Made by a program: the position numbers and the translations under genes. The notes below the pieces were generated by a model, which saw only the letters and a program-made list of their open reading frames with translations, had not been told where the DNA came from and searched no databases. A stretch of DNA of 64,000 nucleotides from a virus, in IMG/VR virus record IMGVR_UViG_3300042991_000780, positions 1-64,000 of that record, one strand, 5' to 3'. This document shows, piece after piece, positions 1 through 64,000 of the stretch. The first letter of the stretch is position 1. The number at the start of each line of letters is the position of its first letter.

Positions 1-702
1 AGTACCACCGCCTAATGCAGAAATTGTAATATAATTACCATTTGGCGTTATGGTTACATTGCTGCCACCACTTAATGACTTGAATTGTAAATTATTGTCA
101 ACAGTACTCACATAAAGTCCAGCACCTGTTCCAAGATTTGTTGCACCATTAACAACACCACTATTAGTTATAGCACCAGCAACAATCAAATTACCACCCA
201 TTGTAGTATTACCACCAATGGCTGCGCTACCACCTAAATTAAAATTACCACCAACATCCAGTGTACCATTAACACCACATATCGCACCAGTTGTTTTAAT
301 ATCACCAGTCACTGTGCCACCAGTATTATTAAATTTAGTATCAGTTATACCAGTAAGTGCATTAGGTATTTGTTGACCACTTAATGTTATATTTCCATTA
401 ATGTTAGTCATACTGTTTAAACCAACATTTGCATAATTTTCCAAAATTAAATATTGTTCAGGTGTTGGAACATCTGGTATTAATCTAATTATTTCACATT
501 TAATCTGTGCATCCATTAATCCTGCAAGACTACCATAATCATTCCAATAAACAATAGAAGAAATGTTAGTATAATCAGTTGGAGTGCTACCAGTATCTGC
601 GATTGCCATGAAAGCAGTGTTTCCGCTTAACATAACATCATCCCATGATGTAATATCAATACCTATTGTTTGACCACTTATTGTATATGCTAATAGTTTC
701 AT
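1..702 (-). CDS. Fibre-like structural protein (C-terminus outside window)
   Basis: An open frame of 234 codons runs from an ATG at 702 to the left edge without a stop, so the C-terminal part is missing. The first ~75 residues are a clear paralogue of the N-terminus of the gene just upstream (shared LLAYTI, GIDI.SW, LSGNTAFM). After that comes a Gly/Asn/Thr-rich repeat typical of phage fibres, with stretches such as TMGGNLIVAG. It is the last member in this window of the fibre array. Its ATG overlaps the TAA of the upstream gene by one base (TAATG), which implies translational coupling. Whether it is a tail fibre, baseplate or neck appendage cannot be decided. Confidence 0.8.
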   Translation of the reverse strand, partial: MKLLAYTISGQTIGIDITSWDDVMLSGNTAFMAIADTGSTPTDYTNISSIVYWNDYGSLAGLMDAQIKCEIIRLIPDVPTPEQYLILENYANVGLNSMTNINGNITLSGQQIPNALTGITDTKFNNTGGTVTGDIKTTGAICGVNGTLDVGGNFNLGGSAAIGGNTTMGGNLIVAGAITNSGVVNGATNLGTGAGLYVSTVDNNLQFKSLSGGSNVTITPNGNYITISALGGGT

Positions 703-1451
703 TATGCTACTCTTATTATTTCAATCACTGCATCACTTATTGTTGTACTACCAGCAGAGTTCCAACAATTCAAAGTAACTGTATGTTGACCAGCAGTTAA
801 TGTAATGTAAATTATTCTTGACGCTGCTCTTAAATCAGCAGTATTTGAAACTCTGTATGTTAATGTAGGTCTTGTTCCCTGTGCAGCACCATTAACCGTC
901 ATTGAAAAATACGTACTGGCATTCGTTGAACTTCTACTCCAAACCCAACTTGCAGTTATTTTATATGTTCCAGCCTTTGTAACATCAAATAATGTTGCAA
1001 TCTTTGGCATTGCCGATGTATTACTCATTGTTGTGCTTGCCAACGCTTCATATTTTTGATATTCCGTACCATATATAATTGAATCTGAAGTACCAGTTAA
1101 TGATGTTGTACCTGTGATAACATCCCCAAACATTGTGGTATCACCAATTTTAGTAACACCATTGATCCCAACATTTATATATTTCTCTAACACACGAAAT
1201 TGTGCTTCGGTTGGCGTACCGGGAATGAGTTTGATTATTTCATCTTTTATAAATGCCTCTGTTTGTCCTGCAGCATTTCCAAAATTATCCCAATTGTCAA
1301 CCGATGATATATCCGTATAATTTGTTGGTAATGTGCCAGTGTTGGCAAAAATCATAAATGCGGTATTTCCACTTAACATGGCTGCATTCCATGATTTAAT
1401 GTCAATGCCTATTTTTTGACCACCGATTGTATATGCTAATAATCTACTCAT
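702..1451 (-). CDS. Short fibre/appendage protein with beta-sandwich head
   Basis: This 249-residue protein shares its N-terminal ~75 residues with the next gene downstream, followed by a short glycine/threonine linker. The C-terminal ~100 residues read like a compact beta-sandwich of the kind that ends phage fibres (alternating hydrophobic strands ending ISDAVIEIIRVA). No catalytic motif is visible. One base separates it from the upstream gene, and it overlaps the downstream start by one base, so the three are probably co-translated. It looks like a duplicated, shorter version of its downstream neighbour. The structural role is inferred from composition and context. Confidence 0.75.
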   Translation of the reverse strand: MSRLLAYTIGGQKIGIDIKSWNAAMLSGNTAFMIFANTGTLPTNYTDISSVDNWDNFGNAAGQTEAFIKDEIIKLIPGTPTEAQFRVLEKYINVGINGVTKIGDTTMFGDVITGTTSLTGTSDSIIYGTEYQKYEALASTTMSNTSAMPKIATLFDVTKAGTYKITASWVWSRSSTNASTYFSMTVNGAAQGTRPTLTYRVSNTADLRAASRIIYITLTAGQHTVTLNCWNSAGSTTISDAVIEIIRVA

Positions 1452-1452
1452 T

Positions 1453-2529
1453 TTATATTCTTCTTATTCTAATTGATGCAAATATTGCACATGCAACACC
1501 GCCACCATTCCAGTAATATGTATCAAAACAATTAGTTCCTGCTGGTAAAATAACGTCTCTTGAAAGTGTGTTAGTGAATGTAAAATTAGTTACATTCATT
1601 TTTAATAAGAAATCACTACCCTGTGTAACACCATTAATCGTAAATCTACCAAATACACAGTTATTTGAACTCGCCTGTCCCACTTGTTCAGTAAAGTCAA
1701 CTTGATATGTACCTGCTGGCATTGATGTACCAGTATATCCCAAATACTTTACTGGTGTTATACTCGTTGTAGTTAAAGTTGTTGCGCATTCACTATAATA
1801 ATAATTAGTACTACCACCTGATGCTAATTTTGCTGTAACTTGTTTTGTCGTTGGATTCCAAAACATTGTATAATCAGTACCAACGGCAACTGTTGGTGTT
1901 GAAACTAAACAAAGTGTTGAACCTAACTTAGTAACACCACTTACATTAAGTGTTGATGCAGCAGTTGTTGCACCCACCAATCTTGTAGTTCCTATTGAAC
2001 AAAGACATGTTGATGCAGAAAGAATTGGTGAAGATACGCTTGTTGAACCTAAAATAACTGGTGATATTACACAAGTTTTACCACAAGTTATTGGTGCTTG
2101 AATACAAGAACTACCACTTATTATTGGTGAATGAATCCAGACGCTACCATAAACCGATGAACCAGATACTTGACCCGATGCATGCAGATTAGACAACGTT
2201 GTTAATGTGCCAGTCATAGTATCACCAGTAACATTTACATATGTTGCAGGTGCTGTTATATCAGTATAGCCAGTAAATGCTCCTATTGTAAGATAATCAT
2301 CATAATTTGGCGGTGATACAATATCATTAACAAATTCTTCAATTGTTTCTTGGCTGTTGTATATTATAGTACCACCACTTTCACGATATAGATATAGTGA
2401 TTGTATTTCGGGAATGAAATAATCAATATATATTTCCCCATATGGTGGAGAAGGAGCAAAACTTGTGTTGCTCCTTTCCATCAATGTATTACTATATCCT
2501 GTGTGATATAAAAAATACTCTGCAGCCAT
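1453..2529 (-). CDS. Fibre-like protein, IPEIQ family
   Basis: This 358-residue protein has an N-terminal ~95-residue domain that is homologous to that of the next gene upstream (FIPEIQ.LYL.R, then an acidic helix ending in PP), probably the attachment module. The middle holds short repeats (VSSPILSAS, ISPVILGST) that resemble a beta-helix or beta-roll shaft. The C-terminal ~130 residues form a distinct head with the motif PAGTYQVDFTEQVGQ. It sits four bases after the upstream stop, in one transcription unit with the neighbouring fibre genes. It is a paralogue generated by duplication with a swapped shaft and head. Target and position in the virion are unknown. Confidence 0.75.
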   Translation of the reverse strand: MAAEYFLYHTGYSNTLMERSNTSFAPSPPYGEIYIDYFIPEIQSLYLYRESGGTIIYNSQETIEEFVNDIVSPPNYDDYLTIGAFTGYTDITAPATYVNVTGDTMTGTLTTLSNLHASGQVSGSSVYGSVWIHSPIISGSSCIQAPITCGKTCVISPVILGSTSVSSPILSASTCLCSIGTTRLVGATTAASTLNVSGVTKLGSTLCLVSTPTVAVGTDYTMFWNPTTKQVTAKLASGGSTNYYYSECATTLTTTSITPVKYLGYTGTSMPAGTYQVDFTEQVGQASSNNCVFGRFTINGVTQGSDFLLKMNVTNFTFTNTLSRDVILPAGTNCFDTYYWNGGGVACAIFASIRIRRI

Positions 2530-2533
2530 TTTA

Positions 2534-5209
2534 TTATGCTAATCTATTTATTACAAAAAATACTGAATTTGGTACAGTAAGAACACTACCACTATTAGTT
2601 ACTCTAAATGCGATCACATGTAATATGTCATTTGCATTCAATGATACTATCACTGGTGGTACTGTCAATACTTCTTTAGCATTTGATATTATTAACACAG
2701 CACCACTTGCTGTTGTGTCAATCGTAGTTGTACTATTAAGTGACACGTATGAACCAACAGATCGTGATGTAGCACCTGCGCCATTTGCAACAGTAACGTG
2801 ATAATAAATTTCATACAAACCAGTTTCTTTAATTAACACTCCACCACTACCACCTGTCCATGCATAAGTATCTGATGTACCAGTAATTACAGCACCTGTT
2901 GCATCATATAATGTTGCACTATTCCAAGGAATCGGTGTTGATGCAACAGTATTAACATTGGTTGCTGCACTTGAAACCAATATGATTTTCTTATCCTTGT
3001 TTTTTGTACTTGCGGTATATCCGGTAAATAATTCAAAATTTGCCTGAATTGCTGCAGTGTTGGCAGTTGTCGCTGCTGAAATAAAATCAATTTGTGACTG
3101 TAAACCAGCAGTTAAACCAGTTACATATTCAACATCAACAAGTGAACGTGCTGTAAAACCTGAACTATAATCATCACCATATTTTAAACCACCAGTATCT
3201 TCAAAACTAACAGAACCGCCAGAAAATATGAATGTTAATCCAACATTATCAACACCAAATACTGTTGAATTTCCGCTTGTATTAATTTGGAATTCATCAA
3301 TATTTGCAATTGTCAAATCATGTAATCCCAAACCATCAATTATTGTATTTCCAGTTAAATTACCACCAAGTCCAACTCTACGTGTACCATCATAATGCAA
3401 TCCATTTGTAGCACCCGTAAGAGCAGCATCAATTATTGGTTGAGTTGTGGCTGTATAGCCAGTAAATATAATTGTATCAAGTTTAGTTGCTGTTGCAGCA
3501 GTTGTACCAGTCAATATATTCCATAAATCGGTTTGGTTTGAAATACTGCCAGTAATGTTTCCCCAAACAGCAGAAATTTCAGTATTATCGATTTTTAACC
3601 AACCACCTGATGTTTTAACTGCCAAATCACCAACCTGCCAGTCAGTAATACCACCTAAATTAGTTATACCACTTGCTGATACTCTCCAAGCAAAACCAGT
3701 TGTTATTCCAGTAACAGTTAAATCTGGTGTATTTGTACCCGCATTCCAATCTCCCTGCAATATAATATATCCAGAAATTGCATTATTAATTGCTTCTCTT
3801 ACTGCTTGTTCAGTCGGAACATATGAATCTGTTGCAGCACTTAATGGTCGTACATCCACTCTGATTTGCACACCACTATCAGCAACTTCACCGCCAACAC
3901 CAAATATTACAATATCATTTTGTGTTGCACCAGTTACTTTAGTAACTTTAGAATTAATTAAGGTTTGTGTTGTACCAGTATAACCGCTAAATGTTAATAT
4001 ATCAAGTTTTGTTGCTGTTTCAGCAGTCATTCCAGTTAATGTATTCCATAAATCAGTTTGATCTGAAAGTGTGCCTGTTATATCACCCCAAGCAGGTGTT
4101 ACATTAGTATCACCACTAATTATTAACGTATCACCAGTACCACTAATTATTTGTAATCCACCAGTAACATCAATTGATTTAAGTGTTACATTTCTGCCTA
4201 AATAGTTACCCAATGTAGTACCTGTTCCCAAATTGGTAACTCCTGTTAATGCTGCATCTAAAATTGGTTGTGTTGTTGCAGTATAACCAGTGAATACTGA
4301 AGTATCTAATTTTGTTGCTGTATCAGCAGTCATACCAGTTAACACATTCCACAAATCAGTCTGACCTGAAAGCGAACCAGTAATATCACCCCATTCAACG
4401 GTTGACATACCACCAGTACCACCACTAATTATTATGGTATCACCAGTACTGATAAACGATAAACCACCTACAACAGATATTGTTTTAAGAACAACTTCTC
4501 TATCAACAATACCACTAATCAATGTGATTCCAGTTCCAGCATCTGTTGCTCCAGTTAACGCACCATCAATTATTGGTTGTGTTGACGCAGTATATCCAGT
4601 AAATAAATTATAGTTTGCCTGAATTGCTGCAGTATTGCCAGTTGTTGCACCACTTAGATATGTTAAATTATCCCATAAATCTGTTTGGTTTTGAATATTA
4701 CCAGTAATATCACCCCAAGCAACACTTGTACCTGTTGGGGGTGTTGAATAAATCGTTATTGAATTACCAGTTTGGGTAACACTTGTTCCACCACCACCAG
4801 CAAAAGTATAGGTAGTAAGACCCGTTAATTCTGGAATGGTATAACCACCATCTTGAAGATTTCCATCCGCAGTGAAAATTGCTATATTATCAGTTGCTCC
4901 GGTAACTTTATCAATTTTTTGCGATGTTGCACCAGTTAGATCATCCCACAAAACCACATCATTAGGTGTATGTGGCGGTGCAATACTATCTAAGTATGCT
5001 TCTATATTTGCATCAGTATTTGGTATTAGTGTTGATGGACTAACCAAACTATCTACTCGCCAAAGATACAACGGTTGAATCTCAGGAATCATGAAATCCG
5101 TTTGATACGATGCAGTAAATGCTGATGGTGCTGGTAATGTTATACTTTCTGCGAATATTGTACCCGCAAATGTAGTGCCTGTGCTGTAAATTACATATCT
5201 AAGTGCCAT
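2534..5209 (-). CDS. Large tail-fibre-like protein with ~100-aa tandem repeats and jelly-roll head
   Basis: This 891-residue protein starts with the same IPEIQ attachment domain as its downstream neighbour. At least four copies of a long repeat follow, each with WGDITG, QTDLWN.LTG, FTGYTA.TQPI.DAALTG and a variable loop. The shaft has the recurrent phage-fibre segment YSSGFTARSLVDVEYVTG. The last ~150 residues look like a C1q/TNF-type jelly roll and are related to the head of the next gene upstream (GLYEI.Y, IVSLN.ND, VFFVINRLA). Such heads are usually trimeric receptor-binding domains. The function is inferred from repeat architecture; no enzymatic motif is seen. Confidence 0.8.
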   Translation of the reverse strand: MALRYVIYSTGTTFAGTIFAESITLPAPSAFTASYQTDFMIPEIQPLYLWRVDSLVSPSTLIPNTDANIEAYLDSIAPPHTPNDVVLWDDLTGATSQKIDKVTGATDNIAIFTADGNLQDGGYTIPELTGLTTYTFAGGGGTSVTQTGNSITIYSTPPTGTSVAWGDITGNIQNQTDLWDNLTYLSGATTGNTAAIQANYNLFTGYTASTQPIIDGALTGATDAGTGITLISGIVDREVVLKTISVVGGLSFISTGDTIIISGGTGGMSTVEWGDITGSLSGQTDLWNVLTGMTADTATKLDTSVFTGYTATTQPILDAALTGVTNLGTGTTLGNYLGRNVTLKSIDVTGGLQIISGTGDTLIISGDTNVTPAWGDITGTLSDQTDLWNTLTGMTAETATKLDILTFSGYTGTTQTLINSKVTKVTGATQNDIVIFGVGGEVADSGVQIRVDVRPLSAATDSYVPTEQAVREAINNAISGYIILQGDWNAGTNTPDLTVTGITTGFAWRVSASGITNLGGITDWQVGDLAVKTSGGWLKIDNTEISAVWGNITGSISNQTDLWNILTGTTAATATKLDTIIFTGYTATTQPIIDAALTGATNGLHYDGTRRVGLGGNLTGNTIIDGLGLHDLTIANIDEFQINTSGNSTVFGVDNVGLTFIFSGGSVSFEDTGGLKYGDDYSSGFTARSLVDVEYVTGLTAGLQSQIDFISAATTANTAAIQANFELFTGYTASTKNKDKKIILVSSAATNVNTVASTPIPWNSATLYDATGAVITGTSDTYAWTGGSGGVLIKETGLYEIYYHVTVANGAGATSRSVGSYVSLNSTTTIDTTASGAVLIISNAKEVLTVPPVIVSLNANDILHVIAFRVTNSGSVLTVPNSVFFVINRLA

Positions 5210-5228
5210 TTTTTTTGTTTTTATATTT

Positions 5229-6485
5229 CTATATTATTTTGTTTATTTTTATCCATGTTCCGTTTCCAATTGTGGTAACAATACCCGCATCACCAATTCT
5301 AAATGCCATTAATTCAATATAATCACCATTCGAGAGTGATACCATATATTCGGGCATCATATTAGTGCTTGAGTCATTTGCAGTATTTAAATTAAATGAA
5401 GCACTACTCATTGGTGTTATATCAGAATTCCCATTTTTTCTAATTATAGTCCCAATGTTTTTTGGACTACTACTATCACTATTAACATTTAGAACATATG
5501 AAATGCCGTATAAACCATTTCTTTGTATATAAATACGAGAACCACCAGTAAAATTTAAACTTGTTCCGGTTGTTCCCGTTGTCCATTGAATTGCTGTTGC
5601 TGCTATATTATTTACATTAACACCACCAACAGTATCCAATAATTGCATTGGTTTTGGTATTCCTGTTAAGTTTTCATATGAGTGCGTGTGTCCTGTTTGA
5701 AATTCTTCTAACGTTAATGCACTTAACCATGCTGGTTTATTGGTAATATTACTCCAAGATACTGACGATGAACTGCCTGAAGGAATATAAATGTTAATAT
5801 TATCACCAACTTGTGTAATAACGGTTATACCTGATTGTGTAAATGTGTGTCCGGTAAAGTGTATGCTACCACTACCAGTTTGTCCGGTGTGACTATTAAA
5901 GGCTGCTGTTAATCCGGTTACTTCTTCATCAAGCAAAAGAACATAATCTTCAATATCTTGAATGCGTATATCTGTTACACCAGTATAATTATTAATTTCG
6001 ATTTTATTATAATAATTTGCTGGCAGTGTTGTTCCGGTGAATGTATTGAATAACGATTGATCAACTTTTGTGTTTAAATCCGTTAAATATGCAATTGTAC
6101 CACTCGAATCTTGAATCTTTAAATTTCGAAATATGCCCGATGTTAATCCTGATGTAACAAACTTAATCCCTTTGGTATTATCAATGCCATCGTAAATTTG
6201 AAAATTTAAATTATTAAAATATGACGGAATATCACCTAATCTTACCCATGCTGCACCATTTGAATAATATAATCCGGCATCATGCCTATTAACCAACCAA
6301 AAACCACTACTTTTTAAAACAACATATATTAAACCCGCATAATCGGAAGCGGGTAATGGTAAATCATCATAATATTCAACTTGGGGATATGTTGCACCAG
6401 TAGTTGGAGTACTTCCACTACCATTAAAATCACCAGTAAATAAATATATTTCGCCAGTTAATAGATCGACTGTAAAGGTTGCCAT
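5229..6485 (-). CDS. Fibre-like protein with C1q-like head
   Basis: This 418-residue protein begins MATFTVDLLTGEIYLF. It has a middle section with a predicted trimeric linker (FNSHTGQTGSG) and the segment LTLEEFQTGHTHSYENLTGIP. The C-terminal ~140 residues match the jelly-roll head of the next gene downstream in pattern (NGLYGISYVLNVN, MVSLSNGDYIELMAF, WIKINKII). A late-promoter-like element lies 16 bases before its ATG, so it probably starts a transcript that continues through the genes at 1-5209. It is likely a receptor-binding or decorating fibre; the target is unknown. Confidence 0.78.
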   Translation of the reverse strand: MATFTVDLLTGEIYLFTGDFNGSGSTPTTGATYPQVEYYDDLPLPASDYAGLIYVVLKSSGFWLVNRHDAGLYYSNGAAWVRLGDIPSYFNNLNFQIYDGIDNTKGIKFVTSGLTSGIFRNLKIQDSSGTIAYLTDLNTKVDQSLFNTFTGTTLPANYYNKIEINNYTGVTDIRIQDIEDYVLLLDEEVTGLTAAFNSHTGQTGSGSIHFTGHTFTQSGITVITQVGDNINIYIPSGSSSSVSWSNITNKPAWLSALTLEEFQTGHTHSYENLTGIPKPMQLLDTVGGVNVNNIAATAIQWTTGTTGTSLNFTGGSRIYIQRNGLYGISYVLNVNSDSSSPKNIGTIIRKNGNSDITPMSSASFNLNTANDSSTNMMPEYMVSLSNGDYIELMAFRIGDAGIVTTIGNGTWIKINKII

Positions 6486-6500
6486 TAATTATACATTTTT

Positions 6501-6509
6501 TATAAATAC
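6501..6509 (-). promoter_or_regulatory. Late-promoter-like motif
   Basis: In coding orientation this reads AAGTATTTATAAAAAATG, ending close to the ATG at 6485. It matches the recurrent GTATTTATA element found before many gene blocks in this window. Confidence 0.55.
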
Positions 6510-6541
6510 TTTTGAAGTAGGATTAGATTATGGTTAATAAC

Positions 6542-6568
6542 AAAAAAAGGGAAAATATATATTCCCTT
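6542..6568 (-). terminator. Intrinsic terminator
   Basis: On the minus strand AAGGGAA pairs with TTCCCTT around a short AT loop and a run of five T follows. It lies just after the stop of the QDITD-repeat gene at 6599 and before the promoter-like motif at 6501. Confidence 0.75.
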
Positions 6569-6598
6569 ATTTCAATCAATTATAATATGTGTGTTTAA

Positions 6599-6997
6599 CT
6601 ATGCTGCCGGAGCAACATAAACTGTTAAATGATCTGTTATATCCTGTCCGTTAATCCAACTCTCATCGGCAGGGAAATATGTTCCACCAATAGGAACAAC
6701 ATAATATGATGTATGATCTGTAATATCCTGAGTATTTTTACTACCAGACTGAATAAGATATGTTCCGTCTGTTGAGAGAACAAAATATGTTAATTGATCC
6801 GTAATGTCTTGAGTATTGTCAAATGTTTGAATTTTCGGAAAATAAGTTGTACCTGTTAAGATAGTATAAACAGTTAACTGATCGGTAATATCTTGACCAT
6901 TAACAGTACCTTCTTTTGGAAAATACTTTCCACCAGTAGGAATCACATAACAAACAATGCGATCAGTAATATCCTGTGTATCCGCAAAACAACTCAT
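6599..6997 (-). CDS. Small QDITD-repeat protein
   Basis: This 132-residue protein is made almost entirely of five tandem units of 27-28 residues. Each unit starts with QDITD and continues with a hydrophobic/aromatic strand and a TGGTYFP-like turn. There is no signal peptide or transmembrane segment. It is two bases from the upstream gene, which itself begins with the same NTQDISD motif, and is followed by an intrinsic terminator. A repeat of this size and composition suggests a beta-solenoid or a multivalent adaptor. It is probably a minor virion component of the appendage assembly, but I do not recognise the family. Confidence 0.7.
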   Translation of the reverse strand: MSCFADTQDITDRIVCYVIPTGGKYFPKEGTVNGQDITDQLTVYTILTGTTYFPKIQTFDNTQDITDQLTYFVLSTDGTYLIQSGSKNTQDITDHTSYYVVPIGGTYFPADESWINGQDITDHLTVYVAPAA

Positions 6998-6999
6998 TA

Positions 7000-7269
7000 T
7001 TATTTATATGTATAACTACTTGATCTATTATCCCAAACAAATGTAAAATCTTCATTGCCATTAGGAAAACCAAAATGCCAAACACTGCCAATTTTCCATA
7101 TTTTCTTTATGCGCCAAATTGGTTTTGAAGTGTTTACACCGTTTTTTGAATTGCCAATAAAATATTCGGTTGATGATCTTTCATCGACCAACATATTATG
7201 TGTACGATCATAACCCGGACGCTGTGCAAACGATCCAACATCACTAATATCTTGAGTATTTTTGCTCAT
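7000..7269 (-). CDS. Small protein with QDISD start, unknown
   Basis: This 89-residue protein begins MSKNTQDISD, the same motif that is repeated five times in the gene downstream. The rest is aromatic-rich (KPIWRIKKIWKIGSVWHFGF) and looks like a small beta domain. It sits between two other small genes in the fibre array and is separated by 12 bases from the upstream gene. No function is recognised. The shared motif suggests that the two proteins bind the same partner or each other. Confidence 0.65.
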   Translation of the reverse strand: MSKNTQDISDVGSFAQRPGYDRTHNMLVDERSSTEYFIGNSKNGVNTSKPIWRIKKIWKIGSVWHFGFPNGNEDFTFVWDNRSSSYTYK

Positions 7270-7281
7270 TTTTAATTTATT

Positions 7282-7566
7282 TTATGCGTCAACTGCGCCT
7301 TTAAATTCAGGTAATGTTTTTGCAAAATCATATGCTTGTTTAATGATATTTTCAGCGTCATTTGAAAGATTTGGTTTAAATTCAAAATCAAAATCTGCAA
7401 TTTTTTCTTTATTTAAATTTGCATTTTTCTTGTTTCTGAAACAATTCATTCTTACACGAATTTTTGATTTACCGCCAACAATACCATTCTCATCCTCAAT
7501 TTTCCAATAACAATCTGTTAAGGTTATGTTGAATTTTTTTATGTATTGATTTTTTAAAAGTGCCAT
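7282..7566 (-). CDS. Small conserved phage protein, unknown
   Basis: This 94-residue protein begins MALLKNQYIKKFNITL and contains two strands around KSKIRVRMNCFRNK followed by a helix ending LPEFKGAVDA. No catalytic motif, signal peptide or membrane segment is visible. A late-promoter-like motif lies 17 bases before its ATG, making it the first gene of a small unit (7566 to 6599) that ends at a terminator. It is probably a small structural or assembly protein, judged only from its position among fibre genes. Confidence 0.65.
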   Translation of the reverse strand: MALLKNQYIKKFNITLTDCYWKIEDENGIVGGKSKIRVRMNCFRNKKNANLNKEKIADFDFEFKPNLSNDAENIIKQAYDFAKTLPEFKGAVDA

Positions 7567-7582
7567 TTCTTTCTATTTTATA

Positions 7583-7591
7583 TATAAATAC
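7583..7591 (-). promoter_or_regulatory. Late-promoter-like motif
   Basis: The coding-strand sequence AAGTATTTATATATAAAA lies between the stop of the 996-residue fibre gene and the ATG at 7566, in the same position as the other GTATTTATA elements. Confidence 0.55.
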
Positions 7592-7592
7592 T

Positions 7593-10583
7593 TTATCCGC
7601 CCAATTGAATTATTCTTTCACATAAATTGTTGATCTGTGCCTGTTGTTCCTGTATTGCTTTTACAAGTAATGGAACTAAATGACCATCATTAATGCTTCT
7701 GATGTCTTCAATTACACAATTACCAATTTTCTCACAACCAATTGCTACGTATTTTGGAAATACTTGTTCAAATTCTTGTGCGACAAATCCATAATTACAA
7801 ATTCTTTTGCAACAATCCCAACTCATTTTTTCTGAATAATTTTCAGTATAATCAAATATAACCGGATTAAGTTCAGTTAATGTGTTAATTGCACATGATA
7901 TTGTGACAACATTTTCTTTAATTCTTGCATCTGATGTTGTATTCCATGCTGTTGAATTTGTGCCATTACAAATTGTACAATCACTGAAGCATCCCTTAAT
8001 TAAGAACGCATTAGCGCAATTAGCAAGAACGAACTTATTGCTTGTTGTTCCACTTGCAGTATTGTAACCAGCACATGTTCCAATCATAATATTTCCAGAG
8101 CCATTACACGTATTATATCCTGCCTCTCTACCGATATATACATTACAAGTACCACCAGTAAGTAATCTTCCTGCAGCAGAACCAATTGCAATATTATTAG
8201 ATAATGTTTGTGCTTGTTCAAGTGAAAGACATCCCATTGCAATATTATAACAACCCGTTCCAGTACTATTTAATGCAAAAGAACCAAGTGCAATATTATA
8301 GCAACCAGTTGTAATATTAGGTGCAGTAGATTGACCAATTGCGGTGTTATAACAACCAGTGGTAATTGAAGTTGATGCACCGTGACCAACAACCGTATTA
8401 CCATCGCCACTCGTTAAATTACAAAGAGCATACTGACCAATACCAATATTAACGCTACCAGTAACAATACAATTACTCATGGCATATCTTCCAATTGCAA
8501 TATTTACCACACCCGTAGTTGCTCCGCATAATGTACCTGTTCCAATTGCAATATTGTATCCACCACTCGTATTAGAATACAATGCATTACTACCAATGGC
8601 GATATTATTTACGCCACTGGTTAGAGTATATAACGTACAATCACCAATTGCAATATTTTTTGTTCCAGTTGCTGTTCCAGAAGTTCCTCTTATGGCATAA
8701 CAACCCATACCAACATTATCGCTACCAGTAATGTAACATCCTGCTCTATATCCAAAAACAATATTATTACTACCAGTTTGATTTGCTGATAATGAATAAT
8801 ATCCAAAAGCAAAATTATTACTACCAGATGTGTTAGCAGCCATACTACTCAAACCCACAGCAAAATTATCATTACCACTTTGCGTGTTACACATTGCATT
8901 CGAACCTATTGCAACATTAGCACGACCAGTTACAGGACCTATTTCAAATGTACCGTTACCTATTGCCACATTTGCTTGTGCGGAAGTAATACCCATACCT
9001 GCTTGATATCCAATAGCAACATTATATGTTCCAACATTTACTTTACATAATGTATTTGATCCTACCCCAACATTACCACTACTACCACTAACATTCATTA
9101 ACGAATATACACCAATACCTATATTATCATTATCATTTCGTGATTTACATATCGCATAACGTCCAATTGCAATATTAGTACAGCCACTTATGCCATTATA
9201 AAATGCATGATATCCAATCGCCACATTAGCATCACCACAAGTTAAACTTGAAGCAGCACAAACGCCATAAATTGTATTATCACATAAAGTTGAACCACTT
9301 GCAACTGTTCCGCAACCAGCAACAGTTGAACCATTAGTTAAATTAGACCAACCAATTCCACCGCCAGTTCCACCAGTTGAAGCAGGACCGCAACTCAATT
9401 TACCCGAACCATCAACATAAACAACACAACCTTCGCCACTTCTTGCTGGAAGTCCTGTAATACACATACAACCATCAACCTTAACCATTTTAGTATCAAA
9501 TTCACCATAAATTAATGAACAGTTACAACAATTTCCTATGTGTAATTTATTTGAACCAGTTTCGTTATATCCAGCACCAACACCAAGTGCAACATTACCA
9601 CTACCACCCGTATTAGAATAAAGTGATAAATTACCAACAGCAACATTATAATTACCTGCTATTTTATTTTTAAGTGATTCTGAACCAAGAGCAAGATTAT
9701 GAAAGCCAGTATTACAACAAAGTGCCTGTGTACCAAGAGCAATATTATTTATGTTAGTTGTTCCAGTGGCAAATGCCATTGCATAATAACCAAGAGCAAT
9801 ATTATAACTGCCAGTAGTATTACAACACAACGCTTCAAACCCTATTGCAATATTATCACTACCCGTTAAATTATTTACAAGTGCTTGATTTCCTAATCCG
9901 ACATTACCACAACCACATGTACTCTGAAGTGCGTTATTACCAAGTGCTATGTTATTACAACCACATGCGCCATAACGAAGTACTTGATAACCAATACCAA
10001 TATTACAACTACCACAAGTATTGCTGGCAAGAGTGTAACAGCCAACACCAATATTATGACTACCCGTTGTAACGTTATAAAGTACTTGATAGCCAATTCC
10101 AGTATTATCTTCACCCGTTGAAGTATTATTTAATACTTGATATCCTAATGCTAAATTTCCAAAACTGAAACTTTTACGTGGCACGCATAGAAATGTAGTA
10201 CCACTAATATTATAATCATTATAACTATCAAACCCATTACCTGTTGCACCAGAAGAAATTACACTACCATTATTGAAAATTAAGGAATTTGATGCTAAAT
10301 TAATAATCGTATTATTTGCTAATATGCCACCAAGACAAACTCTACATCCTGATGTTGTTCCAATACCATTTGTTGCACCAGTTATGCCACCACCAGTTGC
10401 ACCGGAAATTAATATTTTTTCATCTGTTTGAAATATTTGAATTGAACTTCCCGTTGAAGATATTGTTCTAAATTGTAAATTATTTCCACCAGATTTACAT
10501 TTAAAAACACAGGCATCTCCTGCACCAAGATTCTGACCTTGTGTTGTATTGCCAACTAAATTTATGTTTGATCTGTTTCCCAT
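7593..10583 (-). CDS. Tail fibre with YadA-head-like beta-roll repeats and S74 chaperone domain
   Basis: This 996-residue protein carries two long runs of 14-16-residue repeats of the type GSDNIAIGFEALCCNTT. This is the left-handed beta-roll pattern seen in YadA-like trimeric heads and many phage fibres. The C-terminal ~113 residues are a peptidase S74 intramolecular chaperone domain. It starts at SDARIKEN, where the Ser (about residue 884) and Lys (about 889) match the known Ser-Lys dyad. It ends in a coiled coil (VKAIQEQQAQINNL). In this family the domain assists trimerisation and then cleaves itself off at the Ser. The repeats are unusually rich in cysteine. A late-promoter-like motif precedes the ATG. 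Confidence 0.9.
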   Translation of the reverse strand: MGNRSNINLVGNTTQGQNLGAGDACVFKCKSGGNNLQFRTISSTGSSIQIFQTDEKILISGATGGGITGATNGIGTTSGCRVCLGGILANNTIINLASNSLIFNNGSVISSGATGNGFDSYNDYNISGTTFLCVPRKSFSFGNLALGYQVLNNTSTGEDNTGIGYQVLYNVTTGSHNIGVGCYTLASNTCGSCNIGIGYQVLRYGACGCNNIALGNNALQSTCGCGNVGLGNQALVNNLTGSDNIAIGFEALCCNTTGSYNIALGYYAMAFATGTTNINNIALGTQALCCNTGFHNLALGSESLKNKIAGNYNVAVGNLSLYSNTGGSGNVALGVGAGYNETGSNKLHIGNCCNCSLIYGEFDTKMVKVDGCMCITGLPARSGEGCVVYVDGSGKLSCGPASTGGTGGGIGWSNLTNGSTVAGCGTVASGSTLCDNTIYGVCAASSLTCGDANVAIGYHAFYNGISGCTNIAIGRYAICKSRNDNDNIGIGVYSLMNVSGSSGNVGVGSNTLCKVNVGTYNVAIGYQAGMGITSAQANVAIGNGTFEIGPVTGRANVAIGSNAMCNTQSGNDNFAVGLSSMAANTSGSNNFAFGYYSLSANQTGSNNIVFGYRAGCYITGSDNVGMGCYAIRGTSGTATGTKNIAIGDCTLYTLTSGVNNIAIGSNALYSNTSGGYNIAIGTGTLCGATTGVVNIAIGRYAMSNCIVTGSVNIGIGQYALCNLTSGDGNTVVGHGASTSITTGCYNTAIGQSTAPNITTGCYNIALGSFALNSTGTGCYNIAMGCLSLEQAQTLSNNIAIGSAAGRLLTGGTCNVYIGREAGYNTCNGSGNIMIGTCAGYNTASGTTSNKFVLANCANAFLIKGCFSDCTICNGTNSTAWNTTSDARIKENVVTISCAINTLTELNPVIFDYTENYSEKMSWDCCKRICNYGFVAQEFEQVFPKYVAIGCEKIGNCVIEDIRSINDGHLVPLLVKAIQEQQAQINNLCERIIQLGG

Positions 10584-10597
10584 TTTATTTCATTTTA

Positions 10598-10606
10598 TAT
10601 AAATAC
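10598..10606 (-). promoter_or_regulatory. Late-promoter-like motif
   Basis: The coding-strand GAAGTATTTATATAAAATG lies 15 bases upstream of the ATG of the S74 fibre gene (10583) and fits the recurrent consensus. Confidence 0.58.
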
Positions 10607-10613
10607 TTCATTC

Positions 10614-12701
10614 TTATCCTATTATTATTACACAATAATTTGTACCTGTTGCTGGTGCTGTATCGAATAAAACACAAACACAATTTGCGTTTACTCTTTG
10701 AACATCAGTATAAACTGTTGCGTATGGCGATGCTGCTTGTATCACTTGAACCATTACAAATTGTTTATTTAATGCATGGTTTACTGTAAATCCAGTATTA
10801 GAACTATTACCAGTTATTAGTAAACTACAACATTTTCCAAGACTTGCTGTTAAACCAGTCACATAACCAGCGTTAACAAGTGAAAGACATGTATAATTCA
10901 AAGAATAATCATCATAATATTCAACACCCCTAAACCCACTCGTACCCTCAATTCTAATATAATCATTACACATGTCGATTATAGTACACGTTGCACCAGA
11001 AACAGCACCAAGGGATAAATTATTTGCATTTAGTCCTACTTGAGAACACATTGTACCTATCTGACTATCAATACTTATTAATTCATTGGTGGCAAGAAAA
11101 ACTGCACAACCATTTGCCGTGATATTACCTATACACGTAGAACCACTTGACCACATACAAATATTTGTAAGCGGACTTGCACCACCATCACAAGTACCAA
11201 TTGTTAAATCCTGACCAGCACCAAGTATGGTTGTTGTTTCGCATAATGTTCCACCAAGAACTACTTGATTCGTACCATTTACTGATAAACCATTTGTTGC
11301 ACCAGTAATTGTAATACTCGTATCACCACTGACATAAGGAACTTTTTTAACTAATCCACCTGTACTCCACACCAAAATGCTATCAGTACAAGCACCATTT
11401 GTAACTCCGGTGATTTTTAATTGACCGTTAATAACTAAACACTGAGCGGTAAAATCACCATAAACTAAAGGTAATGTTGCATTGTTTGCGATATATAATT
11501 TATTTGAACCAGTTTCGTTTTGACCAGCAAGATAACCGATTGCAACATTACCACAACCAGTCTCGTCACTATATAATGCCCTGTATCCTAATGCTGTATT
11601 ATGATTACCACTAATATTATTATAAAGAACTTCTGTACCAACACCAGTATTGCAGTTACCAATAGTTGTATCATTTAACGCCATTGTTCCGATTGCAACA
11701 TTATTACAACCAATTCCAATATTTTTTCCTGCTTCAACACCATAAAATGAGTTATTACATATTGTCGTTGCACTTGCTGGTGTTCCGCAACCTGCAACCG
11801 TTGATCCATTCGTTAAATTTGACCAACCAAGGCAGACTGCTGCTGTTTGTCCGGTTACATAAGCAACATCAGGAATTGAACGTGCTACATAATTACCACA
11901 ATAATTATCAGCATATCTTAAACCACCGTTTGTGCCACCATCTGTTATTGTTGAAACATTATCAAAACCTAAATTAAAAGAATCTAAATTTGTTATCGAT
12001 AAATCATACGCACCACTATTTCCATCAATGATCGTATTGTTACATAATAATCCACCAAGGCAAACGCTAACCGCATCATCAGTTAAACCATTGCAAGCAC
12101 TAAGACTACCACCAGTAGAGCCAGTTGTTATTATATATCCCGGATACGGTAAAACATATCCGCTTGAACTTGATGTTGCAATAAAAACAGATTTACTAAC
12201 ATGAGAATCACCTGTTGGTGCAATGGCTGTCATTAAACCGTCTGTTAAATCACTTAAAAAATACGTACAACTTGTTTGTAAGCCAGTTAATCCGGTTATG
12301 AATCCGGCTTGTGTTACACAGAATGTGTTTATGTTAACACAACAACTTACAACACCAATTACCTCACCATCATATGTACCATCAGCAATTGCTTTATTAT
12401 ATGTACCGCCACTAAATCCAATGATATCACCAGCAACAAATCCATGTGATGATTGTGTGATTTCTTTTGTTATATTTTCACCTGACGATAATGTTATATT
12501 TTGCCATGTTGCAACACCCTGAGAGTCTGACGTTAAAACTTTGCCACTACCGGGATTTGTTAATATTGATAATGTTGCACCACTGTCAAGTGTAAACTCA
12601 CCATAATTGTGTATGATTGTACAACCAGATAAATGTAATGTTTCACCGGAAAGTTGTTCAAATTTACTATCGCTTAGATTGGGTTTTGTATCTACTGCCA
12701 T
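10614..12701 (-). CDS. Tail-fibre-like protein with beta-roll repeats
   Basis: This 695-residue protein opens with the array's common attachment motif (KPNLSDSKFEQLSG.TL.LSG). It carries a ~120-residue domain closely shared with the next gene upstream (SHGF, GFSGG.YNK.IADGTYDGEVIG, VLPYPGYIITTG) and a block of YadA-head-like repeats (NVAIGYLAGQNETGSNKLYIAN). The end is a small beta domain (FTVNHALNKQFVMVQVIQ) that replaces the S74 domain of its downstream neighbour. The segment DDYSLNYTCLSLVNAGYVTGLTA recurs in other fibres of the window. It is a modular paralogue and probably a trimeric adhesin. Confidence 0.8.
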   Translation of the reverse strand: MAVDTKPNLSDSKFEQLSGETLHLSGCTIIHNYGEFTLDSGATLSILTNPGSGKVLTSDSQGVATWQNITLSSGENITKEITQSSHGFVAGDIIGFSGGTYNKAIADGTYDGEVIGVVSCCVNINTFCVTQAGFITGLTGLQTSCTYFLSDLTDGLMTAIAPTGDSHVSKSVFIATSSSSGYVLPYPGYIITTGSTGGSLSACNGLTDDAVSVCLGGLLCNNTIIDGNSGAYDLSITNLDSFNLGFDNVSTITDGGTNGGLRYADNYCGNYVARSIPDVAYVTGQTAAVCLGWSNLTNGSTVAGCGTPASATTICNNSFYGVEAGKNIGIGCNNVAIGTMALNDTTIGNCNTGVGTEVLYNNISGNHNTALGYRALYSDETGCGNVAIGYLAGQNETGSNKLYIANNATLPLVYGDFTAQCLVINGQLKITGVTNGACTDSILVWSTGGLVKKVPYVSGDTSITITGATNGLSVNGTNQVVLGGTLCETTTILGAGQDLTIGTCDGGASPLTNICMWSSGSTCIGNITANGCAVFLATNELISIDSQIGTMCSQVGLNANNLSLGAVSGATCTIIDMCNDYIRIEGTSGFRGVEYYDDYSLNYTCLSLVNAGYVTGLTASLGKCCSLLITGNSSNTGFTVNHALNKQFVMVQVIQAASPYATVYTDVQRVNANCVCVLFDTAPATGTNYCVIIIG

Positions 12702-12715
12702 TTGTTTCTACTTTA

Positions 12716-12729
12716 TTTATAATAAATAC
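12716..12729 (-). promoter_or_regulatory. Late-promoter-like motif
   Basis: The coding-strand GAGTATTTATTATAAATAAA lies about 15 bases before the ATG at 12701. Confidence 0.58.
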
Positions 12730-12773
12730 TCAAATAGGTGTCAATGCTTTTTATTTTTAAATTATTATAAAGT

Positions 12774-15278
12774 TTATCCAGCAAATGAACCCTTACAAGT
12801 CCAAGTACCAGTTATTCTTCTTTCAAATACCAAATTAGTTCCGCCACTTACATACATTCTCCAACTATTGTTTGTATCTTTATCACCCAAATAGAAATAA
12901 TTTATTCCTGAATTATTTACAATTTCAGTAGTACCACTTACCACTAATCTTTTGTTATTAAATTCACCATAAATTAATGAACAATTTCTACTGTTTGCAA
13001 TATGTAATTTACTTGAACCAGTTTGATAATATCCTGCTTCATAGCCAATACCAACATTATAATTTCCACTATTATTTTGATGCAATGCTTCAAAACCATT
13101 TACAGTATTGCCACTTCCAATAGTATTATAATAAAGTGCACCAGAACCATTTGCAGTATTTTTATTTCCACTTGAATTTGAAATAAGTGAAGTGTATCCA
13201 TTTGCAGTATTATCACATCCAATATTATTACCCCAAAGTGCATACATTCCGGTTGCAACATTTCTAAATCCACTTACATTATTATAAAGTGCAATATGAC
13301 CAATGGCGGTATTTAAACTTCCAAGAGTATTTGAATAAAGTGCGGACTTACCAATAGCAGTATTATAACATCCAGAACTATTTAAAATAAGTGTACAACT
13401 ACCAATGGCAGTGTTACCACTTCCTGTTGTATTACTATAAAGTGCACCTGTACCAATAGCAACATTATCATGACCAGTACTTATACTTAGTCCCGCATAT
13501 ACACCATAAAAAGTATTATTACATATCGTAGTTCCACTACTACATGTTCCACAACCAGCAATAGTTGTACCCAATGATAAACATGACCAACCAATACCAC
13601 CACTTGTACTACCACTTATGAGACCATAACTTAATTTACCCAATGAACTTATATAAATTCCACATGTTTCACCCGATTTTGCAGGAAGTCCACTTAATAT
13701 AATATCTTTTTTTGTTGTTAAACAAATACTACCACCATTTGTTGTTCCACTTCCATTACCTGATTCAATTAAAATATCACCACCATCACAATTAGCAGAA
13801 TTACCTGCACAAATTATTGCATCACCACCACAATCATAAGTTGAACATCCACCTAAAAGTGAAATATATCCACCCTCTTTTCTGCACGAGCATCCCCCAC
13901 AAATTTGAATAGAACCACCAGCACCTGCGGGGTTGAAAGAATATATGTTATTACCACCACATATAAGAACAAATCCACCTGAAGCATTTCCAGTTGACAT
14001 ACCACCTTCAAGCCAAATTTCACCACCAAAACTACAAGCATTTCCCCCGCATAAACGAACACCACCACCCTGTGAACTACAATAATTACAGCCACCAAAA
14101 ATATACACATCACCAGCATCAACCCCAAAAGTCACTGAACAACTACCACAAATATTAAGTATCTGATTACCGCTTGTGCCAGTCATCATAGTAATGCATT
14201 TATTTCCATTAGCAAATTCTAATTTTGAACCATTATATGTTAAACCCGGTTCACTACAAACATGTGTTGAATCAACATAAGTAGCAATTCCATCTGTCGT
14301 TGAACCACACCAAGATATACCACCAGTTCCACCAGTACTTGTACCACCAGTTGTTATTATATATCCCGGATATGGTAAAACCCATCCTGCTGATGTACAT
14401 GTTGCTATTAATACTGCTTTATTAATATGTGTATCTGCTGTTGGTGCAATAGTTGTTAATAAACCCGGTGTTACATCACTAAGAAAATATGTGGTGCTTG
14501 CACTTAAACCCGTTAAGCCAGTTACATAACCTGCTTGTGTTAATTCAAAAGTATTTATGCCACAACACTTGCTTACAATACCAATTACTTCACCATCATA
14601 TGTACCATCGGCAATTGGTTTATTATAAGCACCGCCACTGAAACCAATAACTGTTCCACCTGAAAATCCATGAGATGGTAATGTTATTGATCGGCTAATT
14701 TTTTCTGTTAGTGGTATTGATATTGTACCACCTGCTGTTTTGCCGATTTTTCCTACACTATCAACACATAAATAACAACCAGTACCTGATGGAATATTTA
14801 AAATTGCAAGATTTGGAACAACAACATAATTATTATATGCTGAATTATCTAAACAATATGTATTACCTTCCGGTGGTACATTTCCAATTAATGTTGCGCC
14901 AGTAACATTACTACAAATCACATTATCATTACCACCTAAAATACCACTTCCTTTACCACAAGAAACATTGGTATCTCCAATTGAAATACTATCATTACAA
15001 CATGCTGCAGAACCACAACCAATTGAAATTGAACGTAATCCGGTTGCACATGTGTTATAACCAATTGCTGTAGAATATGAATTAGTATTAGCGTTTAATC
15101 CTATTCTTATTGATGTTGATCCATTGCCAGCATAAAAAAATGGATAACAATTAATTTGATAACCTAATTGTGAGTTAAGAATACCACAGAAATAATTTGA
15201 TCCTGAAAAAATAAAAGTATCACCTGTTTCCTGTATAAATTGTCTGCAACTTATATTGGGTCTGTTATCGTATGCCAT
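12774..15278 (-). CDS. Tail-fibre-like protein with several beta-roll repeat types
   Basis: This 834-residue protein begins with the attachment motif (RPNISCRQFIQETGDTF). It shares a ~120-residue domain with the gene downstream (ADGTYDGEVIG, YPGYIITTGG). It has a distinct region of glycine/cysteine-rich units (GGNACSFGGEIWLEGG), then typical beta-roll repeats (GSGNTAIGSCTLILNSSG). The C-terminal end is a short domain with FYLGDKDTNNSWRMYVSGG and LVFERRITGTW, a signature seen at the end of other phage fibres. A late-promoter-like motif precedes the ATG. Role as an adhesin or fibre is inferred from architecture. Confidence 0.8.
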   Translation of the reverse strand: MAYDNRPNISCRQFIQETGDTFIFSGSNYFCGILNSQLGYQINCYPFFYAGNGSTSIRIGLNANTNSYSTAIGYNTCATGLRSISIGCGSAACCNDSISIGDTNVSCGKGSGILGGNDNVICSNVTGATLIGNVPPEGNTYCLDNSAYNNYVVVPNLAILNIPSGTGCYLCVDSVGKIGKTAGGTISIPLTEKISRSITLPSHGFSGGTVIGFSGGAYNKPIADGTYDGEVIGIVSKCCGINTFELTQAGYVTGLTGLSASTTYFLSDVTPGLLTTIAPTADTHINKAVLIATCTSAGWVLPYPGYIITTGGTSTGGTGGISWCGSTTDGIATYVDSTHVCSEPGLTYNGSKLEFANGNKCITMMTGTSGNQILNICGSCSVTFGVDAGDVYIFGGCNYCSSQGGGVRLCGGNACSFGGEIWLEGGMSTGNASGGFVLICGGNNIYSFNPAGAGGSIQICGGCSCRKEGGYISLLGGCSTYDCGGDAIICAGNSANCDGGDILIESGNGSGTTNGGSICLTTKKDIILSGLPAKSGETCGIYISSLGKLSYGLISGSTSGGIGWSCLSLGTTIAGCGTCSSGTTICNNTFYGVYAGLSISTGHDNVAIGTGALYSNTTGSGNTAIGSCTLILNSSGCYNTAIGKSALYSNTLGSLNTAIGHIALYNNVSGFRNVATGMYALWGNNIGCDNTANGYTSLISNSSGNKNTANGSGALYYNTIGSGNTVNGFEALHQNNSGNYNVGIGYEAGYYQTGSSKLHIANSRNCSLIYGEFNNKRLVVSGTTEIVNNSGINYFYLGDKDTNNSWRMYVSGGTNLVFERRITGTWTCKGSFAG

Positions 15279-15295
15279 AATATATAATTCTTATT

Positions 15296-15304
15296 TATAA
15301 ATAC
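15296..15304 (-). promoter_or_regulatory. Late-promoter-like motif
   Basis: The coding-strand AAAGTATTTATAAATAAG lies 18 bases upstream of the ATG at 15278, right after a terminator. Confidence 0.58.
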
Positions 15305-15333
15305 TTTATGATAAGACTTAATTTATTATAAAC

Positions 15334-15362
15334 AAAAAAAACCCATCAATTTAGATGGGTTT
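15334..15362 (-). terminator. Intrinsic terminator
   Basis: On the minus strand AACCCATC and GATGGGTT pair around TAAATT and are followed by a T run. It lies after the stop of the GT9 gene and before the promoter-like motif of the next fibre. Confidence 0.85.
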
Positions 15363-15391
15363 AGAAAATAACAAAATTAAACTACAAACAA

Positions 15392-16303
15392 CTACTTCTG
15401 CTTATTCACGGCTTCAATAATTTTATTTATGTCGAAAAGATTAACTGTATCATATGGAAATTGTTGAATTTGACCCGAAATATCGAATTGTTCAAGATAA
15501 CTGAATTTATTCAATTCCCTAACATAATTTGCATTTGGGGTTACATTGATATGTTCGGGATATCCGAACACTTCAGGTTTATTTCCAATCCAAACAACAG
15601 TACTTTGAAGATCAAGTGCTGCTGCAACATGCTGTGCAAAACTATCAATAAATAGTCTTTTTGTTGAAAGTGGAAATACCGCATAAAGTTCCCTGTATGG
15701 TAAAGTTAATTGTTCTACCCCCTGTAAATTTGGTTGTTCAGGAGATTTAACATGCAAAATTCTATATGATTTGGCGAAATAATTCACAAGTTTTTGTGCA
15801 ATTTCAATCGGCATATCCCTAAACCATGATTTTTTACTGTATTGCCCCGTAGGAGACCCGCCATGCGTTTGTAACAACATAATTGGTCTGTTATTAGGCT
15901 TAATTTTATCTCTCGCTATTTCGAGTTCTCTGGGGTTTAAATAGATTTTTGGTTTATAACCATCATAAGGAATTCCATACATATCACACCAAGATTGTGT
16001 CAAATGTTTTCTTTGAAGAATGTGGTCTTCCGTATGATAAACTTCCTGACGATATATGATTGTATCTGGATTAATAAAATCATCAAAGAAATATTGCATC
16101 TGACCAAATGTATAAAAGCGAAAAATATCGGGATTATAAAAATAACCACCATCCCAAGCACAAACCACAATTAATTTTCTATCTGGATGTGCTTTCTTTA
16201 TTGCTCTGCAAACTGCCGTAGCCATCACGTTTTTTCCGTGGCCCCCCTCAACATGAAATATAACAAATTTATCGCCTTCTTTTATCGTACCATCGTTCTT
16301 CAT
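15392..16303 (-). CDS. Glycosyltransferase family 9 (heptosyltransferase-like)
   Basis: This 303-residue protein has the GT-B layout of ADP-heptose:LPS heptosyltransferases. The N-terminal Rossmann half has the early glycine-rich loop (VEGGHGKNVMATAVCRAIKKAHP). The C-terminal nucleotide-binding half includes PIMLLQTHGG and a segment where family members bind ADP-heptose (RLFIDSFAQHVAAALDLQSTVVWIG). It lies among fibre genes, is transcribed with an upstream GIY-YIG endonuclease 12 bases away, and is closed by a terminator. The same window encodes most of an ADP-heptose pathway, so the donor may be made by the phage. The acceptor could be a fibre or host glycan; this is inference. Confidence 0.75.
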   Translation of the reverse strand: MKNDGTIKEGDKFVIFHVEGGHGKNVMATAVCRAIKKAHPDRKLIVVCAWDGGYFYNPDIFRFYTFGQMQYFFDDFINPDTIIYRQEVYHTEDHILQRKHLTQSWCDMYGIPYDGYKPKIYLNPRELEIARDKIKPNNRPIMLLQTHGGSPTGQYSKKSWFRDMPIEIAQKLVNYFAKSYRILHVKSPEQPNLQGVEQLTLPYRELYAVFPLSTKRLFIDSFAQHVAAALDLQSTVVWIGNKPEVFGYPEHINVTPNANYVRELNKFSYLEQFDISGQIQQFPYDTVNLFDINKIIEAVNKQK

Positions 16304-16315
16304 AACATACTTTAT

Positions 16316-17026
16316 TTAATTTAAATTATTTTTATATTCCCACTTATAACCATTTGTTTGTGAATAAGTTGGGATTCTTAAACTTTTATTTATTAATTTT
16401 GCACTAATTCCTGTCACTCTTTCTGCTTCGCCTTGACCAATGTATTCAGCAACAAATTCACCTTCCAATGTTTTCTGAATAATCGGAATATTTCTTCTGG
16501 CTGCTCTTCTAAATACAATATTTTCTTTTTTTTGTAAACTTGTAAACCAATAATAATTAGCAGCACTTTTATTAATTCTTTGATTCAATGCTAATGATAT
16601 TTTTGAAATACTAACACCAATATCATTTGATGCTTCAGTAATTGAATCATATTTTCTTACGAAATTACCATATTCATTATAACAATAAACACTTTTTGTT
16701 GGATGAATATAATTACCTTCCATTTCCCCACCATCAGTAACGTTTAGTAATCTATTGGATTTTCGTAATAATGAGATATATTTTCTTTCAAATTCCTTCC
16801 AATTGCTTTCATCACATTCTTCAAGTATAATATAAATGGGTCTTTGTTCATCAATTTTTAATTTACGTATCCATTTATGGACTGGTGCAATTCCCCTTTT
16901 ACTGTCTTGAACATGTTTACATAATCTTTTCCAAACAAATTGTTTTGTTTTTCCAACATATCGAACATTTTCAAGTATTAATTCATTTCTTGGATCAATC
17001 AAACCATAAATATAAACAACACCCAT
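16316..17026 (-). CDS. GIY-YIG homing endonuclease with NUMOD-like repeats
   Basis: This 236-residue protein begins with a GIY-YIG nuclease domain (VVYIYGL at the start, then VRYVGKT and a conserved Arg near WKRLCKH, Glu in EFERKYI). Two C-terminal DNA-binding repeats follow (VYCYNEYGNFVRKYDSITEAS and a second copy around IIQKTLEGEFVAEYIGQGEAE), typical of NUMOD modules in phage homing enzymes. It is free-standing, has its own late-promoter-like motif and is followed closely by the GT9 gene. It is likely a selfish element that spreads by cutting related phages at a nearby site. Confidence 0.85.
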   Translation of the reverse strand: MGVVYIYGLIDPRNELILENVRYVGKTKQFVWKRLCKHVQDSKRGIAPVHKWIRKLKIDEQRPIYIILEECDESNWKEFERKYISLLRKSNRLLNVTDGGEMEGNYIHPTKSVYCYNEYGNFVRKYDSITEASNDIGVSISKISLALNQRINKSAANYYWFTSLQKKENIVFRRAARRNIPIIQKTLEGEFVAEYIGQGEAERVTGISAKLINKSLRIPTYSQTNGYKWEYKNNLN

Positions 17027-17046
17027 TATAATTTTTTATATTTTTT

Positions 17047-17055
17047 TATAAATAC
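17047..17055 (-). promoter_or_regulatory. Late-promoter-like motif
   Basis: The coding-strand CGTATTTATAAAAAAATA lies 21 bases upstream of the GIY-YIG gene start (17026). Confidence 0.55.
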
Positions 17056-17086
17056 GAAAGTAATCAGAAAAAACCTTACATACAAG

Positions 17087-17118
17087 AAAAAAAATGGGAA
17101 TTATTACATTCCCATTTT
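17087..17118 (-). terminator. Intrinsic terminator
   Basis: On the minus strand AAAATGGGAA pairs with TTCCCATTTT and a T-rich run follows. It closes the unit of the small membrane protein gene at 17142. Confidence 0.82.
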
Positions 17119-17141
17119 ATTAATGAATTTTAAATTAAATT

Positions 17142-17591
17142 TTATCCGGTTATCAGTTTAACAATACTAATAATTAAACCGCCAAGAGCGATACCCCCAG
17201 CAAACATAGCACCCATCACCTTTTTAACAGATTTGGTTGATAAATTTGTGTCTTCCAAAACTCTTAAACGTTTTTCTTGTGGACAAGTTTGAACTCTATT
17301 CTCAACGTGATTTTCGAAATCTTTAACAACCAATGCACGTTCATTGATTATTTTTTCATGTTCAGCAACCTTACCGTTTAGACTTTTTAAATGATCTTCA
17401 ATATTTTTTAATGTGTTATTAGTTATGAGATTTTGAGCATCAACTTTAGCGTGATAACCAGCCATACAGGTATGCATGTATTCCTTCAAATCTTTTTTTT
17501 CTTCAGGATCAAGTTTTGCCTTAAAATTTATTAATTTTTTATCGACAATTTCATTAATTATTTCTCTTTGCATTTCTGTTAATTTTTCCAT
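17142..17591 (-). CDS. Small coiled-coil protein with C-terminal membrane anchor
   Basis: This 149-residue protein is predominantly helical and charged (residues ~1-120, heptad-like around LKNIEDHLKSLNGKVAEHEK). It ends in one hydrophobic segment (AMFAGGIALGGLIISIVKLI, residues ~127-147). The layout, a soluble coiled coil with a C-terminal anchor, is seen in some phage holin-like or membrane-associated proteins. No lysis enzyme is nearby to support a holin call. It follows the largest fibre gene after a hairpin and has its own terminator. The function is unknown; holin-like is only one possibility. Confidence 0.65.
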   Translation of the reverse strand: MEKLTEMQREIINEIVDKKLINFKAKLDPEEKKDLKEYMHTCMAGYHAKVDAQNLITNNTLKNIEDHLKSLNGKVAEHEKIINERALVVKDFENHVENRVQTCPQEKRLRVLEDTNLSTKSVKKVMGAMFAGGIALGGLIISIVKLITG

Positions 17592-17610
17592 TTCTCGATT
17601 TAATTTAATT

Positions 17611-17646
17611 AAAATTAGGGTGGAGTGGTTTTTTTACCACCCCACC
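17611..17646 (-). terminator. Probable terminator hairpin
   Basis: On the minus strand GGTGGGGTGGT pairs with ACCACTCCACC (one mismatch) around an A-rich loop. It is followed by an AT-rich stretch rather than a pure T run. It lies between the stop of the 1948-residue fibre and the start of the membrane protein gene, so it may be partial read-through. Confidence 0.6.
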
Positions 17647-17658
17647 ATTATTTAATTA

Positions 17659-20600
17659 TTAGTTAACAAAACTCATTACAAGCCACTTGTCAAGTGCTGT
17701 GTTGAACAATAATTCAAGAGCACCATAATCAGTATTAATAACTGCTGTTGGATCACCGTCAATATTATTACCATTACCACTAATTGTAATATTATATGTT
17801 AATGCCTGACCACCAGCATCTTTAAATTTAAACGCCTGTCCGTCAAACGGAGTTGCTGGTAATGTAATTGTTCTTGCTACCGTTGGTGAATTAGCGAGGA
17901 TTGCATATGTACTACCTGTTGTTAATGTTGTATTACCTGTAACAACAGTCATACTGTAATCATTATTGTCTTCACCAAGACTTGTTGCAGGTATTTGCTT
18001 GATTTGTTTATCACTTGAATTCCAAACAAGAACGGCATCTGTTGTTACAGAACCAGTTGCAGGTGTTGATTGAAGTGTTACTATACCTGTTATATCAACT
18101 GTTGTTCCACCAAGATTAAGGTCAGTCAATCCAGTTAAACTGAATATTTGTGAATTACCCGGTATTACTGTTGTTTCACTTAACTGAGTACCACCAAGTT
18201 TAGCACTATGAGCACCAACTTTTGTTAAACCATTGGTTACACCAGTGATTGATTGTAATGTAAATCCAGATATTGCACCAAGTGCTGAAATATCTGCAGT
18301 ATTAGCAGCAGTTATACCTGAAATATAATCAATATCATTACAAATTTGTGTAATATCTGCTTGTATACCCGATGTTAAACCAGTTACATATCCAACATTT
18401 ACAAGTGAAAGACATGTGTAATTTGTACTATAATCATCATAATATTCAAGACCATGTGCTGTAGTACCAGTTCTACTATCAACAAAAACAGCACCATAAG
18501 TAGCATCACTTAAAATAAAACCAGTATCTTTACCACATAAATATGTTGTACAAGATTTCAATGTTGCTTCGGTTGGCATAAGACAGAAACAAGTACAAGT
18601 ACCCGTAACTTGTAAATCAAATGCACCAAGTGATATTGCAGTATATTTTGTTAATAAACCACCAAGTTCAGCATCCTGACCAACCTTACACAAACCATTA
18701 GTTGCACCAGTTATTGCATTTCCGGTTATACCAGAAATTTGTGATGTAACATATTTCTTAGTGATAAGTGAGTTATCAACAAATGTTGCACTATAATCCG
18801 CAGCATATGTTAAACCTGAAGGTGTTCCATTTCCATCAGTGATTATACCTGCAGTTAAGTATATATCAAGTGAATTGTTAGCACTCAAACAAATATCATC
18901 ACCAGCAAACATTGATATATTATCATCTTTAGTTTGCATTGTAATACCACCACTGTTAACATCTAAACATGTACCCGGATTACCATCAAAATATTTTATA
19001 CTTGTACCATCACCATGAGAAAAAGTACTATAATTTAAACCACCAAGAGGGGTACATAAATTAAACGAACCCCCAGAAGTAATTATTGTTGTTTCGCCTG
19101 TCAATGTGCCACCAAGAACGACATTCTGACCAAGTTTTGTTAAACCATTGTTTGCTGTTGTTATTGCACCAGTTATACCTGAAGTTGCTTCACATAGGTC
19201 TTGACATGTGATAAGTGAAAGTGCTACGTAGTTGTCTGAATAATCACTATCATAAACTGCTCCCCTCTGACTACAAGTATCGGTAATACAAAGTCCATTG
19301 CAGTCAACATAAAGTGTTGTTCCACTACCATAAATTAATAATCCTGATGCAGAATCAATTGTACCAGTACACGATCTTACTTCAAAATTATCAATTCGAC
19401 TTGCAGTAACACCTAATAATAAATCGTAGTCAGTACCACCACTAATAGTTGTATCTTCACTTAATATACCACCCAATTTAACAATCCTACCGTCATCGGT
19501 AAGTCCGTTTGTTGAACCAGTTAACGCACCTGCAAGTATTGCTTCATTCAATGCTGTTAAACTAACGGTATGGCAATCGGTTTTGTAAATACCACCAGTT
19601 GCACCAGTTACATAATCTGCTTCAATTGTATCGAGTCTTACATCCAAGCCTGAAGTTAAACCAGTTACATAATCAGCATCAACAAGTGAACGAGCAACAT
19701 AATCATCACTATAATCATTAGCATATACAATACCAGTTCTTGCACCAGCAAGATGTGCGTCAGTTATTGTTAAACCACCAGTTGCTGCAATACTCAAGTT
19801 GGTTACTGTTGATATTGAACCACCAAGAATTACAGTACCTTCAGGACTTTCGGTTAAACCATTTGTTGCACCAGTAATAACACCACCAAGAGCAGTGCTA
19901 ATATCTGCTTTATTAACAACAAGACAAGTATCACCAACATTATATCTAACTGGTATTCCAGAAGTACCACCACTACAAACATTTGCATTAATAACACCAG
20001 CACTCCAAGATAAACCAATACCAGCAATTGTATCAGCAACAGCCAATTCAGTTGTACAAATTGCAAGACCGCCATTAGTCATTAAATCAACAGAAACTGT
20101 CTGATTTGAACCATTTGGCGTTACATCAATACCATCACCAGCAACAATTCCTAATAATCTTGAGAATAATGTGAAGTCTAATGAAGAAGTACCCACAGTA
20201 ATCGGGTCAGATGTTGTTAACACCCAAATTGTATTAGCCTGTGTAGCACCAGTGAATACAGGAACTAAGTCACCATTTACAACTTCACCTGTTGGTGTAC
20301 CATCGAAGTCTGTTGCACGTGTCCAAGCACCTGCAGTATTAACCACATAAATACCATTTGTTGAACCAGTTGTCTGATTTTTAACAAGAACTCTATCACC
20401 AGTTGTTACTGCAATACCGTCAATTGTTTCAGCACCATTAAGGTCAATATTTGTAGTTGTTGCAACCTTAACAACATCATGAGGATGTAATCCGGCAGCA
20501 ACTGTATCAACATAACATTTTGTTACAAGTGAACTTGGAACAAATGACGTACTGTAATCAGAAGCATATTGAATACCAGTTCTACCAGTTCCTGCCCTTA

Positions 20601-23505
20601 AATCAGTAAATGTAGCACCACTTTCAAATATTCCTAAAGTACCACCACAAATTGTTGAAGCACCTGCAGCATTAACCGCAAATACATCTAATTTACTTGC
20701 AGGAGTACCTAAATTTAAATCAAATCCAGCACCACATATTTGTGTATCTTCAATTAATGCACCACCAAGTCCAAGATTTTGACTTCCAAAACAATCAGTA
20801 ATACCATTAGTACCACCAGTTATACCACCAAATGCTGATAATGATGTTTGACATACTCGACCACCAGCACCAATACAAAGTAATCCACCAGAACCCGGAA
20901 TGGTTGCTGGTATATATAAACCAGCACCACCAATTGAAACACCGCTTGATGCACCAGTAAGATTAATTTCATTAACATTTATTGAAAATTCTTGTGCACC
21001 TGTTATTAATGTTGGTTCAGTTATTATACCACCAAGTTTTGCACAATGTGAACCAACTTTTGTTAAACCATTGGTTACACCCGTAATTCCATTATCAATT
21101 ATACAAATTGCTGTTGTATCGAGACAAACATTACGTCCACCACTTGTACCAAGATGTGTACCTGTTGTGCCCGTTAATGCAGTATTAAGTACTGCCTGTG
21201 ATGCAGCAGCAAGACAAACATTATGTGCATCATATTTGACAATACAACCAGTAGCACCAGTTACATAATCTGCTTCAATTGTATCTAATCTTATATCAGT
21301 TGCTCCCGTGTAACTATTAATCTGTGCTTTTGAATATGTATTGCCAGTTACTGTTGAGAAAGGAACTATTGCAACTTCACCAGTTGAACATCTGGTAAGA
21401 ATTGAATCAGCAGCACTACCAGTAGGTGGTGTTGCAACCAACATAACATCAGGACTGTTAATACCAATACATGTACTACCACTTAAATTAAGTGTTGTTG
21501 ATTTTAATGTGAATGGGAATGCACCAGCAATTGATGTCGGTTCGGTTAATGCACCACCAAGTTTAACTTCATGAGAAGTTGGACTCGTCTTTGTAATACC
21601 ATTTGTACCACCAGTCACATAATCTGCTTCAATTGTGGCAACTCTACCACTTAATGCAGATGTCATACCCGTTACATATGCTGCATCAACAAGAGAATCA
21701 CATACAAACTCACCACGATAAATACCGCCATATCTAAGACCCACTGTATCTGTACGTGTATCACCAATAACACCCGAACCTGTTTGTGTTAAATTACCAC
21801 CAAGACAAACATCATGAACACCAACTTTGGTTAAACCTTCGGTTGCACCAGTAATATAGTCTGCTTCAATCGTATCGAGTCTTATATCTGTTGCACCCGT
21901 ATATGCATTTATACATGCTTTTGAGTATGTATTTCCAGTAACTGTTGATACTGAAAGTGTTTGAATAACACCTGTCGTATCTCTAACAAGAATTAGATCA
22001 TCAACAGCACCAGCACCCGGAGCAGTTACTAAACAAACTGCTGAACTACCATTAATTTTAATTGTAGCACCAGTTAGGTTGATTGCATTAGCGTTTATTC
22101 CTAACAAACATGTGCCACTACCAATTACCGTATTACCAGTTAATCCGCCACCAAGAACAACATTTGTTCCTAATTTTGTTAAACCATTATTTGCTGATGA
22201 TATACTACCACTTGAAAGAGTATTAAAACATGTAGCATATGCATCACTTAATGTCTGTAAGTTTGTCTGTGTGAATGGTGACAAAGGAGTAACAGAAACG
22301 TTACCTGCGGTTACTGAACCAGCACCCGGAGTTGTGGATGTTTGATTAAATTTAGCACCAGTTAAAACACTCCATGCTTCAATTCTAACATCATTTGTTG
22401 AAGTATAACCACTATCAGTATGTAAAGTTATTCTTTCTATAAGCACAAATTCTGCTGCTAAATTTGTAAAGTTACCAAGATTAATTGTTAATGGACTTTC
22501 TGCTTGTGCTGCTTCAAGTGAGCCATATTTAAATTGTGGCTGAAGTACAACTGCTCTATATAACTGTGAACCAGAATCTGCAGCAACCGGAATTCTAATA
22601 ACATACCAGTTAGCATATTCGTTATGTAACATTTCAGTTTCAGTAAACGCCGTACCATTCCAAGGATTAATTTTTGGATATGATGCACCAACCCTAAATA
22701 AATTAGACTGTGCTGCTGCTAAATTAACAGTACCAGTGCTTGTAAAATATAATTGAGTATAACTACCTTCTGACCATGCAGATAATGATGTTTGCAAATC
22801 TTCGTCAGCAATATTACCAGCATCAAAACCCGGAGTGTTATTTGCATCAGTAGGACTCACTGGCTGTAATACAAATGTGCCGGGTGTTAAACCAAATCCG
22901 CTTACACGATATGTTCCAATCGTTCTATGAAGTTCTTCATGTACTTCCCAAGGCATTGTTCCATGAACTTCACGAATTGCCCATGTTGTATTTGCTGGTC
23001 TTGCTGCAACATGTACATTATCAAAATCCCAAACAGCAGTACTCCAAGCAAATGTAGTACCATCATTACTATATAAATACCATGCCTGTGTATCATTAGT
23101 ATGTGCTGTACTTGTCCAAGGAGATGCTAACGTATATTTTTTACCTCTCCAATAGTACACAATACCACCAGCATGTGTTAATGTAATAGTCCTTGCAGTC
23201 GTACTATAAGTTACAACAATATTTTCATTATCTATAAATCCAGTTGGATCACCAACGTCATTATACATGGTCTGAGTTGCACCTGTATAACCATTAAATA
23301 TTGAAGTATTAAGTTTGTTTGCTGTTTGACCAGTTACATAATCAACATCGGTAATTGTATTTTTATTATAATTATTGGTCATACCTGTTGAGTATGCAGC
23401 ATTAGTACCAAATAGTGTACTACCAGATAAATGTAATGTGTCGCTTAAACATGAAATAACATGAGCATCGTTAATCCATATTTTTGTTTGTGTCGTAAAA
23501 GCCAT
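17659..23505 (-). CDS. Giant tail-fibre-like protein (1948 aa)
   Basis: This is the largest gene in the window. Its shaft is built from many copies of a ~70-90-residue unit. Each unit contains RLDTIEADYVTGAT, NGLTKVG, a VCLGG or VVLGG strand, a loop, and YSDDYVARSLVDADYVTG. About two thirds along is the phage-fibre domain with VKVATTTNIDLNGAETIDG, GDRVLVKNQTTGSTNGIYVV and WTRATDFDG, known from many tail fibres and collars. The C-terminal ~100 residues (TITLPATPFDGQAFKFKD, INTDYGALELLFN) are shared with the next gene upstream. A GTATTTATA-like motif precedes the ATG. It is probably a long trimeric fibre. Confidence 0.82.
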   Translation of the reverse strand: MAFTTQTKIWINDAHVISCLSDTLHLSGSTLFGTNAAYSTGMTNNYNKNTITDVDYVTGQTANKLNTSIFNGYTGATQTMYNDVGDPTGFIDNENIVVTYSTTARTITLTHAGGIVYYWRGKKYTLASPWTSTAHTNDTQAWYLYSNDGTTFAWSTAVWDFDNVHVAARPANTTWAIREVHGTMPWEVHEELHRTIGTYRVSGFGLTPGTFVLQPVSPTDANNTPGFDAGNIADEDLQTSLSAWSEGSYTQLYFTSTGTVNLAAAQSNLFRVGASYPKINPWNGTAFTETEMLHNEYANWYVIRIPVAADSGSQLYRAVVLQPQFKYGSLEAAQAESPLTINLGNFTNLAAEFVLIERITLHTDSGYTSTNDVRIEAWSVLTGAKFNQTSTTPGAGSVTAGNVSVTPLSPFTQTNLQTLSDAYATCFNTLSSGSISSANNGLTKLGTNVVLGGGLTGNTVIGSGTCLLGINANAINLTGATIKINGSSAVCLVTAPGAGAVDDLILVRDTTGVIQTLSVSTVTGNTYSKACINAYTGATDIRLDTIEADYITGATEGLTKVGVHDVCLGGNLTQTGSGVIGDTRTDTVGLRYGGIYRGEFVCDSLVDAAYVTGMTSALSGRVATIEADYVTGGTNGITKTSPTSHEVKLGGALTEPTSIAGAFPFTLKSTTLNLSGSTCIGINSPDVMLVATPPTGSAADSILTRCSTGEVAIVPFSTVTGNTYSKAQINSYTGATDIRLDTIEADYVTGATGCIVKYDAHNVCLAAASQAVLNTALTGTTGTHLGTSGGRNVCLDTTAICIIDNGITGVTNGLTKVGSHCAKLGGIITEPTLITGAQEFSINVNEINLTGASSGVSIGGAGLYIPATIPGSGGLLCIGAGGRVCQTSLSAFGGITGGTNGITDCFGSQNLGLGGALIEDTQICGAGFDLNLGTPASKLDVFAVNAAGASTICGGTLGIFESGATFTDLRAGTGRTGIQYASDYSTSFVPSSLVTKCYVDTVAAGLHPHDVVKVATTTNIDLNGAETIDGIAVTTGDRVLVKNQTTGSTNGIYVVNTAGAWTRATDFDGTPTGEVVNGDLVPVFTGATQANTIWVLTTSDPITVGTSSLDFTLFSRLLGIVAGDGIDVTPNGSNQTVSVDLMTNGGLAICTTELAVADTIAGIGLSWSAGVINANVCSGGTSGIPVRYNVGDTCLVVNKADISTALGGVITGATNGLTESPEGTVILGGSISTVTNLSIAATGGLTITDAHLAGARTGIVYANDYSDDYVARSLVDADYVTGLTSGLDVRLDTIEADYVTGATGGIYKTDCHTVSLTALNEAILAGALTGSTNGLTDDGRIVKLGGILSEDTTISGGTDYDLLLGVTASRIDNFEVRSCTGTIDSASGLLIYGSGTTLYVDCNGLCITDTCSQRGAVYDSDYSDNYVALSLITCQDLCEATSGITGAITTANNGLTKLGQNVVLGGTLTGETTIITSGGSFNLCTPLGGLNYSTFSHGDGTSIKYFDGNPGTCLDVNSGGITMQTKDDNISMFAGDDICLSANNSLDIYLTAGIITDGNGTPSGLTYAADYSATFVDNSLITKKYVTSQISGITGNAITGATNGLCKVGQDAELGGLLTKYTAISLGAFDLQVTGTCTCFCLMPTEATLKSCTTYLCGKDTGFILSDATYGAVFVDSRTGTTAHGLEYYDDYSTNYTCLSLVNVGYVTGLTSGIQADITQICNDIDYISGITAANTADISALGAISGFTLQSITGVTNGLTKVGAHSAKLGGTQLSETTVIPGNSQIFSLTGLTDLNLGGTTVDITGIVTLQSTPATGSVTTDAVLVWNSSDKQIKQIPATSLGEDNNDYSMTVVTGNTTLTTGSTYAILANSPTVARTITLPATPFDGQAFKFKDAGGQALTYNITISGNGNNIDGDPTAVINTDYGALELLFNTALDKWLVMSFVN

Positions 23506-23543
23506 AGTTTATGTTTTTTGTATATGTTTAGTTATTTTTCTGT

Positions 23544-23556
23544 TTATTATAAATAG
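23544..23556 (-). promoter_or_regulatory. Late-promoter-like motif (variant)
   Basis: The coding-strand ACTATTTATAATAAACAG lies about 40 bases before the ATG of the giant fibre. It differs from the consensus at the first G and is further from the start than the other copies. Confidence 0.45.
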
Positions 23557-23600
23557 TATTTTTTTTTTATTAAGTTTAATCTAACAACAAAATATTCTCA

Positions 23601-25073
23601 TTAATTAACAAATGATATTGGACTCCAGAAATACCCATTATATAAAAGCGTTATTGAACCATAATCAGTATTAATAACAGCACAACCAGTATTATTAATG
23701 TTTTTGCCAGCACCATCAATTATAATTCTATTAGTTAATGCTTCACCACAAACATCAGCAATTGTAATTTTTCTGCCAATACACAATGATGTACCGCTTG
23801 GTAAGTAAACACGATCTTCGGTAACGCCTGAAACACCAACATAAACAATATCAAGACCTGTTATATAATAAGGATCAGCATCAGTTACAACAACGCAAAC
23901 ATGTGATTTGCTGTTGTCAACATATTCTTTATCAACAAGTGTACGATCAGTATAATTATTATGATAACATCCTGTATATGTTGCACCAGAAGGTGCTGTA
24001 ATTATCATATTGCCATTCGTATTATAATTTAAATTACCGCCTTTTGAACATGTTGTTATTGATGTACCCGTAATATCAATATATGCCCAATTAGTTGTTG
24101 AAACTTTCTCTAATGAAACACAACTGATTGAAACTGAAGCACAACTATATGATGTTGGAGTACCAATAAATGACGATATTGATCCTGTTGTTCCAGATAA
24201 ATTTAAATTATAACCATTGGGGTTAATTGTTGTATCATTTAATAATGATCCACCAAGACAAACATCCTTATTAATATAGCCTAAACCATTTGTACCGCCA
24301 GTTATTGTTCCAGTAATTCCTGAAGTATAACCAGTTACCCAACCAACATCAGGAATTGAACGTGCCACATAATTTAGACTATAATCTTCATCATATTGAA
24401 TTCCGGTAAAATTAGGTTCACCAAGTGTACAAACAGTTATCCCACTATGTTCAACAACGATTGTGCTATATCCACTACCACTAATTGCATAGATTTGTGC
24501 CTGTTGTGGAAGTGCTTGAAACATTGAAAATTGATTTGGAGATGATGTTTCATCTGATTTGATTTCAATCTGTGCACCGCTAACACATGAAATTGCATCA
24601 GTACCACCAAAACAAACAGTTGCATTTGCTGGATCAAGAAATAATCCGGTCTGATAATCATCACAAATTCTTAAACTATAATATGTGCTACCACTTCCAA
24701 GACAAATGGTTGTATTTTGTGTTAATGGACTACCTAATCCAACCGATGTTCCACTGCTAAAAAGACTTAAACCATTTGTTGCTCCGGTTAAAGTACCAGC
24801 ACCACCAGAAGCAAATTCTTCCCAGCCAGCAGGATTATCAATATTACTAACATCTTTTAATACATAGTATTTACTATCACCCGTAACATAAACAATAGTA
24901 GCATATTCTTTTACCTGACCTGCTGCTGATGGCTCATCAGTTTTTCCTGAAAGAGCATATAGGTCATTTACACTTCCAACCGCAGTTCTGAAACCACCCT
25001 TAACAAAATCACTATCAACAACCGCTAAGTTTGGATTATTATGTATTTGTATGTCTGATTGTCTTAATGCCAT
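23601..25073 (-). CDS. Tail-fibre-like protein, shares head with giant fibre
   Basis: This 490-residue protein has an N-terminal ~85-residue domain (NPNLAVVDSDFVKGGFRTAV, then YYVLKDVSNIDNPAGW) resembling phage baseplate or fibre adaptor domains. It has one shaft unit (YDEDYSLNYVARSIPDVGWVTG) and a C-terminal head. The head matches that of the giant fibre downstream (GKNINNTGCAVINTDYGSITLLYN, ending PISFVN). It is 27 bases from the upstream fibre and lacks its own promoter-like motif. It looks like a shortened paralogue of the giant fibre. Confidence 0.78.
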   Translation of the reverse strand: MALRQSDIQIHNNPNLAVVDSDFVKGGFRTAVGSVNDLYALSGKTDEPSAAGQVKEYATIVYVTGDSKYYVLKDVSNIDNPAGWEEFASGGAGTLTGATNGLSLFSSGTSVGLGSPLTQNTTICLGSGSTYYSLRICDDYQTGLFLDPANATVCFGGTDAISCVSGAQIEIKSDETSSPNQFSMFQALPQQAQIYAISGSGYSTIVVEHSGITVCTLGEPNFTGIQYDEDYSLNYVARSIPDVGWVTGYTSGITGTITGGTNGLGYINKDVCLGGSLLNDTTINPNGYNLNLSGTTGSISSFIGTPTSYSCASVSISCVSLEKVSTTNWAYIDITGTSITTCSKGGNLNYNTNGNMIITAPSGATYTGCYHNNYTDRTLVDKEYVDNSKSHVCVVVTDADPYYITGLDIVYVGVSGVTEDRVYLPSGTSLCIGRKITIADVCGEALTNRIIIDGAGKNINNTGCAVINTDYGSITLLYNGYFWSPISFVN

Positions 25074-25100
25074 TTTATATCTGTTTTAAAATTTTATAAT

Positions 25101-28100
25101 TTATGAAATTACAATATCATCTGTTGAACTATATGCTTGTGTTGCATTGGTTCTCCATACTTTATAATTTAATGCTTCTAAATATGTATTTGTAACACTT
25201 ACTTGTGAAAGTTGTTGCCATGAACCAAAGTCCTGATTAACACCATTTTTAATAACACTTGTAAAATCGGGATATGTCGAAGGATATGCATAATATGTAT
25301 AGTTACTAACTGGTGAATTAATATTATTCCACGTTAAATTATCATCGGTCAAGAAATTCTTATTAGCAAGTGCCTCAATATCTGATTCGGTTAATGTTAC
25401 ACTTGTATTAAATCCCCAAAATGAGAAATATTTAAATGTTATTAGTGATGTACTACCATAATTACTTGTGTATTCATCAGTATAACCAATTCTATAATCA
25501 ATTGATGTTGCACTTGTTGGGACAGTATTATCAAGTGTTGATGATATAGTAACTGTTTGGGTTTCCAAACCACTTGCAGATGCTAATACAGTCCAACCAC
25601 CACCATTATATCTTCTCTCTAAAGTCCATGCAGTAATATCAACTAATGATTGTGTTGCATTTGTTGAACCCGAAGGACTGCTAATAACATTACCCTTTTC
25701 TCTTACTGTTTGTGTTTCAGGTGAAACAACAGTACCGTTTAATGCAAGTGATATTGATGGAGCAGTATATGCTAAAGGTGTTCTATCATATGTTACTGTT
25801 GTTGACGCTGCTGCAGTATCAGTTACAGTATATCTATAATTTATTACTGCCGTATTAAATCTATTAGCCTCATAGATCGTATGATTATATGTTGTCGCAC
25901 CAGTGTTTGTTGTTAATCCACTCCAAGCACCAGTATTTCCCCTTCTCCACTCAAGCAAAACAGTATCAACCGTTGCACCCTGAGTATTAATAGTATATGA
26001 GAATGTTAAATTAACTGTTTTAGCGGATAAACCAAATGTAAGATTTTGACTTGAAGAACTTAAATTAACTGTTGGTGGAAGTGCTTCGATTAGTGCCATC
26101 ATAATCACTTCTGCAGGTGTTTTTCCACTTGCTGGAATTAAATCACCATTTTCATATTTTCCAAATGTTTTATTTGCTGCAATACTTACAAGAATATCGT
26201 CAGTAAACACTTCAACACCAGTTCCACCACTTGAATAAATTATAATAGTATTACCACTATTTGTAACAACAGTAGCACCACTTCCAACAAATGTTGGCTT
26301 ATCAAGTATTGTACTACCTGTATATGAATGCGTATGTCCCGTTCCACTTTTTCCATCTAATTGTAATTGAATTGGACTTGTAACGTCATCAACATAACCA
26401 AGTTCAACTGATGTTAATGTTGATGGTATACCATCAAGCACATTTATTTCAACAGCACTTGCAGTAATCCCTGCAACTAATTGATTTTGTGCACAAGTGA
26501 TATGGTAACGTTCATTTGCATTACCACCTTGTAGACCAGCAAGGTCATTGTGTACAGTAACTAATGGTGATTTAAAATAAGATGCAAATGTAGTACCATT
26601 ATATGTTGCAACAATATATCTTTCTGTTGCAGCATCGGTTGTTGCAAATCCTATTTGACCAAGTTTGTCAGCAGTCCCAATAACAAATGCTGGTTGTACT
26701 ATTGTTCCAGTATAACATGTGAGTGATGTTGTTAATGTCGGTGTGTTGACACCAAATAATTTATTCCAGAAAGTGCTACCAGTTATGCCAGATGAATTTG
26801 CAAAACCTGTTGGTACTACAATGCATACCTGATTAGTGTTTATTCCAGCACATATTTGATATACGCCTGATGGTATTTGTAACCATGATGCTGTTGTATT
26901 TATCGTACTTCCAGTAAAATAACTTCCAGTAAATTGATTTGAAGTTATTATTGCTGTACGTGCATTACCAGAACCACTGATATCAACAGTACTTCCACTT
27001 ATCGGAACTACCTGATATATTTGACGTGTACCATATGTTATGCTCCCACCCAGAACACTATTAACACTTGCATATGAAGTAAATGTCCACGTACCTGATT
27101 CAATAACCGTCTTTCCAATAGCATTTGGATAACACCATGCAATAAAAGCACGTGTGTCTAATGTTGCAGCACCACAAACATATTGTGTACCACCACTTGT
27201 AACAGGTATTTTTGATAATGTTGCTATTTGAACTCCATTACCAGCAGTACCATCCTGACTAATACCAGCAGGTTGTGTTCTTGAATTAATTACAGGTGTT
27301 GCATTATAAAAATCAACACCAGCACCTGCAGATATCGAACCCACAGTTCCATTAACCCATTCTAATCCATTAAATTTAAGTACGTCATCAAGTGATGGTG
27401 ATGGTATGTTAACATCACCCAAATCGCCAAGACGATATAATGAACGAATTTCAATAAATATTCTACCATTAACTGCATCTTTAATAACTAAACCACCAAG
27501 AACTATTCTTAGATTTGGTGCTGCTGGTGGAACATTAGTTATTCCACCTTCTATTGTTGGTGATAAATATAATGTATCACCAACTGTCATACCTGAATAT
27601 TGACTATTTGTAAGTGTGTTAAGGTCATTAACATATCCTCTTGTGGTGATAAAACCATAACCATTTATTGCAATTTCTTGTGTTGTAACACCGATTACTG
27701 CTGCTGTTGTTGCACCACTCGCAATCGCCAATCCAATTGCAACTGTTACAGAACTTGAACCACCAACACCAGTTGAACGAACTACAGTGCCATTTGGTAT
27801 AATTGCACCAGATGCATTATAAACATAACGCAATTCTTCCTGTCCAATTTGAAGTGTAACACTGTTTCCACTAACATCCACATCACCGATTTGAACTGCT
27901 AATGTTTCGAAATTATTATCATAAAATAACTTTCCTTTTGTGTGTCCAGTAAGTGATGAAGGTAATGGAGTGTCATGAATTATTAATCCTTCATGGAAAA
28001 ATGGTTGACCATTACAAACGTCTTGAGGTATTGTCTGGTCGAGTTTTAAGAAATTATTTGCTGTATGTCCTGTCACAAAATTAGCATCAACCAATGATTG

Positions 28101-28607
28101 TGCAGTAAAGCCTGAACTATAATCACCATCATATGTTAAGCCAGCATTACTATCAAAACTAACTGATTGTCCTGAAAACGCTAAAGTAATTCCAGCAGGT
28201 TCAATCATAAGCTGTGCAGTACTACCACTCGTTGAAACCTGAAAACCACTGAGATTAATAAAATCTAATTCATGTGATCCCAAGCCATTAATTGTCGTAC
28301 CAGTAATTAAATCACCACCTAATACAACTTCTTTATCATTTACACCATTAATGTGAAGACCATTTGTTGCACCAGTAATTGTACCACCACCAGTAAATAT
28401 TTTTTCTACTAAATCACCGTCACCAACCCCATCTTTCCACCAATATTCAACACCAGCAATATTAACAGTTAAACCAATATATCTATATGTTGGAATACCA
28501 GCAAGAACTGCTGGAATATCTGTCCAAGGCGTATCAATATTCAAATATCTTGCATCAAATGGTTTATTTGCAGCAAGGTCGTAGTTATCATTAATTAAAA
28601 TTGCCAT
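25101..28607 (-). CDS. Large tail-fibre-like protein with Ig/fibronectin-like C-terminal region
   Basis: This 1168-residue protein starts with a domain shared with the gene upstream (DNYDLAANKPFDARYLN; the neighbour has LAAPNPLDKRYLS). It then has a shaft unit (YDGDYSSGFTAQSLVDANFVTG) and a middle domain (TTRGYVNDLNTL, GDTLYLSPTIEGGIT) known from phage fibres. The C-terminal ~370 residues contain beta-sandwich domains (LSFSYTINTQGATVDTV-like strands) and a terminal part with FKYFSFWGFN and YTYYAYPS. Related aromatic patterns occur at the ends of the two genes upstream. It is likely a receptor-binding or branched fibre. Confidence 0.78.
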   Translation of the reverse strand: MAILINDNYDLAANKPFDARYLNIDTPWTDIPAVLAGIPTYRYIGLTVNIAGVEYWWKDGVGDGDLVEKIFTGGGTITGATNGLHINGVNDKEVVLGGDLITGTTINGLGSHELDFINLSGFQVSTSGSTAQLMIEPAGITLAFSGQSVSFDSNAGLTYDGDYSSGFTAQSLVDANFVTGHTANNFLKLDQTIPQDVCNGQPFFHEGLIIHDTPLPSSLTGHTKGKLFYDNNFETLAVQIGDVDVSGNSVTLQIGQEELRYVYNASGAIIPNGTVVRSTGVGGSSSVTVAIGLAIASGATTAAVIGVTTQEIAINGYGFITTRGYVNDLNTLTNSQYSGMTVGDTLYLSPTIEGGITNVPPAAPNLRIVLGGLVIKDAVNGRIFIEIRSLYRLGDLGDVNIPSPSLDDVLKFNGLEWVNGTVGSISAGAGVDFYNATPVINSRTQPAGISQDGTAGNGVQIATLSKIPVTSGGTQYVCGAATLDTRAFIAWCYPNAIGKTVIESGTWTFTSYASVNSVLGGSITYGTRQIYQVVPISGSTVDISGSGNARTAIITSNQFTGSYFTGSTINTTASWLQIPSGVYQICAGINTNQVCIVVPTGFANSSGITGSTFWNKLFGVNTPTLTTSLTCYTGTIVQPAFVIGTADKLGQIGFATTDAATERYIVATYNGTTFASYFKSPLVTVHNDLAGLQGGNANERYHITCAQNQLVAGITASAVEINVLDGIPSTLTSVELGYVDDVTSPIQLQLDGKSGTGHTHSYTGSTILDKPTFVGSGATVVTNSGNTIIIYSSGGTGVEVFTDDILVSIAANKTFGKYENGDLIPASGKTPAEVIMMALIEALPPTVNLSSSSQNLTFGLSAKTVNLTFSYTINTQGATVDTVLLEWRRGNTGAWSGLTTNTGATTYNHTIYEANRFNTAVINYRYTVTDTAAASTTVTYDRTPLAYTAPSISLALNGTVVSPETQTVREKGNVISSPSGSTNATQSLVDITAWTLERRYNGGGWTVLASASGLETQTVTISSTLDNTVPTSATSIDYRIGYTDEYTSNYGSTSLITFKYFSFWGFNTSVTLTESDIEALANKNFLTDDNLTWNNINSPVSNYTYYAYPSTYPDFTSVIKNGVNQDFGSWQQLSQVSVTNTYLEALNYKVWRTNATQAYSSTDDIVIS

Positions 28608-28636
28608 ATTGTTTTATTTTTCTTTAAATATCATTA

Positions 28637-30520
28637 TTAATAATATAAACACATTGGAATACCAGTAGCCGTTGTGGTTATACCGCATGTCACATATACA
28701 TCATACAAACAGTTTGACCAGCAACTCTGTGCAGATGTAACACTAACACTACATGCTGCTGCCCATAAATTACCAACACCACCAATATTACCCGCATTTG
28801 CTGCACAAACCCACCATTTTGTTTTCGCTGCAGTACCAGCAGGTGCTGCAAACCACAAATATTGTGTTGTTGCATTAAATGTAATTGGAGTACTTGCTCC
28901 AACAACAGCAACTGTTTTTATTCCTGCTGCCACATTTGCACCAGTAATTATGTTCGATGCACTCGTGCCCCAATACCAAGGCAAAATACCTGTAACTGAT
29001 GCACTTGCACCTAATGTACTTCCTGATGGCAATGCTGCACAATATTCAGTACCTTTACTACCTAATGCTGGACTACCTGCATCATATCTTGTGCAAACAC
29101 TCCATGTTTTTGTTCCAGCAGATATAATATATGGATTAACTATTTGATTTGCTGATGGTAATACACATGCTTGCCAACCCAATGGCATTCCATCGCCAAC
29201 AAAACAATACGCATTAGCACTACCGCTTCTACTTGATGAGATGCTACAATATTGAGGATTAATGCAACCATCATCAAAATTACCACTAACCTGTTGTGAA
29301 ATCGAACAACCAATTTCCAGATTACCAGAATTACTTAATACAATTCCTGTAAACGGTTCAGTTATACTACCACATAATTCAGGAACTAATAATTGTTCAA
29401 ACAATTCAAAAGCAGTTTTTCCAGTTAATGGTGTTCCTATATCAATTCCACCAACACATACTGATGCTGGTGAACTCAAATTATATGTTCCACCACCAGT
29501 TCCGCCAGTACCACCTGATGAATACACAATTAAAGTGCCCCCAGATGTACTTACAACAGTATCACCACTACCTCTAATTCTCTTAAAATATAATGTTGTT
29601 CCTGTTTGTCCCAAGAAAATATTTTCACCAACACCAGCATTTGCACCTGCTAATACTGCACTTGCGCCTGATAAGTGAATCAATGAATCATTATCATCCC
29701 AAACTTTAATTAAACCAGTTGTATCAGATACTATTGTTCTGAAATGTAAATTATTATGTCCTGCGCATGCAAATGAACGTGCACCTATTGTTAATGTTGT
29801 GCCTGATGTTAAACTACCTATAACTGTATCAACAACGACATACGATCCCACTCCGCAATTATAATAATTTCCTGTTACCCATCCTGTTTCAGTATATACT
29901 TTTGTTGCGCCAGTATAATATATTGATACTATTGGAGATGTTCCAATTTGATCACAAATATATCCATTTGCTAAAATCCAGCCTCTTAATTCACCACTAC
30001 AAATACGTTCATTCCAAATCCATGATTTACAATTTAGATTTGAAATTGTTGGTGGTTTTATATATCCTCTTCTCCCAATGTTATCACTTGGTGGTTCACC
30101 AATACGAATTATACCATTACTATCCCTATAATAATTATTATATAGGGAATAATAATCACCATCAAAATTGTTATCAATTGTGTGATTTATTGGTAATATC
30201 TGTACTGCTGTTGTTCCACTAAAATACCCAAGATTTGTTGCACCAGTTACAAAATCACCTGTTGGTATTACTGAATCGTATTTCTTTTCAACTAAATCAC
30301 TATTATCCACACCTTCCTTAAACCAAAATTCAAGATTTGTCCCACCTGTACTGATAAGTACAGTTAAACCAGTATATCTTACTGCGTCTGATATTGTTGT
30401 CGTTACTTCAGTACAAGAAGAATATGGTAATTGACTACCAGCCAATGTCCTATTACTTAAATAACGTTTATCTAAGGGATTTGGTGCTGCGAGTGTTATA
30501 TTTTCATTAAATTGTGCCAT
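28637..30520 (-). CDS. Fibre-like protein with cysteine-rich C-terminal domain
   Basis: This 627-residue protein shares its N-terminal ~90 residues with its downstream neighbour (LAAPNPLDKRYLS, VRYTGLTVLI, WFKEGVDNSDLVEKK). The C-terminal ~270 residues start at SVCVGGIDIGTPLTGKT. They match the C-terminal region of the next gene upstream (GGLVCGTTLTGRT; LPSGST; YPWFWG versus LPWYWG; YLWFAAP versus YIWFATP). Many cysteines are present, which is unusual for a cytoplasmically assembled virion protein. It is a mosaic of the neighbours' domains. A fibre role is inferred. Confidence 0.78.
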   Translation of the reverse strand: MAQFNENITLAAPNPLDKRYLSNRTLAGSQLPYSSCTEVTTTISDAVRYTGLTVLISTGGTNLEFWFKEGVDNSDLVEKKYDSVIPTGDFVTGATNLGYFSGTTAVQILPINHTIDNNFDGDYYSLYNNYYRDSNGIIRIGEPPSDNIGRRGYIKPPTISNLNCKSWIWNERICSGELRGWILANGYICDQIGTSPIVSIYYTGATKVYTETGWVTGNYYNCGVGSYVVVDTVIGSLTSGTTLTIGARSFACAGHNNLHFRTIVSDTTGLIKVWDDNDSLIHLSGASAVLAGANAGVGENIFLGQTGTTLYFKRIRGSGDTVVSTSGGTLIVYSSGGTGGTGGGTYNLSSPASVCVGGIDIGTPLTGKTAFELFEQLLVPELCGSITEPFTGIVLSNSGNLEIGCSISQQVSGNFDDGCINPQYCSISSSRSGSANAYCFVGDGMPLGWQACVLPSANQIVNPYIISAGTKTWSVCTRYDAGSPALGSKGTEYCAALPSGSTLGASASVTGILPWYWGTSASNIITGANVAAGIKTVAVVGASTPITFNATTQYLWFAAPAGTAAKTKWWVCAANAGNIGGVGNLWAAACSVSVTSAQSCWSNCLYDVYVTCGITTTATGIPMCLYY

Positions 30521-30530
30521 ATCTTAAATT

Positions 30531-31646
30531 TTAATTACAAAATGTCATACCGTAATTTATACTTGTTTTATAACTGCTAACATAAATTTTATAACAGGTA
30601 CTACCCCAACAAAGTTCCGGTGAAATAATATTTACACATGCTGGATTTCCAAACAATGCACCGGGAATTAAACCATTATTCGATGGATTATTTGCTCCTT
30701 GCCAACAAGTTTTTGAACATGATGCATATGGTGTTGCAAACCAAATATATTCATCAGTAACATTAAAATTATCAACAACAATAGTTGCATTGCCATTATC
30801 AACACATTTACAAGTATATCCACTAATTAATGTTTGACCAGTTGCTGGTGTTGTTGCACTTGAACCCCAAAACCAAGGATACGTACCACATACATATCTT
30901 GAAATTGCTGCTGTCGAACCGGAAGGAAGTGGAGAACACCAACAAGTTCCATCACTTTTCAACACACAACATGTTGCTGCAGAATAAAACACTTGTCCAG
31001 ATACTGATTGACTTGGATTATTAATTGGATATGGTGTAAATGCGATTGAATTAGTTAAACTACTTGTTGTACATGTAACATATGAACCCCAATTACCGTA
31101 ATAATGATAATCAGGTAATCCACTTCTCTTATCGCATGAACCACAATATGCCGGACAAATACATCCTTGATTAAATATTGAACAACCAGTAGCACAAACA
31201 ACGCTACCCATTTCATAATAACCAGTAAATGTTATTGGTAAGCAACTTACTGTAAATGTACTTGATGGTGATGTTAATGTTGGACACACAACTGGTGCTA
31301 ATACTTCTTCAAGAATATTAGCAATTGTTCTTCCAGTAAGTGTTGTTCCGCATACTAATCCACCAACAGTACATGTTGCTGGCGTTCTACAATCATAATA
31401 ACCCGTACTTGTACCACCAGTCGATACTTGCCCCAAAACAATACAACCACTAACATACTTTAAAACATTTTGTTCTGATGCACCACTACTCAAAATAACA
31501 ACCGGAATATTTGTTCCATTTTCATCAGCAAATGTTAAACCACCATCATATTTACTAAATATGGTTGTACCTGATAATGTTAATGTTGTTCCACTTAACT
31601 GCTTAAATTGAGTATTATCTAAATTTGGTCTTGCGAAAAATGGCAT
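30531..31646 (-). CDS. Fibre-like protein, first gene of the fibre array
   Basis: This 371-residue protein opens with the common attachment motif (RPNLDNTQFKQLSGTTLTLSG). It then has a short linker and a cysteine-rich C-terminal domain of ~260 residues shared with the gene downstream (GGLVCGTTLTGRT, LPSGSTAAIS, YIWFATPYASC). It lies at the 5' end of the whole array. The nearest promoter-like element is ~100 bases upstream, so the message begins with a leader holding two hairpins. It is probably a short adhesin; no enzymatic motif is visible. Confidence 0.75.
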   Translation of the reverse strand: MPFFARPNLDNTQFKQLSGTTLTLSGTTIFSKYDGGLTFADENGTNIPVVILSSGASEQNVLKYVSGCIVLGQVSTGGTSTGYYDCRTPATCTVGGLVCGTTLTGRTIANILEEVLAPVVCPTLTSPSSTFTVSCLPITFTGYYEMGSVVCATGCSIFNQGCICPAYCGSCDKRSGLPDYHYYGNWGSYVTCTTSSLTNSIAFTPYPINNPSQSVSGQVFYSAATCCVLKSDGTCWCSPLPSGSTAAISRYVCGTYPWFWGSSATTPATGQTLISGYTCKCVDNGNATIVVDNFNVTDEYIWFATPYASCSKTCWQGANNPSNNGLIPGALFGNPACVNIISPELCWGSTCYKIYVSSYKTSINYGMTFCN

Positions 31647-31683
31647 ATTTTTTTAATTTAATTCTCTTATTTTATTTTTCTAA

Positions 31684-31741
31684 ACGGCTAACAACATAAC
31701 CGTCCAGTTAATTACCTAAACCGAACTTTTCTGTTCGGTTT
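31684..31741 (-). promoter_or_regulatory. 5' leader with two hairpins
   Basis: Between the promoter-like motif at 31746 and the ATG at 31646 lie two stem-loops on the minus strand. The first is AAACCGAAC/GTTCGGTTT (31718-31741) at the very start of the predicted message. The second is ACGGTTA/TAGCCGT (31684-31703). The first resembles the 5'-terminal hairpins that protect phage late mRNAs. On the plus strand the first would look like a terminator, but no plus-strand gene needs one. Confidence 0.5.
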
Positions 31742-31745
31742 TATT

Positions 31746-31757
31746 TATAATAAATAC
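31746..31757 (-). promoter_or_regulatory. Late-promoter-like motif for the fibre array
   Basis: The coding-strand GTATTTATTATAAATAAAAC matches the recurrent element. It is the only copy upstream of the first four fibre genes (31646 to 23601), so it probably drives a long polycistronic message. Confidence 0.55.
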
Positions 31758-31786
31758 AAAAGAATATGATTAAAAACTACCGGAAA

Positions 31787-31822
31787 TAAAAAAACCCCGA
31801 AGAATATTTTCTACGGGGTTTT
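31787..31822 (-). terminator. Intrinsic terminator
   Basis: On the minus strand AAAACCCCG pairs with CGGGGTTTT and a run of T follows. It closes the Ro60-like/ARPP-1-like unit and insulates it from the fibre array. Confidence 0.88.
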
Positions 31823-31845
31823 GACTAACATTATGAATGATTTCC

Positions 31846-32946
31846 CTAAAGAGTAAACCTATCTTGTTTACGAGCCTTTTTACGAAGTTCGTTTACTGTT
31901 CTGAGAGCATCTGGATCAAATCTTTCCCTTTTAACGACACTCACCATATGGTTGAATTCGTTTTCGGTGATAACCTGACCAATATATCCTTCGGTCTTGA
32001 GTACATAACTCTTTGGTGCTTTACTTGAAGCAGAAGGGTTACCTTCTGTATCAAGAGTTGCTTCAAAGGTCAACTCAAGAAGTTCCTGAATCTTTTCCTG
32101 AACACTTGCGGTCATACCCTGTTTTGTTTTCTTCAATGACCTTTCAAGCAAATCAACAATATTTTCCTGATGCTTTACTTTCAACTCATTATAAGTTTCG
32201 GTAAAATTCTGCATTGTTGATCTATTTTTCAACTCACTGATAATTGCAAGTGAACCATAGCAGTCACGGATCATCAAGTCCCATACCTGTTCTGCGTAAG
32301 TGAATGAAGGGAATTTGTCTATTGCAACAATTTCACCATCAACAAGTACGATGATACCGATAAGATTGCTTGGACGTTCAAAGTGAGCAATAAACTGTTC
32401 AAGTTTCTTGTCGTACTTTTCAAAGTAAACGTTCAAGTAGTTACCAGCGTTTGACTGAGTATCCTGACCCAATTTCTGAATAGCAGGATAAATCCTATGA
32501 TATGAACTTGGCTGTCCAACAGTGTCAAACACCATTTCACGCATGGTTACTGGAAGCATACGGAACTCCTGAGTACCACGAAAATGTCCGGTCTGTCCAC
32601 CCTGAACACAACCAGCATCGTGATAAGTAACGTTACCGTACTTTTCAACGTAACCTGCTTTGGTCATACCATGATTCTGAGCACTCTGCTTGGTCATAAC
32701 AGCCATCTGGGTAGGAAGAATAACTTCCTTATCAGCCTTATTAGCAAAACTAATCTGACCGTAAGAACTGTTACCAGCCTGAACCGAAGTCAATGGATTA
32801 GCAAAACGTTCATCCAAAGAATATTCCTTGTCAGTTGTCAAACATACGATCTGCATGTTCAAAATTGACTGAACGATAATGTTACCGTTTTTGTCTTTGA
32901 CTGGACGGCAACCTTTAAGCAATTCTGTAAATTCTCTTTTATTCAT
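31846..32946 (-). CDS. ARPP-1-like protein (putative RNA-repair associated)
   Basis: This 366-residue protein shows no catalytic motif that I can name with certainty. Two stretches recall the ARPP-1 family (DUF6569-type). One is a KQ.AQNHG loop followed after ~25 residues by AGCVQGGQTGHF, where the family has KQNR and VSCVE.GRW. The other is GIIVLVDGEIVAIDKF, then a helix (YAEQVWDLMIRDCYGSLAI), where the family has a G-I-A-hydrophobic strand and a leucine-rich helix. From memory, ARPP-1 was described in bacterial RNA-repair contexts. It follows the Ro60-like gene by 11 bases and is closed by a terminator, so the two are surely co-expressed. The family assignment is tentative. Confidence 0.5.
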   Translation of the reverse strand: MNKREFTELLKGCRPVKDKNGNIIVQSILNMQIVCLTTDKEYSLDERFANPLTSVQAGNSSYGQISFANKADKEVILPTQMAVMTKQSAQNHGMTKAGYVEKYGNVTYHDAGCVQGGQTGHFRGTQEFRMLPVTMREMVFDTVGQPSSYHRIYPAIQKLGQDTQSNAGNYLNVYFEKYDKKLEQFIAHFERPSNLIGIIVLVDGEIVAIDKFPSFTYAEQVWDLMIRDCYGSLAIISELKNRSTMQNFTETYNELKVKHQENIVDLLERSLKKTKQGMTASVQEKIQELLELTFEATLDTEGNPSASSKAPKSYVLKTEGYIGQVITENEFNHMVSVVKRERFDPDALRTVNELRKKARKQDRFTL

Positions 32947-32957
32947 GATATGAAATA

Positions 32958-34592
32958 TTAAGCATTAATACTAATTTTTTTGTTCCTTTTAACAGGTGCT
33001 GCTTCAAGAGCAAGAACCTGATTTTCAAGCCACCTTTTGGTGTCAATTTCAAGCAACCTTGCGTTGATTTGTGGCTGCAAAGCAACGGGGTTATTTATTG
33101 CCATTGTGACAACTCCTGCACCAAGTTTCCTTACATTAGCACCCATTTCAGCACTCACGATTGGTGAAATTTGAAACATAGGTATATTTCTTCCGGTTTC
33201 TGCCTTCCAAATGTTGATAACTTCATTGGTAAGACCATCGTATGCGTTTTCGTATCCATCGGTTAAGATGAAGATTGCATCATATGGTTTTGAAGCATTT
33301 TCTGCTTTCAAAAGTCCAATAAATGAACTTGCCAAGTCAGTAACCTCACCATCAGTGTATTCAATACTGCAACTATTGGTTGCAGATTTGCTCAATACCC
33401 TTGCGGTAAAGTCAGCAATTGCCTTTGGAGTGTTCTTTGATTCAGCCTGATGACCACTCATTGAATTACTCATATCGACAATAATACCGATATTTGGGTA
33501 GAAGAATCCTACGATTTTCTTCTTGTCTGCAAGTTTGTCAATAGCACCCATTATTTCAGGAGTGAATTTTGTTTCATAACCTGTCTTGTAAAGTGCCAAG
33601 AAATCAGTTGCTTTTTCAAGATCAACATGTTTTTCAACACCCAACTTTGCAGTTGATTTTGTCTGACGAACCTGCTGGTTTACAGAAGTAACCTCAACAT
33701 TTTTCCTAATCAAAGCCTTTGTTGCTTCTCTCTGGATTTTTGTTGACCACATTGAATGATACTGAGGATGCTTTACGCTTGAAATCAAGCCAAGCAATAC
33801 TTCTTCAGGTACTTTCTTTGATGCAGTAATATCAGTCTTTGCTTTCTGATATTCACTCAAAAGAGGGAATACATTAGCATTAAACGTAACACCAGCATCT
33901 TTCTTGAAGATGAAAAGCATAAGTTTGAATGCTTTCATTGGATCACCATTGTAATACCTTAATATGTATTCATTCAAAATCTTCATTTCCTTTTCAGTTC
34001 CAACAACGAATTCACCAACGTTAGCAGCCTTGCCAGTAATTGAAAGCAACACAGATGTCATTTTCTTTCCATATGCGTGCCTCAAAGTATCGGCAATCTT
34101 GTTACGATATTTCATTGCATAGAATTCAAGGTTTTCCTGACCCCAGATGAAGCCAAGCATGATTTTCCTTGACCTTTCGTTGTTGATCTTTGCATTTTTC
34201 AATGAAACAAACAAACGAAGAACATATGGTAGACCACTTTCGCCAAGGTTGTTCAATGCTGAAAGCACTGCCTTATCGCTTAATCCGTTATCATACCAGT
34301 CAATTGGATTAACAATATTGCATGCTCCACCCTTTAAGGTACTTTTAAATTCATTAAACAATACCTCTGATACGAACTGACCAGTCGCACCCTTCTGAGT
34401 TGCAACTATCAACGGGAGTTCCTTTGAAAGTTTATACAAACTCTTAACCTGAGTCTGAATAGCCTTCACCTGTTCGTCACCCTTGTGGTAATAGGTAGCA
34501 CTACCTTTTGCACCACTTGCAATGGTAAGACCATCGATAAGTGACTGCTTTACCTTACTGAGCATGTTGTTTGCTAATACCAACTTTTCCAT
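32958..34592 (-). CDS. TROVE/Ro60-like RNA-binding protein with vWA domain
   Basis: This 544-residue protein has an all-helical N-terminal two thirds (residues ~1-350), with HEAT-like helices such as GLPYVLRLFVSLKNAKI and KAFKLMLFIFKK. A von Willebrand A domain follows (residues ~365-520) with an intact MIDAS start DMSNSMS (D373, S375, S377) and the later ILTDGYEN. Length and order fit Ro60/TROVE proteins, ring-shaped proteins that hold Y RNAs and misfolded RNAs. The region directly upstream contains several tRNA-like RNA elements. A host-type promoter candidate lies ~45 bases before the ATG. The vWA domain is certain; the TROVE assignment is from architecture and context. A vWA metal-chelatase-like partner protein is the main alternative. 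Confidence 0.6.
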   Translation of the reverse strand: MEKLVLANNMLSKVKQSLIDGLTIASGAKGSATYYHKGDEQVKAIQTQVKSLYKLSKELPLIVATQKGATGQFVSEVLFNEFKSTLKGGACNIVNPIDWYDNGLSDKAVLSALNNLGESGLPYVLRLFVSLKNAKINNERSRKIMLGFIWGQENLEFYAMKYRNKIADTLRHAYGKKMTSVLLSITGKAANVGEFVVGTEKEMKILNEYILRYYNGDPMKAFKLMLFIFKKDAGVTFNANVFPLLSEYQKAKTDITASKKVPEEVLLGLISSVKHPQYHSMWSTKIQREATKALIRKNVEVTSVNQQVRQTKSTAKLGVEKHVDLEKATDFLALYKTGYETKFTPEIMGAIDKLADKKKIVGFFYPNIGIIVDMSNSMSGHQAESKNTPKAIADFTARVLSKSATNSCSIEYTDGEVTDLASSFIGLLKAENASKPYDAIFILTDGYENAYDGLTNEVINIWKAETGRNIPMFQISPIVSAEMGANVRKLGAGVVTMAINNPVALQPQINARLLEIDTKRWLENQVLALEAAPVKRNKKISINA

Positions 34593-34632
34593 AATGACAA
34601 TTTTTAATTATTAAAACTTATTTTTCATTGTG

Positions 34633-34662
34633 CAATGTTACACATTATTTTTTAATATCCAA
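34633..34662 (-). promoter_or_regulatory. Candidate host-type promoter for the Ro60-like gene
   Basis: On the minus strand a TTG (34660-34662) is separated by 19 bases from TAACATTG (34633-34640). This fits the Bacteroidetes pattern TTG-N19/20-TAnnTTTG with one mismatch. It lies between a terminator hairpin and the ATG at 34592. Confidence 0.45.
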
Positions 34663-34671
34663 AAAAATTAT

Positions 34672-34722
34672 AAAAAAAATCGGGTAAGTCGATAGATTTC
34701 TCAATCAAGTCCCCACCCGATT
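34672..34722 (-). terminator. Terminator-like hairpin with large loop
   Basis: On the minus strand AATCGGGT pairs with ACCCGATT, followed by eight T. The loop of ~29 bases is longer than usual. It lies downstream of the tRNA-like elements and upstream of the Ro60-like gene, so it probably ends the RNA transcript. Confidence 0.65.
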
Positions 34723-34730
34723 CGTTTTTT

Positions 34731-34847
34731 GGAATAACTCTTCTTCAAATTAAAGAAGAAGTGCGGTTGTATTGCCTGTAGTTTGTCTCCCTTCTCACAC
34801 GGGGGAGATTACATTTTTCAATTACTGTAAACACAGCCAGTTCTTCC
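34731..34847 (-). ncRNA. tRNA-like element 1 (117 nt, enlarged)
   Basis: Minus-strand ends GGAAGAACT and AGTTATTCC pair over nine positions with one mismatch, like an acceptor stem. Next to the 3' strand is a hairpin CTTCTTC/GAAGAAG with a TTTAATTT loop, in the place of the T-arm. A central hairpin TCTCCC/GGGAGA has an 11-base loop where a tRNA would have an anticodon arm. The 5' side carries the conserved GTGTTTACAGTAA module six bases after the 7-base acceptor strand. A poly-T terminator follows. No normal anticodon is evident. It is a structured RNA by inference. Confidence 0.45.
34822..34834 (-). repeat. TTACTGTAAACAC element, copy 1
   Basis: A 13-base motif, identical to the copies at 35119 and 36785, six bases from an acceptor-like 7-mer (TTCTTCC on the plus strand). 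Confidence 0.8.
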
Positions 34848-34927
34848 ATAAAAATTTATATTTTTTGAAAAAAATGCCACACACCTGTGACCAAAAAACC
34901 ATTTTTAACCGTCAAATGTTAGGATTC

Positions 34928-34997
34928 CAAGTGGGGATTTGGATTAATATTACTTGATTTATCAAATTTGTCTGCAATCCGCATATCGCTCCACTTG
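34928..34997 (-). ncRNA. Rod-like hairpin, candidate Y-RNA-like element
   Basis: Three nested helices are visible: CAAGTGG/CCACTTG at the ends, GGATT/AATCC inside, and TTGAT/ATCAA at the tip, separated by asymmetric internal loops. This 70-base rod lies in the RNA-rich segment ~335 bases upstream of the Ro60-like gene. Y RNAs are also rods closed by their ends. The hairpin could equally be a degenerate tRNA: a GCGAT/ATTGC arm with GG in its loop sits where a D-arm would be. No CDS covers it. Confidence 0.35.
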
Positions 34998-35087
34998 TAT
35001 AATTTCGGGAATAATTTAAAAGTATTTGTTGTTTTTAATCAAAGTTTAAGAGACTTCTGACTTAACCGCTTGTCTATTTTTCAATTT

Positions 35088-35144
35088 TGGCTGAAAAAGA
35101 TGGATTCGAACCACCGTATTACTGTAAACACTTTTCGTTTTCCC
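35088..35144 (-). ncRNA. 57-nt tRNA-like minigene without anticodon arm, CCA encoded
   Basis: The 3' half is a textbook tRNA end on the minus strand: T-stem GGTGG/CCATC with loop TTCGAAT, acceptor strand TTTTTCA, discriminator G and an encoded CCA. The 5' half is GGGAAAA, six bases, then the GTGTTTACAGTAA module. GGGAAAA can pair with TTTTTC at six positions (one G-T). There is no D-arm and no anticodon arm: the T-stem starts three bases after the module. It is either a tRNA deletion remnant or a deliberate acceptor/T-arm mimic. Confidence 0.5.
35119..35131 (-). repeat. TTACTGTAAACAC element, copy 2
   Basis: An exact copy of the 13-base motif, six bases from the acceptor-like 7-mer TTTTCCC (plus strand), within the 57-nt tRNA-like minigene. 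Confidence 0.8.
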
Positions 35145-35173
35145 TCAATATTTTAAAGAACTTCAATAAGTTT

Positions 35174-35253
35174 AGAAGAAATTCGTTGGTCTTGTTGTCG
35201 TTATTAGTTTGATTTCAAGTCAAATTGTTACTGTAAAAACCACCAGTTCTTCT
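35174..35253 (-). ncRNA. tRNA-Ser(UGA)-like element, degenerate T-arm
   Basis: Minus-strand ends AGAAGAA and TTCTTCT pair perfectly over seven positions. An anticodon arm TTTGA-CTTGAAA-TCAAA gives anticodon UGA (plus positions 35215-35217) with T33. The 5' side carries the module variant GTTTTTACAGTAA six bases after the acceptor strand, in place of a D-arm. The T-arm region (ACCAACGAATT) has lost its stem. Total length is 80 bases. It could be a decaying tRNA-Ser gene or a tRNA mimic. Confidence 0.4.
35228..35240 (-). repeat. TTACTGTAAAAAC element, copy 3
   Basis: One base differs from the exact motif. It is six bases from the 7-mer TTCTTCT (plus strand), the acceptor strand of the Ser-like element. 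Confidence 0.75.
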
Positions 35254-35303
35254 TTATATTTTAAATTTGTAGCAGGTTATTGTTTCAAATTTGAAATTTC
35301 AAA

Positions 35304-35320
35304 GTATTTATAATAAATAG
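35304..35320 (+). promoter_or_regulatory. Late-promoter-like motif on the plus strand
   Basis: GTATTTATAATAAATAG lies 5 bases before the ATG at 35326. It is the only plus-strand copy and it precedes the only plus-strand gene, which supports the motif being directional and functional. Confidence 0.65.
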
Positions 35321-35325
35321 TACTT

Positions 35326-36003
35326 ATGAAACCAAATTATACCGAATCTGAATTTGACACAGCAACATCTACAAGTTTATTATCTTGTTTTTGTTATAAT
35401 TGTAACACCCTTTTTAATGTAATGAAGAAAAATATTGTACAGGAATTAAAGCATAAAAGAGGAAGAATAAAATTTTGTTCAAAGAAGTGTCATGATATTT
35501 ATCAATCAAATCAAATCTCCGTTATTTGTAATAATTGCGGTAAAACATTTACTAAAATAGCATCTGAAATTAAAACAAATAATTTTTGTTCAAATTCATG
35601 CGCTGCAATATATAATAACACACATAAAACAAAAGGCAATCGTAGGTCTAAACTTGAAACATATCTTGAAACACAACTCGCTGCACAATTTCCAAATTTA
35701 GAAATATTATTCAACGATAAAAAAACAATTAATTCCGAACTGGATATTTACATACCCAGACTTCACCTTGCTTTTGAACTTAATGGTATTTTTCATTACG
35801 AACCTATCTATGGTCAAAATAAATTGAGTCAAATTCAAAATAATGATAATCGTAAATTTCAAGCCTGTTTAGAACAAGAAATTGAATTGTGTATTATTGA
35901 TGTTTCACATCAAAAATATTTTAAAGAAAACACTTCAAAAAAGTATTTAGACATTCTCATTACAATTATAAACAATAAGTCAATGAACATGTTAAACATT
36001 TAG
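35326..36003 (+). CDS. Homing-type endonuclease: zinc fingers plus Vsr/PD-(D/E)XK-like domain
   Basis: This 225-residue protein is the only gene on the plus strand. The N-terminal ~95 residues hold two treble-clef-like zinc motifs (CYNCNTLF with CSKKCH; CNNCGKTF with CSNSCA), common in phage homing enzymes. The C-terminal half has a conserved glutamate (RRSKLETYLE), then SELDIYIPRLHLAFELNG and HYEPIYG. This resembles Vsr-like EDxHD and other PD-(D/E)XK nicking or homing nucleases. It is inserted between tRNA-like elements with its own late-type promoter. It probably targets a site in this RNA cluster of related phages. Confidence 0.7.
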   Translation: MKPNYTESEFDTATSTSLLSCFCYNCNTLFNVMKKNIVQELKHKRGRIKFCSKKCHDIYQSNQISVICNNCGKTFTKIASEIKTNNFCSNSCAAIYNNTHKTKGNRRSKLETYLETQLAAQFPNLEILFNDKKTINSELDIYIPRLHLAFELNGIFHYEPIYGQNKLSQIQNNDNRKFQACLEQEIELCIIDVSHQKYFKENTSKKYLDILITIINNKSMNMLNI

Positions 36004-36059
36004 TCAATCTATCGATTGTGCAGTAATTACCACGTGCAGGTAGTTTAACTTTAATTACT

Positions 36060-36133
36060 TAGCGGGAGATGGATTCGAACCACCGACCTTAACGTTATGA
36101 GCGTCACGAGCTAACCACTGCTACTACCCCGCA
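36060..36133 (-). tRNA. tRNA-Met(CAU), initiator-like
   Basis: On the minus strand the acceptor GCGGG pairs with CCCGC plus a G-T pair. The anticodon arm is TGACG-CTCATAA-CGTTA with anticodon CAU (plus positions 36097-36099). The variable loop is AGGTC and the T-arm is GGTGG-TTCGAAT-CCATC. The 1-72 position is a T-T mismatch and the overall sequence follows bacterial initiator tRNA. The initiator's three G-C pairs in the anticodon stem are absent, and the D-arm is one base longer than usual. No CCA is encoded. Its 5' end overlaps the end of the nuclease gene at 36124 by ten bases. Confidence 0.75.
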
Positions 36134-36573
36134 ATATGTTTTTCCAATAAATCCCATGCTTCTCTATATTCATGAGATTTTGGCTTTCTCTGTCTGGATA
36201 CTTTTTCATGTAATGTTATTGAACCCGCAAATGAATTAAAAATATTAACAGGTACAACATAAAACACTTTTAGTTCTGAAATGAAAATTATTGCAAAATT
36301 AAAATCATTATTGGAATATTTTTCTCTTTTCATCACACGTCTATTTGTTTTGGTTCTTCTCACATCAATCAAATAAACTCCTTCTTCTTTTGATAACCAC
36401 GCTGACTTAACTTGTATCTTAATAAATTTATTATTAATAACAATGACCAAATCATATGGTAATCTATCACCTACCGGAATTAAAACATCCCATCCCAATT
36501 GAAGTGCTTTTAATTGTACTTCAATCTCCGCAATATCACCTTTCATTTTAGTATCCATAATCTCAAAGAACAT
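36124..36573 (-). CDS. PD-(D/E)XK endonuclease, I-Ssp6803I-like
   Basis: This 149-residue protein has the core of a small PD-(D/E)XK nuclease: KGDIAEIEVQ..ALQLGWDV, then DRLPYDLVI (D) and IKIQVKSAW (Q-x-K). It is the size (about 150 residues) of I-Ssp6803I, the intron-encoded homing endonuclease of a cyanobacterial tRNA-fMet gene. Its stop codon TAG lies inside the tRNA-Met gene, which overlaps by ten bases. The ATG at 36573 or an internal ATG (MDTKMKGDIAE) may be the true start. No intron is visible, so it would be a free-standing homing enzyme next to its likely target. Confidence 0.75.
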   Translation of the reverse strand: MFFEIMDTKMKGDIAEIEVQLKALQLGWDVLIPVGDRLPYDLVIVINNKFIKIQVKSAWLSKEEGVYLIDVRRTKTNRRVMKREKYSNNDFNFAIIFISELKVFYVVPVNIFNSFAGSITLHEKVSRQRKPKSHEYREAWDLLEKHIAG

Positions 36574-36615
36574 TTAATAAGATAAAAAAGGAAAATTTGT
36601 TTGTTATTTCTGTTA

Positions 36616-36689
36616 TAAACAATGATGGAATTGAACCACCAACATTCTGCTTGACGTGCAAACACTCTAACCAGTTGAGTTAATTGTAA
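36616..36689 (-). tRNA. tRNA-Asp(GUC)-like gene, atypical
   Basis: The minus strand has a clear D-arm (ACTC-AACTGGTTA-GAGT), an anticodon arm TTTGC-ACGTCAA-GCAGA, a five-base variable loop and T-arm GGTGG-TTCAATT-CCATC. The anticodon would be GUC, but base 33 is C rather than the near-universal U. The acceptor stem pairs at only five of seven positions (TTACAAT with ATTGTTT). A copy of the TTACAGTAA module lies directly upstream. It may be a decaying gene or a tRNA with a special role. Confidence 0.5.
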
Positions 36690-36690
36690 T

Positions 36691-36703
36691 TTACTGTAAT
36701 AAC
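36691..36703 (-). repeat. TTACTGTAATAAC element, copy 4
   Basis: A variant of the 13-base motif with one substitution at the tenth position (T for A) and one at the eleventh (A for C). It is directly upstream of the Asp-like tRNA and six bases from GTTTCCT (plus strand), which occupies the acceptor-like position. Confidence 0.7.
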
Positions 36704-36724
36704 AACACCGTTTCCTTTTTTTGT

Positions 36725-36810
36725 GGGGAGAACAGGAATCGAACCTGTAATCAATTGTGTTTAAAACAATTTGCTTTACCTTATTTACTGTAAACACTTC
36801 AAGTTCTCCC
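36725..36810 (-). tRNA. tRNA-Leu(UAA)-like gene with unusual 5' half
   Basis: Minus-strand ends GGGAGAA and TTCTCCC pair. The anticodon arm ATTGT-TTTAAAC-ACAAT gives UAA. The T-arm is CAGG-TTCGATT-CCTG. The stretch between acceptor and anticodon arm is ~33 bases instead of ~19. It holds the GTGTTTACAGTAA module, and TTTAC can pair with GTAAA further along. The variable loop is only five bases, whereas bacterial tRNA-Leu normally has a long variable arm. No CCA is encoded. It is the first RNA element after the host-type promoter at 36905. Confidence 0.55.
36785..36797 (-). repeat. TTACTGTAAACAC element, copy 5
   Basis: An exact copy of the 13-base motif inside the Leu-like tRNA, six bases from its acceptor strand (TTCTCCC on the plus strand). 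Confidence 0.8.
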
Positions 36811-36895
36811 TTACGGGAGCAATGAGATAGTATTTTCGTTATTTTGATTTGCTATCTCCCCATTTAAAAGTTTGTTCAAAGAACATTTTGTCATT

Positions 36896-36989
36896 CAGAC
36901 GTTGCAAATATAAAACACCTTTTTTAATTGTGCAAGCATTTTATAAAATATTTTCTAAAAAAATTAAAATATTTTTATCTGCACGTCTG
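36896..36989. repeat. Inverted repeat flanking the promoter
   Basis: CAGACGTTGCA (36896-36906) and TGCACGTCTG (36980-36989) are inverted copies with one extra base, about 73 bases apart. They bracket the host-type promoter and an AT-rich stretch. A regulator site or a folded leader is possible. Confidence 0.4.
36905..36935 (-). promoter_or_regulatory. Host-type (Bacteroidetes) promoter for the RNA cluster
   Basis: On the minus strand TTG (36933-36935) and TATATTTG (36905-36912) are 20 bases apart, a perfect fit to the Bacteroidetes housekeeping promoter TTG-N19/20-TAnnTTTG. It lies ~95 bases upstream of the first tRNA-like gene. Confidence 0.7.
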
Positions 36990-36992
36990 GAA

Positions 36993-37002
36993 TAATAAAT
37001 AC
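36993..37002 (-). promoter_or_regulatory. Late-promoter-like motif
   Basis: The coding-strand CGTATTTATTATTCC lies between the helicase gene and the RNA cluster. It is a weaker match that might give late expression of the RNAs. Confidence 0.4.
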
Positions 37003-37041
37003 GATGATATTTCAAAAAAGTTATAAAAAAGTATAAAAAAA

Positions 37042-38949
37042 TTAATCTTTTTTCATAATATCCTGACTCTTAGCATTTTTGCGGATATGTTCAAGTACAC
37101 TTAAAACATTACTATTATCACTTTCAAGACTATCTGGATCAGTTAAAATAATTTTATTTTCTTTTGGTAATTGTGGTTTTTCTTCTTCAATTATGATAAG
37201 ATCATCAGTTTTTACCACTGGAATTTCACCAGTAAGTTCAGTTTTTGTCTCACCACTCTCGCCATTCCAGTCAAAATAATCACCACTTGGTTTAATATTT
37301 TCATTATTGGTCATTATAATCGGTTGTAATGTTTCGGGAATTTCTGAGACATTACCTGTAACAATAAGTGGTTCTTTTTCAACCTTTGGTACTTCAACGT
37401 ATTCCCTATTCCACGCTGCCTTAAATTCCTCAAGTTCATTTTTCTTTTCAATTATAACATCATCATTAACATTATCCAGATGATCCGCATATTTTTCCGA
37501 TATGACTTGAGCAATTTTTTGTTGCGATGATACTTTATTTGCAATATCTTCAATATTTTCAACATCAGTAGTCTTAATACCAGTTGTTTTAATTGGATAC
37601 CTTTCATCTTCAATAACAATTTCCATTGTATCATTATTGAACCTACTATCCCTAAAAGTTTGACCATCTTGTGCAAATCTTGCTTTTATTATTCTGATGT
37701 TTGCAAGACCTGCTTCTTTCTGATCTGCAGTTTTTGCAACTGACATAAAGAAGTGTGCTTTTTGAACACGTTTAATGCTACCACCAGTTTGGTATGCTTC
37801 AACATATTCTGAATCAAATCCACTTCTGTTTGTCTGTATTGCAGTCCATGCCGGAATGTTAAAATCGGCAGCAAGTGCTTCAAACGATTTAATAACCTGA
37901 AGTTCTGCTTCCGTTCTATCAGTTGTTTTCTTATTTGATTCAAGACAATCAAGATAATCAACAATAAGCATATCAAACTTAAAACCCCATTTTTTCTCGT
38001 AACGAATCATCCAGTTCCTAATGTCAGTCATTGTTGTATTTTCCTGACTAAACTTCTTTATTACAAGATGTCCCTTACCATTTAATTTTTGTTTCTTTTG
38101 TTCAACTTTCTCAGCAACTTCGCTTAGATGTTCATCCATTTTACTTAATTGAACACCAGTCCATATGGTAAAATGTTTTCTCTGTATTTGTTCTATCGTA
38201 TCCTCAAAAACTATTTGTGCAACATTTTTCCCGGCAAAATCATATGCAGTATTTGCAATTTTGGTAAGCATCGTAGTTTTCCCAACCCCGGATGGTGTTA
38301 ATATAACACCAATTTCACCCTTACCAAGACCACCATCAGTTACAATATCAATAACACGAATACCTGTTGGTATTGTCTGACGGAATTCTTTTCTCAATAC
38401 TCTATCGATGTTATCAATTACTTCAGTTCCAAAATCTTCTTCTTCTCCAATATGTGATATTTTCAGTAGTTTTTCATCAATCTCACCAAGTACATGTTTT
38501 TTTCGTATTTCTCCAGTTTTTGTTTTATCAATTATAAATTCAGCAAATTTTCTCCATTCTTGTTGTTTAATGAATGTTGTTGTTGTCTTTCGAATAGCCT
38601 CACCGTCATAATCAAGTTCCTTGTTAATGATTCGTTCATTCCATAATTGAACTTTCTTTATTACGGCAAATAACGATTCTTCCTCAATCTGATTGTTGGG
38701 TGCTTTAAATTGATTGATTGCTTGTTGAATACTTTGATTCTGTAAATTTGGTACTTTACCAAATTCTTTATAATACTCCAATATTATAATGAAGAGTCTC
38801 CTATAATTTGGATCATCAAAATATTCAACAGATAAATTAGATAATGTTTTTTCGGCAAACTCTGGTTCGACAAGCAATTGCCACATAAGACGCAATTGAA
38901 ATTCCGGTCCGAGATATGCCGTAAATGTATTTTCTGTAACTTCTGCCAT
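37042..38949 (-). CDS. Replicative DNA helicase, gp41/DnaB family
   Basis: This 635-residue protein has an N-terminal helical domain (residues ~1-130) like DnaB-type helicases. A RecA-fold motor follows with Walker A TPSGVGKTT (218-226), Walker B MLIVDYLD, and the later arginine/lysine motifs in GLANIRIIKARFAQDG. The last ~150 residues are an acidic, low-complexity extension not typical of the family, perhaps for binding primase, polymerase or SSB. It is expected to unwind DNA as a hexamer at the phage fork. Its upstream neighbours (exonuclease, recombinase, SSB) complete a T4-like replication cluster. No primase was found in the window. Confidence 0.88.
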   Translation of the reverse strand: MAEVTENTFTAYLGPEFQLRLMWQLLVEPEFAEKTLSNLSVEYFDDPNYRRLFIIILEYYKEFGKVPNLQNQSIQQAINQFKAPNNQIEEESLFAVIKKVQLWNERIINKELDYDGEAIRKTTTTFIKQQEWRKFAEFIIDKTKTGEIRKKHVLGEIDEKLLKISHIGEEEDFGTEVIDNIDRVLRKEFRQTIPTGIRVIDIVTDGGLGKGEIGVILTPSGVGKTTMLTKIANTAYDFAGKNVAQIVFEDTIEQIQRKHFTIWTGVQLSKMDEHLSEVAEKVEQKKQKLNGKGHLVIKKFSQENTTMTDIRNWMIRYEKKWGFKFDMLIVDYLDCLESNKKTTDRTEAELQVIKSFEALAADFNIPAWTAIQTNRSGFDSEYVEAYQTGGSIKRVQKAHFFMSVAKTADQKEAGLANIRIIKARFAQDGQTFRDSRFNNDTMEIVIEDERYPIKTTGIKTTDVENIEDIANKVSSQQKIAQVISEKYADHLDNVNDDVIIEKKNELEEFKAAWNREYVEVPKVEKEPLIVTGNVSEIPETLQPIIMTNNENIKPSGDYFDWNGESGETKTELTGEIPVVKTDDLIIIEEEKPQLPKENKIILTDPDSLESDNSNVLSVLEHIRKNAKSQDIMKKD

Positions 38950-38965
38950 TTTAAAATTTTCTTAT

Positions 38966-39038
38966 AAAAAGGCAGTTGTTGCTATATATGAAATATGAAA
39001 ATGAAGTATCAAAAACAAAGATTCACGCAACAACCGCC
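38966..39038 (-). terminator. Terminator-like long hairpin
   Basis: On the minus strand GGCGGTTGTTGC pairs with GCAACAACTGCC over 12 positions (one G-T type mismatch), followed by TTTTTAT. The loop of ~44 bases is long. It lies between the 200-residue gene and the helicase gene. Confidence 0.6.
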
Positions 39039-39053
39039 CAATATCAAACAGAC

Positions 39054-39656
39054 TTAGTTTTTCCTAAGTCTTCTCAACATCTCTTCTCTCTTAGCCGGAG
39101 AAAGTTCTCTGATCTGATTAATGGATAAACCTTTAATATTAATCAAATCATAATCGTCCCACATGTTTTTAATATCGTTCCTTTTAATAAGATTGAAAAT
39201 GTTATCAGCAACATCAACAACAGCATTAACCATATCGGCAGAAAATTTTGCAACCGGATTAAATCCGTCAACATAAAACATTCTTTCAACAATTGGTTTA
39301 TCATTAATATAAAAACCAATTTTACATTCAACACCCCTAATTGTTTTATCTTCAATTTGTTGTACGATTGGTGTTGGATTATAATACATTTCTTTTCTCC
39401 ACTCCTGCGGATATTTGCTAATCATCTTCTGATTATGTTGAAAAAAATCGAGTTCATTTGAAAACTGAGTTTCATATGATCGCTTCGATAATACCTTTTG
39501 TATTCTGGTGATTGCTTTTGGAAGAATTTCTCTTATGTCAATTGAATACCTTGTGAAAGGATTAAACTGATCGGCACTAAACACTTTTTCACACATCAAC
39601 GTATTTTCCTGATATAGTGAAAACCTAAACATGTTATTAAATTCTTTCTCGTTCAT
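39054..39656 (-). CDS. Replication-cluster protein with internal duplication, unknown
   Basis: This 200-residue protein is built of two related halves. FRFSLYQEN.LMCEKVFSADQFNPFTRYSIDIRE in the first matches CKIGFYIND.PIVERMFYVDGFNPVAKFSADMVN in the second in pattern and spacing. The C-terminus is basic (SPAKREEMLRRLRKN). It lies between the 5' exonuclease and the helicase, a position where T4-like phages carry helicase loaders or other fork proteins. No family is recognised, and no nuclease or ATPase motif is seen. A fork-associated adaptor is only a guess. Confidence 0.7.
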   Translation of the reverse strand: MNEKEFNNMFRFSLYQENTLMCEKVFSADQFNPFTRYSIDIREILPKAITRIQKVLSKRSYETQFSNELDFFQHNQKMISKYPQEWRKEMYYNPTPIVQQIEDKTIRGVECKIGFYINDKPIVERMFYVDGFNPVAKFSADMVNAVVDVADNIFNLIKRNDIKNMWDDYDLINIKGLSINQIRELSPAKREEMLRRLRKN

Positions 39657-39727
39657 ATAATTTTTTTTAAATTGTTAAATCGTATCAATACAAATATAAA
39701 TAGAATCCGGGTAACGTAAAAGAGTTT

Positions 39728-40780
39728 TTATAAATATTGTTTACTATTTTTATAATACTCTTTATATAAGTCTCTTTCACGACTCACAACAGTGAAAAAT
39801 GGATCAACATATTGCACATATGTGCTTCCATAAATTGATAAAAAGTCATCTTCTCTCATCATAGGCAACAAGTTTTTACCACCCCTGTTTTTAATATCCA
39901 ATGGAACATCAAGATCAGATAATGCTGAAACTGCTTGTTCATTAAGCATTGGTTCTCTTAAATTCACCAGTTTGTAATTGGTTTTTAGTCTTTCAATATT
40001 GCCCAATAAGTTTTCAAACGCTTTTAATGGTTTTAGTTTCTTGCTTACCCTTTCCTTATTAATTTGATCCGCTTTTCCACAAACTTCTCTAACTGTAAGA
40101 TGTTTGAATTTCAATTCCGGGAAGTGTTCCAGTAATGTTTTTTCTTTTATCCCACCAACACCTTTTATATTATCAGATGTGTCACCACATATTATTTTCA
40201 ATATTAATGCATTTGAATAGTGATGATCAAAATACATCATATAATTTGTTTTGGTAACTGGTTGGTCAAGATTTGGAAATATAATCGTAATATTTAAATC
40301 CAGAAGTTGTGCAAAATCCCTATCGTTAGAATATAGAAAGATTTCTTCTTTATTGTTATATTTCAAACAATATGCTGCAATAATATCATCGGCTTCAATA
40401 TCGTCAATTTCAATTTGTCTGAAATATAATTCTTCAGCATATGCTTGAATTCTAAGTCTTTGTTTTAAAATAGATTCTTCTTTCTCTCTTTCTCTGCGTA
40501 TTTCAGCAGCAGTCATTTCAATTCTTCTATACCATTCTTTATTTTTTCGATTGGCTTTGTATTCTTTATCAATATAATGACGCATAACACCCCCACCTTC
40601 GCCATCCCAGACCAATACAACCTTATTAATCATATGATCTTTAATTAACTTACGAATGGTTGTCATAAAAGAATAAAGTCCACCTATATGTCCATATTTA
40701 GACGTATAGGTGTCCTTTGCTCCGTGAAATGAACGTTGCAAGAGATAAGAAGAATCTACCAACAAAGTTCTGATTTTCAT
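39728..40780 (-). CDS. 5'-3' exonuclease / flap endonuclease (RNase H-like)
   Basis: This 350-residue protein has the signature acidic residues of the FEN/5'-3' exonuclease family: LLVDSSYLLQRSFHG at the start, VLVWDGEGG, IDDIEADDIIAAY, LYSNDRDFAQL and the helix-hairpin-helix region GDTSDNIKGVGGIKEKT. In T4-like phages this enzyme (rnh) removes RNA primers and flaps on the lagging strand. It starts three bases after the stop of the recombinase gene, so both are co-translated. The identification is firm at family level. Confidence 0.9.
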   Translation of the reverse strand: MKIRTLLVDSSYLLQRSFHGAKDTYTSKYGHIGGLYSFMTTIRKLIKDHMINKVVLVWDGEGGGVMRHYIDKEYKANRKNKEWYRRIEMTAAEIRREREKEESILKQRLRIQAYAEELYFRQIEIDDIEADDIIAAYCLKYNNKEEIFLYSNDRDFAQLLDLNITIIFPNLDQPVTKTNYMMYFDHHYSNALILKIICGDTSDNIKGVGGIKEKTLLEHFPELKFKHLTVREVCGKADQINKERVSKKLKPLKAFENLLGNIERLKTNYKLVNLREPMLNEQAVSALSDLDVPLDIKNRGGKNLLPMMREDDFLSIYGSTYVQYVDPFFTVVSRERDLYKEYYKNSKQYL

Positions 40781-40783
40781 AAA

Positions 40784-41908
40784 TTAATTGATTTCTTCAA
40801 GAAGGTCTTGTGTGTTATATTCTTCTTCGTTGCTTTCTTCGGTATATTCAACATCATCAATGTTACCACCACCCAATATTTCCATAAACATATCAGCATG
40901 TTCCTTAAAATACTGCTTTGCAAGTACATCTTTGGGTGAATCTGGAATGAATCCATGTGGTGTGGCAATAAGTTTCGTATTTAATGATATACCAGTAACA
41001 TGGTTTTTTGCAATATTAACCTTAGTTCTTGTTGCATATGTTACTTCTACACCGTTTTTTTTAACCTTTAGTTTTGAAATACCTGAATTGGTAACATTTC
41101 CGAAAACAACCTGTATTGTTGAATTGAATGGAATTGTATCACCACCTTTTGCAGCAATCTTTGGTAAGCCTCTAAATACTTCCGGTTTCCTAACCCAAAC
41201 CTGACAAATGATTGCCATGTAATTATTGTGTGGATAACCATCTTTTTTGCACATATTAAGTTTGGGAATTAAATTCTTTCCGAATACCCTTGATATTGCA
41301 CCAGCATCCCATTCATTATTCTGACTATCACTTGTGAAACTTAAATTAGATTGTATTGTACCAATACTATCAATTAAAATACATAGATCACGCTGTAACT
41401 TTCCGTCTGCTTGGAGTTTAAATAATTGACTTATTTTATCTCCCATTTCTTCAATAGTATTAAACCTTGACCTGTCGATGAATAAGAAATCACCCTTATA
41501 TTCGATCATACCAGTTTCTTCATCAACTTCTTCGGTAAATTCAATACCCATTGTTTTTAAATGCTCCCAAGCAAATTTTAACTCAGTAATAATAAACACA
41601 GGTAAAACATTATCAGGTGATTGCTGACATGAATATGCTATTTCATATAAAAGTGTACTTTTTCCACTATCTGTATGCCCAATGATATTCATCATTTCAT
41701 TTGCGGGAATTCCGGGCAATCCAGTTGCCTTACAAAATGCACTTTGACCCAATACATTTGTTATTGGTAGCCATTTCCTTGGTTTAAATTTAACTGTTGC
41801 ATCAAACTTATAATCCTTTTTAAAATTTTCTAACGAAAATTCTTTTTTTGCTATTGGTTTCCTTGCTGGATTTGCAGGAACTTCATTATCTGTAACATTC
41901 TTTGCCAT
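40784..41908 (-). CDS. uvsX: UvsX/RecA-type recombinase
   Basis: This 374-residue protein has a RecA-fold core with Walker A GHTDSGKST (77-85) and Walker B LCILIDSIGT. The pattern of loops is that of phage UvsX (GDTIPFNSTIQVVFG, then IAKNHVTGISLNTKLIATPHGF). The C-terminus is acidic (EYTEESNEEEYNTQDLLEEIN), as in recombinases that interact with SSB. It catalyses strand invasion for recombination-dependent replication and repair. It lies between SSB and the 5' exonuclease, a T4-like arrangement. Confidence 0.88.
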   Translation of the reverse strand: MAKNVTDNEVPANPARKPIAKKEFSLENFKKDYKFDATVKFKPRKWLPITNVLGQSAFCKATGLPGIPANEMMNIIGHTDSGKSTLLYEIAYSCQQSPDNVLPVFIITELKFAWEHLKTMGIEFTEEVDEETGMIEYKGDFLFIDRSRFNTIEEMGDKISQLFKLQADGKLQRDLCILIDSIGTIQSNLSFTSDSQNNEWDAGAISRVFGKNLIPKLNMCKKDGYPHNNYMAIICQVWVRKPEVFRGLPKIAAKGGDTIPFNSTIQVVFGNVTNSGISKLKVKKNGVEVTYATRTKVNIAKNHVTGISLNTKLIATPHGFIPDSPKDVLAKQYFKEHADMFMEILGGGNIDDVEYTEESNEEEYNTQDLLEEIN

Positions 41909-41928
41909 AATATTTTTATTTTTTTGTT

Positions 41929-41956
41929 AAAAAAGGGGGACGAGAATCCCCCTTTT
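41929..41956 (-). terminator. Intrinsic terminator
   Basis: On the minus strand AAAAGGGGGA pairs with TCCCCCTTTT and a T run follows. It lies between the SSB gene and uvsX and may attenuate rather than stop, which would set SSB above recombinase levels. Confidence 0.85.
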
Positions 41957-41973
41957 AGTTAATTACCAATACC

Positions 41974-43206
41974 TTAGAAGGGTAAATCGTCATAGTTGTC
42001 ATCACCTGAACTTTCCGGTTCTGGTTCGGATTGTGTTGCTGGTTGTGATGATGTCATAACCGATGCATGACTCATATCAACAGCATCATCCTTATAAGTA
42101 CCAACGTTTTGTTCAGTAATATTACTGATTGTAACACGTGGGTATTCTTCATCAATAAGATCAGATGCCTGTTCAAATTCTTCTTCACCATCAGCATCAA
42201 GATTACGCTTGCGTGTATTTGCTGCTTCTTCCAGTTCTGGATTGCCCGGAAATACCCAATGCTTGTTGTTTGCATCGCTATCATCCCAATAAGGATTATT
42301 GCCATTTGCAACCATATCAAGGAATTGATATGCATCAATACCGGGTGCTTTCTTAGGTGGATACACATCTCTCCAAGTTGTGTCATCTTCAAGCCAAGTC
42401 CTAACAACAGCAGGGTCATCATGAAGTTTTGACTTACCACTAAACATAATTGCAGATATTGTCTTGTAAGTTGTGTTCTTCCAAGGCGTATCTGTCATAA
42501 GAATGTTTAAATCAGTACCGTTCTCAGGATGTGAGAAGTCGGCTTGTTGAGTACTCATGTACTGTTCCAAGATTGGAAGTAACTTGTCGAGAGTACCTTG
42601 ATTCTTGAAATTGTGTTTAAATCTCCAGAATTTAACACCGTCTTTCATTTCACCCTTATCGATACCACGAACAATGTAGAATTTTTTTGCTTCCCAAGTG
42701 TTTGCTTCCAAGAAAATTTCCTTATTTTTTTCGAAAATTTTCAATTCATCAGCATTGAGAGATTCTTTCTTCCTACCTTTTAATGCAGGATTCTGTTGTA
42801 CAAGAATTTTCTTTGCTTTGGCACATAACGGACATGGTGCTGGAATCATGATCGGCTGACCATTCGTATCCAAATACGGCTGACCTTTAGTATCCAATTT
42901 CTTTACTTTTGGATCATTGTGTGCCGGACAATAAATAATTGTTCCGTGTTTCTTCTTACCACCAGTAGTGGTTGTAGGAACAACATGGAAGAATGCTTCC
43001 TCAATGTGTTTCTTTCCGGGTTTTGGGGGTAAAATTCTGAAGATTTCTTTGTTGTTGCGGGGAACAAAATACTTAGATAAAATTTCCTCACGTGATTTTC
43101 TTCTCGATGACTGTGCTTGTGATTTTTTTGCGAAGTCAGAGAACATTCTTTTCAAATTTGACAAATCTCCACCTTGTGGGTTTGTCATTTCATTTTGGTT
43201 TTCCAT
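41974..43206 (-). CDS. gp32-like single-stranded DNA-binding protein
   Basis: This 410-residue protein has a basic N-terminus (AQSSRRKSREEILSKYFVPR). A core holds a zinc site made of CPAH and CPLC, as in T4 gp32. A long acidic tail ends DDNYDDLPF, the protein-protein interaction tip typical of SSBs. It coats single-stranded DNA during replication and recombination and would recruit helicase, recombinase and exonuclease encoded next to it. Two promoter signals lie upstream (host-type and late-type) and a terminator follows, consistent with high, independent expression. Confidence 0.85.
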   Translation of the reverse strand: MENQNEMTNPQGGDLSNLKRMFSDFAKKSQAQSSRRKSREEILSKYFVPRNNKEIFRILPPKPGKKHIEEAFFHVVPTTTTGGKKKHGTIIYCPAHNDPKVKKLDTKGQPYLDTNGQPIMIPAPCPLCAKAKKILVQQNPALKGRKKESLNADELKIFEKNKEIFLEANTWEAKKFYIVRGIDKGEMKDGVKFWRFKHNFKNQGTLDKLLPILEQYMSTQQADFSHPENGTDLNILMTDTPWKNTTYKTISAIMFSGKSKLHDDPAVVRTWLEDDTTWRDVYPPKKAPGIDAYQFLDMVANGNNPYWDDSDANNKHWVFPGNPELEEAANTRKRNLDADGEEEFEQASDLIDEEYPRVTISNITEQNVGTYKDDAVDMSHASVMTSSQPATQSEPEPESSGDDNYDDLPF

Positions 43207-43258
43207 TTCAATTAAAATTTCAATAAAATTATTTTTTTCAATTATAAAAATTGCAATA

Positions 43259-43289
43259 CAAAAATACAGTGCATTTTATATAAATACAA
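43259..43289 (-). promoter_or_regulatory. Host-type promoter for the SSB gene
   Basis: On the minus strand TTG (43287-43289) and TATTTTTG (43259-43266) are 20 bases apart, fitting TTG-N19/20-TAnnTTTG. It overlaps the late-type motif at 43279. Confidence 0.6.
43279..43287 (-). promoter_or_regulatory. Late-promoter-like motif
   Basis: The coding-strand TTGTATTTATATAAAATG overlaps the host-type promoter, so the SSB gene may be read both early and late. Confidence 0.55.
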
Positions 43290-43325
43290 GGATTTTTAAA
43301 AATAAACTCAGTGATTTTATCAACA

Positions 43326-44774
43326 TTATGGTTTTAATATACCATCAGAAACTACTGTAAATGAAAGGGTTTGTTTATTTTCATAATAATTTCCGTTTTT
43401 CATTCTTATTTGTAGAAAATAATCTTGAGGTATTAACCATGATGTGTCAAGGGTGAATTCATAACCCTTATTTGTCCTGTCAACAGGGGTAAACGGTATA
43501 ACATCAATCTCATATTTCTTGCCAAGTGTTGTGAATAATCGATATTCAATATCCAAAGGTAAGAAATTATTCTGATTTGCATACAATTCTTTGATTGTTA
43601 ACTTAATCTTTCTGATATTCCCGGCAGTAATATTTTCTTTTTCACCTATTCCCCAGAAATAAAAGAAATAATTATCAAACTCAATCTGATTTGAATTATC
43701 AAAAGTGTAATACTTGTCAGATGATATTAAATAGAACTGACCAGTATATGTTGTTGGTCTACCGTTAATTGTTACATTCCAAGTATCTTCAAATATTATG
43801 GCATCATTAAGTAATTTACCTTCATATATCTCAGAATCAACCTGATAATTAATATAATATACACCCTTTGAAACACCTGTAATATCAGTGATTGTGTCAA
43901 CCAATGTACCTTGATTATCACGTATTTCAACGCTATCAACAGTAATATTAAAGTCTGCTGAGTTGCCAACATTCACATATAGATATAATCTATTTTCTTT
44001 ATCCAAGTAGAAATAGTTTCGATCATCAACAATAGTGTCATCAATTATTGTTTCAATATAAGGTTCATACCAAGTATTTGTATTTTTAGCATGAAATGCG
44101 ACAGATTGTCTATATTCCGTTTTACCGGATTCAATATATTCAGCAAATTTAATTCCTAAACCAAATGAATTACCAGTATATGCTGTTGTTCCAGTATAAT
44201 CATCACCAAATAATCTTTGATTAATATAATCAGTTATATCAATTTCAATATTTTCATTACCCTTTTCAAATGTTTGACCGGATATTATGATTTGAGTTCC
44301 GCCAGTGTATGCACCCTCGTTAGTCCAAGGCGTATTTGTTTTTCTATCAAACCAGTTTGAAGGTGGATCAATAATGTTGTTGCTTACTACATCAACATAA
44401 GGATATACGGTATCATTGAATATAAAATCATATCCACTACCTTCATCCCAATCCTCATCGATATTAAACAGGTCTAATTCGAAACTGCTTGCTCTTTCTA
44501 TATTTACAGAATATGATTTTCTTCCAAGATATTGCGGAGCATAACTAATTGTGTTGGTCATATGCAATACGTGCCTAACAATACGATTAGGGTTAATAAA
44601 CCCATCCTCAATCCTTTTCTTCAATTCACTTAGTTCAACGTCAAAGATAAATCTGCTTGGCTGTTTGTTTAACGTGCCATAAGATATCTCAGTCACTGGA
44701 TTTTGTGAATTGTTGGTAAGGTTGTTGCTTATCAACGTATTGTTTTTTGAAAAGTATGACCTAAAAACTGACAT
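43326..44774 (-). CDS. Structural protein, unknown (DNRLRE-like middle)
   Basis: This 482-residue protein is rich in aromatic residues and beta strands. A middle segment (IEIDITDYINQRLFG, then FGLGIKFAEYIE) resembles DNRLRE-type beta-sandwich domains. A C-terminal part looks like two immunoglobulin-like domains (IRKIKLTIKELY, YFLQIRMKNGNYYENKQT). There is no signal peptide or membrane segment. It stands alone between a late-promoter-like motif and the SSB gene, away from the fibre array. It is likely a virion component such as a neck, whisker or head decoration protein, judged only by composition and late-type promoter. Confidence 0.65.
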   Translation of the reverse strand: MSVFRSYFSKNNTLISNNLTNNSQNPVTEISYGTLNKQPSRFIFDVELSELKKRIEDGFINPNRIVRHVLHMTNTISYAPQYLGRKSYSVNIERASSFELDLFNIDEDWDEGSGYDFIFNDTVYPYVDVVSNNIIDPPSNWFDRKTNTPWTNEGAYTGGTQIIISGQTFEKGNENIEIDITDYINQRLFGDDYTGTTAYTGNSFGLGIKFAEYIESGKTEYRQSVAFHAKNTNTWYEPYIETIIDDTIVDDRNYFYLDKENRLYLYVNVGNSADFNITVDSVEIRDNQGTLVDTITDITGVSKGVYYINYQVDSEIYEGKLLNDAIIFEDTWNVTINGRPTTYTGQFYLISSDKYYTFDNSNQIEFDNYFFYFWGIGEKENITAGNIRKIKLTIKELYANQNNFLPLDIEYRLFTTLGKKYEIDVIPFTPVDRTNKGYEFTLDTSWLIPQDYFLQIRMKNGNYYENKQTLSFTVVSDGILKP

Positions 44775-44786
44775 CTTCTATTTTAA

Positions 44787-44795
44787 TATAAATAC
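44787..44795 (-). promoter_or_regulatory. Late-promoter-like motif
   Basis: The coding-strand GGTATTTATATTAAAATAG lies 13 bases upstream of the ATG at 44774. Confidence 0.58.
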
Positions 44796-44804
44796 CTAAC
44801 AAAC

Positions 44805-44834
44805 AAAAAAGACTACCAGTTCGATAGTCTTTTA
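44805..44834 (-). terminator. Intrinsic terminator
   Basis: On the minus strand AAGACTA pairs with TAGTCTT around TCGAACTGG and a T run follows. It closes the acidic-protein operon (47809 to 44864). Confidence 0.85.
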
Positions 44835-44863
44835 TTGTTAAATTCAATCATTATTTTTTCAGT

Positions 44864-46408
44864 TTACTTCTCAGAACCCTTAAATTGTTTCCAAAGTTCG
44901 AAGTATTCATCTTTTTCGTCATCACTTAAATTATCAAAATCTTTTTGAGAGTATTCCATATACTTATTATGTGCATCTTTGTCTTCATATCCAGTTTCTG
45001 CTGCAGCATAATCAAATTCTTCACCAACATTTTTTGGTTCATACCCAAGAAGGACATCAGTTAATTCATTATCAACAGCCTTGTCATCCATTTTTTCAGC
45101 ATCTGCTGTTTGTACACCCTGTTCAACCTGATCAGCATATGGATCAAATGACATACCATCGTCTTCTTTTAGTTTAATCTTCTTTGATTTACGTTTTTTC
45201 TTTTGTCTGGGATATTTGGCTTTATCGGGTTCAAATTCTTTTCCCATTCCTTCCGGGTAACTGTAACTACTATCTTCACTTTCATTTAAATGTGTTAATC
45301 CAAAATAATCAAAAAACATTGCAACAGCAACTTCTTTAATTCTTGCTTTATATGCTAAAGGTTCTTGAAATTTTCTCATTTCCCAATCCTCAGTATTATC
45401 AACAAATTTCTGTGCAGCAAGAACAATTGCTTTTTTTCTTTCTGATTCATCAGGTAACATATCATATTGTTTTCCAATTGATTTTTCAACACCTGCTGCT
45501 TCAACGTTTTCTTCGAATTTCATTCCTTTTTCTTTCACAAGTTTATTGGCTTCGATCATAACTTCATTGTGAGTCGGAGAATAGTTTGGATTTCTTGGTG
45601 ATTTGTTCTTTGCGACAAGATTATCGTATGCCTGATATATCAAATCCACCTTTTCTTGTGATAATTCACCAGAATCATCATCGTCATCTTCTTCATCAGG
45701 AACATTCTTATCTGATGCTGGTAAAATTTGAACTGGACGACCAGTATTATACCTACTTAATGCACCTGCTTCAGTATCAAAACTATCCCACATTTCTTCA
45801 TTCACAAATTTTTCCAATTCATCTGCTTTTACTCTCACATCTGCATTTGTTGGTTTTTCATCAGCATATTGCTTATGTGTTTGCATTTGTTCAGAACCTG
45901 CCTTGTATGGTATCTTATCGATCAAACCAATAGCATCTTCATATAATGATGTATTTACTGGTTCTTCTTCTTCAACATCAACATATCCATCAACAAGATC
46001 AAACATTTCATTTTCATGCTGTTGATTGAAATTAACAAGTCCATGTTCATCCATTTCAACAGATTCTTCTGTATCTACGGCATCAAATGAAAATGCAAAT
46101 AATTCCACATTACTGATTTCGTGAACACCTTCCTGATCACCTTCCTGACTATCCACTTTGAAAGTAAATGTTACATTATTACCTTCTCTGTCAGTACGAA
46201 CTAATACAACATATGTCTGATCGCCATTAACTTCAACTCTGTTTTCTTCTTCTTTAAGTCTGCCGTTTTTTAAATCATCAAATGCAACATCCAAAACTTT
46301 TTTTGGATTTAGGTTTAATCCAAAATCTTCATTTAATTTAACTTTATTGACCTTCTGAAAAACTTCAACAAGTCTTTCTTTGCTACCTATGTCTTTATAA
46401 ACTTTCAT
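44864..46408 (-). CDS. Acidic protein with GSKERL N-terminal motif, unknown
   Basis: This 514-residue protein is very acidic (runs such as DEEDDDDDSGELS and VDVEEEEP) with a basic patch (RQKKKRKSKKIKLKE) near residue 410. The N-terminus MKVYKDIGSKERLVEVFQKV matches that of the next gene upstream (MKVFHSHGSKERLFEMMKRV). The rest is not similar, so the N-terminal helix looks like a targeting or attachment tag. In T4-like phages internal head proteins carry such N-terminal capsid-targeting sequences. This protein may be packaged or act as scaffold. No catalytic motif is recognised. Confidence 0.65.
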   Translation of the reverse strand: MKVYKDIGSKERLVEVFQKVNKVKLNEDFGLNLNPKKVLDVAFDDLKNGRLKEEENRVEVNGDQTYVVLVRTDREGNNVTFTFKVDSQEGDQEGVHEISNVELFAFSFDAVDTEESVEMDEHGLVNFNQQHENEMFDLVDGYVDVEEEEPVNTSLYEDAIGLIDKIPYKAGSEQMQTHKQYADEKPTNADVRVKADELEKFVNEEMWDSFDTEAGALSRYNTGRPVQILPASDKNVPDEEDDDDDSGELSQEKVDLIYQAYDNLVAKNKSPRNPNYSPTHNEVMIEANKLVKEKGMKFEENVEAAGVEKSIGKQYDMLPDESERKKAIVLAAQKFVDNTEDWEMRKFQEPLAYKARIKEVAVAMFFDYFGLTHLNESEDSSYSYPEGMGKEFEPDKAKYPRQKKKRKSKKIKLKEDDGMSFDPYADQVEQGVQTADAEKMDDKAVDNELTDVLLGYEPKNVGEEFDYAAAETGYEDKDAHNKYMEYSQKDFDNLSDDEKDEYFELWKQFKGSEK

Positions 46409-46420
46409 GTTTTTAATTAT

Positions 46421-46867
46421 TTATTCAAATATTATTGGGTTTTGTTGTCCAAATTCTCTTAACAGTACCCCGGCAAGTGCGTTTGCTTCATTTTCAATTT
46501 CACTGCCAGTATCGTTTGAATCTGGTTTGAGTTTGTTATCTTTTCTTTGTTTGTGATGAACTAATTCATGTGCTAATGTTCTTAAAATATCAGCCAAATT
46601 TCTGTTTACGGCAACAACTCTTAATTCATTGGTTTCCGGTGTGTATTTACCAAATGATTTCATTGTGGTTGCTTCATCAGGGTCTTGTGAAATTTTTAAA
46701 TCCGGCATGTCACCATCTAATTCAAGTTTTTCGTTAGCAAAATCAATAAACTCATTGATAACACTCATCTTTTCTTCCATTGGAAGTAATGATTCATTAA
46801 TGTTATTAACTCTTTTCATCATTTCAAAGAGTCTTTCTTTGCTACCATGTGAATGAAAAACTTTCAT
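46421..46867 (-). CDS. Zinc metallopeptidase (HExxH) with GSKERL tag
   Basis: This 148-residue protein has a classic zinc-peptidase site HELVHHKQ, followed ~20 residues later by a glutamate-rich helix (SEIENEANALAGVLLREFG) that can supply the third ligand, as in small gluzincins of the ImmA/IrrE type. The N-terminal ~22 residues carry the same GSKERL-containing segment as the gene downstream. It lies 12 bases upstream of that gene in a four-gene unit. It may act on head or scaffold proteins or be injected. The protease fold is well supported; the substrate is unknown. Confidence 0.72.
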   Translation of the reverse strand: MKVFHSHGSKERLFEMMKRVNNINESLLPMEEKMSVINEFIDFANEKLELDGDMPDLKISQDPDEATTMKSFGKYTPETNELRVVAVNRNLADILRTLAHELVHHKQRKDNKLKPDSNDTGSEIENEANALAGVLLREFGQQNPIIFE

Positions 46868-46869
46868 TT

Positions 46870-47604
46870 TTAAACCATATCATTAAAACTACTCTGGACA
46901 TCAATTTTAGAAATTTCGGGTAAATCATCGAAATCAGCGACAAATGATCCATCTGGTAATTCTCTGATTCCTTTTTCCATCACATCATCACGTTTTTCGT
47001 TAAACCAATTTCCTTTCCAGAAATCATTTAAATTAAAATAATATGGATATGAAACATTCTTTTTGCTCATAAGTTTCTCAGAATTCGTTGGTTCACGAAC
47101 TTCTTCAACATCGGCATTTAGTTTCGATAATTGACTGTTTAAACTATTAACGCTATCTTCCAATGATTTAAGTTCACCATGAATGCCTTTCATAGCCTCA
47201 ATATTGTGCTTAATAATATCATTCTGAATATCGTTAATTGGTGGTGTTGACATACCAGCACCCATACCCATTGGGTCAGTACTTACTGTTGGGTCTTCTT
47301 CACCACCCACTGGTGGCATTCCACCAGCAGCAGTTTCACCAGTCTCGGCATATTCTGGTACTGGTGCATCTTCCATGCCCATAGGTTGATCGTTAGATGG
47401 TTCAGTTGGTGTTGTTCCACCACCCGGAATCTCAGCGTCTTCTTGTTCTCCCGCCTCATTGGTCAGTACTGGAACATTATCAAATTCCTCACCATCACTA
47501 ACCAATGGACGATATCGTGGCGATTCACCAATCACATAATCGTTACGATATAAAATCCTTCTAAGATGATCCTCGGAAAGATTAGTTTTCTTATCATTTT
47601 TCAT
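46870..47604 (-). CDS. Low-complexity and coiled-coil protein, unknown
   Basis: This 244-residue protein has a disordered Pro/Gly/Glu/Met-rich middle (residues ~55-120, with PVGGEEDPTVSTDPMGMGAG). It then has a coiled coil (IHGELKSLEDSVNSLNSQLSKLNADVEEV) and a C-terminal ~70-residue folded part (YPYYFNLNDFWKGNWF). Two bases separate it from the peptidase gene. It is likely a scaffold, tail or head assembly protein, inferred from composition and neighbours. No family is recognised. Confidence 0.62.
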   Translation of the reverse strand: MKNDKKTNLSEDHLRRILYRNDYVIGESPRYRPLVSDGEEFDNVPVLTNEAGEQEDAEIPGGGTTPTEPSNDQPMGMEDAPVPEYAETGETAAGGMPPVGGEEDPTVSTDPMGMGAGMSTPPINDIQNDIIKHNIEAMKGIHGELKSLEDSVNSLNSQLSKLNADVEEVREPTNSEKLMSKKNVSYPYYFNLNDFWKGNWFNEKRDDVMEKGIRELPDGSFVADFDDLPEISKIDVQSSFNDMV

Positions 47605-47617
47605 TAGACAATAATTA

Positions 47618-47809
47618 TTAATACCACTCTCTTAGTAATTGTTTACCATCTTTGGTAACAAACACACGGTCAATTCTTTCGATCAAACCTTCTCTCTCAT
47701 CAAGAACAACCTTTTTTACTGCTTCTTTTTTTTCCTTCTCTATCAATTCTTCTTCTGTTAAAGGAGTTTCAATAAAATTGTTAAGTGCTTTTTCTACATT
47801 ATTTTCCAT
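47618..47809 (-). CDS. Small charged protein, unknown
   Basis: This 63-residue protein is Glu/Lys-rich and likely helical (LTEEELIEKEKKEAVKKVV) with a short C-terminal beta part (RVFVTKDGKQLLREWY). It is the first gene of the unit ending at 44864. A late-promoter-like motif lies just upstream, which supports a real gene despite its size. No function is recognised. Confidence 0.55.
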   Translation of the reverse strand: MENNVEKALNNFIETPLTEEELIEKEKKEAVKKVVLDEREGLIERIDRVFVTKDGKQLLREWY

Positions 47810-47828
47810 AACATTATATTTTATTTAT

Positions 47829-47837
47829 TATAAATAC
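47829..47837 (-). promoter_or_regulatory. Late-promoter-like motif
   Basis: The coding-strand GAGTATTTATAATAAATAAA lies about 20 bases before the ATG at 47809; it is among the best matches to the consensus. Confidence 0.6.
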
Positions 47838-47855
47838 TCAATAAACATATAAATA

Positions 47856-48641
47856 TCATTTGGATATTGAGAATCTTTTTCTGCTTCCAATACCACCAGT
47901 CTTTCTCTTATTTAAACCAATCCAACCATCATTAAGATATTTCGATAAAAATTCACCTTCTAATCTTATCGCATCATCAACAAAAATATAATCAGTTAAT
48001 TGTTTTCTTATTGGATGTAAGCCAGTGTTTATTGTATGTTTGGTAACTGCATCCGATAAATTCTTATTTCTACTTTTTTGACGAATATCAATATTGCAGG
48101 TTAATCCAACATACACATGATTATCAGGAAATTCATAAGAATAAATACATTTATTAAATCTATCACCAATCGGTTTCATATGTTTACAAATATCATCAAG
48201 CCAATTGTTTTTTAACGCAATATGATAAACATGTTGTGAACCTTTCACAAATTCTGTCTTCGTTGAATATTTCAATGCTTCTTTTTTACAATTTTCAAAA
48301 TTATGCCAATACCCATTTGGTAATTTTTTGTAAGTCATGTGTTGACATATTTCGTCAAGCCATCCATTATACATTGCAGAGTAATATGCGTTTTTATTTT
48401 CCTTTTGAAATTCTTTTCTATGTTTGTAATTTAATGCAAGTAAATGACATTTTTCGAAACTCCATTTGAATTTTATTTCGTATTTAATTTTCATATGCTT
48501 ACACGCATCATCAAGCCAATTATTTTTTCGCAATATCTCATATGCTGTGCATGATCTTCGACAGAATTTTGTTCTTGTATCATATTTTAATGCTTCTTCA
48601 AAACACTTTTCTTTAGTCCAATAATTTCTATTTTTTCTCAT
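47856..48641 (-). CDS. GIY-YIG homing endonuclease with three N-terminal repeats
   Basis: This 261-residue protein has three tandem ~50-residue repeats (residues 1-157), each with a pattern like EEALKYDTRTKF..., a tyrosine, and NNWLDDACKHM. These are DNA-binding repeats seen in phage and plant-type mobile endonucleases. A GIY-YIG nuclease follows (CIYSYEF, HVYVGLT, conserved Arg). It is free-standing, bounded by a terminator/promoter hairpin upstream and a promoter motif downstream. It separates the structural unit from the sugar operon. It is probably a selfish mobile gene. Confidence 0.8.
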   Translation of the reverse strand: MRKNRNYWTKEKCFEEALKYDTRTKFCRRSCTAYEILRKNNWLDDACKHMKIKYEIKFKWSFEKCHLLALNYKHRKEFQKENKNAYYSAMYNGWLDEICQHMTYKKLPNGYWHNFENCKKEALKYSTKTEFVKGSQHVYHIALKNNWLDDICKHMKPIGDRFNKCIYSYEFPDNHVYVGLTCNIDIRQKSRNKNLSDAVTKHTINTGLHPIRKQLTDYIFVDDAIRLEGEFLSKYLNDGWIGLNKRKTGGIGSRKRFSISK

Positions 48642-48644
48642 AAT

Positions 48645-48674
48645 AAAAAATCGTTTAATATAAATACTAAACGA
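48645..48674 (-). terminator. Terminator hairpin whose loop holds a promoter motif
   Basis: On the minus strand TCGTTTA pairs with TAAACGA and six T follow. The ten-base loop is GTATTTATAT, the late-promoter-like motif (48659-48667). It ends the sugar operon and starts the endonuclease gene at 48641. Confidence 0.7.
48659..48667 (-). promoter_or_regulatory. Late-promoter-like motif nested in terminator loop
   Basis: The coding-strand AGTATTTATATTAAACG overlaps the hairpin; the ATG of the GIY-YIG gene lies 17 bases downstream. Confidence 0.5.
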
Positions 48675-48700
48675 CTTGATAAAATCCTTTTAATTTATTA

Positions 48701-49333
48701 TTATTTTAATATCACAACCAGATATCTTTTAAGATGTATAAAATTTGGAAAGATTTTATATTGATTGAGATACATTTGACCGTCCATATCATACATATAA
48801 TGTGCTGAACGTATTGAAATATTTTCTTTTATTTCATTAATATTAAACTTGAAATACTCATACATTTTTAAGTTTACGCCCCATATCTTATTCTCCTTTA
48901 AAACATAGATCATTTCATCCTTAAAATTGTAGGCAACATCAATTTCTTTTGGTAAAACACCCATCAAGTCTTCTATTTCTACGATTTGAAAGAATACCGG
49001 GTCTAAATTAACATATAAATATTTGGGAGCAAAATAAAATTGTGGAACATAATTTACAAAATTTTCAACACCCTTTACATGAGATGTCTTACTTTCCTTA
49101 AAACTGAATTCCCAATATAACTCATTGGTTATAATCTTCTTCTTGAGGATATCAGCATTTAGTATGATCTCATTTCCGGGATTACAATCTTTCATGAATG
49201 ACCAACCAACATATAATGTTGGCAGCGACTTATCGAGTTTATCATACTCAATGGGTTCATTGTAATAATTAATGTACTCCGCTTTAGTGTGATTTACAAG
49301 TTCCTTTTCATGAATGATGTTAGCAATTTTCAT
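48701..49333 (-). CDS. Conserved protein at the end of the sugar operon, unknown
   Basis: This 210-residue protein begins MKIANIIHEKEL and contains NYYNEPIEYDKLDKSLPTLYVGW. It then has strand-rich segments and a hydrophobic, aromatic C-terminus. It overlaps the end of the HldD-like gene by 14 bases, so it is translated with the sugar genes and ended by a terminator. No catalytic motif is seen. Proteins of this type next to heptose genes in phages have no assigned function. It may be involved in the same glycan pathway, but that is only context. Confidence 0.6.
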   Translation of the reverse strand: MKIANIIHEKELVNHTKAEYINYYNEPIEYDKLDKSLPTLYVGWSFMKDCNPGNEIILNADILKKKIITNELYWEFSFKESKTSHVKGVENFVNYVPQFYFAPKYLYVNLDPVFFQIVEIEDLMGVLPKEIDVAYNFKDEMIYVLKENKIWGVNLKMYEYFKFNINEIKENISIRSAHYMYDMDGQMYLNQYKIFPNFIHLKRYLVVILK

Positions 49334-50279
49334 TATTTAGTTTTTTTATATAGTTAGAAACACCTTCTTCCAATTCATAAAATTTCTTATTGTAACCCGT
49401 TAATTTCAATTTAAGCATTTTTGCCTCAGTAAAATACTGATACTTATCTCTTATTTTTTTTGGGATGTCAATATATGAAATATTTTGCATAGTTCCAAGA
49501 CTTTTAAAAACTGCATACACAAGATCATTAAATGTGCGTGCTTTGCCTGTGCCAACATTGTATATACCGGATATTGGTTTATTCTCATAAAGCCAGATAC
49601 ATACATCGACTACATCATCAACATAAATAAAATCTCTTGCCTGTTCGCCATTCTTATAATCTGGACGGTGAGATTTAAATAAATTAACATATAAACTGCC
49701 AAAAAAACCACCATCGGCTTCAAAGCAATCATTTACATATTCATCATTCGCTTTGACTTCAAGATATTTTTGATATACAACTGAAGCCATCTTACCTTTA
49801 TGTGCTTCGCCATAACCATAAACATTGAAAAACTTTAAACCGTACCAACTTTCAGGTTGTTTTTCCTGTGTTTCAACCCAAACATCAAATTGTTGTTTCG
49901 ACCAACCATATGGATTTAATGGTTTTAGTCTGATAATATCTTTTTCATCATCAAAACCATCTTCGCCATCACCATACGTGGCTGCTGAACTTGCATAAAT
50001 CAGTGGTATATTATATTGTGCACATAAATTCCAGATAAATATTGAAGCGTTTACATTAAATTCATCGAAAAGATTTCTGTCCATAACTGTTGTATCGGTT
50101 ATTGCACCAAGATGAAAAATGCAATCAATCTCCTTGGCGTGATTCATAAGCCAAGAAAACATGGAATCAAGTGATTCGCTTTTTGTGTCAAGCGATACAA
50201 CACCAACATATCCACGCCTTGTTAATTCTTTAACAAGATTGCTGCCAATAAAACCTTCACCACCAGTTACTACTATCAT
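49320..50279 (-). CDS. hldD: ADP-L-glycero-D-manno-heptose 6-epimerase (HldD/RfaD)
   Basis: This 319-residue extended SDR enzyme has the NAD site VTGGEGFIGSNLVKEL and the active-site YGWSKQQFD (YxxxK with upstream SSAAT). It has the HldD-specific GYGEAHKGKMASVVY and KSHRPDYKNGEQARDFIYVDDV. The reaction converts ADP-D-glycero- to ADP-L-glycero-D-manno-heptose, the donor for LPS-type heptosyl transfer. It overlaps the adenylyltransferase gene upstream by four bases (ATGA). The identification is strong; its partners in the pathway are its direct neighbours. Confidence 0.9.
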   Translation of the reverse strand: MIVVTGGEGFIGSNLVKELTRRGYVGVVSLDTKSESLDSMFSWLMNHAKEIDCIFHLGAITDTTVMDRNLFDEFNVNASIFIWNLCAQYNIPLIYASSAATYGDGEDGFDDEKDIIRLKPLNPYGWSKQQFDVWVETQEKQPESWYGLKFFNVYGYGEAHKGKMASVVYQKYLEVKANDEYVNDCFEADGGFFGSLYVNLFKSHRPDYKNGEQARDFIYVDDVVDVCIWLYENKPISGIYNVGTGKARTFNDLVYAVFKSLGTMQNISYIDIPKKIRDKYQYFTEAKMLKLKLTGYNKKFYELEEGVSNYIKKLNNENC

Positions 50280-50707
50280 AATTTTTTTATCTTTTCAATA
50301 ATATTTGTCGTTGATCTGTTATCTGTTATATAAAATGCTGCACCGTATTTCGCATTTTCAGCACCAATGACTTCCTTGTTTCGATAATGATCGCCAACAA
50401 TTAAATAGTCAATATTACAATTTTTAACTAACTGTCTTAACTCATCATCAGTACTAAATATAAATACTTTATCAACCATTCTTAAATTGGACATTATTGT
50501 TACCCTTGTGTTAATGTTATTTATTGGACGATTTTCTCCTTTCAATTGCTTTACTCTTTCATCACTATCAAGTCCAACATACAGTTTATTTTGACATCTA
50601 ACTGGCAAAATTTCATTTTCATCAGTACCATATAGTTTTGCAAACCATAACAAATCTATATGCCCGGTATGTAAAATATCAAAACAACCATTTACCCAAA
50701 TATTCAT
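50276..50707 (-). CDS. Heptose 1-phosphate adenylyltransferase (HldE C-terminal domain, separate)
   Basis: This 143-residue protein has the cytidylyltransferase fold: VNGCFDILHTGHIDLLWFAK (GxFDxxHxGH) and VYVGLDSDERVKQLKG, ending with DNRSTTNIIEKIK. This is the ATase half of HldE/RfaE, here encoded as its own gene. It transfers AMP to D-glycero-beta-D-manno-heptose 1-phosphate. It overlaps both neighbours by four bases and lies between the HAD phosphatase and HldD, the logical pathway order. A glycerol-3-phosphate type cytidylyltransferase is the main alternative, made unlikely by the context. Confidence 0.82.
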   Translation of the reverse strand: MNIWVNGCFDILHTGHIDLLWFAKLYGTDENEILPVRCQNKLYVGLDSDERVKQLKGENRPINNINTRVTIMSNLRMVDKVFIFSTDDELRQLVKNCNIDYLIVGDHYRNKEVIGAENAKYGAAFYITDNRSTTNIIEKIKKL

Positions 50708-51009
50708 AACTCTTCAATTCTCATGCTCTTATCATCGATGATGCGGTCATACGCTGGTTTTGAATTCATTACAACATCGTGGTACTTACAACCCCAAGCC
50801 GTCAATTGGCGTGCGGTCAGGTCAGTCCAATTTAATCCAGTTACTTTACCCCTTGCAGTCCAGTAAATAATAGTATGACCCTCATCGAATAATTTATTTA
50901 TTTTTGCAATGTTTTCTGGTATCGGTTTGGCATTTTCATAACCACCTTCTGTATGACAGATAGTACCATCAATATCCACAAATATTACTTCACGCTTTTT
51001 TTCATTCAT
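50704..51009 (-). CDS. HAD-family phosphatase (short; possible heptose-bisphosphate step)
   Basis: This 101-residue protein has HAD motif I FVDIDGTICHTEGGY and motif II IIYWTARG, with a lysine before YDRIIDDK (motif III/IV). It lacks a cap domain and is shorter than GmhB (~180 residues). It overlaps the fusion gene upstream and the adenylyltransferase gene downstream by four bases each. The place in the operon suggests the phosphatase step that yields heptose 1-phosphate, but small HAD enzymes of this type also occur with other sugar clusters. Function is inferred from context. Confidence 0.7.
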   Translation of the reverse strand: MNEKKREVIFVDIDGTICHTEGGYENAKPIPENIAKINKLFDEGHTIIYWTARGKVTGLNWTDLTARQLTAWGCKYHDVVMNSKPAYDRIIDDKSMRIEEL

Positions 51010-52154
51010 TTTTGACTATCTCCTTTCTCTATTCTTATTGAATCTTCGGGAAAATCTGTTGTTGAGACTTCCACAATTATTGAATTTGTTATTGCCATTA
51101 ACTGATGTTCAATATTTGGCATGATTTCAATTTTATCACCTGCTTTAAATTTAAAATAATCAAAATGTTCACTATTTTCTGTATTTATTATACATTCAAA
51201 ACTACCCCACATACAAAACCAAAGTTCTTGTTTTATCTCGTGTTTATGCCAACTAAACTTTCTTCCTTTAAAGAAAACCAGATACTTCAAACAATACTTA
51301 TCATTATTAACAAAATGAATTTCAAATCCCCATCCCTTTTTCACTATTTTAGAATTTGAATTTAATCCAATTAAAACTTGTGTCCAAAAACCTCGATTGT
51401 AATTGGTTATTCCATGACACTTCCTGCATAATGTTATGAGATTATTTTCCTCATTGTTGTTTTTATCATAATCAATATGATGAACTTCTAATTTTTTTGT
51501 TTCACCACATAATTGGCAACAATTTCCATCCCTCTCTTTTATATTATTTTTCAGTTTTTTATTAAATCCAAACCCATATTTATGTTCACAACCAACATTA
51601 TCAGTAATTTCTTTATTATTACCATTATTTCTCGAACAATTTAAAGAACAAAACACTGGTTCTTGTCCTTTATGTAAATTTCTTCTTGTATATTCAAATT
51701 CCTTTCCACATCTCGCACATATCTTCTTTTCTTTATTGGCAATCCACGCTGGATTGTTCTCATTTAATCTTTGTTGTGACATGTACTTGGCAAGACATTC
51801 TCTGGAACACACAATTTTCTCACCATAATGCTTAAATTCCTTGCCACAAATCTTACAGTTTGATATTGTTCTTATATCTGTTCTTTCAATTGCTTTTACT
51901 TGACATGTTCTCGAACAATACAGTCTATCTTTTTCCCATGTTGGTGCATTAAATTCTTTTCCACATTTTTTACAAACCAAAGTTAATTTACAATTTTCGT
52001 TGTTTTGTTTTTGATTAAGATTTCGTTTACAAGCATAGCAGACACCAGTATTCACATATCTTTTATCGATATGCCCATTTTGACATGGTTCACCAGTATA
52101 ATACCATTTCTGACCAATCTTTTTGGCTTCTTCTCTTGTAATTACTTCTCTCAC
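51006..52154 (-). CDS. HNH endonuclease fused to a cupin sugar-isomerase-like domain
   Basis: The 382-residue product has two unrelated parts. Residues ~1-262 are a phage HNH homing endonuclease: an N-terminal CxxGH/CYAC zinc motif, three zinc-ribbon units (CKKCGKEF with CSRTC; CKICGKEF; CARCGKEF) and the nuclease core LEVHHIDYDKNNNEENNLIT with CRKCH (~212-250). Residues ~269-382 are a complete cupin (GRKFSWHKHEIKQE: G297, H303, H305, E310; second motif H350) like phosphomannose-isomerase-type cupins. It overlaps both neighbours by four bases (ATGA). The fusion is in frame with no stop at the junction. Either a homing gene invaded the cupin start or the two domains cooperate. Confidence 0.85.
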   Translation of the reverse strand: MREVITREEAKKIGQKWYYTGEPCQNGHIDKRYVNTGVCYACKRNLNQKQNNENCKLTLVCKKCGKEFNAPTWEKDRLYCSRTCQVKAIERTDIRTISNCKICGKEFKHYGEKIVCSRECLAKYMSQQRLNENNPAWIANKEKKICARCGKEFEYTRRNLHKGQEPVFCSLNCSRNNGNNKEITDNVGCEHKYGFGFNKKLKNNIKERDGNCCQLCGETKKLEVHHIDYDKNNNEENNLITLCRKCHGITNYNRGFWTQVLIGLNSNSKIVKKGWGFEIHFVNNDKYCLKYLVFFKGRKFSWHKHEIKQELWFCMWGSFECIINTENSEHFDYFKFKAGDKIEIMPNIEHQLMAITNSIIVEVSTTDFPEDSIRIEKGDSQK

Positions 52155-52912
52155 ACTTTTACTTTATTTAAATCAACAACCACCACGCCTTTTTGTGTCA
52201 CTACCCATGCTGAACATTTATTGGCAAACCTAATTGCTTCACAAATATCGTTATTTTCTATGTATTTTGCAACAAGTGCTGCAAGAAAAGTATCACCAGC
52301 ACCACTTAAATCTCTAACGTCATGCTCATTTTCAATTGGAAATTTCTGATCAAAATTTAAAACAGCACCATCCTTGCCTTTTGTTACAATCAGATTTCCC
52401 GGATAATAATTCCTTAAATAATCTTCGTTTGCTTTGAATTCCTTATTATTGATCTTTAAAAACTTAATATCCTCACACCAAGGACCTAATTCTTTTTTGG
52501 TGTCCATGAAAGTTAATGGATGATTTTCAGCAATCCACATGATATCATCATCACTTAAATAACCTTTATTATAATCACTTATAACAACAGCAACGTAATT
52601 TTCTAAATTAAAAAATTCCAATTCTTCAGAAGTTATTGGTTTGATCTCATCTTTTTCGTCAACTCTGATTAACATTTGATTTGAAACTTCATCAACATAT
52701 CTTGTTTTCACTGGTCTGATATCATTTGTCATAACATCACATTCAATACCTAATGCTTTTAAATTTTCTGCAACATTTATTGCCATCCCGCCATTTCCGG
52801 TTGTTCTTGATGGTAAAAATATTGGTACAGGTGCTTCTGGACTTAATCTTTCACATTTACCATACCTGAATACGTCTGAACAACCATCACCAATTACTAA
52901 AACTTTTTTCAT
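52151..52912 (-). CDS. D-glycero-beta-D-manno-heptose 7-phosphate kinase (HldE N-terminal domain, separate)
   Basis: This 253-residue PfkB/ribokinase-family protein has VIGDGCSDVFRYGKCERLSPEAPVPIF, the HldE start motif, and GGMAINVAENL. The active-site loop is DLSGAGDTFLAALV (with catalytic Asp), and VVISDYNKGYL is also typical of HldE. It phosphorylates heptose 7-phosphate at C1. The family protein usually carries the adenylyltransferase domain at its C-terminus; here that domain is a separate gene at 50276. It is four bases overlapped with both neighbours. Length is slightly short for the kinase half (~315), with gaps between motifs. Confidence 0.85.
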   Translation of the reverse strand: MKKVLVIGDGCSDVFRYGKCERLSPEAPVPIFLPSRTTGNGGMAINVAENLKALGIECDVMTNDIRPVKTRYVDEVSNQMLIRVDEKDEIKPITSEELEFFNLENYVAVVISDYNKGYLSDDDIMWIAENHPLTFMDTKKELGPWCEDIKFLKINNKEFKANEDYLRNYYPGNLIVTKGKDGAVLNFDQKFPIENEHDVRDLSGAGDTFLAALVAKYIENNDICEAIRFANKCSAWVVTQKGVVVVDLNKVKV

Positions 52913-53907
52913 TTAATCATATATTTAAAAATCCACATTATTTTTTCTGCAGCATGTCCATCGCCAAAGGGACAATCATAATTTATTACATAATCGTCTA
53001 TGTGTTTTGTAAATACTTCATTTAATTCTTCTGGACTTTTAACCATAAATGAACTTTGACCAATTGCTTCTGGACGTTCAGTTACTTTTCTACAAACCAA
53101 GCATTTTTTATTAAAAAATGAACATTCTTCCTGTAAACCACCACTATCCGTTATTACTAATCTTGTTTTAACCAATAGTTCAAGCATATCTTCATATGAT
53201 AATGGATCAATAACAACAATATTTTTTAATAAAGGCTTATGTTTTTGTACGTTTGGATTCGGATGTATTGGTAATATAAATGTAAATTTTGGATATTGTA
53301 ATGCCAATTTATCTAACTCAATAAACCATTTATCCATCCAATGATGATTTTCACGTCTGTGCATTGTAATTAATATTTTATCCGTATATGCACATTCATT
53401 TTTGTATGATAATAAATTATCAATTACTGTATTACCAACGACATAACTTTCAGTATATATTTTTTCATTAATAATATTTTTTTGTGCCTGTTTTGTTGGA
53501 CAAAAATGAATATTAGCAATTTGAGATATGATTCTGCGATTTATTTCTTCTGGAAACGGATTTTCACGATCAAATGTACGTAACCCTGCCTCTAAATGAA
53601 TAACTTTTATTCCATTATGAAATGCAGATAATGCAAGTGCTAATGCAGATGTAGTATCCCCCTGAACCAATATATGTGTAATCGGCTCACTAAATAATGG
53701 TAATACATCCATTAATGATTTAATGATTGTATCCAATCTATTATTACCTTCTTGAATTTTTACGATATAATTATATTCAAATTGTCCAATATGTTCTTGC
53801 TGTCCGGTAAATAATATTTTAAAAGGATAATTATTCTTTCTAAATTCCTCAATTAATGACTTTATTTTAATCCATTCTGGTCTTGTTCCATAACATAATA
53901 GTATCAT
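52909..53907 (-). CDS. UDP-N-acetylglucosamine 2-epimerase (WecB family)
   Basis: This 332-residue protein matches WecB/MnaA. It has LLCYGTRPEWIKIKSLI at the start, LVQGDTTSALALA, VIHLEAGLRTFDRENPFPEEINRR, TMHRRENHH and DSGGLQEECSF with RKVTERPEA. The enzyme interconverts UDP-GlcNAc and UDP-ManNAc. It overlaps the kinase gene downstream by four bases and follows the methyltransferase gene by one base, within the same operon. The identification is firm. Slightly short relative to the ~370-residue family. Confidence 0.9.
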   Translation of the reverse strand: MILLCYGTRPEWIKIKSLIEEFRKNNYPFKILFTGQQEHIGQFEYNYIVKIQEGNNRLDTIIKSLMDVLPLFSEPITHILVQGDTTSALALALSAFHNGIKVIHLEAGLRTFDRENPFPEEINRRIISQIANIHFCPTKQAQKNIINEKIYTESYVVGNTVIDNLLSYKNECAYTDKILITMHRRENHHWMDKWFIELDKLALQYPKFTFILPIHPNPNVQKHKPLLKNIVVIDPLSYEDMLELLVKTRLVITDSGGLQEECSFFNKKCLVCRKVTERPEAIGQSSFMVKSPEELNEVFTKHIDDYVINYDCPFGDGHAAEKIMWIFKYMIK

Positions 53908-53908
53908 A

Positions 53909-54484
53909 TTATTCTTCTTTTTTTATGTGTAGTAAAACTACACTCAGTTCATTTTTATTTAAAATTCTATTACTAAAATTTAATGGAGTTGCATCAATTC
54001 TTTTATTTATTATATTTAAATTAACATCTGGATAATCAAACGTTAATATTAAATGTCCACCAGAATTAACCTGATTATATAAATTATCGAATGCCAATAA
54101 TATATCATCACCATTTAAATGTTCGATTGTTGAAATATTTAACACCACATCAAAGGAATTACTATTTGGTACTAATATATCATAAAAAATAAAATTTTCT
54201 TTTTCTGGTTTTTTTTCAATTCCAATATAATTCAATCTACCCCAAACATCTGAATGTATTACATTATTTGAATATTGTTCAATGTCATTACAGAATGTTA
54301 AATGCAGACAATCACCATAATTAAGTCCACCACAAGCAGTATTATGTATTGAATTGGGTTTGATTTCCTTTAATTTATCAAGAACATATTTCCATTCATA
54401 TATGCGTGACCAATGAATATACTTCAGTTCAATTGGATAATCATTAGTTATAAATTCATATTTTATTATTTCAAAATTATTCAC
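53909..54484 (-). CDS. SAM-dependent methyltransferase-like protein (GTG start)
   Basis: A Rossmann-type methyltransferase: a motif-I-like loop near NTACGG, NVIHSDVWG, FDVVLNISTIEHLNGDDIL (motif IV-like) and GGHLILTFDYPD. An upstream ATG would add 13 residues inside the preceding glycosyltransferase gene. I prefer the GTG at 54484, which overlaps that gene's stop by eight bases and gives 191 residues starting NNFEIIKYEF, as typical in this operon of short overlaps. The substrate is probably a sugar or glycan. The class is clear, the substrate is inferred. Confidence 0.7.
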   Translation of the reverse strand: MNNFEIIKYEFITNDYPIELKYIHWSRIYEWKYVLDKLKEIKPNSIHNTACGGLNYGDCLHLTFCNDIEQYSNNVIHSDVWGRLNYIGIEKKPEKENFIFYDILVPNSNSFDVVLNISTIEHLNGDDILLAFDNLYNQVNSGGHLILTFDYPDVNLNIINKRIDATPLNFSNRILNKNELSVVLLHIKKEE

Positions 54485-55217
54485 GGCTATATGGATGATA
54501 TTCAAACATTTTAACAAATGCATCGAATGTAATGTTATTTTTTTTCATAAAATAATTTTTATGTTCATGAGCAAACGATTGTAAAACTTTATTTCTTGTA
54601 ACGCCACCATAATGACAAACCCAAGACAAGCCAGTACTTTTAATTTTCAAACCATTTTTTAATATTCTATAAACCAAATCATCATCTTCACATTGTTGTG
54701 GTGAAAAATTTTCATCATAATATCCACCAATTTCATTAAGTTGATTTAATTTAATTAACCAAGGATGAACCTGACGACATTTGTTATATGTTTTATCATA
54801 TTTTAATGATTCAATTTTTTTCTCTAAATAATTAACATCAATAATACTTTGGGGTAAATAAATGTGTGGTTGTAATATTCCAGTTTCAATATCATCAATA
54901 TTTAATAAAGGCTCTAACCATATCTTTGGAAATAGCATATCGGAATGTAATTCCAATAAAAAATCAAAATTTTCCTTAATTATTTCATTATAAACTTTAA
55001 TTCTTGGCATAACAATTCCCTCATTTATAATATTAAATATTATGTATTTATCAACATTTATTGATTTTAAATATTCTTTTAAATCATTATTTGAATTATT
55101 ATCGCAAACAAATAATTTAAATTCATGCTGATTTATATCCGAATTAAATAATGATTCTAAGCATGGTTTTAAATACGTTAAATCATTATGTGTTATTAAT
55201 GATATTGCTATTCGCAT
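54477..55217 (-). CDS. GT2-family glycosyltransferase
   Basis: This 246-residue protein has the GT-A nucleotide-sugar fold: MRIAISLITHNDLTYLKPCLESL and LFVCDNNSNNDLKEYLKSI at the N-terminus, ELHSDMLFPKIW as DxD-like acid motif, and CEDDDLVYRILKNGLK further on. It is one of several transferases in this operon. It overlaps the gene upstream by ten bases. The donor and acceptor cannot be told. The family is firm. Confidence 0.8.
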   Translation of the reverse strand: MRIAISLITHNDLTYLKPCLESLFNSDINQHEFKLFVCDNNSNNDLKEYLKSINVDKYIIFNIINEGIVMPRIKVYNEIIKENFDFLLELHSDMLFPKIWLEPLLNIDDIETGILQPHIYLPQSIIDVNYLEKKIESLKYDKTYNKCRQVHPWLIKLNQLNEIGGYYDENFSPQQCEDDDLVYRILKNGLKIKSTGLSWVCHYGGVTRNKVLQSFAHEHKNYFMKKNNITFDAFVKMFEYHPYSRE

Positions 55218-56248
55218 TTATTTACTTGTTTATTAATCCAATTATATGTTTTTTCGAGTCCAACAATTAATGGTTGACTAACTTCCCAGCCAATTCTTTC
55301 ACGATAAAGTTTATTATCCGAATTTCTACCACGCACACCTAAAGGACATTTAAATCCATATTTATCAATAAATTGCTGACCATCAATATTATATATTTTA
55401 ATATTTTTTCCAGAAATATTAATAGCCATTTGTGCAAGTTGATTAATGTTGACCATTTCTTCCGAACCAATATTAACTGGTTCAGTAAAATCACTTGCCA
55501 TTAGTTTTTGAATTGCTTCTATACATTCGTCAACATATAAAAATGAACGAGTTTGTTGACCATCGCCCCAAACTTCAATAGTTCCACCATCTGGTGTTTC
55601 TGCTGCTTTTCTACACATTGCTGCGGGTGCTTTTTCTTTTCCACCAGTCCAAGTTCCATGTGTGCCAAAAATATTATGAAACCTTGCAATCCTAATATTT
55701 AAACCATAATTTCTTTCAAATGCTTTATATAATCTTTCACTGAAAAGTTTTTCCCAACCATATTCACTATCTGGTGCTGCAGGATATGCAGAATCTTCAG
55801 AACATTTTGGATTATTAGGGTCTAATTGATTGTACGCAGGATACATACATGCAGATGAACTATAAAACAATTTTTTAACACCCTTTTTAACCGCTTCTTT
55901 TGCAACATTTAAATTAATTAATCCAGAATTATGCATAACATCAGCATCGTGTTCACCAGTAAAAATATAACCAGCACCGCCCATATCTGCTGCAAGTTGG
56001 TATACCTCATCAAAAGCATTTGGGTCATTTCTTTCTGTACTTTGCTTTGGTGAGAACATAATTCGTGATACTAACATTGGATCACGTAAATCACCACTGA
56101 TATATTCATCACATATTATATTATGGTCAAAATATTCATGACATGGTTTAATATCCACTATTCTTACCCAATCACCTTGTGATTTAAAGAATTTTCCTAA
56201 GTGACCACCAATAAAGCCACCCCCACCTAAAATTAAAATTCGTTTCAT
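55208..56248 (-). CDS. GDP-mannose 3,5-epimerase-like SDR enzyme
   Basis: This 346-residue enzyme has LILGGGGFIGGHLGKFF, SSSACMYPAYNQL, EYGWEKLFSERLY (YxxxK) and RIARFHNIFGTHGTWTGGKEKAPAAMCRKA. It then has WGDGQQTRSFLYVDEC, EPVNIGSEEMVNINQLAQM and VRGRNSDNKLYRE. These match plant and algal GDP-mannose 3,5-epimerase (GME), which makes GDP-L-galactose and GDP-L-gulose. The enzyme is rare outside plants and some bacteria. It overlaps both neighbours in the operon. The family is close to certain; the product in this phage is unproven. Confidence 0.85.
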   Translation of the reverse strand: MKRILILGGGGFIGGHLGKFFKSQGDWVRIVDIKPCHEYFDHNIICDEYISGDLRDPMLVSRIMFSPKQSTERNDPNAFDEVYQLAADMGGAGYIFTGEHDADVMHNSGLINLNVAKEAVKKGVKKLFYSSSACMYPAYNQLDPNNPKCSEDSAYPAAPDSEYGWEKLFSERLYKAFERNYGLNIRIARFHNIFGTHGTWTGGKEKAPAAMCRKAAETPDGGTIEVWGDGQQTRSFLYVDECIEAIQKLMASDFTEPVNIGSEEMVNINQLAQMAINISGKNIKIYNIDGQQFIDKYGFKCPLGVRGRNSDNKLYRERIGWEVSQPLIVGLEKTYNWINKQVNKCE

Positions 56249-56829
56249 AATTTTTCCAATATTTTATCATATGATAAACCATCTGAAATCAATTTCAAAT
56301 ATTTATCTTTATTTAAATACTTTGGATTTATCCACCAATCTTCAAATGGATTTGGTGTTATTGTAACATTTGAACATAACAAAAAATATCCCCTTTCTGT
56401 TAAAAATTGTCTTTGTGTTGTTCTTTCAGTATCACCATAACCTCTATATGCGTCATGTTCAATTGTTATTATTTTAAACTCTACATTTGCTTCAAAAATT
56501 TTTTTTAATGCTAAAAATCTCAATCCATTACCTTCAATATCTAAACTTAAATAATCAATTACTTTGGGTATATTATGCGTTTCAAGTAATTTTTCATAAT
56601 CACATTCCAACGCATTAATGCATACAAAAGGCGTATTGCGTACTTTCCATTCATTAGTTAAATTATTAATGTCCAATGAAACACCATGCCATCCATGTTC
56701 TTCCAATAACATAGTATTATTTATATCTTTTGGTAATGCACAGCCAATGTCTAAAAAATATCCAGCATAATCATCACCAAAAAATGATAATACAAATATG
56801 TCCTGTCCTGCCTGTGAATATGTTTTCAT
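56245..56829 (-). CDS. FkbM-family methyltransferase
   Basis: I choose the ATG at 56829 (MKTYSQAGQDIFVLSFFG). It overlaps the upstream stop by four bases and gives the usual FkbM start; an earlier ATG at 56871 would overlap the upstream gene by 46 bases. The protein has YFLDIGCALP (SAM site), GVSLDINN and LSLDIEGNGLRFL (the DIEG motif typical of FkbM). These enzymes O-methylate sugars and other small molecules. The FkbM assignment is strong, the substrate unknown. Confidence 0.8.
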   Translation of the reverse strand: MKTYSQAGQDIFVLSFFGDDYAGYFLDIGCALPKDINNTMLLEEHGWHGVSLDINNLTNEWKVRNTPFVCINALECDYEKLLETHNIPKVIDYLSLDIEGNGLRFLALKKIFEANVEFKIITIEHDAYRGYGDTERTTQRQFLTERGYFLLCSNVTITPNPFEDWWINPKYLNKDKYLKLISDGLSYDKILEKL

Positions 56830-57605
56830 AATGTCCAATGTTTTAATAATCTTTTTGCTCTTTGAACGCACATCATTTTATCTTCATACCAATGTTCCAC
56901 AAAGGGATGTGTTTCAATAATATTATATTTATATTTATGTATCATCCAACTATGTGCTGTTTGTTCACAAACATGCCAAACATGTACACCCAGATCAGAC
57001 ACGGGAAAAATATCAACATTAATCATTTGATTTGTTATATTATAAAATTCTTTCATTGGGTAGTTTTTTGGCAATCCCAATGTACCAATATTATATTCTT
57101 TAAAATCAATATTATTTAATATTGTCTGACACACTAAAATTTCACCCATTTTTGGATTTCCTTGTCTAACAATTCTTTCGTATTTCCATACAAACATGTC
57201 TTTTTCTTCATCAATGTTTGTTGGTAATGGTGCTTTCCAAATTAAATCATTATCAATTCTAATAAGATATTCATTTGGATCATTTGTATACATTTGCCAC
57301 TCAAGTATTGAATTAAATGCAAACCAATGTTTTCTCCACTCACTTATTTTTTCACCAATATTCATATATGAAACACTTGATAAATTTACATTATATTGTT
57401 CCATACGTTCTTTTATCATTTCAACATCATTTGTATAAATAATTAAGGGGATATCTGGGTTTTGTTCAACAAATGTTGCATATGATGCAGCAGAATATCC
57501 AAAAATATCTTTAGGAATTCTGCTATATACTTTGTCAGCCCAAAATCTTCCTGTTGCTTTAACTTTATCGATATCAAAATCGAACACTAACGACATTGCC
57601 CTCAT
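56826..57605 (-). CDS. Glycosyltransferase-like protein (GT-A fold, DxD)
   Basis: This 259-residue protein begins MRAMSLVFDFDIDKVKATG. It has the hydrophobic strand and acid motif YLIRIDNDLIWKAPLP expected for a nucleotide-sugar binding DxD site. A C-terminal part is rich in aromatic residues (HPFVEHWYEDKMM). It is spaced five bases from the next gene upstream and is transcribed with other glycan genes. I do not recognise the exact family. The role in glycan transfer is inferred from the fold-like pattern and the operon. Confidence 0.6.
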   Translation of the reverse strand: MRAMSLVFDFDIDKVKATGRFWADKVYSRIPKDIFGYSAASYATFVEQNPDIPLIIYTNDVEMIKERMEQYNVNLSSVSYMNIGEKISEWRKHWFAFNSILEWQMYTNDPNEYLIRIDNDLIWKAPLPTNIDEEKDMFVWKYERIVRQGNPKMGEILVCQTILNNIDFKEYNIGTLGLPKNYPMKEFYNITNQMINVDIFPVSDLGVHVWHVCEQTAHSWMIHKYKYNIIETHPFVEHWYEDKMMCVQRAKRLLKHWTL

Positions 57606-57610
57606 ATTTA

Positions 57611-58372
57611 CTATTTTTTTGTTGCTATAAAATAGAACATATCTTTACCATGTTTTATTTGAATTATTTTATGTTTAAAACCAAGAATATCAAGTCTTGG
57701 TATTATTATTTTATTAAGCCATTCTATGTTATTTTCTTGTTGAAACATGCCACCCATTGCAATGAAAATATTTTTACATTCAAATAATTTAAGATTTTCT
57801 AATAATATTGCTCTTTCATTTATTGGTACTTCAGAAATTGACCATAAACCAATAAATAATGAATTTCCACTAATATTTTTTATTGTATCAAATTCCTGCA
57901 TAAAATAAACATTATTAATCACATTATTTTCATTTAAATAGTATTTTTGAATTTGTATTAATTCTGGAATATCGTAAGAATAATATGGTTTATTATGATC
58001 CCACGCCTTAAATAATCGACACACATTTCCATATCCACCACCAAATTCAACAACATCGTCAAATTCATTTAATTTATATCCAGTCTCTTCCATCATTCTT
58101 TGTAGTGAATATGCATGATGCAAATTATTTGTCGATGATTCAGAGCATATTGAATGTGAATTAGGTTTTAATTTGGTTTCTTTAATTTTATTCTTCCATG
58201 ATTCCCATCTTCCATTACTTATTAAATATTCATATTCAACATTTTGAATTCCCGCAATCATCGTTTTTTGAATTTCATTCCAATTGAAAAATGTTGCGAT
58301 ATTTTCATGTGCTAAATGATTTCGTATCCCATTTCGAAGAGTTTCCCAAAATCCTAATTTTATTTCACTCAT
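57611..58372 (-). CDS. Putative sugar O-methyltransferase
   Basis: This 253-residue protein has the SAM motif VVEFGGGYGNVCRLF, then YYSYDIPELIQIQKYYL, NVYFMQEF and LFIGLWSISEVPI. This pattern is found in the putative sugar O-methyltransferase family of capsule and LPS clusters. The N-terminal ~90 residues are helical and include a conserved SICSESSTNNLHHAY. It overlaps the gene upstream by four bases. Substrate unknown. Confidence 0.72.
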   Translation of the reverse strand: MSEIKLGFWETLRNGIRNHLAHENIATFFNWNEIQKTMIAGIQNVEYEYLISNGRWESWKNKIKETKLKPNSHSICSESSTNNLHHAYSLQRMMEETGYKLNEFDDVVEFGGGYGNVCRLFKAWDHNKPYYSYDIPELIQIQKYYLNENNVINNVYFMQEFDTIKNISGNSLFIGLWSISEVPINERAILLENLKLFECKNIFIAMGGMFQQENNIEWLNKIIIPRLDILGFKHKIIQIKHGKDMFYFIATKK

Positions 58373-59073
58373 AATATTCCTCTTTTATTCACATCAATAT
58401 TATTTTCACTCAAAATATTATTCAATTCATTTCCATATTCTTTCATATCCCATTTTCCCCTAACCAATGCTGTTGCAATATATGGATATACGTTGCTATC
58501 ATAATGTGATCCACCACGCTTATTTTCACCATCATAGTGATAAGCACCCATCATATTAAGACTAATCATTTTACTACGATAATCCGCATCAGTTTCCAAC
58601 CACCCATTACTTTTAACAATATTCATTAACTTAATATAATCAGAACTTCTCCAAATCGTTGCTTGCATTGCAAATATATTCGTATTGGTATATTCAATTT
58701 CATATAAGGTTTGTGATAACTGTTTGTTATATAAGTTGCCAGATTTTAATAATCTAACAAATGAATATTCTGAATGATCATGTAAAAATTTAATATATTC
58801 ATTTATTTTTTCCTCATTTACATCATTATATAATATAAAATCTTCTTGTAAATAAATAAAGTAATCGCCACCAAATTTTTTAACAGCGTTTATCCAGACC
58901 TGATAATACGGGTCTTTATTATCATAAACCAATTGTTTATCAACATCATAATTTTCAATAATTTTATCAGATGTAAAATATAATGGTAAATTAGTATGCT
59001 TCTGATTTTGTTTAATAAACATTTCCCAAACATCAGAACAATTTGAATTAGTATATGCTATTTGTGTTACCAT
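58369..59073 (-). CDS. GT-A-like glycosyltransferase, unknown family
   Basis: A start at the ATG at 59073 (MVTQIAYTNSNCSDVWEM) is preferred to the TTG two codons earlier. It overlaps the preceding stop by seven bases. The protein has YFIYLQEDFILYNDV, an acid motif like a GT-A DxD, followed by WRSSDYIKLMNIV and YDGENKRGGSHYDSN. It resembles uncharacterised transferases in phage and capsule clusters. Role in glycan synthesis is inferred from fold pattern and neighbours. Confidence 0.6.
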   Translation of the reverse strand: MVTQIAYTNSNCSDVWEMFIKQNQKHTNLPLYFTSDKIIENYDVDKQLVYDNKDPYYQVWINAVKKFGGDYFIYLQEDFILYNDVNEEKINEYIKFLHDHSEYSFVRLLKSGNLYNKQLSQTLYEIEYTNTNIFAMQATIWRSSDYIKLMNIVKSNGWLETDADYRSKMISLNMMGAYHYDGENKRGGSHYDSNVYPYIATALVRGKWDMKEYGNELNNILSENNIDVNKRGIL

Positions 59074-59798
59074 ATGCAAGTCTTATTTAATGTATCAGCA
59101 CCTTTTAAATAACCTCTTGTTGCACCAAGATGCATCATGCTATCTAATGTTGATCCAGCATCAAGATATGTATTATTTGGTGATGATTTAAAACATTCGA
59201 GAATTAATATATTAGTAAAAGGTCCTGCACAAATTAAGAACATATGATTTTCAATATGATTATCCTCAACATATTTTTTCATTTCATAAACAAGTTCATA
59301 ATTTGACATCCATGCATTTGTACCAACATAAAATGTTTTCACAATTTTATCTCTAAACGGTAAATCATATGTAATTGCCAATTTATTCACAACCATAACA
59401 ATATTATAATTATTGAATTCTGGTATTATTTGTTTTACAAATAACGGATAATTCGAATTAACAAAAATGTTTCCCCAAGTTAAATGTTCTTCATCTTGTC
59501 CGGTTAATTTTTTTAATTTCATATGCTTATCATTACCAACACAACACCTACAAGCAATTCCCACATAATAATTATCCGCTTTATATTGTGTTGACTCTAA
59601 TAATTTCTCTCTAAAAAACTTATGCTGCTCTTGTTGTGGATCATATATGAATTCACCATTTAATTTTTGTCTTAGATCAATAAATTCATTAAATAATATT
59701 ATCATCTCACCATCATTTGCTCTTGATATAGCAAATGGTTGATGATTTTTTATCATATTATAAAATTTGGTGAAATCTTCTTTAAATGTTTTCATCAT
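59067..59798 (-). CDS. GT-D fold (DUF1792-like) glycosyltransferase
   Basis: This 243-residue protein has FAISRANDGEMIILF, which resembles the F.DGE motif of GT-D (DUF1792) enzymes. Further on are MFLICAGPFTNILILEC and TYLDAGSTLDSMMH, the conserved C-terminal motifs of that fold. GT-D transferases usually act late in serine-rich protein O-glycan synthesis, which could fit glycosylation of fibre proteins. The gene overlaps the mutase gene by 17 bases. The GT-D assignment is likely, the donor unknown. Confidence 0.65.
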   Translation of the reverse strand: MMKTFKEDFTKFYNMIKNHQPFAISRANDGEMIILFNEFIDLRQKLNGEFIYDPQQEQHKFFREKLLESTQYKADNYYVGIACRCCVGNDKHMKLKKLTGQDEEHLTWGNIFVNSNYPLFVKQIIPEFNNYNIVMVVNKLAITYDLPFRDKIVKTFYVGTNAWMSNYELVYEMKKYVEDNHIENHMFLICAGPFTNILILECFKSSPNNTYLDAGSTLDSMMHLGATRGYLKGADTLNKTCIW

Positions 59799-60882
59799 AT
59801 TTAAAATTATTTGCTAATGTTAGTGCTCTATCAACAGTTTCATCCATATTAAGATATTTATATGAACCTAATCTACCACCAAAAATATATTTCTTATTAT
59901 CAACATTTTCAGCATATTTCTCATAAATAATTTGATTTTTATTATTATTAAATGGATAATATGCTTGAACACCTATTTTCCAATCTTGTGGATATTCTCT
60001 GGTAATAATTGTAAAGTCTTGTTTGCCAAATTCAAAATGTTTATGTTCAATGATTCTGGTAAATTCATATTTTTTTTCAGGATATGAGACAACGCAAACA
60101 CCTTGAAAATCTTTAACTGGTCGTGTTTCATTTTCAAATTTTAATGACCTGTATTCAAGTGCACCAAATTCATAATTAAAAAATTCATCTATTGCACCAG
60201 TATATATAATTTTATCATATTTGTCATTAAAATATTCTTTATTGTTTAAATAATCAACGTTTAGATCAACAGGTATTGCTTTTAATAATGAATTAAATAA
60301 TTTTGTGTAATCTGGCATACCTTGATAGATATCATAATAATAACTATCATTATAATCCATACGAATAACTTGTCGAGCAATTATTTCAGCCGGAATTTCT
60401 TTTGGGTTTTTATGCCACTGTTTTTCTAAATATTGTTTATAAAAAATATCATATATTTCTTTTCCAACATTTCCAAGTGCCCATTCTTCAGCATTATCAT
60501 AAAAATTTCTTTTATATTCTTTGGTCACTTCAGTAATCTTTTTTTCCGCTTCTGTCGGAGTTGTTATATTCCACAATTGATTTAATGTCATTAAATTAAT
60601 TGGTAGTGAATATAATCTATCCCCAAATCTTAATTTCATTCTCAATGAAAATTGATTAATTGTGGTATGTTTTAACAAAAATTTCCACACCAAATCATTT
60701 GATGTGTGAAAAACATGAGCACCATACACATGAACATTAATACCATTCACATTTTCAGTATAACAATTACCACCAATATGATTTCTTCGATCAATAACGT
60801 GACATTTATATCCAACATCAGTTAATTCTCTTGCTATTACTGACCCAAACAGTCCTGATCCAACAATTAATATTTTTTTCAT
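59782..60882 (-). CDS. glf: UDP-galactopyranose mutase
   Basis: This 366-residue flavoenzyme has the FAD site ILIVGSGLFGSVIARELTDVG. It then has HVIDRRNHIGGNCYTE, GAHVFHTSNDLVWKFL, LPINLMTLNQLW, YKQYLEKQWHKNPKEIPAE and the substrate region YEFTRIIEHKHF. It converts UDP-galactopyranose to UDP-galactofuranose, a sugar of bacterial envelope glycans. Length is that of the family. It is three bases from the upstream gene. The identification is firm. Confidence 0.92.
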   Translation of the reverse strand: MKKILIVGSGLFGSVIARELTDVGYKCHVIDRRNHIGGNCYTENVNGINVHVYGAHVFHTSNDLVWKFLLKHTTINQFSLRMKLRFGDRLYSLPINLMTLNQLWNITTPTEAEKKITEVTKEYKRNFYDNAEEWALGNVGKEIYDIFYKQYLEKQWHKNPKEIPAEIIARQVIRMDYNDSYYYDIYQGMPDYTKLFNSLLKAIPVDLNVDYLNNKEYFNDKYDKIIYTGAIDEFFNYEFGALEYRSLKFENETRPVKDFQGVCVVSYPEKKYEFTRIIEHKHFEFGKQDFTIITREYPQDWKIGVQAYYPFNNNKNQIIYEKYAENVDNKKYIFGGRLGSYKYLNMDETVDRALTLANNFKYDENI

Positions 60883-60885
60883 TAC

Positions 60886-61569
60886 TTATTTCACGTATTT
60901 CTTTATTATTTTCTCAGTATATCCTTCAGGTATAATGTTTAAATGTTGTAATATCATTTTAGTGGCAATTGACAATTCTGGAAAATCATTAATGTTTGAA
61001 TCAACAAATTTAATTTTTGCTTTAATATTTAGTTGTTTTGCAATTAAATTCACAATTTCAATAACATAAAGTTTTTCGATAAATGGAAATTCAACATATG
61101 TGTTTTTATCTTTCCATTTTTTTAATAAAATATCAATAATTCCCTTTACATCATCCACATCAATTAAACTTTTATATGTGTTTTTATATACAGTAATTTC
61201 ATTATTTGTTTTAATGCTATTCACAATATAATTAACCAATTCGTGATTATTTCCCCCAAATCCAATTGCTTGAGGTAGTTTTAATATTGTATAAAAATTA
61301 TTAGAATCTTTTATAATGTTTTCGATATTTAATTTATGTTCAGCATATTTTCTTTTTAAAATGTTTGAATCGATAAATGATGAGAAATATACAAGATGTT
61401 TATCTTTATGTTCATGTAATATCTTAATAAGCAAGTCCCTTTCTCTTTTAAATTCATTTGTATTGGTCTCAAAAGAATTTGAAACTCCGGCAGCAAATAT
61501 TATATAATTGTCATCATTTTTATAATCATTTATAAATGCAGATGCTATTAACCCATTACCAATTACCAT
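60886..61569 (-). CDS. NAD-dependent epimerase/dehydratase-like (SDR) protein
   Basis: This 227-residue protein begins MVIGNGLIASAFINDY. It has VYFSSFIDSNILKRKYAEHKLNIE (YxxxH instead of the usual YxxxK), ILKLPQAIGFGGN and SLIDVDDVKGIIDILL, the layout of a small extended SDR. The nucleotide-binding loop is G-N-G-L-I rather than GxxGxxG, which could mean altered cofactor binding. It lies one base after the upstream transferase. A nucleotide-sugar epimerase or reductase is likely, product unknown. Confidence 0.68.
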   Translation of the reverse strand: MVIGNGLIASAFINDYKNDDNYIIFAAGVSNSFETNTNEFKRERDLLIKILHEHKDKHLVYFSSFIDSNILKRKYAEHKLNIENIIKDSNNFYTILKLPQAIGFGGNNHELVNYIVNSIKTNNEITVYKNTYKSLIDVDDVKGIIDILLKKWKDKNTYVEFPFIEKLYVIEIVNLIAKQLNIKAKIKFVDSNINDFPELSIATKMILQHLNIIPEGYTEKIIKKYVK

Positions 61570-61570
61570 T

Positions 61571-62305
61571 TCATTTTATATTATTAACCGTTTTCCAACC
61601 ACGATTCATGTAAAATATACAAATTTTATTTCTAATCTCCAAGTGATTTTGAATTTTCCATGATGCGTTATCGTCACTACCTATATTAAGACCATCGCTA
61701 TAATTCGTACACCAAACATTCAAATTACTATCTGGGTGAGGTGGAACAAATGTATTTATGTTACCATATTTTTGTGCTAAATATGAAAATGTGATATCTT
61801 CACCATTCTCAAGAGTATATGGTTTTTCATACCAAATATATTTTGACCATTCTTGCCTAAAAAACCAAGCATGACCAACAAGATCAACACGTATTGGTTT
61901 ATCTGAGTGTGTTCCATTCCATCCAATCTTTATGTGTGGAACATATCCAGTATTTTGTAAAATAATGCCACTACCGCCAAGAATTCCATTCGTTTCTGGT
62001 TTTTCGATTGTTTCTAAGCAATTCTTTAACCAATCTTTTTGTGGAATAATATCGTCATCAAATATTGCAACATATGGTGTGTTTAAAAATAATGGTATTG
62101 TAAATCTACCAAAAAACTTAGTGTTCCAATTACAAACATATGTTTTTATTTTTTCATCTTTAGGGTACACTTGCACGATATTGCTTTTATTATACCAAAC
62201 ATGAATATTCTCACTCTTTATTGGGATCGACTGGTTCTTTATTGCTTGAATTTGTCTTTCAAGCATTCCCGGTCTTCTATATACATTTAATACAACACTT
62301 ATCAT
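61571..62305 (-). CDS. GT2-like glycosyltransferase
   Basis: This 244-residue protein has MISVVLNVYRRPGMLERQIQAIKNQ at the start, VAIFDDDIIPQKDWLKNCLE (DxD), GGSGIILQ and a late EDITFSYLAQKYG, the standard GT-A family 2 layout. It belongs to the run of transferases near the right edge. Spacing to neighbours is one base each. The donor and acceptor cannot be told. Confidence 0.8.
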   Translation of the reverse strand: MISVVLNVYRRPGMLERQIQAIKNQSIPIKSENIHVWYNKSNIVQVYPKDEKIKTYVCNWNTKFFGRFTIPLFLNTPYVAIFDDDIIPQKDWLKNCLETIEKPETNGILGGSGIILQNTGYVPHIKIGWNGTHSDKPIRVDLVGHAWFFRQEWSKYIWYEKPYTLENGEDITFSYLAQKYGNINTFVPPHPDSNLNVWCTNYSDGLNIGSDDNASWKIQNHLEIRNKICIFYMNRGWKTVNNIK

Positions 62306-62306
62306 A

Positions 62307-62984
62307 TTAAATTAATTTTTTAAATGTATTATTTATTAAATTATCAATTTCTTTATATGGATTATTTCCCCAAATAGTTTTATCATTTGTTAGTAATGGT
62401 TTTAACCACATACTTTCTCTTTTAATAGAAATAATTGAAATTTTTTGTTTTAACAAAAAATAACCCAAATACGGATCAGACATATTTGAAATTTTAAAAT
62501 CTTCCAAATTTATTTTAACCAATCCTTTATAAAAACAAGAAGTTCCAACACCGGGTATCATTACTTTTGTGTCTTCCTTTAATTCTTTTTTAAAATGATA
62601 TACTGTTCTTCCCCTTTTATAATAATCAACACTTTGCTGTAAATTGATGTTACACCCATGAACACAACACACTACTTTATTTTCATATTTTTTCATATTT
62701 TCTATGAGTCTTTCAGCATAATTTTTAGGATATAATATATCGTCATCAATGGTAAAATAATATGTATCATCCTCACAACAATTATAATAAAAAAATCTTA
62801 ATTCAGAACCACCTTTTGTAATTTTAGATATTATTAAATTGTTATTTAATAATATATCTGGAATTTTATTAAATCCTATAAGATTAACATATAATAAATC
62901 ACATTGATCTAAAATGTTTGGAAGTATTATTTTCAAATTACTTTCCCTTGATGAAATAATATTAAGACTAAATATTTTTTTCAT
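62307..62984 (-). CDS. Glycosyltransferase-like protein (GT-A)
   Basis: This 225-residue protein has FSLNIISSRESNLKIILPNIL at the start and YYFTIDDDILYPKNYAERLIE (DxD), as in GT-A transferases. A later HGCNINLQQSVDYYKRG and GVGTSCFYKGLV complete the fold. It overlaps the upstream gene by four bases. It is similar in layout to the gene at 61571. The family is likely, the substrate unknown. Confidence 0.72.
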   Translation of the reverse strand: MKKIFSLNIISSRESNLKIILPNILDQCDLLYVNLIGFNKIPDILLNNNLIISKITKGGSELRFFYYNCCEDDTYYFTIDDDILYPKNYAERLIENMKKYENKVVCCVHGCNINLQQSVDYYKRGRTVYHFKKELKEDTKVMIPGVGTSCFYKGLVKINLEDFKISNMSDPYLGYFLLKQKISIISIKRESMWLKPLLTNDKTIWGNNPYKEIDNLINNTFKKLI

Positions 62985-63523
62985 AAAACGGCAATAATAT
63001 TATTGTGTATATATTCTATTTTATATTCTTTTAATTCTAATCTTCTAACCAAACTTTCAATTTCTGTAGAATTAGATAAGATATTATTTTCAAATTGAAT
63101 TCTATTGGGTACTATATCAACTTCATCAAAAAAATTATTTAATATAATTGCATCATGACCTTCAGTGTCAATTTTTAGAAAATCAATAAAATTAATGTTA
63201 TATTTTTCAATAATTTTTTTAATTTTTGTTACTTTTACAATATCTATTATAATATCTTCCCTTTTAAAATACTGTAAAAGTCTTGGATGATAATCATACA
63301 TAGAACAACAACCTCTTAACCAATTTGGTGCATTATATTTTTTTATTATCTTTTCAGTAACATAATACATTTTCGCAAATCCTTCATAATTGGAAATTGC
63401 AACATTTTCTTTAATACAATTATTTGGAAGTCTGTCAAAATAATATTTTACAGGCTCTATAAATATACCCGGCTCAATTCCTGCCAACGTATTAAAATCA
63501 GATGTCCCAATTTCTATGATCAT
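62981..63523 (-). CDS. FkbM-family methyltransferase
   Basis: This 180-residue protein has IEIGTSDFNTL at its start, GIFIEPVKYYFDRLP, CIKENVAISNYEGFAKMYYV and FIDFLKIDTEGHDAIILN (the DTEG motif of FkbM). It is shorter than usual and lacks an N-terminal extension before the SAM site. It overlaps both neighbours by four bases. Probably methylates a sugar of the same glycan. Confidence 0.78.
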   Translation of the reverse strand: MIIEIGTSDFNTLAGIEPGIFIEPVKYYFDRLPNNCIKENVAISNYEGFAKMYYVTEKIIKKYNAPNWLRGCCSMYDYHPRLLQYFKREDIIIDIVKVTKIKKIIEKYNINFIDFLKIDTEGHDAIILNNFFDEVDIVPNRIQFENNILSNSTEIESLVRRLELKEYKIEYIHNNIIAVL

Positions 63524-64000
63524 TTGTAAAAAATTAATCTTTTACAGGTTGTGTCCTGCCTAATAAGTTTACATTTTTTAAAATTATTCAATAATATATT
63601 TTTAATTTCATTTGTATTATCCCTAACATCTAATATTAAAAATCCATCAGATTTAAGTGTTTTTTCAATAAAATCAGAATATGTTGAATATGGATAATGA
63701 AATGATAACGAAAAAAAAGAGATAATAACATCATATTTTTCATTAAAGGGTAATTTGTCTTTATTAACATTAATGAATTTAACTATATTAATTGGAATAT
63801 CATTTTCGATCAATAAATTCTTCGTTAATTCAAATTCATTATAATAGGAGGCTTCTTTTTTAAAACCATAATAAATTTTATCTGACTGACCGTTTTTATC
63901 AATTAATGTCATATTTTTTATATTAAAATTCTTATATAATAAAATATCAACAGCACCAACACCACAACCAATATCACAAATATTTAAATTTTGATTATTA
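63520..64000 (-). CDS. SAM-dependent methyltransferase (N-terminus outside window)
   Basis: The open frame continues from an ATG at 63912 to the right edge without a stop. The extra upstream codons read LNICDIGCGVGAVDILLYKN, the SAM motif I, so the real start lies beyond the window. Further on come KYDVIISFFSLSFHYPY and LKSDGFLILDVRDNTNEI, the post-I motifs. It overlaps the FkbM gene by four bases. It is the fourth or fifth methyltransferase in the operon. Confidence 0.8.
   Translation of the reverse strand, partial: NNQNLNICDIGCGVGAVDILLYKNFNIKNMTLIDKNGQSDKIYYGFKKEASYYNEFELTKNLLIENDIPINIVKFINVNKDKLPFNEKYDVIISFFSLSFHYPYSTYSDFIEKTLKSDGFLILDVRDNTNEIKNILLNNFKKCKLIRQDTTCKRLIFYK

What the first reader, a model, noticed from the sequence alone, without database searches (positions are those of the whole stretch)
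34731..36810. A family of tRNA-like RNAs with a shared 13-base module beside a Ro60-like gene
Five places in 2 kb carry TTACTGTAAACAC (three exact; two variants TTACTGTAAAAAC and TTACTGTAATAAC). In all five the motif is followed, on the plus strand, by six variable bases and then a 7-mer that looks like a tRNA acceptor 5' strand (TTCTCCC, TTCTTCC, TTTTCCC, TTCTTCT, GTTTCCT). In four cases that 7-mer pairs with a downstream 3' strand. After the motif, different parts of a tRNA follow: D-loop and anticodon arm (Leu-like), anticodon arm only (Ser-like), T-arm only (57-nt form), or a full tRNA (Asp-like). This is not how normal tRNA genes vary. It suggests a common 5' domain replacing the D-arm, or a repeated rearrangement. 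Established: bacterial YrlA/Y RNAs of Ro60 proteins can mimic tRNA. Inference: these RNAs may be ligands of the adjacent TROVE-like protein, or tRNA decoys.
Basis: partly seen in the sequence, partly recalled or inferred. Interest (0 to 1): 0.88.

Follow-up and report, generated by a model that had tools for sequence, protein, structure and literature searches.

The report
Phage Y-like RNAs shaped like tRNAs
Next to a virus gene for a Ro60-like RNA-binding ring protein lies a row of small RNAs that share one conserved stem and carry a tRNA look-alike attached in three different ways (in one type the tRNA sequence is circularly shuffled), which probably makes them viral relatives of the 'Y RNAs' that Ro60 uses in cells.

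Summary
The repeat is real, but the RNAs lie on the minus strand, where the 13-mer reads GTGTTTACAGTAA. It is one strand of a two-helix stem, not a D-arm replacement. In the window the same stem carries: a circularly permuted complete tRNA-like fold (35007-35144); a tRNA with the stem inserted in its D-loop (36725-36861); a tRNA-like fold joined by its acceptor end (36586-36719); and two non-tRNA hairpins (35174-35253, 34754-34847). All types recur in related phage contigs. In 69 loci with the neighbouring protein, a loose pattern for the stem's 5' strand occurs 161 times upstream of that gene, never downstream and never on the other strand. Compensatory changes support the folds (permuted type: 39 sequences, 98.1% of pair cells paired; 213 double changes against 61 in shuffles). 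An AlphaFold model of the protein matches only Ro60/TROVE structures in its top 12 PDB hits. Bacterial Y RNA (YrlA) is likewise a circularly permuted tRNA mimic on a Ro60-binding stem. Best reading: phage Y-like RNAs that tether tRNA-shaped modules to a phage Ro60. Binding and expression are untested. New are the array, the three attachment points, and a distant relative carrying the unpermuted form. A splicing/permuted-tRNA-gene reading is less likely.

The parts
35007..35144 (-). E2 (C-type): stem 5' strand GGGAAAACGAAAAGTGTTT-ACAGTAA, T-arm, acceptor 3' strand, G-CCA-AAAT loop, acceptor 5' strand, D-arm, anticodon arm, stem 3' strand AAATACTTTTAAATTATTCCC = circularly permuted complete tRNA-like fold on a stem
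36725..36861 (-). E5 (Leu-type): tRNA fold in normal order (GGGGAGA/TCTCCCC acceptor, loop TTTAAAC) with the stem, closed by a tetraloop, inserted in the D-loop
36586..36719 (-). E4 (Asp-type): AAAGGAAACGGTGTTGTTATTACAGTA / AATAACAAAC..TTTCCTTTT stem continuing from the acceptor end of a tRNA-like fold (Rfam tRNA hit 36616-36689)
35174..35253 (-). E3 (B-type): stem capped by a small anticodon-arm-like hairpin, no other tRNA parts
34754..34847 (-). E1 type: stem capped by a G+C-rich hairpin (TCTCCC..GGGAGA)
36059..36134 (-). ordinary tRNA-Met(CAT) inside the same cluster; used as an in-cluster control (U33 kept in 43 of 43 relatives)
32958..34592 (-). Ro60/TROVE-vWA-like protein, 544 aa, first gene downstream of the RNA array; MIDAS-type DxSxS at 373-377
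36785..36797 (-). 13-mer copy in E5 (GTGTTTACAGTAA)
36691..36703 (-). 13-mer variant in E4 (GTTATTACAGTAA); its helix-2 partner changes with it to AATAAC
35228..35240 (-). 13-mer variant in E3 (GTTTTTACAGTAA); partner strand AAGACC
35119..35131 (-). 13-mer copy in E2; helix-2 partner AAATAC
34822..34834 (-). 13-mer copy in E1; helix-2 partner AATAC

Best explanation
The five elements are one family of small phage RNAs built from two modules. Module one is a common stem: helix 1, an asymmetric internal loop with GAAC/AAAC on its 5' side, helix 2 of 8-11 pairs, then the conserved single strand ACAGTAA. Module two is a variable head: a circularly permuted tRNA, a tRNA entered through its D-loop, a tRNA joined by its acceptor end, or a simple hairpin. 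They are most likely Y-RNA-like partners of the Ro60/TROVE protein encoded just downstream. The stem would dock on the phage Ro60 ring, and the tRNA-shaped head would recruit or block a factor that recognises tRNA (for example a nuclease such as PNPase, or a tRNA-processing or tRNA-attacking enzyme). Shown by computation: the family, its folds, its strict location upstream of the Ro60-like gene, and the Ro60-like predicted fold of the protein. Inferred: binding, expression and the role of the head. Not established: which factor the head recognises.
For: Linkage: a loose 5'-strand pattern occurs 161 times in 396 kb upstream of the Ro60-like gene in 69 loci (68 with at least one), 0 times in 423 kb downstream and 0 times on the other strand; motif contigs without a detected Ro60-like gene end within 96-1844 bases of the last element in the stretch held. 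Folds: C-type 98.1% of cells paired against 80.4 in shuffles, 213 double changes against 61, all 7 acceptor and 5 anticodon-stem pairs covary, and RNAalifold recovers nearly the same structure unaided; Leu-type 98.0% and 93 double changes against 22; Asp-type 94.2% and 59 against 17; B-type 99.0%, recovered unaided; E1 95.6%. Protein: top 12 PDB fold matches are all Ro60/TROVE, including D. radiodurans Rsr 2nvo and a Thermus phage Ro60 9l5y; an earlier, poorer model gave Ro60/TROVE in its top 10. Mimic rather than decoding tRNA: U33 kept in only 26 of 39 C-types against 43 of 43 tRNA-Met of the same loci; four C-types have the acceptor closed by a 5-nt loop. Depth: the stem and a tRNA-like head also lie upstream of Ro60-like genes 48% (L227) and 27.5% identical (LR756500). 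Same topology as YrlA: Rfam RF02553 order T-arm, acceptor, D-arm; YrlA 6CU1 is a circular permutation of tRNA (PMC11472068); YrlA is a Ro60(Rsr)-binding stem plus a tRNA-like domain (PMC8394870).
Against: No expression or binding data. None of the elements reaches the Rfam YrlA threshold, and the one weak YrlA match (22.9 bits, gathering score 69) joins two neighbouring elements. Sequence profiles of the protein find neither Pfam TROVE nor any PDB chain, so the Ro60 assignment rests on a predicted fold (pTM 0.72, TM-scores 0.31-0.45). Among close relatives, synteny alone could keep RNAs and gene together. An NCCA-like end is kept in 28 of 39 C-types, which a pure mimic does not need. U33 is T in most Leu-type elements.
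Confidence: 0.78

Rival explanations
1. The shared stem is a small intron in phage tRNA genes: it is cut out by an endonuclease and the exons ligated, giving ordinary tRNAs; the C-type would be a circularly permuted tRNA gene spliced through a circle.
For: Leu-type genes and the C-type equivalent in L227 keep normal tRNA order and ends with the stem inserted; removing the stem leaves plausible tRNA bodies; NCCA follows the acceptor in 28 of 39 C-types; in the Leu-type the 5' acceptor strand is also complementary to a segment of the insert.
Against: Two of the five types have no tRNA exons at all; U33 is lost in a third of C-types while tRNA-Met of the same loci keeps it; several acceptors are closed by tiny loops; Leu-type anticodons UAA/UGA sit on bodies without a long variable arm; no RtcB ligase in the 95-kb record, which may be incomplete; the insert is about 60 nt, too small for a self-splicing group I or II intron (established knowledge).
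Confidence: 0.12
2. Free tRNA decoys: the tRNA-like heads sponge a host tRNA nuclease or other anti-phage factor, and the stem is only a stabiliser without a role in Ro60 binding.
For: Anticodon loops vary widely between phages (24 different loops in 39 C-types) while stems, T-loop and D-loop are kept; several tRNA-like copies per phage. A competitive-inhibitor role has been suggested for YrlA (PMC7790460).
Against: The stem is the most conserved and common part, also present in types without a tRNA head, and it tracks the Ro60-like gene. Not exclusive with Ro60 binding.
Confidence: 0.09
3. Debris: tRNA genes broken by recombination, homing endonucleases or misassembly, with the 13-mer as a repeated junction.
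For: HNH-like and PDDEXK endonuclease genes lie between the elements; fragments of tRNA follow the motif at different points.
Against: Strong compensatory change in all types, and the same types in dozens of independent assemblies.
Confidence: 0.01

Closest known systems
Bacterial Y RNA YrlA (Rfam RF02553; Ro60/Rsr partner, PDB 6CU1)
   Same: Encoded beside a Ro60 relative; two-strand stem with internal loops formed by both RNA ends; tRNA-like head with T-arm, acceptor, D-arm order, a circular permutation of tRNA; similar size (C-type 135-159 nt here, 90-150 nt reported).
   Different: No match to the YrlA model; the stem leaves from the variable region and a complete anticodon arm is kept; several paralogues per genome; other paralogues attach the tRNA by the D-loop or acceptor end, or lack it.
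Phage Ro60/TROVE proteins (jumbo phages, PMC7824862; Listeria phage CKA15, PMC12282133; Vibrio phage pir03, PMC7765460; Thermus phage phiLo, PDB 9l5y)
   Same: A phage-encoded Ro60-like protein, in CKA15 with highly transcribed possible Y RNAs nearby.
   Different: The papers read here give no defined RNA partner structure; here the likely partners are defined and covariation-supported.
Circularly permuted tRNA genes (red algae, green algae, Thermofilum; from my own knowledge)
   Same: 3' half encoded before the 5' half, NCCA between.
   Different: A bulge-helix-bulge junction was not looked for in detail; anticodon loops are not constrained as in decoding tRNAs; some acceptors are closed by a hairpin loop.
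Two-piece (permuted) tmRNA (from my own knowledge)
   Same: Permuted tRNA-like gene order.
   Different: No tmRNA found by ARAGORN in the window.

Membership tests
Bacterial Y RNA (YrlA-like) | Encoded next to a Ro60 orthologue | tested here: met
   161 upstream, 0 downstream, 0 reverse in 69 loci; protein fold is Ro60-like
Bacterial Y RNA (YrlA-like) | Stem formed by the 5' and 3' ends, with internal loops | tested here: met
   C, Asp, B and E1 types; not met by the Leu-type, whose ends are at the acceptor
Bacterial Y RNA (YrlA-like) | tRNA-like head, circularly permuted (T-arm, acceptor, D-arm) | tested here: met
   C-type, 39 sequences with covariation
Bacterial Y RNA (YrlA-like) | Match to the curated covariance model RF02553 | tested here: not met
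   Best score 22.9 bits against 69, and across two elements; none in five divergent loci. I therefore call them Y-RNA-like, not YrlA
Bacterial Y RNA (YrlA-like) | Binds Ro60 | not testable with these tools
   Needs biochemistry
Ro60/TROVE | HEAT-repeat ring plus vWA domain fold | tested here: met
   Top 12 PDB fold matches are Ro60/TROVE, E 3.8e-6 to 3.8e-3, prob 1.00; first non-Ro60 match is weaker
Ro60/TROVE | Match to sequence families | tested here: not met
   No Pfam or PHROGs family, no PDB chain by profile; the membership claim therefore rests on the fold
Ro60/TROVE | MIDAS motif of the vWA domain | tested here: met
   D373, S375, S377 and D445 invariant in 29 sequences
Functional (decoding) tRNA | U33 and normal anticodon loop | tested here: not met
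   C-type U33 in 26 of 39; tRNA-Met control 43 of 43; mostly kept in the Leu-type
Circularly permuted, spliced tRNA gene | Ligated junction producing a linear mature tRNA | not testable with these tools
   Needs RNA sequencing; some C-types with closed acceptors speak against

The most novel reading that the evidence does not exclude
The stem is a new class of small excisable element in phage tRNA genes, and the C-type genes are circularly permuted tRNA genes of a phage that are spliced, possibly with the Ro60-like protein as chaperone, into working tRNAs.
Probability: 0.12. Interest if true: 0.92.

Novelty: new variant of a known kind. Interest (0 to 1): 0.75.

Why it matters
Phage Ro60 proteins are known, but to my knowledge and in the papers found here their RNA partners had no defined, covariation-supported structure. 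Here one phage lineage displays the same tRNA shape on one stem in three ways, and a distant relative (L227) has the unpermuted form of the RNA that is circularly permuted elsewhere. This suggests that what is selected is a tRNA shape held on a Ro60-binding stem, and it gives testable RNAs for the open question of what Ro60-Y RNA particles do with tRNA mimics.

Tried and rejected
Reading the motif on the plus strand as a 5' domain (rejected: all relatives, pairings and the Ro60-like gene are on the minus strand). D-arm replacement (rejected: a D-arm is present in the C and Asp types; the stem sits elsewhere). A search of bacterial genomes for the motif gave 12 exact hits, all in unrelated sequence, mostly one conserved Chryseobacterium region. 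Relatives in named phage records: only one record, unannotated. Rfam search found only tRNAs plus a chance-like YrlA match. RtcB in the same record: none. Literature search for permuted or split tRNAs in phages found no report. The sigma-70 promoter scan was at chance level. One wrong paper was fetched by mistake.
Full report
What was checked. The 13-mer occurs three times exactly and twice as variants in 34822-36797; these are the only five in the 95,172-base virus record and all lie on the minus strand. A two-mismatch scan of the window is not remarkable by itself (10 hits, 4.3 expected). What makes it real is conservation: a pattern of the surrounding 5' strand found further virus contigs carrying several copies each, and the loci that encode a relative of the neighbouring protein (59-82% identical; down to 48%) carry the same RNAs upstream of it.

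Anatomy on the minus strand. The 13-mer is the inner end of a stem with two helices. In E2 the 5' strand GGGAAAACGAAAAGTGTTT pairs with AAATACTTTTAAATTATTCCC about 100 nt downstream; E3, E1, E4 and E5 have the same layout with different letters. The hexamer next to ACAGTAA differs between types and its partner differs with it: GTGTTT with AAATAC, GTTATT with AATAAC, GGTTTT with AAGACC.

Heads. E2 (C-type): after ACAGTAA come a T-arm, the acceptor 3' strand, G-CCA-AAAT, the acceptor 5' strand, a D-arm and an anticodon arm, then the 3' strand of the stem. This is a complete tRNA in circularly permuted order with the stem in the variable region. E5 (Leu-type): a tRNA in normal order with the stem, closed by a tetraloop, in the D-loop. 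E4 (Asp-type): tRNA arms in normal order with the stem continuing from the acceptor. E3 and E1: the stem capped by a small hairpin.

Statistics. On MAFFT alignments with named structures: C-type 39 sequences, 35 pairs, 98.1% of cells paired (shuffles 80.4 +/- 0.7), 213 cells changed on both sides (61), no shuffle reaching these values, and sliding the partners by one column drops pairing to 52-55%; RNAalifold alone finds nearly the same structure, with one extra pair next to the acceptor stem. Leu-type 98.0%, 93 against 22. Asp-type 94.2%, 59 against 17. B-type 99.0%, and RNAalifold recovers the same stem. E1 95.6% on only 10 sequences. Caveat: sequences were collected with patterns fixing part of the 5' strand and the outer 3' end (GGGAA/TTCCC and ATAC in C; TTCTTC in B and E1), so helix 1 and part of helix 2 are favoured by construction, and the C-type parser required partly paired T and acceptor stems. 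The covariation inside acceptor, T, D and anticodon stems is far beyond that requirement: an element's own acceptor strands average 6.95 of 7 pairs, strands taken from different elements 4.5. Single-sequence folding energies of the window elements are only moderately better than shuffles (z from -0.96 to -3.54), so the case rests on covariation, not on energy.

Linkage. In 69 loci a loose 5'-strand pattern occurs 161 times in the 396 kb upstream of the Ro60-like gene, 0 times in the 423 kb downstream, 0 times on the opposite strand. The other motif contigs hold only 96-1844 bases after the last element (L007 and L011, which were also printed, are contigs that do carry the gene). In a search of one genome per bacterial and archaeal species, the exact pattern gave 12 hits, none in such an element.

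Protein. Sequence profiles find nothing. An AlphaFold model from 29 relatives (pLDDT 77, pTM 0.72) matches Ro60 or TROVE structures in all of its first 12 PDB hits, including animal Ro60, D. radiodurans Rsr (2nvo) and the Ro60 of a Thermus phage (9l5y). TM-scores are modest (0.31-0.45). MIDAS residues are invariant.

Depth and a natural circular permutation. L227, from a 373,759-base contig with a 48% identical protein, has a Leu-type, an Asp-type and a C-type equivalent. The C-type equivalent is not permuted: the 5' acceptor, D-arm and anticodon arm come first, the stem sits closed in the variable region, and the T-arm follows. Its 64-nt insert folds into the same helix 2, internal loop and helix 1. 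The 462-kb phage LR756500, with a 27.5% identical protein, has an Asp-type element with GGAGAAC and TTACAG about 1.5 kb upstream of the gene. The same shape is therefore kept with different chain ends.

Function. U33 is kept in 26 of 39 C-types against 43 of 43 tRNA-Met genes of the same loci, and four acceptors are closed by 5-nt loops, so C-types are tRNA look-alikes rather than decoding tRNAs. Known bacterial YrlA consists of a Ro60-binding stem and a circularly permuted tRNA-like head that in the RYPER complex binds PNPase (PMC8394870, PMC11472068); Rfam's YrlA model shows the T-arm, acceptor, D-arm order. From my own knowledge, likely Y RNAs near Ro60 were predicted in many bacteria and phages (Chen et al. 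2014, cited in PMC7790460 and PMC12282133; the paper itself is not held). I therefore read the family as phage Y-like RNAs. They do not match the YrlA model, so I do not file them as YrlA. The intron reading is kept as a rival because Leu-types and L227 have normal tRNA ends and 28 of 39 C-types keep NCCA.

What remains inferred: expression, Ro60 binding, the identity of the factor recognised by the head, and the host. A Bacteroidota-like promoter motif upstream of the array suggests such a host, but this was read by eye only.

Noticed in passing
window minus strand about 34720-34660: Just upstream of the Ro60-like start a conserved GGGTGGGGACT-hairpin-ACCCG followed by T8 looks like a terminator or attenuator; also seen in L014/L168 and L166.
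   Followed up: no
A5 alignment; window 36861-36820 minus strand: In Leu-type elements the 5' acceptor strand GAGATAG is also complementary to CTATCTC inside the inserted stem (90.8% paired, only three double changes); a possible alternative fold.
   Followed up: partly
L175, L183, L186, L189, L195, L213: A repeated hairpin TTCCCCGTTGTCCCTGTGGCAACACAAACTTCGGGGTAA lies between the tRNA-like elements of several phages.
   Followed up: no
L146, L148, L192, L199, L202: Another recurring hairpin around GTCAAGCCTCTTGCGAAAGCAAAGTAACTG between elements.
   Followed up: no
window 35326-36003 (+) and 36124-36573 (-): Two nuclease-like genes sit inside the RNA array: HNH/homing-endonuclease-like (PHROGs) and PD-(D/E)XK (PF11645).
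   Followed up: partly
window 31846-32946 (-): The gene after the Ro60-like one carries an ARPP-1 domain (PF20208).
   Followed up: no
window minus strand about 36938-36904: TTGCACAATTAAAAAAGGTGTTTTATATTTGC upstream of the array resembles the Bacteroidota promoter (TTTG ... TAnnTTTG); similar in L014 and L100. Read by eye only.
   Followed up: no
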